Source: Gammaproteobacteria bacterium (GTDB taxonomy: Bacteria > Pseudomonadota > Gammaproteobacteria > Steroidobacterales > Steroidobacteraceae). From it: a stretch of 54,347 nt of DNA. The notes beneath the pieces were generated by a model that saw only the letters and a list, made by a program, of their open reading frames with translations, did not search any database and was not told where the DNA came from. The translations under genes and the position numbers were made by a program. Where the stretch lies: NCBI GenBank assembly GCA_027315105.1, contig DAHUYP010000075.1, positions 1 through 54,347 of the forward strand, given 5' to 3'. Below, one piece after another: positions 1 through 54,347 of this stretch (position 1 is the stretch's first letter; every line of letters begins with the position of its first letter).

Positions 1-504
1 ATCCGCGATCTCGAGACCGCGCAGATCGCCGTGCAGGCGAGCCTGACCGGGCACCTGGTACTCTCCACGCTGCACACCAACACCGCGGCCGGCGCACTCA
101 CGCGCCTGCGCGACATGGGGATCGAGCCGTTCCTGCTCTCCTCCAGCCTGATCGGCGTGCTGGCGCAACGCCTGGTGCGGGTGCTCAATGCGGACTCGCG
201 GCAGGCGTTCACCGCGGGCGAATACGAGCGCCGGCTGCTTGGACTGCAGCCGGCGGATCCCTCCCCCACCCTCTATCGGCCGGGGCGCGATGCCGGCGGC
301 GGCTACCGCGGCCGTACCGGCATCTACGAGCTGATCCTGGTGGACGACACGCTGCGCACCATGATCCACGACGGCGTCAGCGAGCACCAGATCGAGCGCT
401 ACGCGCGCAAATTCACGCCCTCGATCCGCGACGACGGCCTGGCGCGCGTGCTCAAGGGCGAGACCACGATCGAGGAAGTCCTGCGCGTGACGCGCGAGGA
501 TTAG
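1..504 (+). CDS. gspE: Type II secretion ATPase GspE, C-terminal part (partial)
   Basis: The reading frame is open from the first base and ends at TAG 502-504, so only about 167 C-terminal residues are present. GspE is the cytoplasmic hexameric ATPase that powers the type II secretion pseudopilus. The visible part has the post-Walker B segment ([20 protein letters not shown]) and the family signature [11 protein letters not shown]. The zinc-binding four-cysteine insert expected between LVRVL and GYRGRTG has no cysteine (the segment reads [10 protein letters not shown], then RPGRDAGGG). gspF follows 10 nt later, the usual gspE-gspF order. PilB/PilT-type ATPases are less likely because the following gene is a GspF-like protein of standard length. 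Walker A lies outside the window. Confidence 0.9.
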
Positions 505-514
505 ACTTCGGGTC

Positions 515-1738
515 ATGGGAGCGTTCGAGTACACGGCGGTAGACCCGGCGGGCCGGGCGCGCAAGGGCGTCATCGAGGGCGACACGGCGCGGCACGTGCG
601 CTCGCTGCTGCGCGAACAGCAGCTGCTGCCGGTCACGGTCGAGGCGGTTGCAGCCGAGGAATCGCGCCGGCGGCGCGGCAACCCGTTGAGCCTGCTCGGC
701 CGCCGTGTCTCGGCCGCCGATCTGTCGCTGCTGACGCGGCAGCTGTCGACGCTGGTGCGCGCCGGCCTGCCGCTCGAGGAGGCGCTGCTTGCGATCTCGC
801 AGCAGACGGAGAAGCCGCGCGTGCAGAGCATCGTGCTGGGGGTGCGTGCCAAGGTGGTCGAGGGCCACACGCTCGCGACCGGCCTGGCCGACTTCCCGCG
901 CGTGTTCCCGGAGATCTACCGCGCCACGGTGTCGGCCGGCGAGCAATCCGGCCATCTCGACGCCGTGCTCGAACGGCTCGCGGAGTACACCGAGACGCGC
1001 GAGCAGATGCGGCAGAAGGTCATGGGCGCGATGCTCTATCCGCTGGTGCTCACGGTCATGTGCTTCGGCATCGTCTCGATCCTGCTGACCTACGTGGTAC
1101 CGAAAGTGGTCGAGGTGTTCCAGGCCAACCACGCCAAGCTGCCGATGGCGACGCGCGTGCTGGTCGGGGTCAGCGGCTTCCTGCGCGACAACGGCATCTA
1201 CCTGCTGCTCGCGGCCGCGGCGGCCGGCTTCGTCGCCTCGCGCGCGCTCAAGTCGCGCGACACGCGCCGGCGCTACCACCGCGCATTGCTGGATCTGCCG
1301 CTGGTCGGCCGCATCCTGCGCGGCTTCAACACCGCGCGCTTCACGCGCACGCTGAGCATCCTGGTCGCCAGCGCCGTGCCGGTGCTCGACTCGCTGCGCA
1401 TCGCCAGTGAGGTCATCACCAACCTGCCGATGCGCGATGCGGTCGCCGATGCGGCGGCGCGCGTGCGCGAGGGGGCGCCGATCGGCCGCTCGCTGGCCGC
1501 CAGCCGATTGTTCCCGCCGATGACGATCCACCTGATCTCGAGCGGTGAATCGAGCGGCGAGCTGCAGGCGATGCTCGAGCGCGCCGCCACCAATCAGGAG
1601 CGCGAGCTCGAGGGCCTGCTGTCCGCCATGGTGGGCCTGCTCGGACCGCTGCTGATCGTCGGCATGGGCCTGTTCGTCATGGGCATCGTATTTGCGATGT
1701 TATTGCCGATTTTCGAGATGAATACGCTGATCCGCTGA
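515..1738 (+). CDS. gspF: Type II secretion inner-membrane platform protein GspF
   Basis: This is a 407-residue polytopic inner-membrane protein of the GspF/PilC family, which forms the platform that couples the GspE ATPase to pseudopilus assembly. It has the typical N-terminus (GAFEYTAVDPAGRARKG), two repeated GspF domains (about residues 70-190 and 275-395) and hydrophobic segments near residues 170-195, 228-240 and 373-400. The length matches the family. No strong Shine-Dalgarno is seen before the ATG, which sits 10 nt after gspE, so translation is probably coupled. Further gsp genes do not follow: the next gene is a small acidic protein. Confidence 0.93.
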   Translation: MGAFEYTAVDPAGRARKGVIEGDTARHVRSLLREQQLLPVTVEAVAAEESRRRRGNPLSLLGRRVSAADLSLLTRQLSTLVRAGLPLEEALLAISQQTEKPRVQSIVLGVRAKVVEGHTLATGLADFPRVFPEIYRATVSAGEQSGHLDAVLERLAEYTETREQMRQKVMGAMLYPLVLTVMCFGIVSILLTYVVPKVVEVFQANHAKLPMATRVLVGVSGFLRDNGIYLLLAAAAAGFVASRALKSRDTRRRYHRALLDLPLVGRILRGFNTARFTRTLSILVASAVPVLDSLRIASEVITNLPMRDAVADAAARVREGAPIGRSLAASRLFPPMTIHLISSGESSGELQAMLERAATNQERELEGLLSAMVGLLGPLLIVGMGLFVMGIVFAMLLPIFEMNTLIR

Positions 1739-1746
1739 TCACGCCG

Positions 1747-1775
1747 TTGCATCGTGTTTTGAATCGCATTATTTT
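1747..1775 (+). promoter_or_regulatory. Candidate sigma70 promoter for the small acidic gene
   Basis: TTGCAT (1747-1752) and TATTTT (1770-1775) are separated by 17 nt, in an AT-rich patch just after gspF and about 48 nt before the start at 1824. It may let the small gene be expressed independently of the gsp operon. It rests on pattern only. Confidence 0.4.
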
Positions 1776-1823
1776 CCGCTCGACACTGTACGGCGCTATG
1801 GGTCAACGCTGAGACAGAACCTC

Positions 1824-2093
1824 ATGGGCGGAAATACCGACTCCGACGAATTCGAGGAAGACGACGACGACGAGATCGCGGGTGACGATGACCTCGATCT
1901 CGATCGCGCCATCAAGGACATGGAGATCGCCAAGCGCCGCAGCATCAAGGTGGGCGAGCCGGCCTGGCGGCGTCTGGAGCAGCGTCTCGAGCAGAAGCGC
2001 ACCGCGGAGCTCATCAGCGACTTCGAGGATTACGACATCGGCGAGCCGGATCCGCAGCCCACGCAGCAGCCGGGCGCGAAGGCACGGCGCTAG
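1824..2093 (+). CDS. Small acidic hypothetical protein (PA3496-like)
   Basis: An 89-residue protein with a very acidic N-terminal third (runs of Asp and Glu at residues 5-30) and a more basic second half, KVGEPAWRRLEQRLEQKRT, then SDFEDYDIGEPD. The pattern of a basic WRRLE...E.KR helix followed by an acidic DYDI segment resembles the small PA3496-type proteins annotated as putative envelope integrity proteins in gammaproteobacteria; this link is by memory of the motif and is tentative. There is no signal peptide or membrane segment. It lies between gspF and lexA, convergent with lexA at a distance of 17 nt. The function is unknown. Confidence 0.6.
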   Translation: MGGNTDSDEFEEDDDDEIAGDDDLDLDRAIKDMEIAKRRSIKVGEPAWRRLEQRLEQKRTAELISDFEDYDIGEPDPQPTQQPGAKARR

Positions 2094-2110
2094 GGTGCGA
2101 GCCGGGCGGG

Positions 2111-2770
2111 CTAGCCGGCCTTGCCGGGCGGGCCGGGCAGGCCGGTGCCCGCCGACGAGCCGCTGACGCCCCGACGCAGCACGCCGACCACGACCCCTTC
2201 GATCAGCATCGATTCCTGCTCGAGGTCGACGCGAATCGGCTCGAAGTCGGCATTCTCGGGCAGCAACCAGACCACGCTGCCCTCCTGCTTGTAGCGCTTG
2301 ACGGTGACCTCATTTTCCAGCCGCGCAACGATGATCTGCCGATTGCGCACTTCGCTGGTGCGATGCACTGCCACCAAGTCGCCGTCGAGGATGCCGGCGT
2401 CCTTCATGCTCATGCCGACCACCTTGAGCAGATAGTGCGGCCGCGGATGAAACACCGCCGGATCGACCTGCAGATGCTCGACGACGTTTTCTTCCGCCAG
2501 GATCGGACGGCCGGCAGCGACGCGACCCACGAGCGGCAACGCCAGCTGCTCGCGCATGGTGTCGCTCAGCCGAATGCCGCGCGACGCGCCCGGCAGCAGT
2601 TGAATGACGCCCTTGCGCGCAAGTACGCGCAGATGCTCCTCGGCCGCATTCGGCGACCGAAACCCGAGTTCCGCCGCGATCTCCGCGCGTGTGGGCGGCA
2701 TGCCGGTGTGCGCGAGGCTGTGCTGGATGAAATGCAGCACGCGGGCTTGGCGTGGAGTCAGATCGGACAT
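2111..2770 (-). CDS. lexA: SOS response repressor LexA
   Basis: A 219-residue LexA repressor. The N-terminal winged helix-turn-helix (residues 1-66, [22 protein letters not shown]) binds SOS boxes. The C-terminal S24-type protease domain has the autocleavage site VAAGR (Ala86-Gly87), catalytic Ser121 in GMSMKDAGI and Lys158 in VTVKRYK, all offset by two from E. coli LexA (84/85, 119, 156). RecA-stimulated self-cleavage relieves repression of DNA-damage genes. The C-terminus carries a short Gly/Pro/Ser tail beyond the family core. A perfect SOS box begins 2 nt upstream of the ATG, so the gene is autoregulated. No Shine-Dalgarno exists between box and ATG; the mRNA may be leaderless. No sulA-like or dinF gene follows. 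Confidence 0.97.
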
Positions 2771-2772
2771 GG

Positions 2773-2788
2773 CTGTAATTATATACAG
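2773..2788 (-). promoter_or_regulatory. LexA operator (SOS box) overlapping the lexA -10
   Basis: CTGTAATTATATACAG on the plus strand is a perfect CTGT-N8-ACAG gammaproteobacterial SOS box. On the minus strand it contains TATAAT (2783 to 2778), the likely -10 of lexA, with TTGCGC (2807 to 2802) as a weak -35 at an 18-nt spacing. Only 7 nt lie between the -10 and the ATG at 2770. LexA bound here would directly block RNA polymerase. Confidence 0.88.
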
Positions 2789-3232
2789 TGCCGGTACTCA
2801 GGCGCAACAGCCTTGATCGACTGCGTCCGCCAGGCGCGAGCGCTGCCGGTCCAGGGGCCCGGTCGGCCGCATCAAATGAAGCATGCCGCGTCGGCAGAGG
2901 ACCGACCGGCGTGCCGAACGCCGTTGCTCGCGAGTTCGAATGCGCGGCGCGTGCGCAGCGATTGATTGTGCACGGCTCGCGTCATTGCCGGCGGTGTACG
3001 CGCGCGGCAGCGACGGCAAGGATTCCGCGGCCAATCGGCATACGTTCATTCCACATTCATGTTGGCGCTCGTATGCTATTAGAATGTCGGTGTTCGCCGA
3101 CAAGCGGATCCTGAGGTTGCTATTGCAATCGAAGGTCAAATTTGGTCAAGTTGTGGCCCCGCAAAATCGTCCCGCGGCGGAAACGTCGGGCACGAAGCGG
3201 TATATCCAGTGCAAGTCAAAGGGGATCGAGTA
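2789..3232. other. Intergenic region between lexA and the Lpp-like gene
   Basis: About 440 nt without a convincing gene. Codon pattern in the short open frames here is not gene-like. It is less GC-rich toward the lipoprotein gene. Visible elements are an inverted repeat TGTCGG/CCGACA (3085-3090 and 3097-3102), a direct repeat GGTCAAATTTGGTCAA near 3134-3149, and a candidate promoter at 3049-3077. The left end holds the lexA promoter. Nothing else is recognised. Confidence 0.5.
3049..3077 (+). promoter_or_regulatory. Candidate promoter for the Lpp-like lipoprotein
   Basis: TTCCAC (3049-3054), a 17-nt spacer and TATGCT (3072-3077), about 150 nt before the start at 3233. The match is moderate. 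It would give a leader containing the TGTCGG/CCGACA inverted repeat. Confidence 0.3.
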
Positions 3233-3568
3233 ATGAACAAGACAATCGTTGTGAAGCTGGCTGCTGCCGCCGTGGTCGTTGCGCTCGCCGGCTGCACAGA
3301 CATCAAGCCGCTGCAGGCAGACATCGATAGCCTGAAGCAGCAGGTCGGCAAGCTGCAGACCGAAGTCGACGCCGCCAAGGCCTCGGCCGACTCTGCCGCT
3401 CGCTCTGCCAGCGCCGCCCAGAACTCGTCGAGCCAGGCCGCGCAGGCGGCGAGTGCCGCTCAGAGCACGGCCAACCAGGCTCTGTCTGCTGCGCAGGCCG
3501 CGCAGTCGTCCGTCGACGCGACCAACGAGAAGATCGACCGCATGTTCAAGAAGTCGGTGTCGAAGTAA
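3233..3568 (+). CDS. Lpp/OprI-like alanine-zipper outer-membrane lipoprotein
   Basis: A 111-residue lipoprotein. Residues 1-20 are a signal peptide ending in the lipobox LAGC with Cys21 as lipidation site. The mature part is one long heptad-repeat helix that starts with Leu/Ile/Val core positions (LQADIDSLKQQVGKLQTEV) and continues as an Ala/Ser/Gln-rich alanine zipper. It ends in Lys (KKSVSK), as in Lpp, whose C-terminal Lys is joined to peptidoglycan by L,D-transpeptidases. Compared with E. coli Lpp (78 aa) or OprI (83 aa) the helix is longer, suggesting a wider outer-membrane to wall spacing. GGGGATCGAG just before ATG 3233 serves as RBS. The gene stands alone, with its own terminator. Confidence 0.85.
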   Translation: MNKTIVVKLAAAAVVVALAGCTDIKPLQADIDSLKQQVGKLQTEVDAAKASADSAARSASAAQNSSSQAAQAASAAQSTANQALSAAQAAQSSVDATNEKIDRMFKKSVSK

Positions 3569-3591
3569 CAGGTCGGACGGCCTGACTGATG

Positions 3592-3618
3592 AAACGCCGC
3601 GCATTGCGCGGCGTTTTT
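3592..3618 (+). terminator. Rho-independent terminator of the Lpp-like gene
   Basis: A perfect 11-bp stem AAACGCCGCGC (3592-3602) and GCGCGGCGTTT (3606-3616) with an ATT loop, followed by further T residues. It lies 24 nt after the lipoprotein stop codon. Read on the minus strand the stem ends in AAA runs on the wrong side for an ideal T-tract, but it could also help end fabH transcripts. Confidence 0.92.
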
Positions 3619-3655
3619 CATGGCGCCGGCCCCGCCGCCGGGCGGCGGCGCAGGA

Positions 3656-4659
<1,004 letters not shown>

Positions 4660-4660
<1 letters not shown>

Positions 4661-4854
4661 TACTCCTGGCTTTCCGGCTCGGCCTCTTTCTCGATCACGC
4701 GCCGGCCGCGGTAGAAGCCGTCCGGCGTGATGCAATGACGCAGATGCTGCTCGCCCGATTGCGGATCGACCGACAACGCGGGTGCCGGCAGCGCGGAGTG
4801 CGAGCGGTGCATGCCGCGCTTCGACGGCGTCTTGCGACTTTTCTGTACGGCCAT
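4660..4854 (-). CDS. rpmF: 50S ribosomal protein L32
   Basis: A 64-residue L32 of the large ribosomal subunit. It begins [20 protein letters not shown] and contains the conserved [22 protein letters not shown] segment. The zinc-type four-cysteine form is not used; only one Cys is present, in the HCITPDG segment. The C-terminus has an acidic tail [10 protein letters not shown]. It follows yceD by 27 nt and overlaps fabH by 1 nt. Confidence 0.97.
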
Positions 4855-4881
4855 GATCCAGACTCCTAGAGCAAATCCAAA

Positions 4882-5424
4882 CTATTCATCCGACTTCGAG
4901 CCCCGCTGCAGCAGCGAGCGCAGACCCTCGAACGGTCGCGCCGTCGCCGCCGGCGCAGCGGCGGCCCCGCGCGCCGCCTGACTGGCCGCTTCGGCGGCCC
5001 CGATGCAGCTGCCCGGATCCGCGTGCAACGGCACGATCGGCAATGCGAGCAACAATTCCTCGGCCGCCAGCGCTTCCAGGCTCAGCCGTCCCTCGGCGGC
5101 CAGGTGCGTCTCCCAGTCCGCGGGTGCGCCCTCCGCTTCGGCCTCCGACTCGAGCAGCAGCACCGGCGAGTTGACGTCGATGCGCAACGCCATCGGTCCC
5201 ATGCAGCGCTGGCAGATCAACGCCAGCTGCCCGCTCAGCGCGACCTGCGCGACCATGTAGCCACGCTCGCGACCGAACTGCAGACGCGCGTGCACTTGAG
5301 CGCTGCCGGAGACGATCTCGTCCGGAAGGCCCGGCAGCTGCGCCACTGGGATATCCAGGTCTAACGTCGCACGCGTATCCGCCAGCTTTCTGACGTCGTG
5401 TAGCTTCGAGGCGCCGCCCGGCAT
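4882..5424 (-). CDS. yceD: YceD (DUF177) 23S rRNA accumulation protein
   Basis: A 180-residue member of the DUF177/YceD family, needed for normal 23S rRNA accumulation and usually encoded just before rpmF, as here. Visible features are CQRC (residues 91-94, the conserved C-x2-C), the EELLLALPIVPLH segment with a later Cys, and the C-terminal PFEGLRSLL motif. An Ala-rich insert (about residues 145-162) is longer than in E. coli YceD. The ATG at 5424 is the only reasonable start. It sits only 9 nt after a strong -10 hexamer, so the transcript would be almost leaderless. Confidence 0.93.
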   Translation of the reverse strand: MPGGASKLHDVRKLADTRATLDLDIPVAQLPGLPDEIVSGSAQVHARLQFGRERGYMVAQVALSGQLALICQRCMGPMALRIDVNSPVLLLESEAEAEGAPADWETHLAAEGRLSLEALAAEELLLALPIVPLHADPGSCIGAAEAASQAARGAAAAPAATARPFEGLRSLLQRGSKSDE

Positions 5425-5433
5425 GGGGCGCGT

Positions 5434-5462
5434 ATAATAGGTTTAGTGCCGCGGCAAGTCAA
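5434..5462 (-). promoter_or_regulatory. Sigma70 promoter of yceD-rpmF-fabH
   Basis: On the minus strand TTGACT (5462-5457), a 17-nt spacer and TATTAT (5439-5434) form a near-consensus promoter. The predicted transcription start is about 5425-5427, at most three bases before the yceD ATG at 5424. This is the best -35/-10 match in the window. Confidence 0.75.
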
Positions 5463-5513
5463 AAATACCAGGCCTGCCAACCCTTTGATTCACGCACGCT
5501 TTTCACGCCGGGC

Positions 5514-6098
5514 ATGGTAGGCGCGCGGTTGATCCTCGCCTCCACCTCGTCCTATCGGCGCGAGCTGCTCGGCCGCCTGCGCCTGCCGTTCGCCTGCGTC
5601 GCCCCGGAGGTCGATGAGATCGCCCGGGCCGGCGAGCCTGCGTTGGAGCGTGCTGTGCGCCTGGCGCTCGCCAAGGCCACCGCCGTCGCCGCGCGCCATC
5701 CGGCCAGCACCGTGATCGGCAGCGACCAGGTCGCCGTCTGCCGGGGCGAACTGCTCGACAAGCCCGGCGATGCGGTGCGCTGCCGCGCACAGCTGCGGCG
5801 GCTCTCCGGCTCGCAGGCGAGCTTCCATACCGCGGTGGCCGTGCTGAGCGCCGAGCGCGCTCGAACCCTGCAGTTCGTCGACACCACCACGGTCCACGTG
5901 CGGCCTCTGAGCGACGCCGAGATCGAGCGCTATATCGCTGCCGAGCAGCCCTTCGATTGCGCCGGCGGCTTTCGCTGCGAGGGCCTGGGCATCAGTCTGT
6001 TCGAGCGCATCGTCTGCGAGGACCCCACCGCGCTGGTCGGTCTGCCGCTGATCCGGACCGCCGGCGCGCTGCGCGAACTCGGATACGCGCTGCCATAG
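5514..6098 (+). CDS. yceF: Maf-family nucleotide pyrophosphatase (YceF-type)
   Basis: A 194-residue Maf/HAM1-fold pyrophosphatase that hydrolyses non-canonical nucleoside triphosphates. The Maf signature LILASTSSYRRELL is at residues 6-19, with GSDQVA and KPGD in the substrate site and the DCAGGFRCEGLG motif (about 143-154). By position (divergent from yceD-rpmF, next to rluC and rne as in E. coli), it is the YceF subtype, which prefers 7-methyl-GTP; the specificity is inferred from context. It ends 28 nt from the convergent rluC stop. Confidence 0.92.
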   Translation: MVGARLILASTSSYRRELLGRLRLPFACVAPEVDEIARAGEPALERAVRLALAKATAVAARHPASTVIGSDQVAVCRGELLDKPGDAVRCRAQLRRLSGSQASFHTAVAVLSAERARTLQFVDTTTVHVRPLSDAEIERYIAAEQPFDCAGGFRCEGLGISLFERIVCEDPTALVGLPLIRTAGALRELGYALP

Positions 6099-6126
6099 CG
6101 GCGGCCCGAGATGGAAGCCCAGCGGA

Positions 6127-7140
6127 TCATCCGCCGGCGCGGCGCGGCGCCCCGCCGCGCGCCCGCGTGCGCTTGCCGGCCAGCGCCTCGAGCACGGCGC
6201 GCAGGTCGGCCGGCAACGGCGCGCTGAAGCTCTGTTCCGTGCCACTGTCGGGCCAGACGAATGAGCAGCTGTGCGCATGCAGGAACATGCGCTTGAGCCC
6301 GAGCGCCGCGAGTTGCTCGTTGAGGCTCTTGCTGCCGTATTTGTCGTCCCCGGCCACGGGGTGGCCGCAATGCGCGGCGTGCACGCGAATCTGGTGCGTG
6401 CGGCCGGTGTGCAGCGTGGCCTCGATCAGCGATGCGCGAGTCCCGTAGGCCTCGACCAGACGGAACTCGGTCAGCGCCCGCTTGCCGTGCGAGTCCACCT
6501 TCACGGTGCGCTCGCCGCCGACCCGCAGGTCGGTGCGCAGCGGGGCATCGATGCGCTTATGGCCGAGATTCCAGCGCCCGGCCACGAGCACCAGATACTT
6601 CTTTTGCACCGCACCATCGCGCAGCAGCGCATGCAGCGTGCGCAGTGCCGAGCCGCGCCGTGCGACCAGCAGGATGCCGCTGGTATCGCGATCGAGGCGA
6701 TGCGCGAGCTCGAGCGTCTCATCCGGCCGCGACGCGCGCAGGGCCTCGATGATGCCGAAGGACAGTCCGCTGCCGCCATGCACCGCCACGCCGGCCGGCT
6801 TGTCCAGTACCAGCAGGCGCTCGTCCTGGTGGATCACGGCGCGCTCCAGGGTCTGAACCAGGCTCGCGGGGGCCCGGCGCGGGCTCTCGGGCATGCTCGT
6901 GAGCACCGGCGGCAGGCGTACGGTGTCGCCGGCCGCCAACCGCTGCTCGGGGCTCGCGCGCCGCCCGTTGACCCGCACTTCGCCGCGGCGAATCAGCCTG
7001 AAGACGCGGCTGCGGGGCACGCCGGGCAGCTGTTGGGCAACCACCTTGTCCAGACGCTGGCCCTGCTGCTCGGCGTCGATCTCGAGGTGGCGAACGGCCG
7101 ACCTCGGGGCGCTGCGGGCGATCGGTTCGGTCTCGGACAA
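6127..7140 (-). CDS. rluC: 23S rRNA pseudouridine synthase RluC
   Basis: A 337-residue RluA-family pseudouridine synthase. An S4 RNA-binding domain (residues about 26-90, GQRLDKVVAQQLPGVPRSRV) precedes the catalytic domain with HRLDRDTSG, whose Asp attacks the target uridine. RluC modifies U955, U2504 and U2580 of E. coli 23S rRNA. The start is TTG 7140, preceded at good spacing by GAGGAG; no ATG is available. The Arg/Gly-rich C-terminus (RTRARGGAPRRAGG) is a lineage extension. It is divergent from rne, as in E. coli. Confidence 0.95.
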   Translation of the reverse strand: MSETEPIARSAPRSAVRHLEIDAEQQGQRLDKVVAQQLPGVPRSRVFRLIRRGEVRVNGRRASPEQRLAAGDTVRLPPVLTSMPESPRRAPASLVQTLERAVIHQDERLLVLDKPAGVAVHGGSGLSFGIIEALRASRPDETLELAHRLDRDTSGILLVARRGSALRTLHALLRDGAVQKKYLVLVAGRWNLGHKRIDAPLRTDLRVGGERTVKVDSHGKRALTEFRLVEAYGTRASLIEATLHTGRTHQIRVHAAHCGHPVAGDDKYGSKSLNEQLAALGLKRMFLHAHSCSFVWPDSGTEQSFSAPLPADLRAVLEALAGKRTRARGGAPRRAGG

Positions 7141-7220
7141 GATGCTCTCCTCGGCGGCGGCCGATGGCGTCCAACCCGCGCGCCGCGTTGACCCAAGGCG
7201 CCCCAGGCGGCTTTAAGTGT

Positions 7221-7249
7221 TTGTTTCCAGTGACGTGTAACGCTATAAT
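7221..7249 (+). promoter_or_regulatory. Sigma70 promoter of rne
   Basis: TTGTTT (7221-7226), a 17-nt spacer and a perfect TATAAT (7244-7249). The predicted start near 7256 leaves a leader of about 387 nt before rne, close to the long leader (361 nt) known for E. coli rne. Confidence 0.75.
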
Positions 7250-7255
7250 CGCGCC

Positions 7256-7642
7256 GTTGCCCCACGCCGGACATCGCAATCTCCAGGAATCGGGTCCGGC
7301 ACCATGGCAATGAGACTGCGGCCAAGCGCCGCATGGTAGTTGGTCCTCGGAATCGAGGCCATCGCGCATAAGTCGGCCGATCCGGTCCGCGCTCGCCCAG
7401 TTGCTCCTCCGAAAGTTCGAGCCCACGAGCGTGCCGCCGGTCAGTGGACCTCAAGGTCTCCAGGCGCGCCGCCAAGAATGGCGGCCATGAGTCAATGACG
7501 TCAATGACCACAGAGACGATGACCAATCGGACGCGCCAATCGATCTTCGGGTGTTCCCCTGCCCACGGCGGCTCCGTGAAGGTGCCCCCACACGTGCACT
7601 TTCCGGTAACCACGGCCGCTCATCCAATTTTGGCAGAGGCAA
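7256..7642 (+). other. Long structured 5' leader of rne
   Basis: No gene is seen here. It contains inverted repeats GCCGGAC/GTCCGGC (7266-7272, 7294-7300) and GCCGCC-aagaat-GGCGGC (7468-7485), a tandem 9-mer GTCAATGAC twice at 7491-7508, and an AT-rich patch TCCAATTTTGGCAGAGGCAA just before the start. In E. coli the rne leader folds into hairpins through which RNase E controls its own mRNA. An equivalent role is inferred from position, length and structure; no sequence homology is claimed. Confidence 0.5.
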
Positions 7643-10162
7643 ATGAAAAGAATGTTAGTGAACGCGACCCAGCAGGAAGAGCTGCGGGTCGCGATGGTCG
7701 ATGGACAGAAACTGTATGACCTGAGCATCGAGATACCGTCGAGGGAACAGAAGAAGGCCAACATCTACAAGGCCCGCATTTCTCGCGTCGAGCCGTCGCT
7801 GGAGGCGGCGTTCGTCGACTACGGGTCGCAGCGACACGGCTTCCTGCCGCTGAAGGAAATCTCGCGCGACTATTTCCGCACCCAGCCGCAGGGCCGGCTC
7901 AACATCCGCGAGCTGGTCACCGAGGGTCAGGAACTGCTGGTCCAGGTCGAGAAGGAAGAGCGCGGCAACAAGGGCGCCGCGCTGACGACCTTCATCAGCC
8001 TGGCGGGCCGCTTCCTGGTGCTGATGCCCAACAACCCGCGCGCCGGTGGCGTATCGCGCCGCATCGAGGGCGAGGACCGCGACCAGATGCGCGAGGTCAT
8101 GGGCCAGCTGCAGGTGCCCGAGGGCATGGGAGCGATCGTGCGCACCGCCGGCGTCGGCCGCTCGGCCGAGGAACTGCAGTGGGACCTCGATAACCTGCGC
8201 ACCCAGTGGGACGCCATCGCCGAGGCGGCCAACAGCCGCGGCGCACCGTTCCTCGTCTACCAGGAAAGCGACGCGGTGACGCGCGCGCTGCGCGATTATC
8301 TGACCGACGATATCGGCGAGATTCTGGTCGACGACGAGGGCGCGTTCCAGAAGGCGATGGAATACATGCAGCGCTTCATGCCCAACGATGCGCAGCGCAA
8401 GCTCAAGCTCTACGCCGACGACATCCCGCTGTTCACCCGCTATCAGATCGAGAGCCAGATCGAGTCGGCCTACGCGCACAAGGTGCAGCTGCCCTCGGGC
8501 GGCAGCCTGGTGATCGACTATACCGAGGCGCTGGTGTCGATCGACATCAACTCGGCACGGGCCACGCGCGGCAGCGACATCGAGACCACCGCCTGCAATA
8601 CCAACCTCGAGGCGGCGGAGGAGATCGCGCGCCAGCTGCGCATCCGCGACATCGGCGGCTTGATCGTGATCGACTTCATCGACATGGAGTCGCAGAAGAA
8701 CCAGCGCGAGGTCGAGGACCGCCTGCGCGATGCGATGAAGATGGACCGCGCCCGCATCCAGATCGGACGCCTGTCGCGCTTCGGACTGCTCGAGATGTCG
8801 CGCCAGCGCCTGCGGCCGAGCCTCGGGGAGTCGAGCCATCTGGTCTGTCCGCGCTGCAACGGCATCGGCAGCATCCGCAGCATCGAGTCGATGACGCTGT
8901 CGATCCTGCGCCTGATCGGCGAGGACGCGCGCAAGGACCGCACCGCTCGCATCATCGTGCAGGTACCCGTGGACGTGGCCACGTATCTGATCAACGAGAA
9001 GCGCGACGCGCTGCGCACGCTCGAGGACAAGAGCCGGGTGCAGATGACGATCGTGCCGAATCCGCACATTCAGACGCCCGAATATTCGATCCGGCGGGTG
9101 CGCGACGACGAGGCATCGTTGTCCGAGAACACGCAGATCAGCTACCAGATCGCGGCCGCGCCCGCCGCGGCCGATCTGGCCGAGCGCGACAAGAAGGCGC
9201 CGGCCGAACAACCCGCCGTGGCAGCCCTGCTGCCCAAGACCGCGGCCCCGGTGGTGAGCGCTGCCGCGGCTCCGGTCGCGAGCGCGCAGACGGCTGCGGC
9301 CGGCGAGCGGCCCGCGGCGGGCGGTTTCTGGGAGCGCCTCAAGGGCTGGTTCGGCACGCCGGCAGTATCCGCGCCGACAACCGCGCTCGCAGTCGCCGCG
9401 GCGACGACCGAGGAGCCCAGGCGCGAACCGCGTCGCAGCGGCAACGAGCGCGGCGAGCGTGGCGGCGCGCGCGGACGAGAGCGGCGGCCGGAACGCCGCG
9501 GCGACGGCGGCCGGCGCGAGGACTCACGGCGCGATGCCTCGCATCGTGACGACAGCCGCCGTGGGCGCGACGAGCCGCGCCGGGATGCGCGCCGCGATGA
9601 GTCGCGCCGCGAGGAACCGCGGCGCGAGGAGCCTCGCCGCAGCGAAGTGCCGCGCGAGCAGGAAGCGCCGCGCGACGCGGCGTTCGAGGCGCCGCAGCCG
9701 GATCAGGGCGGCGAGCTGGCCGCTCGGAGCGAAACGGAGCGACCGCGCGGCGAGCGCCGCTCACGGCGCGGCGGGCGCCGGCGCCGTCGCGGCGGCGGGG
9801 GCGGGGGTGGCCTTCGTGAAGGCGGCCCGCGCGAGCCGCAAGGCCAGGGCGGCTACCAGAATGGCGGCTCGCCGGCCGGTGAGAGCGAAACCGGCCGCGA
9901 CATGGGCGCGGAGGCCCCTCGACCGGCTCCAGCGTTCTCCCCGTCCGCCACCGACTACAGCTGGGGGGCGGGCCATGCGGAGACCGCGAGCGCGCCGCCC
10001 GCGGCCGCTCCTGGCGGGCACGGCGACAGTCATGCCGCCGGCGGTGCCGAAGCCGCGGGCGGCACCGAGCAGCCGCCGCCGTCAGCGCCGGAGCAGAAGC
10101 CTCACGTCGTGTGGTCTTCCGCGCCCGTCGATCCGGGCCTCGGCAATCGGCGCGACGAGTAG
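7643..10162 (+). CDS. rne: Ribonuclease E
   Basis: An 839-residue RNase E, the main endonuclease of mRNA decay and the scaffold of the degradosome. The N-terminal catalytic half has the S1 domain (about 36-118), catalytic Asp301 (SIDINS) and Asp344 (VIDFIDM), and the Zn-link cysteines 402 and 405 in CPRCNG, each shifted by two from E. coli. The C-terminal half (from about 515) is low-complexity: an Ala-rich linker, an Arg/Glu/Asp-rich stretch with repeated RREEPRR-like units (about 590-680) likely to bind RNA, a Gly-rich run, and a conserved-looking end HVVWSSAP. It is shorter than E. coli RNase E (1061 aa). AGAGGCAA precedes the ATG. Confidence 0.96.
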
Positions 10163-10171
10163 CGCGATCGA

Positions 10172-10936
10172 TCAGCCACCGCGGCCGGCCAGGCGCGCTT
10201 CGACGCCGGCCAGGTCGGCCGCGGTGTTCACGTCGGCTCCCGGCGCCGCCAGCGCGTCGGCGACGCGGATGTCCATGCCGTTCTCGAGCGCCCGCAGCTG
10301 TTCGAGCTTCTCGATCGCCTCGAGCGCGCTCGGCGGCAGCGCCGCCATGCGCTGCAGCGCCGCCACGCGATAGGCGTAGATGCCCAGGTGGCGGCGCGCC
10401 CCGGCGCAGCTGCTCTGGCTGGCCGGTCCCAGGGGTGCGCTCTCGCGCGACCACGGGATCGGCGCACGGCTGAAGTACAGCGCGCGCTGCTGCAGGTCCG
10501 CGACCACCTTGACGACATTGGGGTCGAGCAGCTCGCGCACCGAGTCGAGCGGTATCGACAACGTCGCCATATCGGCCGCCGGATATGCCGCGAGCAGGCG
10601 CGCGACCTGATCGATCAGCTGCTCGGGCATCAGCGGCTCGTCGCCCTGCAGGTTGACGACCATCTCGGCATCGCCCCAGCGCTCGTGCCGAGCCACCTCG
10701 GCGATGCGATCGGTGCCGGACGCATGGGCCGCGGCGGTGATGCGCGCGTCGCCGCCGAAGCCGCGCACCGCGGCCGCGATCCGCTGATCGTCGGTCGCGA
10801 CGACGACCTGCAGCGCCCCGGAGCGGCGCGCGCACTCGTACACCCATTGGATCATCGGCTTGCCCGCCAGCGGCAGCAGCGCCTTGCCGGGCAATCGGGT
10901 CGAGCCGTAGCGCGCCGGAATGACGACGCGGAACAC
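10172..10936 (-). CDS. kdsB: 3-deoxy-manno-octulosonate cytidylyltransferase (KdsB)
   Basis: CMP-Kdo synthetase, which activates Kdo with CTP for attachment to lipid A. Visible motifs are VVIPARYGSTRLPGKAL at the N-terminus, VNLQGDEPLMP and HLGIYAYR. The GTG at 10936 is preferred: it puts the conserved VVIPARY at residues 4-10, as in E. coli, follows GGAG by 9 nt, and lies 16 nt after the ycaR stop. An in-frame ATG at 10975 would add 13 residues and overlap ycaR. It ends the exbB-exbD-msbA-lpxK-ycaR-kdsB operon, 9 nt from the convergent rne. Confidence 0.94.
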   Translation of the reverse strand: MFRVVIPARYGSTRLPGKALLPLAGKPMIQWVYECARRSGALQVVVATDDQRIAAAVRGFGGDARITAAAHASGTDRIAEVARHERWGDAEMVVNLQGDEPLMPEQLIDQVARLLAAYPAADMATLSIPLDSVRELLDPNVVKVVADLQQRALYFSRAPIPWSRESAPLGPASQSSCAGARRHLGIYAYRVAALQRMAALPPSALEAIEKLEQLRALENGMDIRVADALAAPGADVNTAADLAGVEARLAGRGG

Positions 10937-10952
10937 GGCTCGCTGCTCCGGG

Positions 10953-11141
10953 CTAGCGCTCGAGCAGCCGGTCATCGCTCGCCAGCACGCGCGCCTCGTC
11001 CTCGAGCATCACCGGGATGCCATCGCGAATCGGGAACGCCAGTCGATCGGCACGGCAGATCAGCAGCCCCTCCTTGCGTTCATGGCGCAGAGGACCCTTG
11101 CATACCGGGCAGGCCAGAATGTCGAGCAGACGTGCATCCAC
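10953..11141 (-). CDS. ycaR: Trm112/YcaR-family small protein
   Basis: A 62-residue protein with the Trm112-like motif [14 protein letters not shown] (one C-x2-C pair), [20 protein letters not shown] and a short C-terminal helix. The start is GTG 11141, preceded by GGGAG. The family sits between lpxK and kdsB in most gammaproteobacteria, exactly as here; its role is uncertain and may be as a small partner protein, by analogy with Trm112 activating methyltransferases. Confidence 0.9.
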
Positions 11142-11158
11142 ATGAATCTCCCGCGGCA

Positions 11159-12220
11159 CTAGTGGCCGGACCGGACGAGGCAACTGCGCAGGCGCGCCAG
11201 CAGCGCGCCGGCATCCGCCGCGGCGAAACTCGCCGTGACCGGCAGATACCAGCGGTTCGCGGCGCCGAAGGCACCGCATTTTACTGCATCCTTCTCCGTC
11301 ATCAGCAGCGGCAGACGGTCGTCGAACGCCAGGTCCGCGGCCCGGTAGCGGTGATGATCGGGGAACACATGCGGCTGGACTCGCAGCCCGGCCGCGGCCA
11401 GCTGCATGAAAAATCGCTTCGGATCGCCGATCCCGGCCACCGCATGCACCTCCTGACCGGCAAGGCTCGAGAGCGCCACGGGCCCGCCGGCGCCGTCGAG
11501 CGGCCGCAGCCACTCGCCGCCCACGTGCATGACGAACGGGCCCGGCCCCCCGGCCCCCCGCTCCAGCCCGGCCGCGGCGTCGCCCTCGCCGTTGACGACC
11601 ACGATGTCCATGGCCGCCAGCCGCGCAGCCGGCTCGCGCAGCGGACCGGCCGGCAGCAGATGGCCGTTTCCGAGCCCGCGCTGTGCATCGAGTACGGCGA
11701 TTTCGCAGTCGCGCGCGAGCTGCAGATGCTGCAGACCGTCATCCGCCAGGATGACATCCACGCCCTCGAGCAGCAGGTGCCGCGCAGCGCGCGTGCGCAC
11801 CCGGCACACCACCACCGGCAGGCCGGTTCGCCGGCGCAGCACCAACGCCTCGTCGCCGACGATCGCCGCGTCGCTGTCAGGTTCGACGCTACATGCCTCG
11901 CCGCCGCGTTCGGCGCTGCCGCCGTAGCCGCGCAGAATGACGCCGGGCCGCAGTCCCTGCGAGCGCAGCCGTTCGGCCAGCCAGATCACGAGCGGTGTCT
12001 TGCCGCTGCCGCCGACCGTGAGATTGCCGACTACGATGACCGGCCGAGGCAGGCGCTGCGCGCGACACAGGCCGCGCGCATAGGCCGTGCGCCGCGCCTT
12101 CACGGCCAGCCCGAACAGGCGCGACAGCAGCCGCAGCAGCAGCGGCGGCCTTGCGGCGCGATACCAGATCGCCTGCAGGCGTGCCGCTGGCGTCCCGCCC
12201 GCCACGGCCCGGTCAGGCAC
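11159..12220 (-). CDS. lpxK: Tetraacyldisaccharide 4'-kinase (LpxK)
   Basis: A membrane-associated kinase that phosphorylates the 4' position of the lipid A precursor. It has the family Walker A variant [12 protein letters not shown] (near residue 67), the DDGLQH motif, LPAGPLREP and the C-terminal TEKDAVKC signature. The chosen GTG at 12220 overlaps the msbA stop by 8 nt (GTGCCTGA), which suits coupling; the in-frame ATG at 12247 would overlap further. The hydrophobic/basic N-terminus is typical for membrane association. The msbA-lpxK pair is conserved in gammaproteobacteria. Confidence 0.94.
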
Positions 12221-13988
12221 TGAACTGCAGCCGGTGCAGCTCCGCATAGACGCCGCCGCGTGCCAGCAGCTCGGCGTGCGCGCCTGATTCGACGATCACT
12301 CCTTCGCGCATGACCAGAATGCAGTCGGCGCGCTCGATGGTGGACAGCCGGTGTGCGATCACGAACGTGGTGCGATTCTTCAGCAGCCGATCGAGCGCCG
12401 CCTGAATATGGCGCTCGGCGGCGGTATCGAGCGCCGAGGTCGCCTCGTCGAGGATCAGGATCGGCGTGTCGCGCAGCAGCGCCCGCGCGATCGCGATGCG
12501 CTGGCGTTGCCCGCCCGAGAGCAGCACGCCGCGGTCGCCGACCATGGTGTCGAGCCCCTGCGGCAGCTGATCGACGAATTCCGCCACGTACGCCGCGCGC
12601 ACCGCCGCCTGCAGCTGCTGCTCGCCGATGTCGGCCGCGCCGAACACGATGTTGTTGCGGATCGACTCGTTGAACAGCACCACTTCCTGGCTCACCAGAC
12701 TCATCTGGCGCCGCAGATCGGTCAGGCTGTATTCGCGGATGTCCACGCCGTCGATCAGGATCTGGCCGGAGTTCGGGTCGTAGAAGCGCGGCAGCAGCGA
12801 CACCAGCGTCGATTTGCCGCTGCCGGAACGGCCGACGATCGCGAGCGTGCTGCCCGCGGGGACCGAGAGGCTGATGTCGCGCAGCACGGCGCCCTTGTCC
12901 GCCGCATATTCGAAGTTGACGTGGCGGAACTCGACCTCGCCGCGCGCGCGCTTGAACGCGCGCGTGCCGCCAGCCGATTCGGCCGGGGCGTCGAGCACCT
13001 CGAACACGCTCGCGCCGGCGGCGATACCCTGCTGCAGCGGCCCGGCGACGTTCAATATCCGCCGCAACGGTTGCGACACCTGCATGGCCGCGATGACGAA
13101 CGGGATCAGTTCCGCCACCGTCAGGGCGCCGACCGCGATCTCGCGGTTCGCCACCAGCAGCACGATTGCGAGTCCCATCGCCGCCAGCATCTGCACGATC
13201 GGATTGCTGATCGAGCGGGCCGACACCAGCCGCACGTTGGTGTGCCGGTTGAGCTCATTGGCCTGCTCGAACAGCCGCTGGATGTGTTCCTGGGCGTTGA
13301 ACACCTTGACGACGCGGTGTGCGTCGAGGGCTTCCTTGGCGACGCGCGTGACGTCCCCCATGGAGTTCTGGATTCGCGTGCTGTAGCGCCGGAAGCGGAT
13401 GTTGACGTTGCGCACCATCCAGCCGATGCCCGGCGCGGCCACCATCAGGCACAGCGCCAGGCGCCAATTGAGCCAGAACAGCGCCCCGATGTTGAACGCG
13501 ACCGCGAGCGAGTCGCGGATCATCACGGTCAGCGAATCGGTGGTGGCGGCCGCCACCATTTCCGCGTTGTAGGTCAGGCGCGTGAGCATCACCGCCGACG
13601 ACTCGCGGTCGTACTGCGCGGTCGGCAGGCTCAGGTACTTGGCGAACAGATCGCTGCGAATCGACTTGATGACCTGGCGCCCGACCCAGAACGGGAAGTA
13701 GTTCGCCAGGTAGTCGCCGACGCCGCGCACCAGGAAGATCAGCAGCACGCCGAGCGGCAGCCAGCGCAGCACGCCGATGTGATGCTCCAGCGCCATCGCG
13801 TCGTTGAGGTAGGTCTTGACGAACTTGATCGTGATCAGATCGCTGCTGGCATACAGGCCCATGCCCAGCACGCCGATCAGGTACATGCCCCGGTGCGGCC
13901 TGGCATAGCGCAGCAGCCGGCGGTAGACCTCGCGCGCGCGCTGCACGCTCTGCCGACCAATGTGAGCTGCCGCCGACGAATCGTTCAA
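12213..13988 (-). CDS. msbA: Lipid A export ABC transporter MsbA
   Basis: A 591-residue half-transporter that flips lipid A-core across the inner membrane as a homodimer. Six membrane segments (about residues 25-300) are followed by the ATPase: Walker A GRSGSGKST, signature LSGGQRQRIAIARALL, Walker B LILDEATSALD and the H-loop VIAHRLST. The start is inferred as TTG 13988, overlapping the exbD stop as TTGA; the frame stays open upstream only as a shadow of exbD. GTG 13946 is the alternative and gives 577 residues, close to E. coli's 582. Confidence 0.95.
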   Translation of the reverse strand: MNDSSAAAHIGRQSVQRAREVYRRLLRYARPHRGMYLIGVLGMGLYASSDLITIKFVKTYLNDAMALEHHIGVLRWLPLGVLLIFLVRGVGDYLANYFPFWVGRQVIKSIRSDLFAKYLSLPTAQYDRESSAVMLTRLTYNAEMVAAATTDSLTVMIRDSLAVAFNIGALFWLNWRLALCLMVAAPGIGWMVRNVNIRFRRYSTRIQNSMGDVTRVAKEALDAHRVVKVFNAQEHIQRLFEQANELNRHTNVRLVSARSISNPIVQMLAAMGLAIVLLVANREIAVGALTVAELIPFVIAAMQVSQPLRRILNVAGPLQQGIAAGASVFEVLDAPAESAGGTRAFKRARGEVEFRHVNFEYAADKGAVLRDISLSVPAGSTLAIVGRSGSGKSTLVSLLPRFYDPNSGQILIDGVDIREYSLTDLRRQMSLVSQEVVLFNESIRNNIVFGAADIGEQQLQAAVRAAYVAEFVDQLPQGLDTMVGDRGVLLSGGQRQRIAIARALLRDTPILILDEATSALDTAAERHIQAALDRLLKNRTTFVIAHRLSTIERADCILVMREGVIVESGAHAELLARGGVYAELHRLQFSA

Positions 13989-14419
13989 GGCGGCGGCGCC
14001 GGGGTGTCTTGGACCGTGGCGACGTTCATCTGCGTGAAGCCGAGACGGCCCAGCACGTCCATGGCGGTGACGACCGACTGGTGGCTCGCCCGGCCGTCGG
14101 CGCGAATGGTCACGGGCGCGGCGCGCGAGGCGCTGCCGACGCTCTTGAGGACGGCGGCGCGCAGGGTGTCGGCGCTGGAGTTCACGAGCTCGCGGCCGTT
14201 CACCAGATAGCTGCCGCTGGCGCTGACCGTGACCACCAGCGCGCCGTCGGCGGCGCGTTCCAGCGGCACCGAGCTCGCCTGCGGCAGCCGGATCCGCAGC
14301 CGTCCCTCGGCCGAGAAATTCGAGGACAGCATGAAAAACACCACCAGTAACAGCACCACGTCGATCAGCGACGTGACGTTGATCTCGGGCTCCTCGTTGC
14401 GGCGCGGTTTCAGGTTCAT
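13985..14419 (-). CDS. exbD: ExbD/TolR-family biopolymer transport protein
   Basis: A 144-residue ExbD-family protein with a short cytoplasmic N-terminus (NLKPRRNEEPEINVTSLIDVV), one membrane helix (about 19-36) that includes the conserved ion-path Asp in SLIDVV, and a periplasmic domain. It works with ExbB as a proton-driven motor. It sits between exbB and msbA, a placement common in gammaproteobacteria, where the motor may energise envelope transport. No tonB or tolA is nearby, so its output partner is unknown. Confidence 0.93.
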   Translation of the reverse strand: MNLKPRRNEEPEINVTSLIDVVLLLVVFFMLSSNFSAEGRLRIRLPQASSVPLERAADGALVVTVSASGSYLVNGRELVNSSADTLRAAVLKSVGSASRAAPVTIRADGRASHQSVVTAMDVLGRLGFTQMNVATVQDTPAPPP

Positions 14420-14428
14420 GGCGCTGCG

Positions 14429-15067
14429 TCAGCCGGTGGCCGCGAGCTGTTCGGGACCGCGCCGCGCCGCGGCCTCCACCGCGTCGGCCAGGCGCAGCGC
14501 GTTCTTCTCCATCTCGACCACGATCCGGTCCACCCGGCCGCGCAGGTAGCGGTAGGCGATCAGGGACGGAATCGCAACGCACAGGCCGGCGGCGGTCGCC
14601 ACCAGGGCCTCGGCGATACCGCCCGAGAGCATGCGCGGGTCGCCCGCGCCGCCGGCGTTGATCGCATTGAAGGCCTTGATGATGCCGGTGACCGTGCCGA
14701 GCAGGCCCAGCAGCGGCGAGACCCCGGCGATCGTGCCCAGAGTATTGAGGAACCGCTCGAGCTCGTAGACCACGTGGCGCCCGGTGTCTTCCAGCCGCTC
14801 CATCAGGATCTCCCGGGGCCGGTGGCGATTGGCGAGGCCGGCGGCCAGCAGCTTGCCCAGCGGCGAGTTCTGCTCGAGCGCCGCGATCACCTTATCGTTG
14901 ATCTGGTTGGCCTCGACCAGCTTCCAGACCTTCTGCGTCAGGTCCGGCGGCAGCACGCGCCGATCCTGCAGCGTCCAGAGCCTTTCGAGGATGATCGCAG
15001 CGGCGACGACCGAGCACAGAATGATGGGCCACATCAGTGCCCCGCCCGCCTGCACGATTTCCCACAT
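14429..15067 (-). CDS. exbB: ExbB/TolQ/MotA-family proton channel protein
   Basis: A 212-residue ExbB-type protein with three membrane segments (about 10-28, 110-135 and 150-172) and the family signature SPLLGLLGTVTGIIKAF. It forms the pentameric part of the ExbBD proton motor. It is the first gene of the exbB-exbD-msbA-lpxK-ycaR-kdsB operon. The 132-nt gap before the divergent DUF2062 gene must hold its promoter, but no clear -35/-10 pair stands out. Confidence 0.93.
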   Translation of the reverse strand: MWEIVQAGGALMWPIILCSVVAAAIILERLWTLQDRRVLPPDLTQKVWKLVEANQINDKVIAALEQNSPLGKLLAAGLANRHRPREILMERLEDTGRHVVYELERFLNTLGTIAGVSPLLGLLGTVTGIIKAFNAINAGGAGDPRMLSGGIAEALVATAAGLCVAIPSLIAYRYLRGRVDRIVVEMEKNALRLADAVEAAARRGPEQLAATG

Positions 15068-15199
15068 CTCTGAGCACGACTCCCGTTGTATGACGCGACG
15101 TTCGGCGCGGCCATGATACCTAAAGCGGCGGCGCGCAAGCGCGGTTTCGCGACCGCCTGCTTAGATCCGCCGCCGGGCAACTGCTAGAGTGCCGTCCCG

Positions 15200-15733
15200 A
15201 TGCCCCGCAGAATCATCAAACGAATTGCACGCCTGATACACGCGCGCCGCCACAAGTGGTACCTGAGGGTATTTGGCGAGCGGCTCACGGACTCCCATCT
15301 GTGGTCGATGAACCGCCATTCGATCACCATGGCGTTCGGCGTCGGCCTCGCCGTGAGCTTCATCCCGCTGCCGATGCATCTGCCGCTGGTGGTGCTGGTG
15401 GCGCTGTGGCGCCGGCTCAACATCGCGATCGCCGTGGTCGGCACCTACTTCGTCAATCCATTCACGATGGTACCCATCTACTACGGGGCCTACCGTGTCG
15501 GCGCCTGGCTGCTGCGCTATCGTCCGCGCCGCTTCGAGTTCCACCTCACCTGGAACTGGCTCGAACATGGCCTCGGCCCGGCATGGAAACCGTTCCTGCT
15601 CGGCTGCCTGGTGTGCGGCATCGCCGCAGGCGTCATCGGGCGCTACGTGCTCGAGTACGCCTGGCGGGCCGCGGCCATACGCCGCTACCGCACGCGCCAC
15701 CTGCGCCGCCGGGACTACAAGCCCGACGCTTGA
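15200..15733 (+). CDS. DUF2062 membrane protein
   Basis: A 177-residue DUF2062 protein with a basic N-terminus ([20 protein letters not shown]), the family core [41 protein letters not shown], two or three membrane segments and a basic C-terminal tail. Its molecular function is unknown; neighbours in many genomes are lol, msbA and exbBD genes, as here, suggesting an envelope role. A -10-like TAGAGT ends 9 nt before the ATG and no Shine-Dalgarno is evident. Its 3' end overlaps the convergent lolD by 19 nt. Confidence 0.88.
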
Positions 15734-16410
15734 GCCAAACGCCCGCCCGACAGCTCCAGCACGCGATCCATGCGCGCGGCTAGCCGCGGGTCGTGGGTGA
15801 CGACCACCAGGCTGGTGCCGAATTCGCGGTTGAGCTCGAGCATCAGCGCAAACACCTGTTCCGCATTGCGGCCATCGAGGTTGCCGGTAGGCTCATCGGC
15901 CAGCACCAGCGCCGGCGAGGTCACCAGCGCGCGCGCCACGGCGGTGCGCTGGCGCTCCCCGCCCGAGAGCTGATGCGGGCGGTGGCCCAGGCGCCCGGCC
16001 AGACCCACGCGCGTAAGCAGCGCGCGCGCGCGCGCCTCGGCGGTACGCGCGCTCTCGCGGCGCACCAGCAACGGCATCGCGACGTTCTCGAGCGCCGAGA
16101 ATTCCGGCAGCAGATGGTGGAATTGATAGACGAAACCGATGGTGCGATTGCGCAACGCGCCGCGCTCGCGTTCCGACAGTGCGTGCAGATCGAGGCCGGT
16201 CACCTCGACCACGCCGGCATTGGGCCGGTCGAGTCCGCCCAGGATCTGCAGCAGTGTGGTCTTGCCGGAACCCGAGGCGCCGATGATCGCCAGCCGCTCG
16301 CCGCGCGCGACGCTCAGGTCGACGTCGATCAGCACCTCGAGCGTGCTCGAGCCCTCGCGAAAGCTGCGGCACACGCCGCGCGCCGTGAGTACCGGCGGCT
16401 CGTCAATCAT
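15715..16410 (-). CDS. lolD: Lipoprotein-releasing ABC transporter ATPase LolD
   Basis: A 231-residue ATPase of the LolCDE complex, which extracts mature lipoproteins from the inner membrane for LolA. It has Walker [10 protein letters not shown], the LolD-typical [22 protein letters not shown], the signature [15 protein letters not shown] and Walker [13 protein letters not shown]. The start at 16410 overlaps the preceding permease gene by 8 nt (ATGATTGA); the frame extends upstream without biological sense. Confidence 0.96.
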
Positions 16411-17650
16411 GACGCAGCGCCTCGGCTGGTTGCGTACCGGCCGCACGCCAGGCCGGGTACAGCGTCGCCAGCGCGCACAGCGCGAACGCCACCGCGCAGA
16501 TGCGCCACACATCGCTCCATTCGGCGTACGCCGGCAGATCGCCCATGAAGTAGACCTTCGGATCGAGGAAGTGGGTACCGAGCAGGCGCTCCAGAGCGTG
16601 CACCAGGGCCTCGAGATTGGCGGCCAGCGTCAGGCCCAGCGCGGCGCCGGCCCCGGTGCCGGCCAGGCCGATGGCCGCGCCCTGGATCGAGAACGCCGCC
16701 AGCACGTTGCGCGGCGCCGCTCCGAGCGTGCGCAGGATCGCGATGTCGGCGCGCTTCTCCTTCACCACCATGACCAGCGCGGCGACGATGTTGAAGGCGG
16801 CGACCGCCACCACCAGCAGCAGGATCACGAACAGCATCGATTTGGTGATTTGAATGGAGCGGAAGAAATTGCTGTGCACGCGTGTCCAGTCGCTGACGTA
16901 ATAGCCGCCGCCGAGGCTGAGCGCGAGCTCGCGCACGATTCGCGGCGCCATGAAGGCGTCCCGCAGGGCCAGCCGCACGCCGGTCACGGCATCGCCCATC
17001 TGATACACGCGCGCGGCATCCTTCAGATCCACGAGCGCCAGGCCGCGGTCGTACTCGTACATGCCTGAATGAAAGATACCCGCGACGCGGAAGCGGCGCA
17101 TGCGCGGCAGGATGCCCGCCGGCGTCGCATTGCCTTGCGGCGCCATCAGCACCACGTCGTCGCCCACCGTCACGGCGAGCGCGGACGCCAGCGCGTCCCC
17201 GAGGATGATGCGGTAACCGCCGTCCGTCAGATCCTCGATGCTGCCGCCGCGGATGCGCTCCGCCAGGCCGACTGCGCGGCGCTCCTCGAGCGGCAGCACG
17301 CCGCGAATCATGGTGCCTGCGGTGTACGCACCGTGCGTCAGCAGCGCCTGCGCCTCGACGTACGGCGCCGCCGCCACCACCCCCGGCAGCTTCAGCGCCT
17401 GCGCCTGCACCGCCCGCCAGTCCGTCAGGCTGCCGTTCAGGCCCATCAGCGTGGCATGCGAGGTGACGCTCAGGATGCGCGTCTTGAGCTCGCGTTCGAA
17501 GCCGTTCATCACCGACAACACGACGATCAGGACCGCGACCCCGACCGCCAGCCCGAGCGCCGACACCACCGAGATGAACGACAGGAAGCCGCGCCCGCGC
17601 GTGGAGCGCAGGTAGCGCGTGCCGAGCATCCACTCGTAGGGCAGCCCCAT
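16403..17650 (-). CDS. lolE: Lipoprotein-releasing permease, LolC/LolE family (second copy)
   Basis: A 415-residue permease with an N-terminal membrane helix next to the motif [21 protein letters not shown], a large periplasmic domain (about 50-265) and three C-terminal membrane helices (about 275-300, 320-345, 375-400), ending [12 protein letters not shown]. With its paralogue directly upstream it would form the LolC/LolE heterodimer with LolD. Which copy is LolC and which LolE cannot be settled here; the order with both permeases before lolD differs from E. coli lolC-lolD-lolE. Confidence 0.88.
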
Positions 17651-17651
17651 G

Positions 17652-18899
17652 CTATTCGTAGCGCAGCGCGTCGGCCGGCGGCGTGCGTGCCGCCCGCAGC
17701 GCCGGGTAGATGGTCGAGGCGAGCGTCAGCAGCAGCGCGACGCCGCTGGTCCAGGCGACGTCGTGCAGGTGCAGGTCCGAGGGGATGTCGGTGATGTAGT
17801 AGACCTGCGAGTCGAAAAACTGGAAATGGAACCACCGCTCGAGCGCCGGCACGATGCGGCCCACGTTGCGCGCCACCAGCACGCCGAGCGCCGCCCCGGC
17901 GGCGACGCCGAGCCAGCCGATCGCCAGCCCCTGGGTCACGAAGGTCTGCATGATGCTGCGCGGCGCGGTGCCGAAGGTGCGCAGGATCGCAATGTCGGTG
18001 CGCTTGTCGTTCACCACCATCACCAGCATCGCGACGATGTTGAATGCCGCGACCGCGACGATCAGCATCAGGATCAGTGCCATCATGGTCTTCTCGATGC
18101 CGATGGCGCGAAAATAGCTGGCGTTGTCCTGCGTCCAGTCGCTGGTGGTGTAGCCGCGGCCCACCGCCGCGCGCACCGCCGGCATGAAGCGCGCGACCTG
18201 CAGCGGATCGGTGAAGCGCAGGCGCAGTCCGCTCGCCCCCAGTGCCTCCGGCGCGAACGCCCTGACGTCGTCGATCTGCGCCAGGACCAGCGTATTGTCG
18301 TGGTCTTCGAGGCCGGCCTGAAACACCCCGCCGACGGTGAACTGGCGCAGGCGCGGCTCGGGCATGCCGCTCGGCGACGCCATCGGCACCAGCAGCGTGA
18401 TGCGGTCGCCGAGCTGCACCCCGAGTTGATCGGCGATGTCGCGGCCCAGGATGACGGCGTCGGCGCCCGGCCGCAGCGCGCCGAGGTCTCCGGCCACCAG
18501 CAGCGGTTGCACGTCGGCGACCTTGCGCTCGAGCTGCGGGTCGATGCCGCGCAGCACCACGGGCAGCATCTCCGGCAGATGCACCGCCAGCGCGGTCAGC
18601 TCGATGTACGGCGACACCCCCACGACCCCAGGCAGCTGCTGCAGGCGCTCGCGCAGGGCGCGCTCGCCGTCGGCCGCCGGCGGCCCGGCATCGACCACGC
18701 GCGCCTGCGCGCTCAGCAGCAGCAGCCGCTCGCGCAGCTCGCCTTCGAAGCCGTTCATGACCGACAGGATCACGATCAGCGCCGCGACCCCCAGGCAGAC
18801 GCCACCCAGCGACACCCAGGTGATCAGGGAGACGAAGAACTTGTGCTGGCGCGAGCGTACGTAACGCAGGCCGATGAAGACTGGCAGCGGCTGAAACAT
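17652..18899 (-). CDS. lolC: Lipoprotein-releasing permease, LolC/LolE family (first copy)
   Basis: A 415-residue permease of the same layout as its neighbour: N-terminus MFQPLPVFIGLRYVRSRQ as in LolC, first membrane helix with [18 protein letters not shown], periplasmic domain, three C-terminal helices, and the ending PADALRYE as in E. coli LolC. The start at 18899 is set by homology; TTTAAT lies 9 nt upstream and no Shine-Dalgarno is seen, so it may be another short-leader gene. The next gene starts 1 nt after its stop codon. Confidence 0.88.
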   Translation of the reverse strand: MFQPLPVFIGLRYVRSRQHKFFVSLITWVSLGGVCLGVAALIVILSVMNGFEGELRERLLLLSAQARVVDAGPPAADGERALRERLQQLPGVVGVSPYIELTALAVHLPEMLPVVLRGIDPQLERKVADVQPLLVAGDLGALRPGADAVILGRDIADQLGVQLGDRITLLVPMASPSGMPEPRLRQFTVGGVFQAGLEDHDNTLVLAQIDDVRAFAPEALGASGLRLRFTDPLQVARFMPAVRAAVGRGYTTSDWTQDNASYFRAIGIEKTMMALILMLIVAVAAFNIVAMLVMVVNDKRTDIAILRTFGTAPRSIMQTFVTQGLAIGWLGVAAGAALGVLVARNVGRIVPALERWFHFQFFDSQVYYITDIPSDLHLHDVAWTSGVALLLTLASTIYPALRAARTPPADALRYE

Positions 18900-19040
18900 G
18901 GGGCCCGCATTAAAGCACAGCGGCTGACAAACTGGACCTGGATCACAGTTTCGGACGCCCGCGCGGCGGCCAATCGGCACTATGTAAGCCCGGTGCTATA
19001 GTCGCTGCTCGAACATGGACTGCAAGCCCACAGGTGCGCT

Positions 19041-19388
19041 ATGAACGGCACGAGCAAGGCGAAGGCACCGGCGGCGACGCCCGCTGTCGCAGCTACCCTG
19101 ACGGTCGGCCTGGCAACCGGCCTGGCGGCGGTCCTCGCCGGCCTGTACGGCGGCGCTGCCGGGGCCGAAACCATCGCCGTCGATGACCACGTCAGCGTGC
19201 TGCCGTCCGACATCCCGCGGCCGGCGCGCGGCATGACGATGGCGATGGTCGAATCGAAATTCGGGGCACCGCAGGAGCGCCATCCGGCGGTCGGCCAGCC
19301 GCCGATCACGCGCTGGGATTACCACGGCTTCAGCGTCTTCTTCGAGAAGGATCTCGTGATCGACGCGGTGGTGACGCCGAACTCCTGA
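19041..19388 (+). CDS. Small periplasmic protein, BamE/SmpA-like fold (uncertain)
   Basis: A 115-residue secreted protein: residues 1-42 are a long signal sequence ending near AGA/ET, with no lipobox. The mature part has the conserved-looking MTMAMVESKFGAPQERHPAVG and ITRWDYHGFSVFFE segments. The pattern M-x3-VE-x-FG-P ... ITRW-Y-F-V-FE resembles small conserved Pseudomonas and Xanthomonas proteins with a BamE/SmpA-like layout; the function is unknown. It is 133 nt upstream of mfd in the same direction. Confidence 0.75.
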   Translation: MNGTSKAKAPAATPAVAATLTVGLATGLAAVLAGLYGGAAGAETIAVDDHVSVLPSDIPRPARGMTMAMVESKFGAPQERHPAVGQPPITRWDYHGFSVFFEKDLVIDAVVTPNS

Positions 19389-19521
19389 GCCGCAAGCCGG
19401 CGATTGCTGCCTCGGGCCGGCGGTGACCGGCGCGCGCGCCGCGCGCCGAGCTTGTATTCGTGGCACAGCAGTTTAAGCTCGCGCGCTTCGTTGCGAAGGC
19501 ACGGCCGCTGCGTTCCCGTTG

Positions 19522-22500
19522 ATGCCCACTCTGCTCAATCCCCCGCTGCCCTCGGTCGCCGAGCCGTCCTGGCGCTGGCGCGGCCTGCACGGCAGCGCGC
19601 GCGCGCTGGCATTGGCCGAGGCGGTGACGGCCGATTCGCGTCCCTGGGTGTTCATCGCCGCCGACACGCGCGAGCTCGAACGGCTGGCCGCGGAGCTGCG
19701 CTTCTTCGGTGGTGCGCAGCTCGAGATCCTGACGCTGCCCGATTGGGAGGTGCTGCCGTACGACGTGTTCTCGCCGCACCCGGATATCGTTTCGGAACGC
19801 CTGCGCACGCTGTCGCGGCTGCCCGAGCTCGCCCGCGGCATCCTGTTGCTGAACGCCGACAGCCTGCTGACGCGCCTGCCGCCGGTCAACTACGTGCAGG
19901 CGCGCAGCTTCGAGCTCGGGACCGGCGCCGCGCTCGCCATCGAGCCGCTGCGCGCGCGGCTGATCCAGGCCGGCTATGCCAGCGTCAGCCAGGTCACGAC
20001 CCCCGGCGAGTTCGCGCTGCGCGGCTCGCTGTTCGATGTCTATCCGATGGGCGCGGATTCGCCGGTGCGGGTGGATCTGCTCGACCAGCACATCGATTCC
20101 ATCCGTCACTTCGATCCGGACTCGCAGCGCTCGCTCGAGCGCATCGAGCAGCTGCGGCTGCTGCCGGCGCGCGAGCTGCCGCTCGACGCCGATGCGGTCC
20201 GGGGATTTCGCCGCCGCTATCGCGAGCGCTTCGAGGGCGACGTCACGCGCATGCCGATCTACCGCGGCATCGGCGAAGGGCTGGCGCCGCCCGGCATCGA
20301 GTTCTATCTGCCGCTGTTCTTCGATTCCACCGCGCAGATTACCGATTACCTGCCGCAATCGGCGGTCATCGCCAGCGACCTGGACTCCGATGCCGCGCTC
20401 GAGCGCGCCTGGGGCAGCGTCAGCGCGCGCTACGAGGACCGCCGGCACGATATCGAGCGTCCGCTGTTGCCGCCGGCCGAGGCGTTCGTGGACCCGCACG
20501 CCACCCGCCTGGCGTTGCAGGCCCATGCCGGCGTCGCGATCGAGCGGCTGCCCGCTCCAGCGTTGCAGATCGCGCAGCCGGTACATGACTTTCAGAGCGC
20601 CGCACCGCCCGAATTCCGGCTCGACGTACGCGCCGCGCAGCCGCTCGCGCCGCTGACCGGGTTTCTGGATGGCTATGCCGGCCGGGTGCTGATCGCGGCC
20701 GATTCGCCCGGGCGGCGCGAAGTCATCGCCGAGATGCTCGGTGCGCACGGCCGCCGCCCGCGCGCACTGACCGGCTGGCAGCAGTTCGCTGCCGGCGACG
20801 CGCGGCTCGGCATCTGCGTCGCCGAGGACATCGCCGGCCTGGGCCTCGCGCAGCCGCCGCTGCTGCTGCTCGGCGAGGCACAGCTGTTCGGCACGCGCGC
20901 GCGCCAGGAGCGGCGGCGGCGCCGCGCGGCGGCGGCCGATCCGGCCGCGATCCTGCGCGACCTGCAGAGCCTGGAGCCCGGCGCACCGGTGGTGCACGAG
21001 ACCTACGGGGTCGGCCGCTTCGTCGGCCTGCAGTTGATGGACATCGGCGGGCAGAGCGGGGAATTCCTGGCGCTCGAGTACCGCGACGGGGATCGCGTCT
21101 ACGTACCGGTACATGCGCTGCACCTGGTCAACCGCTACACCGGCGGGGCGCCCGAGACCGCGCCGCTGCACAAGCTCGGCACCGATCAGTGGGCGCGCGC
21201 GCGGCGGCGCGCGGCCGAGGCGGTGCGCGACGTCGCCGCCGAACTGCTCGACCTGCACGCGCGCCGGGCGGCGCACCAGGCCGCCTCGTTGCAGGTCGGC
21301 GAGCTCGAGTACCAGACCTTCGCCAACGGCTTCCCGTTCGAGGAGACCGCCGACCAGGCCGAGGCGATCCGCCAGGTGCTCGAGGACATGCGGGCCACCC
21401 GCCCGATGGACCGCGTGGTGTGCGGCGACGTCGGCTTCGGCAAGACCGAGGTGGCAATGCGCGCCGCCTTCGTCGCCGTGCAGGCCGGCCACCAGGTCGC
21501 CGTGCTGGTGCCGACGACGCTGCTCGCGCAGCAGCATCTGCAGAGCTTTCGCGACCGCTTCGCCGACTGGCCGGTGCGCATCGAGGCGCTGTCGAGGTTT
21601 CGCTCCGGCGCCGAGGCGACCGCCGTGCTCGCGGGTCTCGAGGCCGGCTCGATCGACATCGTCATCGCGACCCACCGCCTGCTGCACGCCAATGCGCGCT
21701 TCAGGAAACTCGGGTTGGTCATCGTCGACGAGGAGCATCGCTTCGGCGTGCGCGACAAGGAGCGGCTCAAGACGCTGCGCGCCGAAGTACACGTGCTGAC
21801 GCTGACCGCGACGCCGATCCCGCGCACACTCAACATGGCGCTCGGCGGCCTGCGCGAGCTGTCGCTGATCACCACGCCGCCGGCCGCGCGGCTGGCGATC
21901 AAGACCTTCGTCACCGAATGGCACGGCCCGACGCTGCGCGAGGCCGTGCTGCGCGAGCTGCGCCGCGGCGGCCAGGTGTACTTCGTGCACAATGAGGTCC
22001 AGAGCATAGAGAAGATCGCGCGCGAGCTCGCGGCGCTGGTTCCGGAGGCGAACCTGCGTATCGGCCACGGCCAGATGCGCGAGCGCGAGCTCGAGCAGCT
22101 GATGGTCGATTTCTACCACCGCCGCTTCGACCTGCTGGTCTGCACCACCATCATCGAGAGCGGCATCGACGTGCCGAGCGCCAACACCATCCTGATCAAT
22201 CGCGCCGATCGCCTCGGCCTGGCGCAGCTGCATCAGTTGCGCGGCCGCGTCGGCCGTTCTCACCATCGCGCCTACGCCTATCTGATCGTGCCCTCGCGCC
22301 AGGCCCTGACCGGCGATGCCGCCAAGCGCCTGGAGGCGATCGAGTCACTGGAGGATCTGGGGGCCGGATTCGTGCTCGCGACGCACGATCTGGAGATCCG
22401 CGGTGCCGGCGAATTCCTCGGCGAAGCGCAAAGCGGCGAGCTCAGCGAGGTCGGCCTGAGCATGTATCTCGAGATGCTCCAGCACGCCGTGCAGGCCATG

Positions 22501-22983
22501 CGCGAGGGCCGCGAGCCGGCGCGCGAGCGCCCGCTGGCGGCGGTCAGCGAGATCGAGCTGCACGTGCCGGCCCTGCTGCCGCAGGACTACGTGCCGGACG
22601 TGCATCTGCGGCTGGCGCTCTATCAGCGCATCGCCGCCGCCGATGCCGCCGCGCTGCAGGACATGACCGCCGAGCTGGTGGACCGCTTCGGCGCCTTGCC
22701 CGAGCCGGCCGGCCATCTGCTGCGGCTGGCCGGCCTGCGGCTCGACGCGCGCGCCCTCGGGCTGCGGCGGCTGGAGCTCGGGCCTGCCGGCGGCAGCGTG
22801 CAATTCGACCAGCAGAACCGCGTCGAGCCCGCGCGCGTGATCGCAATGGTGCAGCGTCAGCCGCGCGAATTCCGCCTCGAAGGCCCGCTCAAACTGCGCG
22901 TCACGCGCGCGCTGCCGAAGAGCGAGCAGCGCTTCGAGTATGCGCGGCAGCTGCTGCGCCAGCTCGGCGGCGCGGCCCCGTGA
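19522..22983 (+). CDS. mfd: Transcription-repair coupling factor Mfd
   Basis: An 1153-residue Mfd that removes stalled RNA polymerase from DNA lesions and recruits UvrA. Domains in order: UvrB-like N-terminal part (about 1-340, with SPHPDIVSERL), the RNA polymerase-interacting CarD-like domain (about 490-560, PVVHETYGVGRFVGL), a RecG-like translocase with Walker A GDVGFGKTEVA (about 634-644), DEEH Walker B (about 736) and VPSANTILINRADRLGLAQL, and the C-terminal TRCF domain. Length matches E. coli Mfd (1148). The ATG 19522 is chosen over the adjacent in-frame TTG 19519. Confidence 0.97.
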   Translation: MPTLLNPPLPSVAEPSWRWRGLHGSARALALAEAVTADSRPWVFIAADTRELERLAAELRFFGGAQLEILTLPDWEVLPYDVFSPHPDIVSERLRTLSRLPELARGILLLNADSLLTRLPPVNYVQARSFELGTGAALAIEPLRARLIQAGYASVSQVTTPGEFALRGSLFDVYPMGADSPVRVDLLDQHIDSIRHFDPDSQRSLERIEQLRLLPARELPLDADAVRGFRRRYRERFEGDVTRMPIYRGIGEGLAPPGIEFYLPLFFDSTAQITDYLPQSAVIASDLDSDAALERAWGSVSARYEDRRHDIERPLLPPAEAFVDPHATRLALQAHAGVAIERLPAPALQIAQPVHDFQSAAPPEFRLDVRAAQPLAPLTGFLDGYAGRVLIAADSPGRREVIAEMLGAHGRRPRALTGWQQFAAGDARLGICVAEDIAGLGLAQPPLLLLGEAQLFGTRARQERRRRRAAAADPAAILRDLQSLEPGAPVVHETYGVGRFVGLQLMDIGGQSGEFLALEYRDGDRVYVPVHALHLVNRYTGGAPETAPLHKLGTDQWARARRRAAEAVRDVAAELLDLHARRAAHQAASLQVGELEYQTFANGFPFEETADQAEAIRQVLEDMRATRPMDRVVCGDVGFGKTEVAMRAAFVAVQAGHQVAVLVPTTLLAQQHLQSFRDRFADWPVRIEALSRFRSGAEATAVLAGLEAGSIDIVIATHRLLHANARFRKLGLVIVDEEHRFGVRDKERLKTLRAEVHVLTLTATPIPRTLNMALGGLRELSLITTPPAARLAIKTFVTEWHGPTLREAVLRELRRGGQVYFVHNEVQSIEKIARELAALVPEANLRIGHGQMRERELEQLMVDFYHRRFDLLVCTTIIESGIDVPSANTILINRADRLGLAQLHQLRGRVGRSHHRAYAYLIVPSRQALTGDAAKRLEAIESLEDLGAGFVLATHDLEIRGAGEFLGEAQSGELSEVGLSMYLEMLQHAVQAMREGREPARERPLAAVSEIELHVPALLPQDYVPDVHLRLALYQRIAAADAAALQDMTAELVDRFGALPEPAGHLLRLAGLRLDARALGLRRLELGPAGGSVQFDQQNRVEPARVIAMVQRQPREFRLEGPLKLRVTRALPKSEQRFEYARQLLRQLGGAAP

Positions 22984-23062
22984 GCGCGCGCGTCGCGCGC
23001 GGCCGGTGGGCGTCGCCGGCGGCGCCGACAGCGCGATCCGGGGGCCTGCTAGGATACGGTGC

Positions 23063-23704
23063 ATGGAGATGACTGCCGTCCGGATCAGGCGCCTGAGCGC
23101 GCGTCCGATTGCGTCCCTGGCCGCATCGGCGGGTCTGCTCATGGCGGGACTGGCGGCCGCGGCGCCGGCGGCCGCGCCGGCGCCCGGCGCGCAGCAGGCC
23201 GCGCCGCTGTACGGTGTCGAAATGATCGTCTTTCGCGCCGCCAGCATCGGCGCCACCGAGGACTGGAGCGCGGTGCCGGTCGCGCGAGGCTTCGGCAGCA
23301 GCGCCAACCGCGGCGGCCCGACGCCGCTGGTGCTGCGCGTGCTGCCCGCCAGCGATTACCGCCTGGGCGCCGTCGAGAGCGCGCTGCGCACCAGCGGCGC
23401 CTGGCGGCCGATCGCACACGCGGCCTGGATCCAGAGCGCGGCGAACTGGGGCACCCACGTGGGCATCCCGCTGTCGGATCTGGGTATCGACGTGCCGGGC
23501 CTGAGCGGCATGGTCTATCTGGAGCGCGCCCCGATCTATCTGCACCTGGGATTCGACGTCACGCTGGACGCCGGTGCGACCTACACCATCAAGGACATGC
23601 GCAGCGTACGCTACAACGACAGGCAGTACTTCGATCACCCGGCGTTCGGCATCATCGCCGTGGTGACGCCGATCAAGCACACCGACGGCGCCTCGACGCG
23701 CTGA
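23063..23704 (+). CDS. CsiV-like periplasmic protein
   Basis: A 213-residue exported protein with a signal peptide (about 1-34, ending AAAAPAAAP). The segment YGVEMIVFRAA near the mature N-terminus and the C-terminal DMRSVRYNDRQYFDHPAFGIIAVVTPI are typical of the CsiV family, a peptidoglycan-linked periplasmic protein first described in Vibrio and often encoded just after mfd, as here. The assignment rests on those motifs and on synteny. The ATG at 23063 is preceded by AGGA; the same bases form TAGGAT 7 nt upstream. It converges on the DUF2147 gene. Confidence 0.75.
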   Translation: MEMTAVRIRRLSARPIASLAASAGLLMAGLAAAAPAAAPAPGAQQAAPLYGVEMIVFRAASIGATEDWSAVPVARGFGSSANRGGPTPLVLRVLPASDYRLGAVESALRTSGAWRPIAHAAWIQSAANWGTHVGIPLSDLGIDVPGLSGMVYLERAPIYLHLGFDVTLDAGATYTIKDMRSVRYNDRQYFDHPAFGIIAVVTPIKHTDGASTR

Positions 23705-23726
23705 GCGGGCGGCGGCCGTCGCCCGC
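23705..23726. terminator. GC-rich hairpin between convergent genes
   Basis: A 9-bp stem (one G-T pair) with a four-base loop, immediately after the CsiV-like stop codon. There is no T-tract, so intrinsic termination is doubtful; it may act as a bidirectional stop or merely be GC-rich spacer. Confidence 0.3.
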
Positions 23727-23752
23727 CCCCCCGGCGACCCCCGGCGGGGGCG

Positions 23753-24250
23753 TCAGGGCGAGGCTGCGGGTAGATCCATCGACTCGCCCAGATAGCGGGT
23801 CCAGACCTGCGAGCGGCCCAGCAGCGCGAAGCCGATGTAGCCGTGCAGCCTGAGCCGATTGCCGTCGAGCAGCTCCAGGTTGCAGCGATAGGTGCGGCCG
23901 CTGTCGGGGTCGTAGATCGTGCCGCCGGACCAGGTACCATCGCCGTCGTACTTCAGGCCCCGCATGATGACCAGGCCGCGCAGCGTCAGCGAACGCCGCG
24001 ACGCATCGGGGTCCTTGTCGTTGCGCCGGCCCGGATCGTTGCCGCCGACGATCCGGCCCTGGTAGCTGCCGTCCGCCGCGCGGCTGATCTGAATGATGCC
24101 GTCGCGACCCTCGGTGAGCCAGTTGCCGAGCACCTGCGTCGGCCGCTCGTCGACGATCTGCGCCGCGCTCGCGAGCGCGAACCCCAGTGCCAGCAGCCCG
24201 GCGAGCGCCTGCCGGCGCCGCGGGCGCAAGCGCCCGCGCGGCGTCTTCAA
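23753..24250 (-). CDS. DUF2147 exported protein
   Basis: A 165-residue protein with a twin-basic signal peptide (residues about 1-30, RRRQALAGLLALGFALASAA) and one DUF2147 domain: VLGNWLTEGRDGIIQI, YQGRIVGGNDPGR and the closing WTRYLGE. The domain occurs in secreted or periplasmic proteins of unknown function. No ATG is available; TTG 24250 overlaps the preceding stop as TTGA and keeps the whole signal peptide. It ends the long minus-strand gene series. Confidence 0.8.
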   Translation of the reverse strand: MKTPRGRLRPRRRQALAGLLALGFALASAAQIVDERPTQVLGNWLTEGRDGIIQISRAADGSYQGRIVGGNDPGRRNDKDPDASRRSLTLRGLVIMRGLKYDGDGTWSGGTIYDPDSGRTYRCNLELLDGNRLRLHGYIGFALLGRSQVWTRYLGESMDLPAASP

Positions 24251-25179
24251 GCCATGTCCTCGGGTCCCGCGACCGCGACCCGGGCTTCGCGATCCTGTTT
24301 GGCCCGCCCCAGGGCCCGCATGGCCGCTTGCGCCAGCACATCGAACCCGCGCTCGGCGCTCGGCTGCATGTTCGCCGCGCCGACACTGACGGTGACGAAT
24401 TTCTGCCGCGAGGCGCGCGGATGGTGGATGTGCTGGCCGAGCACGCGCTGCGCCACCGAGGCGGCAAATGCCGGCACCATGGCCAGGTCGCCGTTGCGCA
24501 CCAGCGCCACGATGCGGCCGCCCTCCCAGCGCGCGACCACATCGGCACCGCGCTTGAACGAGGCGCCGATCACGCCGGCCACGCGGCGGATGCAGGCGTC
24601 TCCGGCCGCACGGCCGAAGGTATCGTTGTAGACGCCGAGTTCGTCGATGTCGAACGCCAGCAACGTCAGCTGCCGCGCCTCGCGCTGCCCGATCTGCCAA
24701 TCGTGCTGCAACAGTTCCTCGAAATAGGCGCGCGAGCACAGGCCCGAGAGCCGATCCTCGCGCAGCCAGCTCGGCAGGCCCGCGGTGCGCCGCAGACCCA
24801 GGCGCTCGCGCTCGCTGACATCGCGATGAAAGCCGATGAAATGGGTCACCATGCCCTCGTTGCTGCGCACCGGCTGCACCATCAGCTCGTTCCAGAACGG
24901 CGCGCCGTCCTTGCGATAGTTGCGCAGCAGCACCCGGCAGGACTCGCCGCGCTTGATGGCCTCGCGCAGCTGCGTGCGCCCATCCTGCTCGCGGTCCCAG
25001 GACTGCATCCGCCGCAGGTCCTGTCCGAGCAATTCCTCGCCGCTGTAGCCCGACAGCCGCTCGAAGGCGGCATTGGCATAGACCACGGGATGATCGGCGT
25101 CACGGGCCTCGCAGACCACGATGCCCTCGGGCGCCGCATCCAGCACGCCTCGCAGGAACTCGACCGACCACTGGCTCAT
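24247..25179 (-). CDS. LOV/PAS-GGDEF-like protein with both signature sites altered
   Basis: A 310-residue soluble protein. Residues 10-125 are a PAS domain of LOV type (YANAAFERLSGYSGEELLG, NYRKDGAPFWNEL, THFIGFHRDVSER). The LOV motif GxNCRFLQ reads GQDLRRMQ here, with Leu55 in place of the photoactive Cys. Residues 135-300 are a GGDEF fold (FDIDELGVYNDTFGR, then FVTVSVGAA), but GGDEF reads EGGRI (219-223). The inhibitory-site motif RxxD is kept as RGAD (210-213), at the correct distance. It is therefore unlikely to be a diguanylate cyclase or a cysteine-based photoreceptor, and could be a c-di-GMP effector. It lies 36 nt after nagZ and overlaps the DUF2147 gene. Confidence 0.85.
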   Translation of the reverse strand: MSQWSVEFLRGVLDAAPEGIVVCEARDADHPVVYANAAFERLSGYSGEELLGQDLRRMQSWDREQDGRTQLREAIKRGESCRVLLRNYRKDGAPFWNELMVQPVRSNEGMVTHFIGFHRDVSERERLGLRRTAGLPSWLREDRLSGLCSRAYFEELLQHDWQIGQREARQLTLLAFDIDELGVYNDTFGRAAGDACIRRVAGVIGASFKRGADVVARWEGGRIVALVRNGDLAMVPAFAASVAQRVLGQHIHHPRASRQKFVTVSVGAANMQPSAERGFDVLAQAAMRALGRAKQDREARVAVAGPEDMA

Positions 25180-25215
25180 TGTCCTGATCTGCCTCCCGCG
25201 TCAGCGCCTCCGGAG

Positions 25216-26256
25216 TCAAAGCTGCAGATCCGGCGGCGAGGCCGCGCTCCTTTCAAGCCATTCTCGCGCGCTTTGCCAGGCAGCGGAAGCCGCAAGCGTC
25301 TCAAAACGCAACTGTTTGCGGCCCCGCATTCGCACCAGGCGCAGCTGCGAGGCGGGATCGATCGCGACCTTGAGCCGGTCGAGCAGCCGCTCCACGCCCT
25401 GCGGATCGTTGCAGACCGGTACTACGTCACACCCGGCCGCCAGCGCTCGCTCGGCCCGCTGCAGCAGGTCACCCACGGCGGCCGCGCCGGCCATCGTCAG
25501 ATCGTCGGCGAAGACCAGGCCGGCGAACTGCAGTTCCCGGCGCAGCACGGCCTCGATCCAGCGCCGCGAAAAGCTTGCCGGGGCCGGATCGACGGCCGGA
25601 AACAGCACGTGCGCGACCATCACCGCCGGCAGGCCGTTGGCGATCAGCCGGCGATAGGGCAGCAGGTCCTGGTCGATGTCGACCAGCTCGCGCCGGTCAA
25701 CCGGCAGCGCCAGGTGTGAGTCGGCGACCACGGCGCCGTGACCCGGGAAGTGCTTGGCCGTGGCGGCCATGCCGGCATCGCGCATGCCGTGCATGTAGGC
25801 CACGGCCAGCTGCGCCACCGCGGGCGCGCGCGCGTGGAAGGCGCGATCGCCAATGATCTCCGACAGGCCGTAATCGAGGTCCACGCAAGGTGCGAACGAA
25901 AAGTCGAGTCCGCAGGCCAGCAGCTCGGCGGCCATGAGCCAACCGAGCGCACGCGCCATGGCCATGCCCTGCTGCGCATCCGCGTCGAACGCCTGCCCGA
26001 TGCGGCGCAGCGGCGGCAGCGCCGAGAATCCGGGCCGGAAGCGCTGTACCCGCCCGCCCTCGTGATCCACCCCGATCAGCAGCGGCGGGCTGCGCACCGA
26101 TTGAATATCGGCCACCAGCGCCTGCAGCTGCGCCGGCTCGACGTAGTTACGCGTGAACAGGATCACGCTGCCGATCAGCGGGTGCGCCAGCCGCTCGCGC
26201 TCGGCGGCGCTGAGCGCGGTGCCCGCGATATCGACCATCAACGGTCCCAGGCTCAT
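25216..26256 (-). CDS. nagZ: Beta-N-acetylhexosaminidase NagZ
   Basis: A 346-residue glycoside hydrolase family 3 enzyme of the cytoplasm that removes GlcNAc from recycled muropeptides. It shows MVDIAGTALSAAERERLAHP, LIGVDHEGGRVQRFR, the catalytic-loop KHFPGHG followed by DSH, and the nucleophile region VFADDLTM. Length matches the family. The ATG 26256 overlaps the CYTH gene stop as ATGA; the frame is open far upstream only as a shadow of the preceding genes. Confidence 0.95.
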   Translation of the reverse strand: MSLGPLMVDIAGTALSAAERERLAHPLIGSVILFTRNYVEPAQLQALVADIQSVRSPPLLIGVDHEGGRVQRFRPGFSALPPLRRIGQAFDADAQQGMAMARALGWLMAAELLACGLDFSFAPCVDLDYGLSEIIGDRAFHARAPAVAQLAVAYMHGMRDAGMAATAKHFPGHGAVVADSHLALPVDRRELVDIDQDLLPYRRLIANGLPAVMVAHVLFPAVDPAPASFSRRWIEAVLRRELQFAGLVFADDLTMAGAAAVGDLLQRAERALAAGCDVVPVCNDPQGVERLLDRLKVAIDPASQLRLVRMRGRKQLRFETLAASAAWQSAREWLERSAASPPDLQL

Positions 26257-26744
26257 GGCTGCGCCAGCAGGTTCTCGGGCCAGTGCCGGAACGGCTTTTG
26301 CGACAGGCGGAAGTTGTAATAGCGCTCCTCGTGCGTCACCTCGGCGCCGAGCCAGGGCGGCCGCTCGAACGCCTGCTGTTCCGACTCGAGTTCCAGCTCC
26401 GCGACCACGAGGCCGGCGTTCTCGCCCAGAAACTCGTCGATTTCCCACTCGCAGCCCCGGTAGCCGACGATGTGCCGCCACTTCTCGATCAGCGGCCCTT
26501 CGCACAGGCGATCGAGCATCTCGTGCGCGTCCTGTGCCGCGATCGCCGCCTCGTACTCGGCGCGCGCCACGCCGGGCGTCATCGCCTTGACCGACAGCCA
26601 GCCCTGGTCGCCGGCCAGGCGCACGCGCACCGAGGCGCGCGGCGTATTGGCGATGTATCCCTGGCGCAGCAGGGTCTTGCCGTGCGCCTGCGCGCGCCAG
26701 GCGTCCGAGGCCACGAGAAACTTGCGTTCGATCTCGACTGCCAT
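26253..26744 (-). CDS. CYTH-domain phosphatase (inorganic triphosphatase type)
   Basis: A 163-residue single-domain CYTH protein. The defining ExExK motif is at the N-terminus (VEIERKFLV), followed by the basic and acidic strands lining the triphosphate tunnel (RVRLAGDQGWLSVKA, CEWEIDEFLGENAGLVVAELEL). Bacterial stand-alone CYTH proteins typically hydrolyse inorganic triphosphate; substrate is inferred. The start at 26744 places the motif at residues 4-8; an upstream ATG at 26762 would add six residues. It lies 21 nt after rlmD. Confidence 0.9.
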   Translation of the reverse strand: MAVEIERKFLVASDAWRAQAHGKTLLRQGYIANTPRASVRVRLAGDQGWLSVKAMTPGVARAEYEAAIAAQDAHEMLDRLCEGPLIEKWRHIVGYRGCEWEIDEFLGENAGLVVAELELESEQQAFERPPWLGAEVTHEERYYNFRLSQKPFRHWPENLLAQP

Positions 26745-26765
26745 GCCGGCCTCCACTGCCAACGG

Positions 26766-28103
26766 CTACCTGGCCGGCGCCGGCGCGAGCAGCGCCACCG
26801 ACTCCACGTGCGCCGTGTGCGGAAACATATCGACCACTCCGGCGGCCAGCAATTGCAGGCCGTGCTCGTGCACCAGTACGCCGACATCGCGCGCCAGCGT
26901 GCCGGGATGGCACGAGACGTAGAGCAGCCGCTGCGGCTCGAGCCGCGCGATCGTCGCCAGCAGCTCGCGCGCCCCGGCTCGCGGCGGATCGAGCAGCACG
27001 TGCGAATAGCGCTGCCCGAGCCAGGCGGCACCGCCGAGGTCGGCACTGAGGTCGGCGCCGAAGAACTCGGCGTTGCCGATGCCGTTGCGGCGCGCATTGG
27101 CGCGCGCGCGCGCCACCAGCGCGGCATCGCCCTCGACCCCGACCACCGCCGCGGCGCGCCCCGCCAGTGCCAGCGAGAAATTTCCGAGCCCGCAGTACAG
27201 GTCGAGCACGCGCGCGCCCGGGTCCGGCTGCAGCAGCTGCAGCGCCTCGAGCACCAGCGCACGGTTCACGGCTGCGTTGACCTGTATGAAGTCGGTCGGC
27301 GCAAATTCGATCTCGAGACCCAGCTCCGGCAGCGCGTAGTACAGCCGCGGGGCGCCCGGGCCGAGCGCGCGTACGCTGTCGATCCCGCCACTCTGCAGAT
27401 AGAAGTGCACGCCGTGCCGCGCCTCGAACTCGTGCAGGCTCTGCAGGTCCGGAGCCGACGGCGCCGCCAACACGCGCAGCACCAGCGCGACGGCGTTGTC
27501 GGCGACCGCAACTTCGATCTGCGGCACGCGTTCGCGGATCGAGAGCCCCGTGAGCAGTTCCGACAGCGGCAGGATCAGCGCATCGACCGGCGGCGCCAGC
27601 ACCTCGCAGCGCTCGATACCGGCGATCAGGCTCGAGAGCCGCTCGCGAAAACCGACCAGTACGCGGCCCTTGCGCTCGACGTACTTCGCGCCGAGCCGCG
27701 CGCGGCGCCGATAGCCCCACGGCGGACTGGCGAGCGGCGGCAGCCAGCGCTGCGGCGCGACGCGCCCCAGCCGCTCGAGACTGTCGCGCAGCTGCCGTTG
27801 CTTGAGCGGCAGCTGCGCATCGCTGGCCAGGTGCTGGACCGCGCAGCCGCCGCAGACATCGAAATGCGCGCAGCGCGCGCTCACGCGCTCGACGCTCGGG
27901 ACCAGGATCTGCTCGAGCCGGGCCTCGTCGTATTGACGGTGGCGCCGGCGGCGGCGAAAGCGCACGGTCTCCCCGGGCAGCGCGCCGGCGACGAATGCGG
28001 TCTTGCCGCCGTGGATCACCCCGGCGCCCTCCTGGCTCAGGGCCGCCACCACGCCGGTCTCGCTCGGCGCCTGCTCGCGGCTCGCGGCCCGGGCGCCCCT
28101 CAA
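26766..28103 (-). CDS. rlmD: 23S rRNA (uracil-1939-C5)-methyltransferase RlmD
   Basis: A 445-residue RumA-family enzyme that methylates U1939 of 23S rRNA. An N-terminal TRAM domain (about 12-70) is followed by the Fe-S cluster cysteines in CAHFDVCGGC and a later Cys in ERCEVL, then the Rossmann methyltransferase with LDLYCGLGNFSLAL, the DPPRAG motif and the catalytic Cys in YVSCHPGTLARD. The start is TTG 28103, overlapping the upstream stop as TTGA; no ATG serves better. Confidence 0.95.
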   Translation of the reverse strand: MRGARAASREQAPSETGVVAALSQEGAGVIHGGKTAFVAGALPGETVRFRRRRRHRQYDEARLEQILVPSVERVSARCAHFDVCGGCAVQHLASDAQLPLKQRQLRDSLERLGRVAPQRWLPPLASPPWGYRRRARLGAKYVERKGRVLVGFRERLSSLIAGIERCEVLAPPVDALILPLSELLTGLSIRERVPQIEVAVADNAVALVLRVLAAPSAPDLQSLHEFEARHGVHFYLQSGGIDSVRALGPGAPRLYYALPELGLEIEFAPTDFIQVNAAVNRALVLEALQLLQPDPGARVLDLYCGLGNFSLALAGRAAAVVGVEGDAALVARARANARRNGIGNAEFFGADLSADLGGAAWLGQRYSHVLLDPPRAGARELLATIARLEPQRLLYVSCHPGTLARDVGVLVHEHGLQLLAAGVVDMFPHTAHVESVALLAPAPAR

Positions 28104-28876
28104 GACGGCACCTCCCAGGCCTGCAGGAACTCGGCGTGATGCGGCTCGCCCGAGCTGCGCAGCAGGCCGCGCACGCGCTCCAGTTCGGCGTCGAGCTGCG
28201 TGCGGTCCAGGCGGCCGCGCAGGAACTGGAAGCGCAGGTAGATCAGGTAGGTGTTGAGCACGTCGGTTTCACAGTAACGGCGCACCGCCTGCAGCCGGCC
28301 TGCGAGACAGGCATCCCAGACCTGATCGCCCGAGAACCCGAGCTTGCCCGGGAAGCCGAGCAGCGCCGCGACGTCGGCCAGCGAGGCGCGCGCGCGCACC
28401 TGAAAGCCCGACAGCACGTCCATCAGATCGAGGTGGCGCCAATGGAAACGGCTCAGGTAGTTGTTGTAGCGGAACGTGGTGTCCTCATCGCCGGTCTCCC
28501 AATAACGCGGCGCCTGCACGCCGGCCTTCAGGCTGCGATAGTGCAGCACCGGCAGATCGAAGCCGCCGCCGTTCCACGACACCAGATCGGGCGAGTATTT
28601 CTCGATGCCGTCGAAGAACCGGCCCAGCAGCTGCGTTTCGGTCGATTGCAGGTCGCCCAGACTCCAGACCTTGAGCTGATCGCGGCTGCGCAGCACGCAG
28701 GCGATCGCCACCACGCGGTGCTGGATGTGCGGCAGAAACTCGGTGCTGGCGTCGGCGCGCTGATGCGCGAACATCGCCTTCGCCACCGCCGCGTCGTCCA
28801 GGCCTTCGAGCCCGAACAGCCGCCGTCCCAGCTCCACATCCGGTACCGTCTCGATGTCGAACACCAGGCAATTCAC
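28100..28876 (-). CDS. PolB-type 3'-5' exonuclease-like protein
   Basis: A 258-residue DEDD-fold nuclease of the predicted PolB-associated 3'-5' exonuclease family. Exo I is FDIETVPD (residues 6-13), Exo II is VSWNGGGFDLPVL and the last acidic site is YCETDVLNTYLIYLR. No polymerase domain is attached, so a stand-alone nuclease on RNA or DNA is likely; its substrate is unknown. GTG 28876 overlaps the acpS stop as GTGA. Confidence 0.88.
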   Translation of the reverse strand: MNCLVFDIETVPDVELGRRLFGLEGLDDAAVAKAMFAHQRADASTEFLPHIQHRVVAIACVLRSRDQLKVWSLGDLQSTETQLLGRFFDGIEKYSPDLVSWNGGGFDLPVLHYRSLKAGVQAPRYWETGDEDTTFRYNNYLSRFHWRHLDLMDVLSGFQVRARASLADVAALLGFPGKLGFSGDQVWDACLAGRLQAVRRYCETDVLNTYLIYLRFQFLRGRLDRTQLDAELERVRGLLRSSGEPHHAEFLQAWEVPS

Positions 28877-29349
28877 CGGCGTGAACTCCGCGTCTTCGAT
28901 GCCTGCGCAGCGCGCCTGGCCGCACCGCGCTTGGCGGCACCGCGGCGGACCGCCCGGCGCGGCCGCGCCGAGGCGCGCAGCAGCACCGCCACGGCGACCA
29001 CCAGCCCCGCCTCGTCGGTCAGGGTGACGTGGGCCTCGCCGATCCCGAGCCGCCGGCGCATGCGCTCGCCGCGCGCGGAGAAGATGACCTCGGGCTTGCC
29101 CCAGGCGTTCTGCACCACGCCCACGTCACGGATCCACATGCCGTGGGCGAAACCCGTGCCCATTGCCTTGACGACCGCCTCCTTGGCCGCAAAGCGCATC
29201 GCCAGAAAACGCTCCGGGCGTCCCGTGAGCGCGAACTGCGCGCGCTCCTGCGGCAGCAGCAGCCGATCGAGCAGATGCGCGCCGAAGCGCGCATAGCTGC
29301 CGCGCATGCGGTCCGCCTCGAGCACGTCGATGCCAATGCCGAAGATCAT
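28873..29349 (-). CDS. acpS: Holo-ACP synthase AcpS with a basic C-terminal extension
   Basis: Transfers phosphopantetheine from CoA to acyl carrier protein. The core (residues about 1-126) has GIGIDVLEADRM with the metal-binding Asp, and RFAAKEAVVKAMGTG. The family length is about 126, but this protein runs to 158: a strongly basic tail rich in Arg, Ala and Lys covers residues 127-158. The tail is in frame and reaches the start of the exonuclease gene. The pdxJ-acpS pair is conserved. Confidence 0.94.
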   Translation of the reverse strand: MIFGIGIDVLEADRMRGSYARFGAHLLDRLLLPQERAQFALTGRPERFLAMRFAAKEAVVKAMGTGFAHGMWIRDVGVVQNAWGKPEVIFSARGERMRRRLGIGEAHVTLTDEAGLVVAVAVLLRASARPRRAVRRGAAKRGAARRAAQASKTRSSRR

Positions 29350-29358
29350 GCGCGGCCG

Positions 29359-30093
29359 CTAGGCGGTGCGCGCCGCAAGCATCAGCGCCTTCATGTCGCG
29401 CACCGCGGCGGCCAGGCCGTCGAACAGCGCCCGGGCGATGATGGCGTGACCGATGTTGAGCTCCACGACCCCGGGTATGGCGGCGACGGGCGCGACGTTC
29501 TGGTAGTTCAGACCGTGGCCCGCGTGCACCTCCAGGCCGCGGCCGGCCGCGAGCCGGGCGGCCTGGTGCAGCCGCTCGAGCTCGCGTGCCTGTGCCGCGC
29601 CGCCGCCGTCGGCGTAGCCGCCGGTGTGCAGCTCGATCACGCTCACCTTGGCGGCCGCGGCCGCCTCGATCTGCTCGACCTGTGCATCGATGAACAGCGC
29701 CACGCGGATGCCCGCGGCAGCCAGCCGCGCACACTGCGCGCGCAGCGCCTCGCCTCCGGCCACCACGTCCAGGCCGCCCTCGGTCGTCAGCTCGGCGCGC
29801 CGCTCGGGCACCAGGCAGCAATCCGACGGCCGCAGGCTGCAGGCGAAATCCACCATCGCCGGCGTCGCGGCCATTTCCAGATTCATGCGCGTGCCGAGCA
29901 GCTGCGCGAGCAGCCGCACGTCGCGTTCCTGGATATGGCGGCGATCCTCGCGCAAATGCAGCGTGATATTGTCGGCGCCGGCCTGCTCGGCCAGCAAGGC
30001 CGCCTGCACCGGCTCCGGATAGCGCGTGTGCCGCTGCTGCCGCAGCGTGGCCACGTGATCGATATTGACGCCGAGGGCGATGCTCGGATGCAT
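29359..30093 (-). CDS. pdxJ: Pyridoxine 5'-phosphate synthase PdxJ
   Basis: A 244-residue TIM-barrel enzyme that makes pyridoxine 5'-phosphate from 1-deoxyxylulose 5-phosphate and 3-amino-2-oxopropyl phosphate. Visible motifs are [15 protein letters not shown] at the start, [19 protein letters not shown] and [10 protein letters not shown]. The ATG 30093 shares one base with the recO stop (TGATG). The recO-pdxJ-acpS order is the common gammaproteobacterial one. Confidence 0.96.
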
Positions 30094-30836
30094 CAGGCGG
30101 TGCGCTCCTTGCGCGGGTAGTGCAGTAACGATCGTGCCACGGCGCGGGTTGCGAGCTCGCGCCCGTCGAGGCAGTGATCCAGTGCCGCGCGCATCAGCGA
30201 GCGCGCCTGGCGCAGCTCGGCGTCGCCTGCCAACCCGGCGCCCGATGCCAGCCGCTGCAGCACGCCGCCGGCGATCGCGCCGCTGCTGTCGGGCTCTGCG
30301 ATCACGAAACCGTGCACGCCGGGGCGGAAGTGATAATAGGCTTCGCTGCGCACCGGCAGCCCGGTATCCGCCTCGGCCGCGAGGTTGAGCCCGTAGCCGA
30401 TGAATGCCAGCAGGCGGGCCTCGAACTGGCGTAGCGGCGCATCGGCCGAGGCCGCCTGGCACAGCCCCCCCAGGGTCGCCTGGTACTCGTCGAACAGCTG
30501 CGGATGCGGGTCATGCCGCGTCATGAGCTTGAGCAGCAGCTCGTTGAGGTAGAACGCGCTCATCAGCCGCGCCGCCGGCAGCGGCTGCGGCACTTGCGCG
30601 TTCTCCGCCGCGGTCAGCTGCGGCGCCTCCCCGCGCCCGCTCCAGGACAGCAGCAGCGCGCGAAACGGCTGCAGCAGCGCAAAACGCGAGCGCGGGCCGC
30701 GGGCCGCGCGTGCGAACACCGTCATGCGGCCGAATTCGCGCGCGAAGATCTCGACAATCAGGCTGCTGTCGCGGAACGGACGCTGGTGCAGCACGTAGGC
30801 GCACGCCAGCTGCACGCGATGCACCGAGCGGCTCAT
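30093..30836 (-). CDS. recO: DNA repair protein RecO
   Basis: A 247-residue RecO. The N-terminal OB fold (residues about 5-85, [22 protein letters not shown]) is followed by a helical domain with the [19 protein letters not shown] segment. RecO anneals single strands and loads RecA in the RecFOR pathway. The zinc cysteines found in some RecO proteins are absent, as in E. coli. ATG 30836 overlaps the era stop as ATGA. Confidence 0.94.
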
Positions 30837-31723
30837 TCCATCCCCAACTGCCGCAGCGCGCGCGCGTCATCGGCCCAGTCCTCGCGCACCTTCACCCAGA
30901 GCGTCAGGTGCAGGCGCTCGCCGAGCAGCCGGTTGAGCTCCAGGCGCGCGGCGCGCCCGACGCGCTTGAGCCGCGCGCCGTCGGCGCCGATGACGATCGG
31001 CTTCTGGCCGGGACGGTCGACCCAGATGACCGCCGAGACGGCCTTGCGGCCGTCTTCCTCGACCTCGATCTGTTCCACTTCGACCGCGATGCCGTACGGC
31101 AGCTCATCGACCAGCTCGAGCGTGAGCTTTTCGCGGATGGTCTCGGCGATGCGAAATGCCAGCGTGCGGTCCGTCAGTTGATCGGGCGGGAACATGGCTT
31201 CACCCGGCGGCAGCGCGGCCACGACCACCCGGAGCAGATCCTCGAGATTGTGGCTCTTGAGCGCCGATATCGGCACGATGTCGCGGAACGGATGACGGGC
31301 CGCCAACGATGCCAGGTAGGGCAGGATGCGCTCGCGCGGCCGCACCCGGTCGACCTTGTTCACCACCGCCACCACCGGCCGGTCGGCATGGCGGATGCGC
31401 GACAGCGCCAGCTCATCCTCGTCGGTCCACTTGAGCGCCTCGGCCACGAACAGCACCAGGTCGGCGTCGCCGAGCGCGGCCGCCGCGGCCCGGTTCATGG
31501 CGCGGTTCAGCGCGCGCCGCGGGCCCTGGTGCAGCCCCGGGGTGTCGACGAACGCGATCTGCGCCGCGGGCAGATTCAGCAGCCCGATCAGGCGATGGCG
31601 CGTGGTCTGCGGCCGCGGCGTGACGATGCTGATCTTCTGTCCGACCAGCGCGTTGAGCAGCGTCGACTTGCCGACGTTGGGCCGGCCGGCGAGCGCGACG
31701 AAACCGCTGCGGAATTCCGTCAT
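30833..31723 (-). CDS. era: GTPase Era
   Basis: A 296-residue GTPase that binds the 3' end of 16S rRNA and helps 30S assembly. G motifs: GRPNVGKS (G1), DTPGLHQG (G3) and NKVDR (G4). The C-terminal KH domain includes PIVIGADGARLKRVGRAARLELNRLLG. ATG 31723 gives 13 residues before the G1 Ser, close to E. coli; the in-frame ATG at 31747 would overlap rnc by 14 nt. Confidence 0.96.
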   Translation of the reverse strand: MTEFRSGFVALAGRPNVGKSTLLNALVGQKISIVTPRPQTTRHRLIGLLNLPAAQIAFVDTPGLHQGPRRALNRAMNRAAAAALGDADLVLFVAEALKWTDEDELALSRIRHADRPVVAVVNKVDRVRPRERILPYLASLAARHPFRDIVPISALKSHNLEDLLRVVVAALPPGEAMFPPDQLTDRTLAFRIAETIREKLTLELVDELPYGIAVEVEQIEVEEDGRKAVSAVIWVDRPGQKPIVIGADGARLKRVGRAARLELNRLLGERLHLTLWVKVREDWADDARALRQLGME

Positions 31724-31733
31724 GGGTCGTGGG

Positions 31734-32423
31734 TCATGGCTGGACATGGATCTGCTCGAGTACGCGCGCCGCCGCGGCCTGCTCGGCGCGCCTGCGGCTC
31801 GAGCCGCTGGCGGTGGCCTGCGCCGCCATCGTTTCGACCTCGCAGGTTACGCGAAACACCTGCGCATGCAATTCTCCTTCGACGCTGTCGACGCTGTAGC
31901 GTGGCAGCGGCAGTCCCCGCGCCTGCAGCAGCTCCTGCAGCCGCGTCTTCGGATCCTTGAGCTCGGCCGGCAGGCTCAGGGCCTGCAGCGCCGGCGCCAG
32001 CAGCCGCTGCAGCGCCGCCCGCGCCGCCGCCAGGCCGCCGTCCAGGTACAGCGCCCCGCACAGCGCCTCGAGCGCGTCGGCGAGGATCGACTCGCGGCGG
32101 AAACCACCCGTCTTGAGCTCCCCGGGACCGAGCACCAGCAGCTCGCCGAGCGAGAGCCCGGCGGCCAGCTGCGCCAGCGATTCCCCGCTCACGAGTCGCG
32201 AGCGCAGCCGGCTGAGACTGCCTTCGTCCGCATCCGGAAAGCGCTCGAACAGGTATTGGGCCGTGATCAGGCCGAGCACGGCGTCGCCGAGGAACTCCAG
32301 CCGCTCGTTGTTCGGGCCGTCGGCGCTGCGATGCGTCAGGGCGGTCTCGAACAGCGTCAGATCCGCCGGCTGGTACGCCAGCGCCTCGAGCAGCCAGGAG
32401 CGCAGGCGTTCGGAGCGGTTCAT
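31734..32423 (-). CDS. rnc: Ribonuclease III
   Basis: A 229-residue RNase III that cleaves double-stranded RNA, including rRNA precursors. It has the signature NERLEFLGDAVLGL, the second acidic site DALEALCGALYLDGG and a C-terminal dsRNA-binding domain (about 155-225, DPKTRLQELLQARGLPLP and RRRAEQAAAARVLE). It lies between the DUF4845 gene and era as in related bacteria. Confidence 0.96.
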   Translation of the reverse strand: MNRSERLRSWLLEALAYQPADLTLFETALTHRSADGPNNERLEFLGDAVLGLITAQYLFERFPDADEGSLSRLRSRLVSGESLAQLAAGLSLGELLVLGPGELKTGGFRRESILADALEALCGALYLDGGLAAARAALQRLLAPALQALSLPAELKDPKTRLQELLQARGLPLPRYSVDSVEGELHAQVFRVTCEVETMAAQATASGSSRRRAEQAAAARVLEQIHVQP

Positions 32424-32462
32424 GGGATGCGATGCGACGGCATCGGCAGCCGCGGGCGCCGC

Positions 32463-32828
32463 TCACCGCACGTCGACCTCCTTGTGGAACTGCACCAGCA
32501 GCGACACATTGCCGAACATGGGTGCCAGGTCCTCGTAGTCGGCGATCGCGACCCAGTGATCGCCTTCGCGATGGATGTCGATGTCCCTGGCCGTCGGACG
32601 CTCGATGGACTCGATGTCGAAGCGCTTCTCCAGCGAGGTGCGCAGCGTCTGCGCGTTGGAGCTATCGCCGCCCTTGGCCTCCTGGGCCATCTCGCTCATC
32701 GACTTGGCGACGCGCATGTAGTTGAGGTAGATCGGGGTCAGGCGGATGCCGGCATAGACGACGATCGCTACCGGCGTGAGCAGGACCAGCCAGCCGATGA
32801 ACGTGACGCCGCGCTGTGAATGGCGCAT
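32463..32828 (-). CDS. DUF4845 membrane protein
   Basis: A 121-residue protein with an N-terminal membrane helix preceded by QRGVTFIGW, which resembles type IV pilin-like starts, and a small extracytoplasmic domain. The DUF4845 family is regularly found between lepB and rnc, as here; no function is established. GGGAG lies 8 nt before the ATG. Confidence 0.88.
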   Translation of the reverse strand: MRHSQRGVTFIGWLVLLTPVAIVVYAGIRLTPIYLNYMRVAKSMSEMAQEAKGGDSSNAQTLRTSLEKRFDIESIERPTARDIDIHREGDHWVAIADYEDLAPMFGNVSLLVQFHKEVDVR

Positions 32829-32867
32829 GACAAAACTCCCTGTGGCCTTTCGAAACGGCTCCGTGGC

Positions 32868-33944
32868 TCATTCGATGGGCCGCCAGATGCGGCTCCACTT
32901 GGGGCCGCCCGAGCGGTGGAAATCCCAATTGAACCAGATTCGGGTCGCCTTGCCGACCAGATGGTCCTCCGGCACGAAGCCCCAGAAGCGGCCATCGTAG
33001 CTGTTATCGCGGTTGTCGCCGATCATCAGGTACTCGCCCGGCGGCACCACCACTTCTTCGAAGTCGCCGTGGTCGCGGCCGCCGGGAACCCCCGGCTCGA
33101 CGCATTCGTAGTTGCGCTCCAGGCGACGGTTGCAGGTGGCGCTCGGGGCCACGACGATCTCATCCGGGGTCAGGCAGGACAGCGTCTCATGGCGGTGCTT
33201 GCCGAGCTGCTCGATCGACAGCCGCATGTTGTGGTAGCAGCCGTCGTCGAAGCGGCCGTCGCTCTGCAGCGGCACCGGCACGCCGTTGATGATCAGTTGA
33301 TCGGACACCATGCGTACCCGATCGCCCGGCAGGCCCACCACGCGCTTGATGTAGTTCACGGCCGGATCGGGCGGGAAGCGGAATACCACCACGTCGCCGC
33401 GCTGCGGCTCCCCGACGTTGACCACCTTCAGGTCGAGCACCGGCAGGCGCAGGCCGTAGGCAAACTTGTTGACGATGATGAAATCCCCGTCCAGCAGGGT
33501 CGGCATCATCGAATCGGAGGGAATGCGAAACGGCTCGAAGATGAACGAGCGCACCACCAGCACGATCACCGCGACCGGGAAGAAGCTGCGCGCGTAATCG
33601 ACCGTCACCGGCATGGGCAGCGTTTCCGGGGCGCGCCCGGCGGCCAACGCCGCCCGGCGCCGCGCCGGCGCGAACAGCAGGTGATCGGCCAGCCACACCA
33701 GCCCGGCGATGGTCACGACCAGCACCAGCACCATGCTGAAATCGAGCCGCTCGGACAGCAGCAGCCGCAGCAGCGCCGCCACCAGCAGCACCGGCAGCAC
33801 GTAGTAGATCAGCGCCAGCAGCGGCGGCTCCCTGACCTGGCCGGCGAGCAGGCGCCGCGGCCGCAGGAACCAGTCGTCGATCACCGCGATCAGCGTCGCC
33901 GGCAGAGCCAATATGGACAGGATCGTCAGTATCTGCGTCAGCAT
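32868..33944 (-). CDS. lepB: Signal peptidase I (LepB)
   Basis: A 358-residue inner-membrane signal peptidase with two or three N-terminal hydrophobic segments (residues about 1-22, 45-65 and 70-90), a further hydrophobic stretch SFFPVAVIVLVVRSF before the catalytic Ser in IPSDSMMPTLLDGD, and the catalytic Lys in NYIKRVVGLPGD. The closing box GDNRDNSYDGRFWGFVP is intact. The catalytic domain has an insert with several Cys (CYHN..., CLTPDE, CNRR, YECVEPG) as in many gammaproteobacteria. AAAGGAACAGGC precedes the ATG 33944. Confidence 0.95.
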   Translation of the reverse strand: MLTQILTILSILALPATLIAVIDDWFLRPRRLLAGQVREPPLLALIYYVLPVLLVAALLRLLLSERLDFSMVLVLVVTIAGLVWLADHLLFAPARRRAALAAGRAPETLPMPVTVDYARSFFPVAVIVLVVRSFIFEPFRIPSDSMMPTLLDGDFIIVNKFAYGLRLPVLDLKVVNVGEPQRGDVVVFRFPPDPAVNYIKRVVGLPGDRVRMVSDQLIINGVPVPLQSDGRFDDGCYHNMRLSIEQLGKHRHETLSCLTPDEIVVAPSATCNRRLERNYECVEPGVPGGRDHGDFEEVVVPPGEYLMIGDNRDNSYDGRFWGFVPEDHLVGKATRIWFNWDFHRSGGPKWSRIWRPIE

Positions 33945-33999
33945 GCCTGTTCCTTTGAAGTCGTCCGCACGCGGGGGCCCGGTGCCGGGCAGGCGCGCA

Positions 34000-35793
<1,794 letters not shown>

Positions 35794-35796
35794 CGC

Positions 35797-35837
35797 TGGG
35801 CTTAAGCGCCCCGGGGGGTCGGGGCGCGCGGATTATA
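35797..35837 (-). promoter_or_regulatory. Candidate lepA promoter -10 and leader hairpin
   Basis: On the minus strand TATAAT (35837-35832) is followed by a 7-bp inverted repeat GCGCCCC/GGGGCGC in the lepA leader. No good -35 is visible. The hairpin has no T-tract. It suggests that lepA-lepB onward can be transcribed separately from the rpoE operon. Confidence 0.4.
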
Positions 35838-35840
35838 GCC

Positions 35841-36119
35841 TCAGGAGCCGGCGCGCTGCCGGCCGAGGACGCGCAGCAGCTCGGCGGCATCGAGCCGCAC
35901 GCTGCACACCGGGACGTTCTCGAACAGCAGCACGGGAATCTTCAGGCCGTAGCGCCGCCGCAGCTCCGGGTCGCTGTCCACGTCGACCAGCTGGAGCGGC
36001 GGCAGGGGGTGCTGCCGGCGCAGTGCCGCCAGCTCGCTCTGCATCTCTTCGCACAGCCCGCACTCGGGCCGCGTCAGCAGCGTCAGCGCCCCGCCCTGCT
36101 CGCGCGCGGATGGGCTCAA
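35841..36119 (-). CDS. Glutaredoxin-like (DUF836) protein
   Basis: A 92-residue thioredoxin-fold protein of the small glutaredoxin-like DUF836 family: LTLLTRPECGLCEEM with a CGLC active site at residues 20-23, the conserved cis-Pro segment KIPVLLFEN, and a short C-terminal helix. It probably takes part in thiol redox chemistry in the cytoplasm. TTG 36119 overlaps the rseB stop as TTGA. It occupies the position where mucC or mucD follow mucB in Pseudomonas. Confidence 0.87.
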   Translation of the reverse strand: MSPSAREQGGALTLLTRPECGLCEEMQSELAALRRQHPLPPLQLVDVDSDPELRRRYGLKIPVLLFENVPVCSVRLDAAELLRVLGRQRAGS

Positions 36120-37351
36120 TGCCGGTCCGTTGCGGCGCTCGGACCGCCACCGGCCGCGCTGCCCGCGACACCGGGACCGGCCTGGCCGGACGCGCTGCCG
36201 AAGAGCGCCGCGCCGCCGGCGCCGCCGGCGGCGGCCGCCTTGACCGCGCTGCTGAAGCTGCCGCGCTCGACCGGCTCGTCGGTGCGCGACGCGCCCGCGG
36301 CGACCGATTCGCCCAGGCCCGGCGCCGCGGCCGCGGTGCGTATCGACTGCGCGATCGCGCGTACCGTGTCGGCCGGCACCTCCCCGACCGCGGTGACACG
36401 ATAGCCCTGTACCACGGTCGAAAAGGCGGAGGACGAACCGAGCGCCGCGGCGTCGTCCTTCACGCGCTCGCTGCCGGGATCGCGGCCGAGCTCGACGAAC
36501 ACCGATACCGACGCCAGGCCGTCGCTGAACACCAGATGCTCGACCGGGCCGCCGGGCAGCACCTGGCGGGTGCTGACCGTCATGCGAAATCCGGGCGGCA
36601 GCGACTCGGACTGCCAGGACACCGACAGGCCGCGGGCATCGACCGTATCGGCGTCGTGCCGCACCCAGCGGTAGTTGCGCGCATCGACCGCCGGCTCGAG
36701 CTCGCTCGCGACGATGTGCGCCGGCAGCCGCAGATCGGTGAACACGATCTGCTCGAGCACCTCGCCGTGGCGCGTGCGCAGTTGCGTCTTGAGCGGCATG
36801 GAGGTCGCCTCGTCGATCCAGATCTGATAGCCGTAGCGCAGCTCGTCCATCGGCGTGATCGCGATGACGCGGGTATTGCGGCCCGAGACGCGCGCCTGCC
36901 GCAGCTGCCGGACCTCGTACTCGCGGGCCGAGCTGGCGTCGACGCGCGGCAGGTTGCCGAGCAGCAGTCCGGCACCGGTGCTCTTCTCGACCAGCACGGC
37001 GCGCTGATCGGGCAGGTAGCAGGTCAGCAGGCTGCCCTTGCGGATGAACTCCCGGCCCGAACCGTCCATCGACAGCAGCCGCTCGGACACCCCTTCGCTG
37101 CCGACGCGATGGATCACGCGCAGGGTTTCGGTCTCCCCGCCGTGTTCGTGGACGAACACGCCCTCGTAATTGAGCGTCGTCAGCGCCTGATCGGCGCGCG
37201 CGAGCCAGGCGCGCGGGTCGTCGCCGGCCGCGCCCGCGCCATCCGCGGCGGCGGCGCCGCTCAACATCGCAGCGCAGACGCCGGCCGCCCAGGGCACGGC
37301 GGCGACACCGACCGGTCTAGCGACTGACGAATGAGGTCGCGGTCGTCGCAT
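36116..37351 (-). CDS. rseB: Sigma-E regulatory protein RseB/MucB
   Basis: A 411-residue periplasmic protein with a signal peptide (about 1-36) and the two RseB domains: MucB_RseB N-terminal (about 45-215, WLARADQALTTLNYEGVFVHEHGG) and C-terminal (about 230-330, PPGFRMTVSTR...). RseB binds RseA and off-pathway lipopolysaccharide or lipoproteins, controlling RseA cleavage. Residues from about 340 are a Gly/Ala-rich tail not found in E. coli RseB. The ATG overlaps the rseA gene by 35 nt. Confidence 0.93.
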   Translation of the reverse strand: MRRPRPHSSVARPVGVAAVPWAAGVCAAMLSGAAAADGAGAAGDDPRAWLARADQALTTLNYEGVFVHEHGGETETLRVIHRVGSEGVSERLLSMDGSGREFIRKGSLLTCYLPDQRAVLVEKSTGAGLLLGNLPRVDASSAREYEVRQLRQARVSGRNTRVIAITPMDELRYGYQIWIDEATSMPLKTQLRTRHGEVLEQIVFTDLRLPAHIVASELEPAVDARNYRWVRHDADTVDARGLSVSWQSESLPPGFRMTVSTRQVLPGGPVEHLVFSDGLASVSVFVELGRDPGSERVKDDAAALGSSSAFSTVVQGYRVTAVGEVPADTVRAIAQSIRTAAAAPGLGESVAAGASRTDEPVERGSFSSAVKAAAAGGAGGAALFGSASGQAGPGVAGSAAGGGPSAATDRH

Positions 37352-38087
37352 CGAATTGACCGGCCGCTGCGCCCGCGGCCGAGCCGGCGGAGTTTGCGTA
37401 GGGCGATCCGCTGTCTGCGCTGCTGTCGATGGCGGGGTCGTTGCTGATGAGCGCGGACAGCAGGTTGCGCCGCATCAGCGGCAGTGAGTACTCACTGTGC
37501 GCGACGATGAAATCGGCCAGCTGCGTGCGCAGCCGGGTGTTGGCCGCGGCATTGCCCGCCGGCGTCACGTAGCTGCGGGGCTCGTTGCTGCGCTGAAGCA
37601 CCGCCACTGCCGGTCCCGGGGCGCCGGCGGACAGTCCGCCCGTCTCGCGCCGTGTCGGCGCGAGCGGCGCGCGCGCCGCCACGGCCATCGCCCCCCCCGC
37701 CGGCGCGGGGTCGTGCCCGATCCGGGCGACGCCGGCATCGCCTCCGGAGCCGGCATAGCGCAGCAGGGAGATCGACCCCCCCGCCACCGCCACCACCAGC
37801 GAGGCAGCCAGCGCGCCGGTCCAGATCCGGCTGGTAGCGCCCCGGGCGCGGCGTGGCGGCCGGCCCTCGGCCGCATCCAGCGCGGCGCTCACGCGCCTGG
37901 CGAAGCCGCTGCGCGCGGTCGCCACCGGCTCCGAGCGCATCGCCGCCCCGATCAGGGCATAGCGCGACCAGCGCGAGCGCAGGCTCTCGTCGCGATCGAG
38001 GCGCCGCGTCAGCAGCTCGCACTCGGCCGCGGGCAATTCACCGTCGAACATCGCCGACAGCTGGCTCTCGACTTCATGAGAGTTCAC
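37317..38087 (-). CDS. rseA: Anti-sigma-E factor RseA/MucA
   Basis: A 256-residue single-pass inner-membrane protein. The N-terminal anti-sigma domain (SQLSAMFDGELPAAECELLTRRL, residues 8-30, and the WSRYALIGAAMR helix) binds RpoE; a membrane helix (about 88-106) leads into a periplasmic domain. DegS/RseP-type proteolysis would release RpoE. The protein is somewhat longer than E. coli RseA (216). GTG 38087 overlaps the rpoE stop as GTGA; the upstream frame is a shadow of rpoE. Confidence 0.93.
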   Translation of the reverse strand: MNSHEVESQLSAMFDGELPAAECELLTRRLDRDESLRSRWSRYALIGAAMRSEPVATARSGFARRVSAALDAAEGRPPRRARGATSRIWTGALAASLVVAVAGGSISLLRYAGSGGDAGVARIGHDPAPAGGAMAVAARAPLAPTRRETGGLSAGAPGPAVAVLQRSNEPRSYVTPAGNAAANTRLRTQLADFIVAHSEYSLPLMRRNLLSALISNDPAIDSSADSGSPYANSAGSAAGAAAGQFDATTATSFVSR

Positions 38088-38698
38088 ACCAGTTCCTCCG
38101 CCCGGCCCAGCCCGCCTTCGAACACTTCGCGCAGCTTCCGATCGATCGCCTCGCGGGCGCGGAAGATGCGCGAGCGCACCGTGCCGACCGGGCACTCCAT
38201 CGAGGCTGCAATTTCATCGTAACTCATGCCCTCGATCTCACGCAGCACGATGGCCGTGCGCAGGTCCTCGGGCAGCGCCTCGATCGCCCGATTGACCGTG
38301 TCCCGAATCTCCTCCGTGAGGGCCAGGCCTTCGGGGGTCTCCGGATCCTTCAGTCGATTGACCATATCCGACGCCTCGTCGTTGCTGTTGTTCTGCATGT
38401 CGAGCTCGAAGCTCACCGGGTTGCGCGTGCGCGCGGCCAACGCATTCTTGGCGGTGTTGATGGCGATGCGGTACAGCCAGGTGTAGAACGCGCTGTCACC
38501 GCGGAAGTGGGGCAGTGCGCGGTAGGCTTTGATGAAGGCCTCCTGGGCCACGTCCTGCGCGTCCGCCGGCTCGCGCAGGTAGCGCATGACGAGCTTCACC
38601 ACCTTGTGCTGGTACTTGAGCACCAGCAGGTCGTAGGCGCCGCGCTCCCCGCGCTGCACCCGGCGTACCAGGCTCAAGTCACTCGCATCGGGACCCAT
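38084..38698 (-). CDS. rpoE: ECF sigma factor RpoE (AlgU type)
   Basis: A 204-residue sigma-E that directs envelope-stress genes. Region 2 has YDLLVLKYQHKVVKLVMRYL and DVAQEAFIKAYRALPHFRGDSAFYTWLYRIAINTAKN; region 4 has LPEDLRTAIVLREIEGMSYDEIA. ATG 38698 is chosen because AGGA lies 6 nt upstream and the protein length fits AlgU (193); in-frame ATGs at 38704 and 38716 are alternatives. Its promoter looks sigma-E dependent (see 38769-38795). Confidence 0.96.
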   Translation of the reverse strand: MGPDASDLSLVRRVQRGERGAYDLLVLKYQHKVVKLVMRYLREPADAQDVAQEAFIKAYRALPHFRGDSAFYTWLYRIAINTAKNALAARTRNPVSFELDMQNNSNDEASDMVNRLKDPETPEGLALTEEIRDTVNRAIEALPEDLRTAIVLREIEGMSYDEIAASMECPVGTVRSRIFRAREAIDRKLREVFEGGLGRAEELV

Positions 38699-38768
38699 GG
38701 CCATTCCTGGGGACATTCCTGGGGGCAATCCTGCCGCCACCTTGCCAGGCCGCCAGTCGGGGGCCTGG

Positions 38769-38795
38769 ATAGACTCGATTCCGAACCGGAAGTTC
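38769..38795 (-). promoter_or_regulatory. Candidate sigma-E autoregulatory promoter of rpoE
   Basis: On the minus strand GAACTT (38795-38790), a 16-nt spacer and TCTAT (38773-38769) match the E. coli sigma-E consensus (GGAACTT ... TCTGA/TCTAA) in both boxes and spacing. It lies about 70 nt before the rpoE start codon. Positive autoregulation by sigma-E is established in E. coli and Pseudomonas. Confidence 0.7.
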
Positions 38796-38871
38796 GCGCA
38801 CAGCAGTCTATCAGTTGAGGCGGGCATGCGAGGGTAGGTCAACCGACGGTACCAGGCGGCACCAATGTGGC

Positions 38872-39177
38872 TTAGAGCCGGCCGACCGGCGGAAGGTTCC
38901 CGCTCGGGCCCGCTGGCAACATAATGCGCGAGCGCGTCATGACGGCCCGTACGACCGCCGCCCGCTCCGGCTGTTCGGGCTGCTCTCCGGCCAGCAGGTA
39001 GCGCGCCAGCAACGGATCCGGCAGCTCGAGCAGGCTCTCGAACTGGGCACGCTCGGCCTCGGCGGCGCCCTCGAACTGGGCCTGGAACCAGCCGAGCAGC
39101 AGCAGATCGAGCTCCTTCATGCCGCGGCGGCAGCGCCACGCCAGTCTTGCGCGACTCCCGTCCGGCACAGGCGGCAT
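38872..39177 (-). CDS. sdhE: Succinate dehydrogenase flavinylation factor SdhE
   Basis: A 101-residue SdhE (YgfY) with the RGxxE signature in CRRGMKELDLLLLGWF, a five-helix fold and LLELPDPLLARYLLAG. SdhE promotes covalent attachment of FAD to SdhA. It starts 9 nt after the sdhB stop, so it is the last gene of the sdhCDABE operon here. E. coli encodes it elsewhere, next to ygfX. Confidence 0.94.
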   Translation of the reverse strand: MPPVPDGSRARLAWRCRRGMKELDLLLLGWFQAQFEGAAEAERAQFESLLELPDPLLARYLLAGEQPEQPERAAVVRAVMTRSRIMLPAGPSGNLPPVGRL

Positions 39178-39186
39178 CCGCGCGCC

Positions 39187-39978
39187 TCAGTGCTGGCGTT
39201 CGGCCAGCATCTGCTTGATGGCGCCGATGGCCTTGGCCGGATTCAGATCCTTCGGACACGCCTCGGTGCAGTTCATGATCGTATGGCAGCGGTAGAGCCG
39301 GAACGGGTCTTCGAGCGCATCGAGGCGCTCGCCGGTCGCATCGTCGCGGCTGTCGACGATCCAGCGATAGGCCGCCAGCAGCGCCGCCGGCCCCAGATAG
39401 CGCTCCGAGTTCCACCAATAGCTCGGACAGGCGGTCGAGCAGCAGGCGCAGAGGATGCAGGCCGACGGCCGGTCGATGCGCTGCTGATCGTCCTTGGACT
39501 GCAGCCGCTCGCGGTCCGGCGCCGCCGGCGTGCGCGTCTGCAGCCACGGCTTGACCGCGGCGTACTGCGCATAGAAGTCGGTCAGATCGGTCACCAGGTC
39601 CTTCACCACCGGCATGTGCGGCAGCGGAAAGATGTTGATGTCGCCGCGGCCGAGCTCGTCGCAGGCCTTGGTGCAGGCGAGCGTATTGAGTCCGTTGATG
39701 TTCATCGCGCACGAGCCGCAGATGCCCTCGCGGCAGGAGCGGCGCAGCGACAGCGTCGGATCGATCTCGTTCTTGATCTTCAGCAGCGCGTCGAGCACCA
39801 TCGGCCCGCAGCCCGCCATGTCCACTTCGTAGCTGTCCACGCGCGGGCGCTGCTGCGCATGCGGGTCGAAGCGATAGATCTTGAAGGTGCGAACGCTCTT
39901 CGCGCCGGCGCTGGCACGATGAGTCTTGCCGGCGCGGGTATCGATGCGCGAGTTGGGCGGTAGCTTGAATTCGGCCAT
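39187..39978 (-). CDS. sdhB: Succinate dehydrogenase iron-sulfur subunit SdhB
   Basis: A 263-residue Fe-S subunit carrying electrons from SdhA FAD to ubiquinone. The [2Fe-2S] ligands are in [21 protein letters not shown] (first 20 residues of that stretch hold the first Cys set), and the [4Fe-4S]/[3Fe-4S] set is in [15 protein letters not shown] and [12 protein letters not shown]. The start 39978 (MAEFKLPP) has GGAG 11 nt upstream; an upstream ATG at 40038 would overlap the sdhA stop. The N-terminus has about 20 extra residues before the ferredoxin fold. Confidence 0.97.
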
Positions 39979-40034
39979 GATCCGTTGCGCTCCAGCGAGC
40001 CCGCCCGGGGCGGACTGCATGCTGCCGTAGGGAC

Positions 40035-41819
40035 TCAATACGTACGCGCCTTCGGCGCGATTACCTCGACCTCATCCGTCAGGGTGTTCATGTGCACCGG
40101 GCGATAGTCGAGCCGCGCCCGGCCCTGGCCGTCCACCCGGCACAGGCTGTGCTTGAGCCAGTGCACGTCGTCGCGATTGGGGAAATCCTCGCGCGCATGA
40201 GCGCCGCGGCTTTCGGTCCGGTTGGCCGCCGAGTGGATCGTCGCCATGGCCTGCAGCAGCAGATTCTCCAGCTCCAGCGTCTCGATCAGATCGGTGTTCC
40301 AGATCAGCCCGCGATCGCTGACGCCGACGTCACCGAACGAGGCGAAGGTCCGCGACAGCTTGTCGATGCCCTGCGCCAGGGTCTCGCCGGTGCGGAATAC
40401 CGCGGCGTCGGCCTGCATGATGCGCTGCATCTCGAGCCGCAGCGCCGCCGTGGGGCGCGAACCCCGGGCGTTGCGCAGCCGATCCAGCCGCGCGAGCGCC
40501 GGATCGGCCCCGTCCTTCGGCAGCGCGCGCTGCTTGGCCCTGGGCTTGACCACCGCGGCGCAATGGCGCGCGGCCTCGCGGCCGAAGACCACCAGGTCGA
40601 GCAGGGAATTGGAGCCCAGGCGGTTGGCGCCGTGCACCGACACGCAGGCCGCCTCGCCGACTGCCATCAGCCCCGCCACGACCGCGTCCGCAGCGCCGTT
40701 TCTGACCGTCACGACCTCGCCCTGGATGGTGCACGGGATACCGCCCATGTTGTAGTGAACCGTCGGCAGGATCGGAATCGGCTCGCGCGTGACGTCGACG
40801 CCGGCAAAGATGCGCGCCGTCTCGGTGATGCCCGGCAGGCGTTCGTGGATCACCGCCGCCCCGAGGTGCTCCAGGTGCAGATGAATGTGATCCTTGTGCT
40901 CGCCGACGCCGCGGCCTTCGCGGATCTCGATCGTCTCGGCGCGGCTGACCACGTCGCGCGACGCCAGGTCCTTGGCGTTCGGCGCGTAGCGCTCCATGAA
41001 TCGCTCGCCGGCGGCATTGGTCAGGTAGCCGCCCTCGCCGCGTGCGCCCTCGGTGATCAGGCAACCCGAGCCGTAGACGCCGGTCGGATGGAACTGCACG
41101 AACTCCATGTCCTGCAGCGGCAGGCCGGCGCGCAGCACCATGCCGCCGCCGTCGCCGGTGCAGGTGTGCGCCGAGGTGCATGAGAAATAGGCCCGGCCGT
41201 AGCCGCCGGTGGCGAGAATCGTCACCTGCGAACGGAACCGGTGCACCCGGCCGTCGGCCAGATCGATCGCCACCACGCCGCGGCATTCGCCGTTCTCCAT
41301 GATCAGATCGATCGCGAAGTACTCGATGAAGAACTCGGCCTGGTGGCGGATCGACTGCTGGTACAGCGTGTGCAGCATCGCATGCCCGGTGCGGTCCGCG
41401 GCCGCGCAGGTGCGCTGCGCGATGCCCTTGCCGTAGTGCGTGGTCATGCCGCCGAACGGCCGCTGATAGATGCGGCCGTCGTCGGTGCGCGAGAACGGCA
41501 CGCCATAGTGCTCCAGCTCGATGACCGCCGCCGGCGCCTCCTTGCACATGAACTCGATCGCATCCTGATCGCCGAGCCAGTCGGAGCCCTTGACGGTGTC
41601 GTACATGTGCCAGCGCCAGTCGTCCTCGCCCATGTTGGCGAGTGCGGCGCTGATGCCGCCCTGGGCCGCGACCGTGTGACTGCGCGTCGGGAACACCTTG
41701 GTGACGCACGCGGTCGACAGCCCCGCTTCGGCCAGCCCCAGCGTGGCACGCAGACCGGCGCCGCCGGCGCCCACCACCACCACGTCGTAGGTGTGATCGA
41801 CCAGCTCGTAGGCGCTCAT
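40035..41819 (-). CDS. sdhA: Succinate dehydrogenase flavoprotein subunit SdhA
   Basis: A 594-residue catalytic subunit that oxidises succinate to fumarate. The FAD-binding [20 protein letters not shown] is at residues 13-32; the covalent-FAD His is in [10 protein letters not shown]; the active-site Arg/His elements are in [21 protein letters not shown]. The C-terminus is intact. ATG 41819 overlaps the sdhD stop as ATGA. Confidence 0.97.
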
Positions 41820-42202
41820 GCGGCGCTCCGCAGCGCGATGCGCAGCACCGCGTAGATGCCGCTGGCGGCGAGCAGCGCATGGGCGCCCATCGACAGCAGC
41901 AGGCCGGCGATCTTGCGCCCCGGCGAGTGCACGTAGTCCTCGATGATGACCTGCACGCCGAGCCAGGAATGCCAGCATGCGAGCAGCACCGTCAACGCCA
42001 GCAACACCGGATTCCAGCCGGCGCCGATCCAGGCCGTGACCGCCGTGTAATCCGACGCCGGCAGGGTGAGCAGCGCGACCAGCAACCATGCCGACAGCGG
42101 CGCCAGCGCGCTCGCCGTCACGCGCTGTGCCCACCAGTGGCCGACACCGTCGCGGGCCGCGCCGTGATAGGACACCCGCGCCAGCGGGCTGCGCAGGCTC
42201 AC
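41816..42202 (-). CDS. sdhD: Succinate dehydrogenase membrane anchor SdhD
   Basis: A 128-residue membrane anchor with three hydrophobic helices (about 27-50, 62-85, 98-122). [20 protein letters not shown] carries the heme-ligand His and quinone-site Tyr region. GTG 42202 overlaps the sdhC stop as GTGA; the frame is open upstream only as a shadow. Confidence 0.93.
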
Positions 42203-42591
42203 GGCGCCCCCGCGCCGCGCCGGAGGATCAGATAGAGGCAGAACGCGCCCGCGAGCACGGTGGCGGCGACGACCAGTGCGGCGCTGCGGCGGGCGTCGGC
42301 GCGCTCGAAGCCCCAGCCCAGGTCCCACGCCAGGTGACGCAGGCCGTTGCAGCCGTGGTAGATGAGCGCCAGCGCGGCCAGCCACGCCACCAGTTTGAAC
42401 GGCAGGCTGCGCAGCAGCGGCAACAGCGTCGCGTAGCAATCGCGCCCGAGGCTGGCGCTGACCAGCCACAGCACCAGGCCGACCAGGGCCACGGCCAGCG
42501 CCGCACCGCTCGCGCGGTGCAGGATCGACAACGTCATCGTGTAGGCCCATCGGTACACCGACAGGTGCGGTGATAACGGCCGCTCAGCCAT
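42199..42591 (-). CDS. sdhC: Succinate dehydrogenase cytochrome b556 subunit SdhC
   Basis: A 130-residue membrane subunit with the SdhC start [12 protein letters not shown], the [11 protein letters not shown] signature (quinone site Ser and Arg), the heme-binding His in [13 protein letters not shown], and three membrane helices. ATG 42591 follows AAGGAG at 5 nt; a GTG at 42597 is less likely. First gene of sdhCDAB-sdhE. Confidence 0.95.
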
Positions 42592-42773
42592 GCACACTCC
42601 TTACCAGAAACGATGCAGCGCCCGCGCCCTTCCCGATCAGCATGGCCGATCGCCATGGCGCGCGGGCTGGCCCGGCGCGAGAGGCTCTGATGCGCAAACC
42701 GGCAGGAGCACAAGTGTGCCAGAATCGCGCATCAGCGACCACCGCGCCGGCGTTGCCGAGCGGAGCTCGTGCG

Positions 42774-43643
42774 ATGAGCGATCTCAACACTGTCTGTCAC
42801 CTCGATGACTTCGGCCTGCTGCGATTTCGCGGCGCCGACGCCCGCAAGTTCCTGCAGGGACAGTTGTCGAACGACCTGTCCAGGCTGCACGCGGGCGCGC
42901 TGATGCGCGCCGGCCTGCACAATCCGCACGGCCGCACGCTCGCACTGTTCTGGCTCGCGGCGGCCGGCAGCGACGAGGTGCTGGCGATGGCGCCGCTGGA
43001 GCTGTTGCCCGCCATGCACACGCTGCTGCGCCGGATGCTGCTGCGCTCCCGGCTGACGATCGGCGACGACAGCGCGGGCTACCGTATCTATGGCCTGTCG
43101 TGGCCGCAGGGTGCGGCCGCTCCCGAGGCGGGCTTGGCCTACGACGCGCGTGACGCGCGACGCGCGCTGCTGCTGCAGCCGGCGCACGAGCCGCCGCCGC
43201 CCGGTTCGATCATGGCGCGGGACCGCTGGCGCGCGCTCGACATCGCCGCCGGCTTGCCCCAGGTGTACGCCGCCACCAGCGGGCAGTTCGTCGCGCAGAT
43301 GCTCAATCTCGACTGCGTCGACGCGCTCGCCTTCGACAAGGGTTGCTACACCGGCCAGGAAGTGATCGCGCGCGCTCACTATCGCGGCCACGTCAAGCGC
43401 CGCCTGCAGCGCTTCGCGAGCCGCGCGCCGCTGCGCCTGGCGGCCGGCGATACCGGGCAATTCGACGACGGCCGCAGCTTTCGCGTGGTCGACGCCGTGC
43501 AACAGGCCGACGGACGCTGCGAGTTCCTGGCGGTCGCGGCCCTGCCCGGCGCGGCCCATGAGGCCGAGCAGTCGCTGCCGGCGGGCGAGCCCGGCCGGCT
43601 GGCGTGCACGGCGCTGCCCTTGCCCTACGCGCTGCCGCAATGA
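42774..43643 (+). CDS. ygfZ: Folate-dependent Fe-S assembly protein YgfZ
   Basis: A 289-residue YgfZ/GcvT-like protein that uses tetrahydrofolate and supports Fe-S enzyme function. It has the conserved FRGADARKFLQGQLSND near the start and the defining KGCYTGQEVIARAHYRG with its essential Cys. It is divergent from sdhCDABE with 182 nt between; E. coli ygfZ sits near sdhE (ygfY), so the association is recreated here at the sdh locus. GGAG is 9 nt before ATG 42774. Confidence 0.95.
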   Translation: MSDLNTVCHLDDFGLLRFRGADARKFLQGQLSNDLSRLHAGALMRAGLHNPHGRTLALFWLAAAGSDEVLAMAPLELLPAMHTLLRRMLLRSRLTIGDDSAGYRIYGLSWPQGAAAPEAGLAYDARDARRALLLQPAHEPPPPGSIMARDRWRALDIAAGLPQVYAATSGQFVAQMLNLDCVDALAFDKGCYTGQEVIARAHYRGHVKRRLQRFASRAPLRLAAGDTGQFDDGRSFRVVDAVQQADGRCEFLAVAALPGAAHEAEQSLPAGEPGRLACTALPLPYALPQ

Positions 43644-43661
43644 GGCGCCGGCGCCGCCCGG

Positions 43662-46340
43662 CTAGTTGTTGCTGACCGCCTTGAGCACGCGCTGCGGCTG
43701 GGCGACGCCGTAGCCCTGCGCATAGTCGACGCCGATGTTGCGCAGCATCTGGATGATCTCGGCATTCTCGGCGAACTCCGCGATCGTCTGCTTGCCGGTC
43801 AGATGTCCGATCTCGTTGATCGAGCGCACCATCTCGCGATCGATCGGATCGTGCAGGATCTCGCGCACGAAACTGCCGTCGATCTTCAGGTAATCCACCG
43901 GGAAGTGCTTCAGGTAGCCGAACGACGACAGGCCGGTGCCGAAGTCGTCGAGCGCAAACTTGCAGCCCAGCTCCTTGAGCGCCTGGATGAAGCGATTGGC
44001 CTGGGAGAAGCTCGCGACCGCCGCGGTCTCCGTGATCTCGAAGCAGATCTTGGAGGCATCGAGCCCGCTGCGATGAAACTGGTCGATGACGTACGGCAGG
44101 AACTTGTCGTCACCCAGGCTCTGGCCCGAAAGGTTGATCGAGCACATCGCCAGCCGCTCGCGCTCGTCCGCTTCCGACACCAGCCAGCGCAGCGCGTTCT
44201 CGATCACCCAGCGATCGATGCTCGGCGTGATGCCATAGCGTTCGGCGGCGGCGATGAAATTATCCGGCGCGACGATGCGGCCGTTCTCGTCGCGCATGCG
44301 CAGCAGCAACTCGTAGTGCGCGCCGGTCTCGACCTTCTGCAACGGCTGGATCGGCATGCGAAACAGCTCGAAGCGGCCCTCTTCGAGGGCTGCATTGATG
44401 CGCGCCGCCCATTGCATCTCGCGCCGGCGGCGCATGAGCTCGATGTCGTTCTCGGCGAAACTGTGCACCCGGTTGCGGCCCTGCTCCTTGGCCGCGGCGC
44501 AGGCGCTGTCGGCGGCCGAGAGGATCGAGGCCACGTCCTCGTTGTCGGCCGTGATCGGCACCACGCCGATGCTCGCGCCGAGGCGAAATACCCGTTCCTC
44601 CCAGCTGAAGCGGAAGTTGCGCACCGCCTCGCGCAGCGATTCGGCCATGCGCATGGCCTCATCGAGGGTGCAGCTCTCGAGCAGCACGCCGAACTCGTCG
44701 CCGCCGAGGCGCGAGAGCGTATCGCGCCAGCGCACCTTGGACTTCAGCAGCGCGCCCATCTGCCCGAGCAGCGCGTCGCCGGCGCTGTGGCCGCAGGTGT
44801 CGTTGACGATCTTGAACTGGTCGATGTCCAGATAGCACAGCGCGTAGGAGGCCTCGCGCGCCTTGGCGCTCTTGAGCGCGCGCTCGAGGCGGTTCTCGAA
44901 CTCGCGCCGGTTGACCAGCCCGGTCAGCAGGTCGTGGCTGGCGTGGTAGCTCAGGCGGCGGTTGAGCTCGCGCGACTCGCTGACGTCGTGGAACACCAGC
45001 ACGCCGCCGCCGACCTTGCCGTTGCCGGCGCGGATCGGCGAGGCGGTGCTCTCGACGTACAGCTCGTTGCCGTCGCGGCGGATCAGCAGCATCGGGCGCA
45101 CCGACTTGATCGGCCGCGCGCGGCGTATCGACACCGTCAGCGGATTCTCGAGCGGCTCGCAGGTCTCCTCGTGGAAGGCGCGGAAGATCTCCTCGACCGG
45201 CCGGCCCATCGCATCCTCGAGGCGCCAGCCCGTGAGCTGCTCGGCCACGGGGTTGATGTAGTCGATCGTCGAGCCGGCATCGGTCGTGATCACGCCGTCG
45301 CCGATCGACTGCAGCGTGATCTGGGCGCTCTCCTTCTCGCGGAACAGCGCCTCCTCGTACAGCTTGCGCTCGGTGATGTCGAGCTCGACGCCGACCAGCC
45401 GCAGCAGCCGACCGTGGGCGTCGAGCTGCGCCTTGGCGCGGCCGATCACCCAGCGCCATTCGCCGTTGCGGTGGCGCATGCGGTGGACGCTCTCGAAGAT
45501 CGGGGTCTTGGCCGCGACGTGCTCGCGCAGCGCCGATTGGACGCGCGACATGTCGTCCGGATGCACCAGGCTGCGCCAGTCGAACCCGCCCTTGAGATCG
45601 TCCTCGTCGTAGCCGAGCATGGCGCGCCAGCGCGGCGAGAAGTACACGTCGTTGCCTTCGACGTCGAAGTCCCACAGGCCGTCATTGGCCGCCAGTTCCG
45701 CCAGCGCGTTGCGTTGCTCGATGCGCGTGAGCGCGAGTCCCAGGCGCACGCGTTCCAGGCCGGTCGCAAGACTGGTGCCCAGCAGCTTCATGAGCAGCTG
45801 CAGGTTCACGTCGAAGGCGCCGCGCGGCAGCCCGAACGCCAGGCCGAGATAGCCCGCCGGCTGCTCCTTGATGCGAAATGCGACCAGCAGCGCCGAGCCG
45901 ACCGCGAGCTCGGCCAGCGTGCCCGCATCGTCGGCCTGCTCCTTGCGCGGCGATGCGGTATCGCGAAACTCGGACAGCCGCAGATGCTCGGAGCGCGAAT
46001 TCAGCCACGGCAGGGTGTCGATGGCCGCACCGCGCAGCGCTTCCGGATGGCATTGTGCGAAGTGGCCGCGCGCGCTGAGCACCGATTCGACGTGCTTGCC
46101 GCCGGCGTCGAGGAACATCGCGAACGCCGCGTCGGCGGAGGTGGCTTCGCGGAAGGCCTCGAGGCTGCGCCGAATGCACTCGTCGGCACCGTCGCGCGTG
46201 AGGTTCTGCAGGTCGACCGCGAGCTTGGTGCAGGCGACGTCAATGCCGGGAGCCGGCCGTTCCGCCTTGCCGCTCCAGAACTGGGGGGCAAGCACGTCGG
46301 ACGCCGAGAAATCGGTGCTGGGACCCGGCGGCTTGGACAT
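43662..46340 (-). CDS. GAF-PAS-PAS-GGDEF-EAL c-di-GMP turnover protein
   Basis: An 892-residue soluble signalling protein. Order: a GAF-like domain (about 40-200), two PAS domains (about 215-335 and 345-460), GGDEF (about 470-630) with intact LGGDEFG and I-site RWRD, and EAL (about 650-885). The EAL core has the catalytic set: ELLLRM for EAL, NLSGQSL, EITETAA, DDFGTGLSSFGYLKHFPVDYLKID, AEFAEN and a final AQGYGVAQP. It likely breaks down c-di-GMP, and may also make it. PAS and GAF ligands are unknown. GAGAAT lies 10 nt before the ATG; it is convergent with ygfZ. Confidence 0.93.
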   Translation of the reverse strand: MSKPPGPSTDFSASDVLAPQFWSGKAERPAPGIDVACTKLAVDLQNLTRDGADECIRRSLEAFREATSADAAFAMFLDAGGKHVESVLSARGHFAQCHPEALRGAAIDTLPWLNSRSEHLRLSEFRDTASPRKEQADDAGTLAELAVGSALLVAFRIKEQPAGYLGLAFGLPRGAFDVNLQLLMKLLGTSLATGLERVRLGLALTRIEQRNALAELAANDGLWDFDVEGNDVYFSPRWRAMLGYDEDDLKGGFDWRSLVHPDDMSRVQSALREHVAAKTPIFESVHRMRHRNGEWRWVIGRAKAQLDAHGRLLRLVGVELDITERKLYEEALFREKESAQITLQSIGDGVITTDAGSTIDYINPVAEQLTGWRLEDAMGRPVEEIFRAFHEETCEPLENPLTVSIRRARPIKSVRPMLLIRRDGNELYVESTASPIRAGNGKVGGGVLVFHDVSESRELNRRLSYHASHDLLTGLVNRREFENRLERALKSAKAREASYALCYLDIDQFKIVNDTCGHSAGDALLGQMGALLKSKVRWRDTLSRLGGDEFGVLLESCTLDEAMRMAESLREAVRNFRFSWEERVFRLGASIGVVPITADNEDVASILSAADSACAAAKEQGRNRVHSFAENDIELMRRRREMQWAARINAALEEGRFELFRMPIQPLQKVETGAHYELLLRMRDENGRIVAPDNFIAAAERYGITPSIDRWVIENALRWLVSEADERERLAMCSINLSGQSLGDDKFLPYVIDQFHRSGLDASKICFEITETAAVASFSQANRFIQALKELGCKFALDDFGTGLSSFGYLKHFPVDYLKIDGSFVREILHDPIDREMVRSINEIGHLTGKQTIAEFAENAEIIQMLRNIGVDYAQGYGVAQPQRVLKAVSNN

Positions 46341-46481
46341 CGTGCGTCAAATTCTCGCACACGTCTGCGGGAACACAAGCTAAGCCGCTGATTTATTGAC
46401 CCACGTCTACCTTTGGACAGAAATGCGGCCGGATTCCGGCCGTCACGGCGATCCCGGATGCGCGGCGCGCGGCCGCCGGCC

Positions 46482-47237
46482 TCATCCTGCGGCCGCCAGC
46501 GCCGCGCGCGCGGTCGCGAAGGTCGCCTTGAGCGATTGCTCCATCTCCCGCTGCAGGGCCTCCAGTGCGGCGGGATCGAGCGTGCGCGGCACTTCGCGCG
46601 CCGGGCCGACGGCCACGGCGATGCGCGCGAACGGGCGCGGCAGCACGAAGCGATCCCAGTGCACCAGCGCCGCGCTGGAGGCCGCGTAGGCCAGCGGTAC
46701 GATCGGCCGGCCGGACATCTGCGCCAGCAGGATCGCTCCGGGCTTGAACCTGAAGGGCGGCCCGCGCGGCCCATCGGGGGTGATGACCGGGGAGACCTGC
46801 TCGCGCATCAGGGCCTGGAAATACTCCTTGAGCGCCAGCGCCCCGGTATGCGAGGAGGAACCCCGGATCACGTGCGCACCGGCGCGGCGCACGATCATCG
46901 CCCCGAGCTCGCCATCGACCGACGGGCTGATCAGGAAGCCGACGCGCAGCCGGCGCTGCCGCTGCAGCAGCAGCAGGTAGCGGGCGCCGAACAGCTGGTG
47001 CTGGTGCCAGTAGCAGGGCAGGAACGAAGGCCAGCGCGCCAGCACCGCATCCAGGTGTTCCTCGCCGACCACCGCCACGATGCGGCAGCTCGCCCACCAC
47101 AGCCGCACCAGCGCCAGGATCAGCGGCGCGGCCAGCCGATACAGCGCCCGGCGAACCGGTCCCATGCGCCGGCCGGAGCGGGTGCTCTGCCGGTAGATGG
47201 TGTTGCGCAACGTGCCGCTGGGCTCGTCTTCGCTCAT
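46482..47237 (-). CDS. DUF374 lysophospholipid/LPS acyltransferase-like protein
   Basis: A 251-residue membrane-associated acyltransferase of the DUF374 family, related to PlsC-type enzymes. A hydrophobic segment is near residues 35-50. The family features are LPCYWHQHQLFGARY (with the H residues in place of HX4D), LISPSVDGELGAMIVRR, VIRGSSSHTGALALKE and ITPDGPRGPPFRFKPGAI. It likely transfers an acyl chain to an envelope lipid. It is divergent from the FAAL gene across a 104-nt gap and may belong to that cluster. Confidence 0.85.
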   Translation of the reverse strand: MSEDEPSGTLRNTIYRQSTRSGRRMGPVRRALYRLAAPLILALVRLWWASCRIVAVVGEEHLDAVLARWPSFLPCYWHQHQLFGARYLLLLQRQRRLRVGFLISPSVDGELGAMIVRRAGAHVIRGSSSHTGALALKEYFQALMREQVSPVITPDGPRGPPFRFKPGAILLAQMSGRPIVPLAYAASSAALVHWDRFVLPRPFARIAVAVGPAREVPRTLDPAALEALQREMEQSLKATFATARAALAAAG

Positions 47238-47324
47238 GGGCGCGCGGCATTCTGCGCGAACGATGCCGGGGCCACAAGGTGGGCGCCGGGCGCGCGGCCC
47301 TGCAGCGCCGCCCGTGCATTCGGC

Positions 47325-47330
47325 TAGAAT
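47325..47330 (+). promoter_or_regulatory. Candidate -10 for the FAAL gene
   Basis: TAGAAT ends 11 nt before ATG 47342; no good -35 and no Shine-Dalgarno are visible. The minus-strand counterpart for the DUF374 gene has TTGTGG-N17-CAGAAT ending 12 nt before its ATG. Confidence 0.35.
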
Positions 47331-47341
47331 CGCGCGTTCAC

Positions 47342-49342
47342 ATGAATGCCACCAGCAAGAATACCGCCGGGGCGCTGGCCGCCGCTGGCACCCTGACCGC
47401 GCTCATGGAAGCCAACCGCGGGAGCGGGCGCGGCCTGACCTACCTGGAAGGCGAACACGAGACGCGCACGCTCGCCTTCGGCGAGCTCCATGAGCGCGCG
47501 CTCGGCATCCTCTATCGCCTGCAGCGCCTCGGCGCGCGTCCCGGCGACAAGCTGATCCTGTTCCTGAGCAGCAACGAGCCGTTCATCGACGCGTTCTGGG
47601 CGGCGCTGCTCGGCGGCATCATTCCGGTACCGATCGCGCCGGGCATCAGCGACGAGCACCGGCACAAGCTGTTGCGCATCGCCCGCAAGCTGCAGGCGCC
47701 GTACATCTATACCGAGCAGCGGCTGCTCGACCGCATCGGCAGCTTTGCGGCCGAGCACGGCGAGCTGGCCGCCTACGAGTCGCTGCGCACGCGCGCCTTC
47801 CTGGTCGACGATCTGAGCGAGCTCGGCCGCAGCGGCAAGCTGCACCGCGCCCAACCGTCGGACGTGGCTTTCATCCAGTTCTCGTCCGGCTCGACCAGCG
47901 AGCCCAAGGGCGTGGTACTCACGCACGCGAATCTGCTGGCGAACATTCGCGGCGCGACCGAGATCGCGCACTTCGGCGAGCACGACGTCAGCCTGTCGTG
48001 GATGCCGCTCACGCACGACATGGGCCTGATCGGCTTCCATCTGGTCATGTTCGCCAACCGCGTGCATGCCCACCTGATGCCGACCGAGCTGTTCGTCCGC
48101 CGGCCGCTGCTGTGGCTACAGCTGGCCGCGCGGGTGCGCGCCACCATCCTGTGCTCGCCGAATTTCGGCTACCGGCACTACCTCAAGGTGCTCGGCGAGC
48201 GCTCGCCGGGCGAGCTCGACCTCTCGTGCGTGCGCCTGATCTTCAACGGCGCCGAGCCCATCAGCGTCGAGCTGTGCGAGCAGTTCCTGCAGCGGCTCGC
48301 GCTCGCCCGGCTCGCGCCGAACGCCATGTACCCGGTCTACGGCCTGGCCGAAGCCTCGCTCGCGGTGAGCTTTCCCGAGCCCGGGACGCACTATCGCGCG
48401 ACCAGCTTCGACCGCCATCAGCTCGGCGTCGGTGCGGCGCCGCAGCCGCTGGCCGCGAACCATCGCGACGCGCTGCAGCTGGTCAGCGTCGGGCGCGCGA
48501 TCCCCTACTGCGAGCTGCGCATCGCCGACGACGCCGATCGGCCGCTGCCGCCGGAGCACGTGGGCCACATCCAGATCCGCGGCGACAACGTCACCGGCGG
48601 CTATTACGAGGATCCGGCCACCAATGCGGCGAGCTTCACCGCCGACGGCTGGCTGCGCACCGGCGATCTGGGACTGCTGCACGAAGGCGAGCTCTACATC
48701 ACGGGGCGCCACAAGGAGATCCTGTTCGTCAACGGCCAGAACTACTACCCGCACGATCTGGAGCGCATGCTCGAGGACATCCCGCAGCTCGAGCTCGGCA
48801 AGGTCGTGGTCGCCGGCGCGCGCCCGGCCGGCGAATCGGCGGAGCAGCTGCTGGTGTTCGTCCTGTACCGCGGCGAGCTGGCGCCGTTCCTGCCGCTGGC
48901 GCGCCAGGTGGCGCGGCGCATCGGCGAGCACGCGGGCCTCGAAGTGGACGCGGTCGTGCCGGTGCGGCGCATCCCCAAGACCACCAGCGGCAAGATCCAG
49001 CGGCATCTGCTCGAAGAGGAATACCTGGCCGGCGCCTTCGATGCCGAGCTGGCCGAGCTCGCGCGGCTGCGCGCCGCGGAGCCGGCCGCGGAGCCGGCGG
49101 GCACTGCGATCGAGCAGCAGCTGCGCAGCATCTGCGAGGCGGCGCTCGACGGCCGCAACATCGATGCCGACGAGAGCCTGTTCGACGTCGGCGCCAGCTC
49201 GCTGAAATTGCTGTCGATCCACGAGAGCATCGAGCGCCTCTGGCCGGGCGTGGTCGATGTCACCGACATCTTCGATCACCCCAGCATCGCCGCGCTCGCC
49301 CGCTTCATCGAGCAGAAGCGCGCGGCGCCGCCCGCGGCATGA
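47342..49342 (+). CDS. Fatty-acyl/aryl-AMP ligase (FAAL class) fused to an acyl carrier domain
   Basis: A 666-residue two-domain protein. Residues about 1-570 are an adenylating enzyme with A3 loop FSSGSTSEPKGVVLTHANL (near 180), the FAAL-type WMPLTHDMGLIGFHL and CSPNFGYRHYL, YGLAEA, and A10 TTSGKIQRHL. Residues about 585-655 are a carrier domain with FDVGASSLKLL: Ser620 is the expected phosphopantetheine site. FAALs pass acyl-AMP to carrier proteins rather than CoA, so this enzyme can load its own carrier. With the chorismatase nearby, 3- or 4-hydroxybenzoate is a plausible substrate, which parallels XanA2 plus XanC in xanthomonadin synthesis; the substrate is inference. The next gene overlaps as ATGA. 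Confidence 0.9.
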   Translation: MNATSKNTAGALAAAGTLTALMEANRGSGRGLTYLEGEHETRTLAFGELHERALGILYRLQRLGARPGDKLILFLSSNEPFIDAFWAALLGGIIPVPIAPGISDEHRHKLLRIARKLQAPYIYTEQRLLDRIGSFAAEHGELAAYESLRTRAFLVDDLSELGRSGKLHRAQPSDVAFIQFSSGSTSEPKGVVLTHANLLANIRGATEIAHFGEHDVSLSWMPLTHDMGLIGFHLVMFANRVHAHLMPTELFVRRPLLWLQLAARVRATILCSPNFGYRHYLKVLGERSPGELDLSCVRLIFNGAEPISVELCEQFLQRLALARLAPNAMYPVYGLAEASLAVSFPEPGTHYRATSFDRHQLGVGAAPQPLAANHRDALQLVSVGRAIPYCELRIADDADRPLPPEHVGHIQIRGDNVTGGYYEDPATNAASFTADGWLRTGDLGLLHEGELYITGRHKEILFVNGQNYYPHDLERMLEDIPQLELGKVVVAGARPAGESAEQLLVFVLYRGELAPFLPLARQVARRIGEHAGLEVDAVVPVRRIPKTTSGKIQRHLLEEEYLAGAFDAELAELARLRAAEPAAEPAGTAIEQQLRSICEAALDGRNIDADESLFDVGASSLKLLSIHESIERLWPGVVDVTDIFDHPSIAALARFIEQKRAAPPAA

Positions 49343-50154
49343 GCGGCGGCGCGGACAGCGGCGATTTTCCCGCGCCCGCGGACGACGAGCGGCTGCGGCG
49401 CGGCGCACAGCTGCTGGTCGCCCTGCGCCGCGCCTGTCCGCGGCCGGTGTCGCTGCCGGCCGAACTCGCCCCGCGCAGCGAGGCCGAGGCCTATCGGCTG
49501 CAGCGCGCGACCGCGCACGCCCTCGGTGCGCGCATCGGCGGCTGGAAGGTCGCCATGAACGATCCCATCAGCGGCAGCTGCGCGCCGGTGTACGCCGCCG
49601 ACTTGCAGCGCTCCCCGGCCTGCGCCGCTTTCCCCATAACCGCGCGCCCGGGCATCGAACCGGAGATCGCCTTCAGCCTGGCGCACGACCTGCCGCCGCT
49701 CGCGCCGGGGCAGCGCTATGGACGCGCGCAGGTCATGGAGGCGATCGGTGCCGCGCATGCGGCGATCGAGATCGTGGTCAGCCGCTTCCAGAGCCACGAG
49801 GGCGCCGCGCTGCTGGATCGCCTGGCCGACAACATCAGCAACGGCGGGCTCGTGGTCGGCCCGCCGTGCCGCGACTGGCGCCGGCTCGAGCTCGGCGCGC
49901 TGGCGCTGCGGCTCACGCTGCAGGCGTCCGGCGCGGCCGCAAGCGTGCACGAGGCGCGCGGCGGGCATTCGCTCGGCGACCCGTTGCTGCCGCTGCTCTG
50001 GCTCGCCAATCAGCGCGCGCAGCACGGCGCGGGGCTGCGCGCGGGCGAGATCGTCACCACCGGCAGCTGTGCCGGGCTGCATTACGCCGCATCCGGCGCG
50101 CGCGTCAGCGCCTGGTTCGAGGGGCTGGGAAGCGCGGAGCTGGTGCTTGGCTGA
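49339..50154 (+). CDS. FAH/MhpD-like 2-keto-4-pentenoate hydratase family protein
   Basis: A 271-residue protein of the hydratase/decarboxylase branch of the fumarylacetoacetate hydrolase superfamily. Typical elements are GWKVAMNDP, the metal ligands in PGIEPEIAF and AAIEIVVSR, DNISNGGLVVGPP, HSLGDPLLPLLWLAN and GEIVTTGSCAG. Such enzymes act on dienoic keto acids in aromatic catabolism; there are no meta-cleavage genes nearby, so a role in building or editing an aryl or polyene chain is possible but unproven. It overlaps the FAAL gene by 4 nt and ends 75 nt before the flavin enzyme. Confidence 0.85.
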   Translation: MSGGADSGDFPAPADDERLRRGAQLLVALRRACPRPVSLPAELAPRSEAEAYRLQRATAHALGARIGGWKVAMNDPISGSCAPVYAADLQRSPACAAFPITARPGIEPEIAFSLAHDLPPLAPGQRYGRAQVMEAIGAAHAAIEIVVSRFQSHEGAALLDRLADNISNGGLVVGPPCRDWRRLELGALALRLTLQASGAAASVHEARGGHSLGDPLLPLLWLANQRAQHGAGLRAGEIVTTGSCAGLHYAASGARVSAWFEGLGSAELVLG

Positions 50155-50193
50155 GCCGCCGGCGGCAGCGCGTGCGCGGGCCACTGCGGCCGC

Positions 50194-50203
50194 GCAAATT
50201 TGC
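50194..50203. promoter_or_regulatory. Palindrome GCAAATTTGC upstream of the flavin enzyme
   Basis: A 10-bp perfect palindrome followed by TAAAAT (50215-50220), which ends 9 nt before the ATG. It might be an operator over a short-leader promoter; there is no other support. Confidence 0.25.
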
Positions 50204-50229
50204 CGGCGCACAGTTAAAATCCGCTCCGC

Positions 50230-51558
50230 ATGACACACGACGAATCGGCCGCCGAGCGACGCAGCGGCGCGGCGCGGCAGCAAACGGATGTGCTGGTCAT
50301 CGGCGGCGGCCCGGCGGGCTCCACCGTTGCCGCGCTGCTGGCGCGGCGCGGCCACCAGGTGACGCTGCTCGAAAAGGACCGCCATCCGCGCTTCCACATC
50401 GGCGAGTCGCTGCTGCCGGCCAACCTGCCGCTGTTCGAGCAGCTCGGGGTGGGTGACGAGATACGCGCGATCGGCATGCTCAAGCGCGGCGCCGAGTTCA
50501 TCTCGGCCTGGGACGGCCGGCAGCAGGAGTTCCGCTTCGCGCACGCCTGGGACAAGTCCATGCCGTACGCCTACCAGGTGCGCCGCTCGCAGTTCGACGA
50601 GATCCTGCTGCGCAACGCGGCGCGCGCGGGCGCGCACGTGGCGGAAGGCTGCCGCGTGCAGGCGGTCGAGCACGCGGGCGAGCGCGGCGCGGTCCACGTC
50701 CGGGCGCAGCACGACGACGGCCGCAGGCTGGATTGGCAGGCGCGCTTCGTGGTCGATGCCTCCGGCCGCGATACCGTCCTCGCCACCCGCCTGGGGCTCA
50801 AGCGCCGCAATCCGAAGCACGCCAGCGCCGCCATCTTCGGTCACTACAGCGGCGCCGAGCGCCATCCGGGCGAGCTCGAGGGGCACATCTCGATCTACTG
50901 GTTCGATCACGGCTGGTTCTGGTTCATCCCGCTGCACGACGGCGCCACCAGCATCGGCGCCGTGGTCTGGCCGTACTATCTCAAGAGCCGCACGGTGCCG
51001 CTCGAGCGGTTCCTCGAGGCGACCATTGCGCTGTGTCCGCCGCTGGCGGCGCGGCTCAGGAACGCCAGGCCGATCAGCCCGATCGAGGCGACCGGCAACT
51101 ATTCCTACAGCGCGACGCGCACGCACGGCGCCAACTACCTGCTGCTCGGCGACGCCTATGCGTTCATCGACCCGGTGTTTTCCTCCGGCGTGATGCTGGC
51201 GATGCACAGCGCCTTCGTCGGCGCCCGGACCGTCGATGCCTGCCTGCGCGCTCCGGCACGATCGCGGGCGGCGCTGCGGCGGTTCGATCGCGCGGTGCGC
51301 CGCGGCCCGCGCGAGTACTCCTGGTTCATCTACCGGGTCACCTCGCCCACCATGCGCGAGCTGTTCCTGGGACCGCGCAATTGGCTGCGCATGCAGGAAG
51401 CCCTGCTGTCGGTGCTGGCCGGCGACATCTTCGGCCGCACTCCGATCTGGCCCTCGCTGCGTGCCTTCAAGGCGCTCTACGGTCTGATATCCCTGCTGCA
51501 CCCGCTGCGCAGCAGCCTGGCGGCACGCCGCCGCAGCCTCAACGTCCGGCCGGCATGA
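50230..51558 (+). CDS. FAD-dependent oxidoreductase with flavin halogenase signatures
   Basis: A 442-residue flavoprotein. The FAD-binding motif VLVIGGGPAGSTVAALLARRG is at residues 21-41. GESLLP follows, Lys85 sits in MLKRGAEF (the position of the halogenase Lys), and W229FW231FIP234 matches the WxWxIP motif of flavin-dependent halogenases. The later LLGDAYAFIDPVFSSGV is the usual flavin-site end. The layout fits the phenolic-type halogenase branch. Xanthomonadins, aryl polyenes of related bacteria, are brominated, and a halogenase-like gene is part of their cluster. Some relatives with the WxWxIP motif are not halogenases, so activity is uncertain. Confidence 0.85.
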   Translation: MTHDESAAERRSGAARQQTDVLVIGGGPAGSTVAALLARRGHQVTLLEKDRHPRFHIGESLLPANLPLFEQLGVGDEIRAIGMLKRGAEFISAWDGRQQEFRFAHAWDKSMPYAYQVRRSQFDEILLRNAARAGAHVAEGCRVQAVEHAGERGAVHVRAQHDDGRRLDWQARFVVDASGRDTVLATRLGLKRRNPKHASAAIFGHYSGAERHPGELEGHISIYWFDHGWFWFIPLHDGATSIGAVVWPYYLKSRTVPLERFLEATIALCPPLAARLRNARPISPIEATGNYSYSATRTHGANYLLLGDAYAFIDPVFSSGVMLAMHSAFVGARTVDACLRAPARSRAALRRFDRAVRRGPREYSWFIYRVTSPTMRELFLGPRNWLRMQEALLSVLAGDIFGRTPIWPSLRAFKALYGLISLLHPLRSSLAARRRSLNVRPA

Positions 51559-51604
51559 GGCGCCACATGCGGCCGTGCATGAGCCCGCCGACACTCGCGC
51601 GCTG

Positions 51605-52630
51605 ATGGCAACGCCCCCCGCGCTGCAGATCGACTACCCGCGCCTCGCCGACATCCGCCAGCAACCCGAGGCGTGGTGGCAGCAGGTGCTGGCGGTGATC
51701 CGATTCGATCGCGACGCACTGGCGCCGCCGCTGCCGGACATACCGACCGCCGAGGTCATGACGCCGGTGCTCGGCGGCGCCGACAGCGCCGTGGAGCTGT
51801 GGCGCGTCGCCGGTCCGATGCATTCGGGCCGGCGCGGCCGCGTGCGCTATCGCCACAACGGCCGGCTGCTGTTCGCGAGCCTGAGCGTGCCGGAACAGGA
51901 GTTCCTGCAGCCCGCCGCAGGCGGCGAAGCCGCGGCGCTGCGGCAGGCGACCGAGGCGGGCTACCGCGAGATGTTCGGCGCGCTCGAGGAGCTCGGCTTC
52001 CCGTATCCGCTGCGCATCTGGAACTTCCTGGCCGAGATCAACGGCGCCACCGAGGACGGCGAGCGCTATTGGCACTTCAACGGCGCGCGCCAGCAGGCCT
52101 TCATCGGCCGCCGGCGCAGCGTCAGCGGCGACGTGCCGGCCGCCAGCGCCCTGGGTGCCGGGAGCGCCAGCCCGGTCACGATCTACTGCATCGCCGGCGA
52201 GCGCTCGCCGATTCCGCTCGAGAATCCGCGCCAGCGCAGCGCCTGGGAATATCCGCCGCAATATGGCCCGCACAGCCCGACCTTCTCGCGCGCCTGCATC
52301 GAGAACGCCGGCACGCAGACGTTGTTCATCTCCGGTACCGCCAGCATCGTCGGCCACGAGACCGCGCACGCCGGCGATGAGCGCGCGCAGACCCGTGAGA
52401 CGCTGCGCAACATCCGCGCGCTGCTCGGCACCGCCAACCGGCGGGTCGGCAGCGAGCGCTACGCCCTCGAGCAGCTGCGCTACAAGGTGTACGTGCGGCG
52501 ACCCGAGCACCAGAGGAGCATCGATCAGGAGCTGCGCCGCGTGATCGGCGCAGCCGCGCCGGTGCTGTATCTGCAGGCCGATATCTGCCGGCGCGACCTG
52601 CTGGTCGAGGTCGAAGCCGTCGGCACCTGA
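51605..52630 (+). CDS. Chorismatase (XanB2/FkbO-like), hydroxybenzoate-forming
   Basis: A 341-residue protein of the chorismatase family, which has a YjgF-like trimeric fold and splits pyruvate from chorismate. The C-terminal part FISGTASIVGHETAHAGDE followed by QTRETLRNIRALL, and the middle RIWNFLAEINGATEDGERYWHFN, are typical of FkbO, Hyg5 and XanB2. XanB2-type enzymes give 3- and 4-hydroxybenzoate, the starter of xanthomonadins and a ubiquinone precursor. Which subtype this is cannot be told here. The start 51605 (ATG) or 51575 (GTG) is uncertain; neither has a good Shine-Dalgarno. Confidence 0.88.
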   Translation: MATPPALQIDYPRLADIRQQPEAWWQQVLAVIRFDRDALAPPLPDIPTAEVMTPVLGGADSAVELWRVAGPMHSGRRGRVRYRHNGRLLFASLSVPEQEFLQPAAGGEAAALRQATEAGYREMFGALEELGFPYPLRIWNFLAEINGATEDGERYWHFNGARQQAFIGRRRSVSGDVPAASALGAGSASPVTIYCIAGERSPIPLENPRQRSAWEYPPQYGPHSPTFSRACIENAGTQTLFISGTASIVGHETAHAGDERAQTRETLRNIRALLGTANRRVGSERYALEQLRYKVYVRRPEHQRSIDQELRRVIGAAAPVLYLQADICRRDLLVEVEAVGT

Positions 52631-52672
52631 GCGGGCCGCTGCTGCGGCGACGGATGCGGAGGAGCGGGAATC

Positions 52673-52735
52673 ATGCGCAAAATTGCCGATCGCGCGGCTG
52701 ATCGGCGCTGGCTCACGGATGGTGAACCGCGATGA
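52673..52735 (+). CDS. Possible 20-residue coupled peptide ORF
   Basis: A 21-codon frame (MRKIADRAADRRWLTDGEPR) with a strong ribosome-binding site GGAGGAG ending 10 nt before the ATG, and a stop codon overlapping the next start as ATGA. It resembles neither a transit nor a known domain. It could be a leader peptide that brings ribosomes to the acyltransferase start, or simply a chance frame. The downstream gene itself has no obvious Shine-Dalgarno. Confidence 0.4.
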   Translation: MRKIADRAADRRWLTDGEPR

Positions 52736-53541
52736 ATGAAGTGCGCGCCGTCGGCATGGCATCGCCGTTCAGGGCGCTGCTGAAGGCCGCCTATGAGTAT
52801 GCGGCCCTGTACGGCTCACTGCTGCTGCTGGGAATCATCTGCCTGGGCTGGTCGCTGCTGGCGCTGCCGCTGTCTGCGCTGCTGCCGCGGCGCTGGGCCA
52901 TCGGCTTCGGCCGCTACGGCATCATGGCCGGGTTTCGCATCTACGGCCATTGGCTGCAGCTGCTCGGCGCCTATCGGCTCGACCTGTCGGCGCTCGACGT
53001 GCTGCGCTCGGACGAAGCGCTGATCCTCGCCCCCAATCACCCCTCGCTGATCGACGCACTGCTGATACTCTCACGGCACCCCAATCTGGCCTGCGTGATG
53101 AAATCCGAGCTCATGGGCAGCATCTTCCTCGGTCCGGGCGCGCGCCTGGCGCGCTACATCCGCAATGGCTCGCCGCGGCAGATGGTGCGCGAGGCGATCG
53201 CGGACCTCGAGCAAGGCGGCGGGCTGCTGCTGTTTCCGGAAGGCACGCGCAGCGTGCGCGCGCCGTGCAACGCGCTCAAGCGCAGCATCGGCGTGATCGC
53301 CAAGCACGCGCGCGTGCCGGTGCAAACGCTCGTGATCGACACCGACTCGCCGTTCCTGGGCAAGGGCTGGCGATTCTGGATGCGGCCCTCGCTGCCGATC
53401 ACGTATCGCGTGCGGCTCGGACGGCGGCTGGGGCCGCCGCAGGACGTGGATGCATTCATGGCGGAACTCGAGCGTTGCTACCGCCAGGAACTGCACAGCG
53501 GACCGGGCGCGCGCTGGCCTGGCAGACCGGCGCGCCAGTGA
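52732..53541 (+). CDS. PlsC-family 1-acyl-glycerol-phosphate-type acyltransferase
   Basis: A 269-residue acyltransferase with an N-terminal membrane helix (about 25-50), the HX4D motif in APNHPSLIDALLI and FPEGTRS. In aryl-polyene clusters an acyltransferase of this kind attaches lipid to the head group or anchors the pigment in the outer membrane. Membership in the cluster is inferred from coupling: it overlaps the glycosyltransferase as GTGA. The C-terminus is basic and Pro-rich. Confidence 0.88.
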   Translation: MNEVRAVGMASPFRALLKAAYEYAALYGSLLLLGIICLGWSLLALPLSALLPRRWAIGFGRYGIMAGFRIYGHWLQLLGAYRLDLSALDVLRSDEALILAPNHPSLIDALLILSRHPNLACVMKSELMGSIFLGPGARLARYIRNGSPRQMVREAIADLEQGGGLLLFPEGTRSVRAPCNALKRSIGVIAKHARVPVQTLVIDTDSPFLGKGWRFWMRPSLPITYRVRLGRRLGPPQDVDAFMAELERCYRQELHSGPGARWPGRPARQ

Positions 53542-54296
53542 GCACGCCCTCGTCAACGCACCTGGTCCTGATACCGAGCTACAACCCCGGACCCAGGGTG
53601 ATCGAGACCGTGCGCGCGGCGCGCGCGCAGTGGAACCCGGTCTGGGTGGTGGTCGACGGCAGCACCGACGGCAGCGCCGCCGCACTCGCGGCGATGGCGC
53701 GCGAGGACCCGGGACTGCGCGTGCTGGCGCAGCCGCGCAATCGCGGCAAGGGCGCGGCGGTGCTGCGGGGCGCGCTGTTCGCCGGCGGCGAGGGCTATAC
53801 CCATGTGCTGACGATGGATTCGGATGGGCAGCATCCGGCCGCCGATATCGGCCGCTTCATGCGCGCCTCGCTGGCCGAGCCCGCGGCGCTGATCCTGGGC
53901 GAGCCGCAGTTCGACGCCACCGCGCCGGCGCTGCGCGTGCGCGGCCGCAGGATCTGCAACTGGTTTGCCAATCTCGAGACCCTGTGGACCGGCATCCACG
54001 ATTCATTGTTCGGCTTTCGAGTCTATCCGATCGAACCGCTGGTGCGCGTCATGCGCCGCCAGCCGTGGATGCGGCGGTTCGATTTCGACGCCGAGGTGGC
54101 CGTGCGCCTGTGCTGGCGCGGTTTGCCGGTGCGCAATCTGCGCGCGCCGGTGCGCTATTTCCGCCCCGAAGAGGACGGCGTGTCGCACTTCAATTATTGG
54201 CGCGACAATGCGCTGCTCACCTGGATGCACATGCGGCTGTTCGCCGGCTTCCTGCTGCGCCTGCCGCTGCTGCTGTGGCGCCGCGTGCGCCGCTGA
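53538..54296 (+). CDS. Glycosyltransferase family 2
   Basis: A 252-residue GT-A glycosyltransferase. It has LIPSYNPGPRV at the start, VVVDGSTDGS, RNRGKGAAVLRG, the metal-binding DxD region MDSDGQHP and DSLFGFRVYP, and a hydrophobic C-terminal segment rich in Leu (RLFAGFLLRLPLLLW). These resemble the DPMS-like GT2 in aryl-polyene clusters. It starts with GTG 53538, overlapping the acyltransferase stop. The remaining 51 bases to the window edge hold no complete gene. Confidence 0.9.
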   Translation: MSTPSSTHLVLIPSYNPGPRVIETVRAARAQWNPVWVVVDGSTDGSAAALAAMAREDPGLRVLAQPRNRGKGAAVLRGALFAGGEGYTHVLTMDSDGQHPAADIGRFMRASLAEPAALILGEPQFDATAPALRVRGRRICNWFANLETLWTGIHDSLFGFRVYPIEPLVRVMRRQPWMRRFDFDAEVAVRLCWRGLPVRNLRAPVRYFRPEEDGVSHFNYWRDNALLTWMHMRLFAGFLLRLPLLLWRRVRR

Positions 54297-54347
54297 GGCG
54301 CGCCCGCGCCGGCGCCCGCGGACCGCTCGCCCCGGGCCCGGCATCGC

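Follow-up and report, generated by a model that had tools for sequence, protein, structure and literature searches.

The window, the whole stretch of 54,347 nucleotides analyzed here, very probably holds two joined units at its right-hand end: the 5′ part of an aryl-polyene (APE) cluster (50230–54296) and part of an older lipid locus (46482–50154). We are just as confident that the halogenase-like (HAL), chorismatase (CHO), acyltransferase (AT) and GT2 genes of the first unit are the 5′ portion of an APE cluster of the xanthomonadin/arcuflavin type, interrupted where the contig stops. This cluster looks like a real one of a known type, an ordinary xanthomonadin-type yellow pigment cluster, while FAAL-ACP and the hydratase seem not to be APE genes by ancestry and to come from a different, widely conserved lipid locus. 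As the window is the entire contig C20 of a 2.79-Mb assembly (86.7% complete), the right-hand stop of the gene cluster is the contig end. Synteny and protein identities of 65–84% with G009 and G004, two genomes of the same genus, make chance an unlikely cause. All genes named in an earlier note on this DNA were present as open frames with family matches (Table 1); all NCBIfam models shown stayed under cut-off for each of the seven proteins. The result adds a xanthomonadin-type pigment cluster in a gammaproteobacterial genus; those genomes of its relatives for which a source is stated are metagenome assemblies.

Table 1. Features at the right-hand end of the window.
Feature	Position	Strand	Evidence or remark
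DUF374 lysophospholipid-acyltransferase-like protein, flank of FAAL-ACP locus	46482..47237	-	PF04028 E 2.2e-18
FAAL-ACP didomain ligase-carrier (older lipid locus)	47342..49342	+	AMP-binding E 3.2e-53; PP-binding E 3.5e-8
MhpD-like hydratase, FAH superfamily	49339..50154	+	FAA_hydrolase E 1.3e-6
Halogenase-like (HAL), arcA-like, first APE gene	50230..51558	+	PF04820 Trp_halogenase E 5.5e-36
Chorismatase (CHO), arcB/XanB2-like	51575..52630 (start maybe 51605)	+	TIGR04444 E 1.9e-61, below its cut-off; PF21168 E 1.4e-28
Phospholipid/glycerol-type acyltransferase (AT), arcD-like by position	52732..53541	+	PF01553 E 9.3e-11
GT2 glycosyltransferase, arcE-like by position	53538..54296	+	PF00535 E 1e-20
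Contig end	54297..54347		ACP-to-KR remainder (~11.7 kb by G009 coordinates) absent from assembly

The identity of the APE unit became clear from the sibling genomes. In G009 and G004 the cluster at the corresponding site goes on after GT2 with genes for ACP, its own AMP ligase, DH, acyltransferase, LolA, MMPL, deacetylase, methyltransferase, KS, a CLF-like KS and KR; the second gene at the DH position in G009 had no Pfam match. The earlier note had called a possible new aryl-polyene cluster and proposed to look rightward for KS, KR, DH, LolA-like, MMPL and ACP genes; all of them lie at the syntenic site in these siblings, and the aryl-polyene call was right.

By annotation rather than sequence, the order halogenase, chorismatase, outer membrane/MipA-like protein, acyltransferase and glycosyl transferase of arcA–arcE in Azoarcus sp. 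BH72 (PMC3949708, Table 1) equals HAL-CHO-(MipA)-AT-GT in the window and siblings. The siblings also match the further arcuflavin (arc) genes reported there, for an AMP ligase, ACP, DH, LolA, exporter, deacetylase and methyltransferase; arcuflavin, however, is described from two unlinked loci (PMC3949708), while G009 and G004 carry one block at one site. In contrast to arcuflavin, the window has no MipA gene, which in G009 and G004 lies between CHO and AT, and its cluster is adjoined by FAAL-ACP and the hydratase. The xanthomonadin clusters of Xanthomonas and the xanthomonadin-like cluster of Lysobacter enzymogenes OH11, as described in PMC3691225, share the XanB2-type chorismatase with the window and, with its continuation in the siblings, the KS with a CLF-like partner, KR, DH, ACP and LolA-like carrier; the Lysobacter cluster as given there contains no halogenase-like gene, whereas that of the window does. 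The halogenase-like, acyltransferase and glycosyltransferase genes of the xanthomonadin/arcuflavin type are all in the window cluster. Type II logic with ligase, ACP, KS, DH, KR, LolA-like protein and RND exporter links the cluster, as continued in the siblings, with the ape cluster of E. coli; no chorismatase or halogenase is among the genes listed for it, and its 4-HBA is supplied by UbiC (PMC8253772). The aryl-polyene reading of the earlier note stood, while FAAL-ACP and the hydratase as novel APE parts found no support. Searches of the open-licence literature for aryl polyenes together with a chorismatase or with Steroidobacter found no paper.

Within the window, HAL contains GGGPAG, K85, WFWFIP and FIDPVFSSG. 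We take this set (FAD motif, catalytic Lys, WxWxIP and FxDPxxSxG) to be the marks of flavin-dependent halogenases. The nearest solved chain is the halogenase 3e1t (E 8.1e-63), and the best six chains are halogenases, followed by a flavoprotein/dehydrogenase; the NCBIfam models CmlS (203 bits) and QhpG, a monooxygenase (180 bits), stayed under cut-off. By its sequence HAL thus falls within the flavin-dependent halogenase family, with a predicted halogenating activity. By family models and by comparison with Hyg5 and FkbO, CHO can be placed in the FkbO/Hyg5 family of chorismatases. When its residues are set against the two through a putative mapping via Hyg5 (offset 9), the first of the compared positions is Ala192, and the last two agree with Gly254 and Cys338. 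Alanine occupies this first position in all six aligned chorismatases, of which five (window, L020, L022, L025 and L028) lie beside APE genes and one (L027) had none seen nearby. Because of Gly254 and Cys338, CH-I (FkbO) is disfavored, and subfamily CH-III or CH-IV is more likely; CHO would be the expected source of 3-HBA. GT2, 78–80% identical to its G004 and G009 counterparts, probably starts at a GTG overlapping the AT stop by 4 bp, although a start at 53598 is also possible.

The second unit is far more widespread. FAAL-ACP occurs in three or more families of the order, with matches in 151 of 217 genomes of the host family and in 72 genomes of other families. A cytochrome P450 gene lies directly upstream of it in 111 of the 125 host-family genomes with both genes (counted from the 143 of 151 FAAL-ACP genomes with coordinates and 133 P450 genomes, five second-copy P450 rows omitted). 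The two are apart in the other 14, five of which belong to the genus of the window; 18 genomes with FAAL-ACP lacked a P450 at the cut-off, and 8 with the P450 had no listed FAAL-ACP. In the other families 45 of the 72 genomes have the P450, directly upstream in 44. Twenty host-family loci were fetched, and the FAAL-ACP gene was called in 18; the gene caller missed it in L174 and L178, where tblastn found both FAAL-ACP and P450. In 14 of these 18, DUF374 is no more than six genes away from FAAL-ACP, and P450, DUF374 and lipid-A-acyltransferase-like genes adjoin FAAL-ACP in most loci examined. The right-hand flank of the lipid locus is such a lipid-A-acyltransferase-like gene (fl315), which follows the FAAL-ACP–hydratase pair without APE genes between in G002, G003, G012, G014 and G005 (C59). 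Conserved across at least three families and often near acyltransferases, the P450-FAAL-ACP pair points to a common lipid modification. No description of such a modification was found in the open-licence literature searched; as the unexplained part the gene pair deserves attention and may matter more than the pigment cluster.

For FAAL-ACP the best NCBIfam model was the FAAL PRK09192 (365 bits, cut-off 600), followed by PRK07768, titled CoA ligase (320 bits), and PRK06187 (178 bits); none of those shown reached its cut-off. McyG (A-PCP) leads the solved chains at E ≤ 1e-30, among which are many FAALs. The protein is thus predicted to be a FAAL, nearer to FAALs than to acyl-CoA ligases and with a fused ACP. 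The hydratase start and the FAAL-ACP stop share 4 bp (ATGA). In a nine-row alignment of the hydratase the nearest solved chains were MhpD (E 6e-25), and K70, E107, E109 and E144, presumably the family's acidic metal-site residues and lysine, were invariant (9/9). Against the MhpD equivalog of NCBIfam it reached 75.9 bits (cut-off 350), so that by sequence it is a member of the superfamily, not the 2-keto-4-pentenoate hydratase MhpD itself. A contig scan with the single hydratase sequence found no relative; with the alignment it gave 26 loci, eight of them genus contigs already examined. Mapping the neighbors of the other 18 (L079–L096; L093 gave one gene call, L095 none) revealed no FAAL-ACP match, and judged from the first residues of the neighbors the surroundings look mostly catabolic. 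Eight further host-family loci likewise had no FAAL-ACP, with one weak ligase match (24%) in L128. In the hydratase tree the nine genus copies grouped at only 87/90 support; as it was mostly unresolved, it was left out of the timing.

Across the genus, the APE cluster lies at the FAAL-ACP site in G004, G009, G010, G011 and the window, in G004 and G009 without the hydratase. Elsewhere it is found at other sites: G001 has core APE genes and no FAAL-ACP match at E ≤ 1e-100, G005 carries APE genes on C38/C85 without FAAL-ACP or hydratase there, and G008 and G014 have an APE KS with neighbors away from the FAAL site. APE neighbors occurred in only one (G010) of the 18 loci with FAAL-ACP called. A tree of FAAL-ACP places the five genomes that carry APE at the site together with G006 (99/97), and the four hydratase genomes lacking APE there in a separate group (100/100). 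The proposed order of events, a lipid locus and then the arrival of the APE cluster, is a parsimony argument.

Lying on the same strand with short gaps between them, the FAAL-ACP, hydratase and APE genes could be transcribed together; in G004 the start called for the halogenase even overlaps the FAAL-ACP stop. This overlap, and the layout kept in all five genomes, would suit a functional recruitment, in which acyl-ACP from FAAL-ACP helps to acylate the polyene lipid and the join is under selection. We regard this as unlikely, since a single shared ancestral insertion gives the same picture. Also, the window, G009 and G004 all keep a T.TA(G/A)AATC-like element immediately ahead of HAL. It hints at a separate APE promoter, though a promoter scan found none.

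In the preferred reading of two joined units, the chorismatase would, judged from family and residues, form 3-hydroxybenzoate. By analogy with known clusters, it may be loaded by the cluster's own AMP ligase and ACP, encoded in the unassembled right part, KS/CLF, KR and DH would assemble the polyene, the halogenase may halogenate the aryl ring, and AT, GT2, LolA and MMPL could pass the chain to a lipid and on to the outer membrane. In the older locus FAAL-ACP would activate a fatty acid and retain it, bound to the fused ACP, for a lipid-modifying step that the adjacent P450 probably carries out in most relatives. In one clade of the genus the APE cluster would have come between this locus and fl315. 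A bolder proposal, which we consider quite improbable, is an undescribed order-wide P450-FAAL-ACP lipid pathway whose acyl-ACP supply was wired to the APE cluster in the genus, so that the polyene lipid would bear an acyl chain made specially for it. The acyl-ACP would be oxidized by the P450 and transferred by DUF374 or the lipid-A-type acyltransferase, the hydratase replacing or complementing the P450 step.

The earlier remark that no ketosynthase precedes the window end was borne out by frames and family searches from 46.4 kb onward. KS searches in the own assembly returned a FabF-type gene and one marginal match inside the window, no APE KS, and an MMPL search, run without a positive control, was empty. 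Contig C57 of the same assembly begins some 170 bp beyond the point that corresponds to the KR end in G009 (tblastx blocks, E 1.8e-25); against G004 the match of its left end was weak (E 6e-7) and partly over KR. As C57 begins just beyond the syntenic KR position, the gap between C20 and C57 probably hides the rest of the APE cluster. That the KS-to-KR half was truly lost, leaving a truncated, non-functional remnant, would agree with the missing KS and MipA genes, but is very unlikely: the contig breaks at the gap with C57 on the far side of the syntenic segment, the assembly is incomplete, and all four APE genes of the window have open frames, with conserved residues kept in HAL and CHO.

The ligase-carrier fusion and the hydratase had been taken as signs of an undescribed system. 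One such APE system, with FAAL-ACP loading the aromatic starter and the hydratase in the pathway, would fit the shared strand, the close spacing, McyG as nearest solved structure and the use of aromatic acids, too, by the FAAL-ACP didomain AmbG (PMC11837247), but is very improbable, as both genes are paired without APE in the five genomes named above, FAAL-ACP is spread over at least three families and had APE neighbors in one of the 18 loci where it was called, the APE clusters of G001 and G005 (C38/C85) do without both and those of G004 and G009 without the hydratase, and sibling clusters encode their own AMP ligase and ACP. A FAAL fused to its own ACP is also described for HapA, NocH and AmbG (PMC11837247); in contrast to these, the window FAAL-ACP does not lie beside modular PKS/NRPS genes. 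FAAL-ACP and hydratase are probably neighbors of the APE cluster and not its aryl loading step, an example of how neighbors at a contig end can be taken wrongly for cluster parts.

At the right end of the window the DUF374 gene (minus strand) is followed, in order, by the genes for FAAL-ACP (a ligase-carrier didomain protein), HYD (an MhpD-like hydratase), HAL (halogenase-like), CHO (a chorismatase), AT (an acyltransferase) and GT2 (a glycosyltransferase), the last six all on the plus strand; the gene set named in the earlier note was thus recovered in full. The HYD start sits within the FAAL-ACP stop (ATGA), a probable GTG start of GT2 overlaps the AT stop, and 51 bp separate the GT2 stop from the contig end. 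The window is all of contig C20 in an assembly of 2.79 Mb (91 contigs, 86.7% complete).

CHO had matches in 12 of 60 genomes (own included), five of them in the genus: the own genome G000 and the relatives G001, G004, G005 and G009, with 65–68% identity in G004 and G009. In G009 (loci L020, L021) and G004 (L022, L023) the PAS-GGDEF-EAL gene of the left flank is 92–93% identical, and DUF374, FAAL-ACP, HAL, CHO and GT2 stand in the order of the window. Both carry MipA behind CHO, a gene absent from the window; of AT, G004 has a partial copy, and no copy turned up in G009. Past GT2, both relatives continue with an ACP, a 458-aa AMP ligase, a FabA-like DH, a lipid-A-type acyltransferase, LolA-like and MMPL genes, then an alpha/beta hydrolase, a polysaccharide deacetylase, a methyltransferase, KS, a CLF-like KS (PF13723), a gene at the position of the second DH, KR and finally fl315, the lipid-A-acyltransferase-like gene of the right flank. 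Pfam assignments for these right-hand genes are those of the G009 proteins, among which the second-DH-position gene had no Pfam match. All the genes sought to the right of GT2 (KS, KR, DH, LolA-like, MMPL and ACP) are therefore present at the same site in both relatives.

The order HAL-CHO-(MipA)-AT-GT matches arcA-arcE of the arcuflavin cluster as given in the portion of PMC3949708 consulted, with MipA absent in the window. As the core aryl polyene (APE) genes follow in the siblings, the xanthomonadin-type logic proposed earlier was borne out, and judged by gene content the cluster belongs to a known kind of APE system. In the characterised clusters, according to the consulted sections of PMC3949708, PMC3691225 and PMC8253772, 3-HBA is made by XanB2 or ArcB; the aromatic acid is then activated by an AMP ligase of the ArcT or ApeH type and lengthened by a type II KS/CLF system, and the acyltransferase, GT, LolA and exporter genes presumably serve to deliver the product to the outer membrane. 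By analogy, CHO would supply 3-HBA for activation by the AMP ligase and extension by KS/CLF, and AT, GT2, LolA and the exporter would place the product in the outer membrane.

In CHO the catalytic Glu345 is present, and Gly254 and Cys338 are shared with Hyg5, whereas FkbO has Ala at both of these last two positions; the third CH-II residue is Ala192, with Ala in all six aligned sequences. Formation of 3-HBA is likely. What we take to be halogenase motifs are retained in HAL: the FAD motif, Lys K85, WFWFIP and FIDPVFSSG. Among solved structures, its six nearest relatives are halogenases, and a flavoprotein/dehydrogenase comes seventh. The HAL start is preceded by a TTAAAATC/CTAGAATC element at a distance of 6–9 nt, counted from the hexamer to the ATG; the element is kept in the window, G009 and G004, the surrounding intergenic DNA being much less conserved; a similar element also precedes FAAL-ACP in the window. 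It is possibly the -10 box of a leaderless transcript; a promoter scan found no promoter.

Ketosynthase searches of the own genome returned a FabF-type gene on contig C83 and a marginal domain match within the window. The control for the APE KS search gave strong matches (492–875 bits) in 8 of 15 genus genomes, compared with 153 bits in G000; MMPL had no match in the own genome in a search run without a control. The right-flank gene fl315 lies on contig C57, whose left stretch has ordered block matches to G009 from about 240 bp past the KR stop (tblastx, E 1.8e-25), placing the first base of C57 about 170 bp past that stop. The match of this stretch to G004 is weak (E 6e-7) and falls partly across KR, G010 and G011 match C57 further right, and KR had no match in the part of C57 before fl315. 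Since C57 starts just past the KR position and carries fl315, C20 and C57 bracket the segment, which spans about 11.7 kb in G009; we infer that the rest of the cluster is hidden in the assembly gap between them.

Coordinates of features in the own genome and in fetched loci of relatives
Feature	Location	Remark
Marginal ketosynthase domain match	window 4199-4318	
TTAAAATC/CTAGAATC element	window 50214-50221	before HAL
Probable GT2 start (GTG)	window 53538	
Block matches to G009	C57 69-527	
G010 match	C57 626-1341	
G011 match	C57 649-1329	
Stretch without KR match	C57 1-1425	
fl315	C57 1426-2349	right flank
P450, own copy	C91:12112-13422	G000; also L209:9110-10429
P450, example	L166:6729-8036	FAAL-ACP after it

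FAAL-ACP and the hydratase had been regarded as unusual pieces of the APE cluster. This was not supported, as both stand with no APE genes between them and fl315 in five relatives, and APE clusters occur elsewhere without FAAL-ACP. DUF374, FAAL-ACP, HYD and fl315, with no APE genes between, were found in G002, G003, G012 and G014, and in the same order on C59 of G005, where FAAL-ACP is broken into two frames. The HAL, CHO, AT and GT2 clusters of G001 (C10; FAAL-ACP had no match in this genome) and G005 (C38; KS half on C85) lie elsewhere, with FAAL-ACP not adjoining, and the APE KS genes of G008 and G014, with their neighbours, are also away from the FAAL site. HYD matched 22 of 60 genomes at E <= 0.001, the close group (47–52% identity) being eight same-genus genomes besides the own, and had no match in G004, G006, G009, G010 or G011; its hydratase residues are present, but its score is far below the MhpD cut-off. 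Because HYD adjoins fl315 in G007 (L061) and G008 (L062), where FAAL-ACP had no match, it may work independently of FAAL-ACP. HYD stands at a contig end in G013, where FAAL-ACP had no match.

At the FAAL site, G010 (L179) carries FAAL-ACP, HAL, GT2, ACP, ligase and further genes, and G011 (L200) FAAL-ACP, AT, GT2, ACP and others. Neither has CHO there, and G011 also has no halogenase there; their starter may be supplied in another way, for example by UbiC. On other contigs, KS-KR halves adjoin fl315 (L206 of G010, L205 of G011); we read these as the far ends of the clusters at the FAAL site. The G006 contig stops 435 bp past FAAL-ACP, and the search for an APE KS in this genome found none. In a FAAL-ACP tree (16 rows, midpoint root; G005, with its broken gene, left out) the five genomes that carry APE genes at this site form one group with G006 (99/97), and the four FAAL-ACP-HYD genomes a separate one (100/100). 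Parsimony suggests that FAAL-ACP-HYD-fl315 is the old arrangement in the genus; the APE cluster would then have come to occupy the HYD-fl315 interval in a single clade, whose other five members would have lost HYD, although other orders of events are possible.

FAAL-ACP was found in 151 of 217 family genomes and 21 of 25 genera (E <= 1e-100). A P450 lies directly upstream in 14 of 20 fetched loci by gene calls and in two more by tblastn; the gene caller recognised FAAL-ACP in 18 of the 20. Among the matches listed with both genes, it is directly upstream on the same strand in 111 of 125 family genomes (median gap 11 bp); outside the family but within the order, the figure is 44 of 45. No P450 reached the cut-off in 18 of 143 FAAL-ACP family genomes among the matches listed and in 27 of 72 outside the family, where P450s are about 39–45% identical to the query and the cut-off may miss some. 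In the genus of the window the P450, where found, is away from the locus. A P450 next to a FAAL fused to its carrier hints that a fatty acid is oxidised while bound to the carrier. The main text of a FAAL review, in the portion consulted (PMC11837247), contains no occurrence of P450 or hydratase, which is weak evidence from open-licence literature only. The pair often has DUF374, and sometimes PPTase-like and lipid-A-acyltransferase-like genes, as neighbours, a PPTase-like gene being near FAAL-ACP in 6 of 18 loci.
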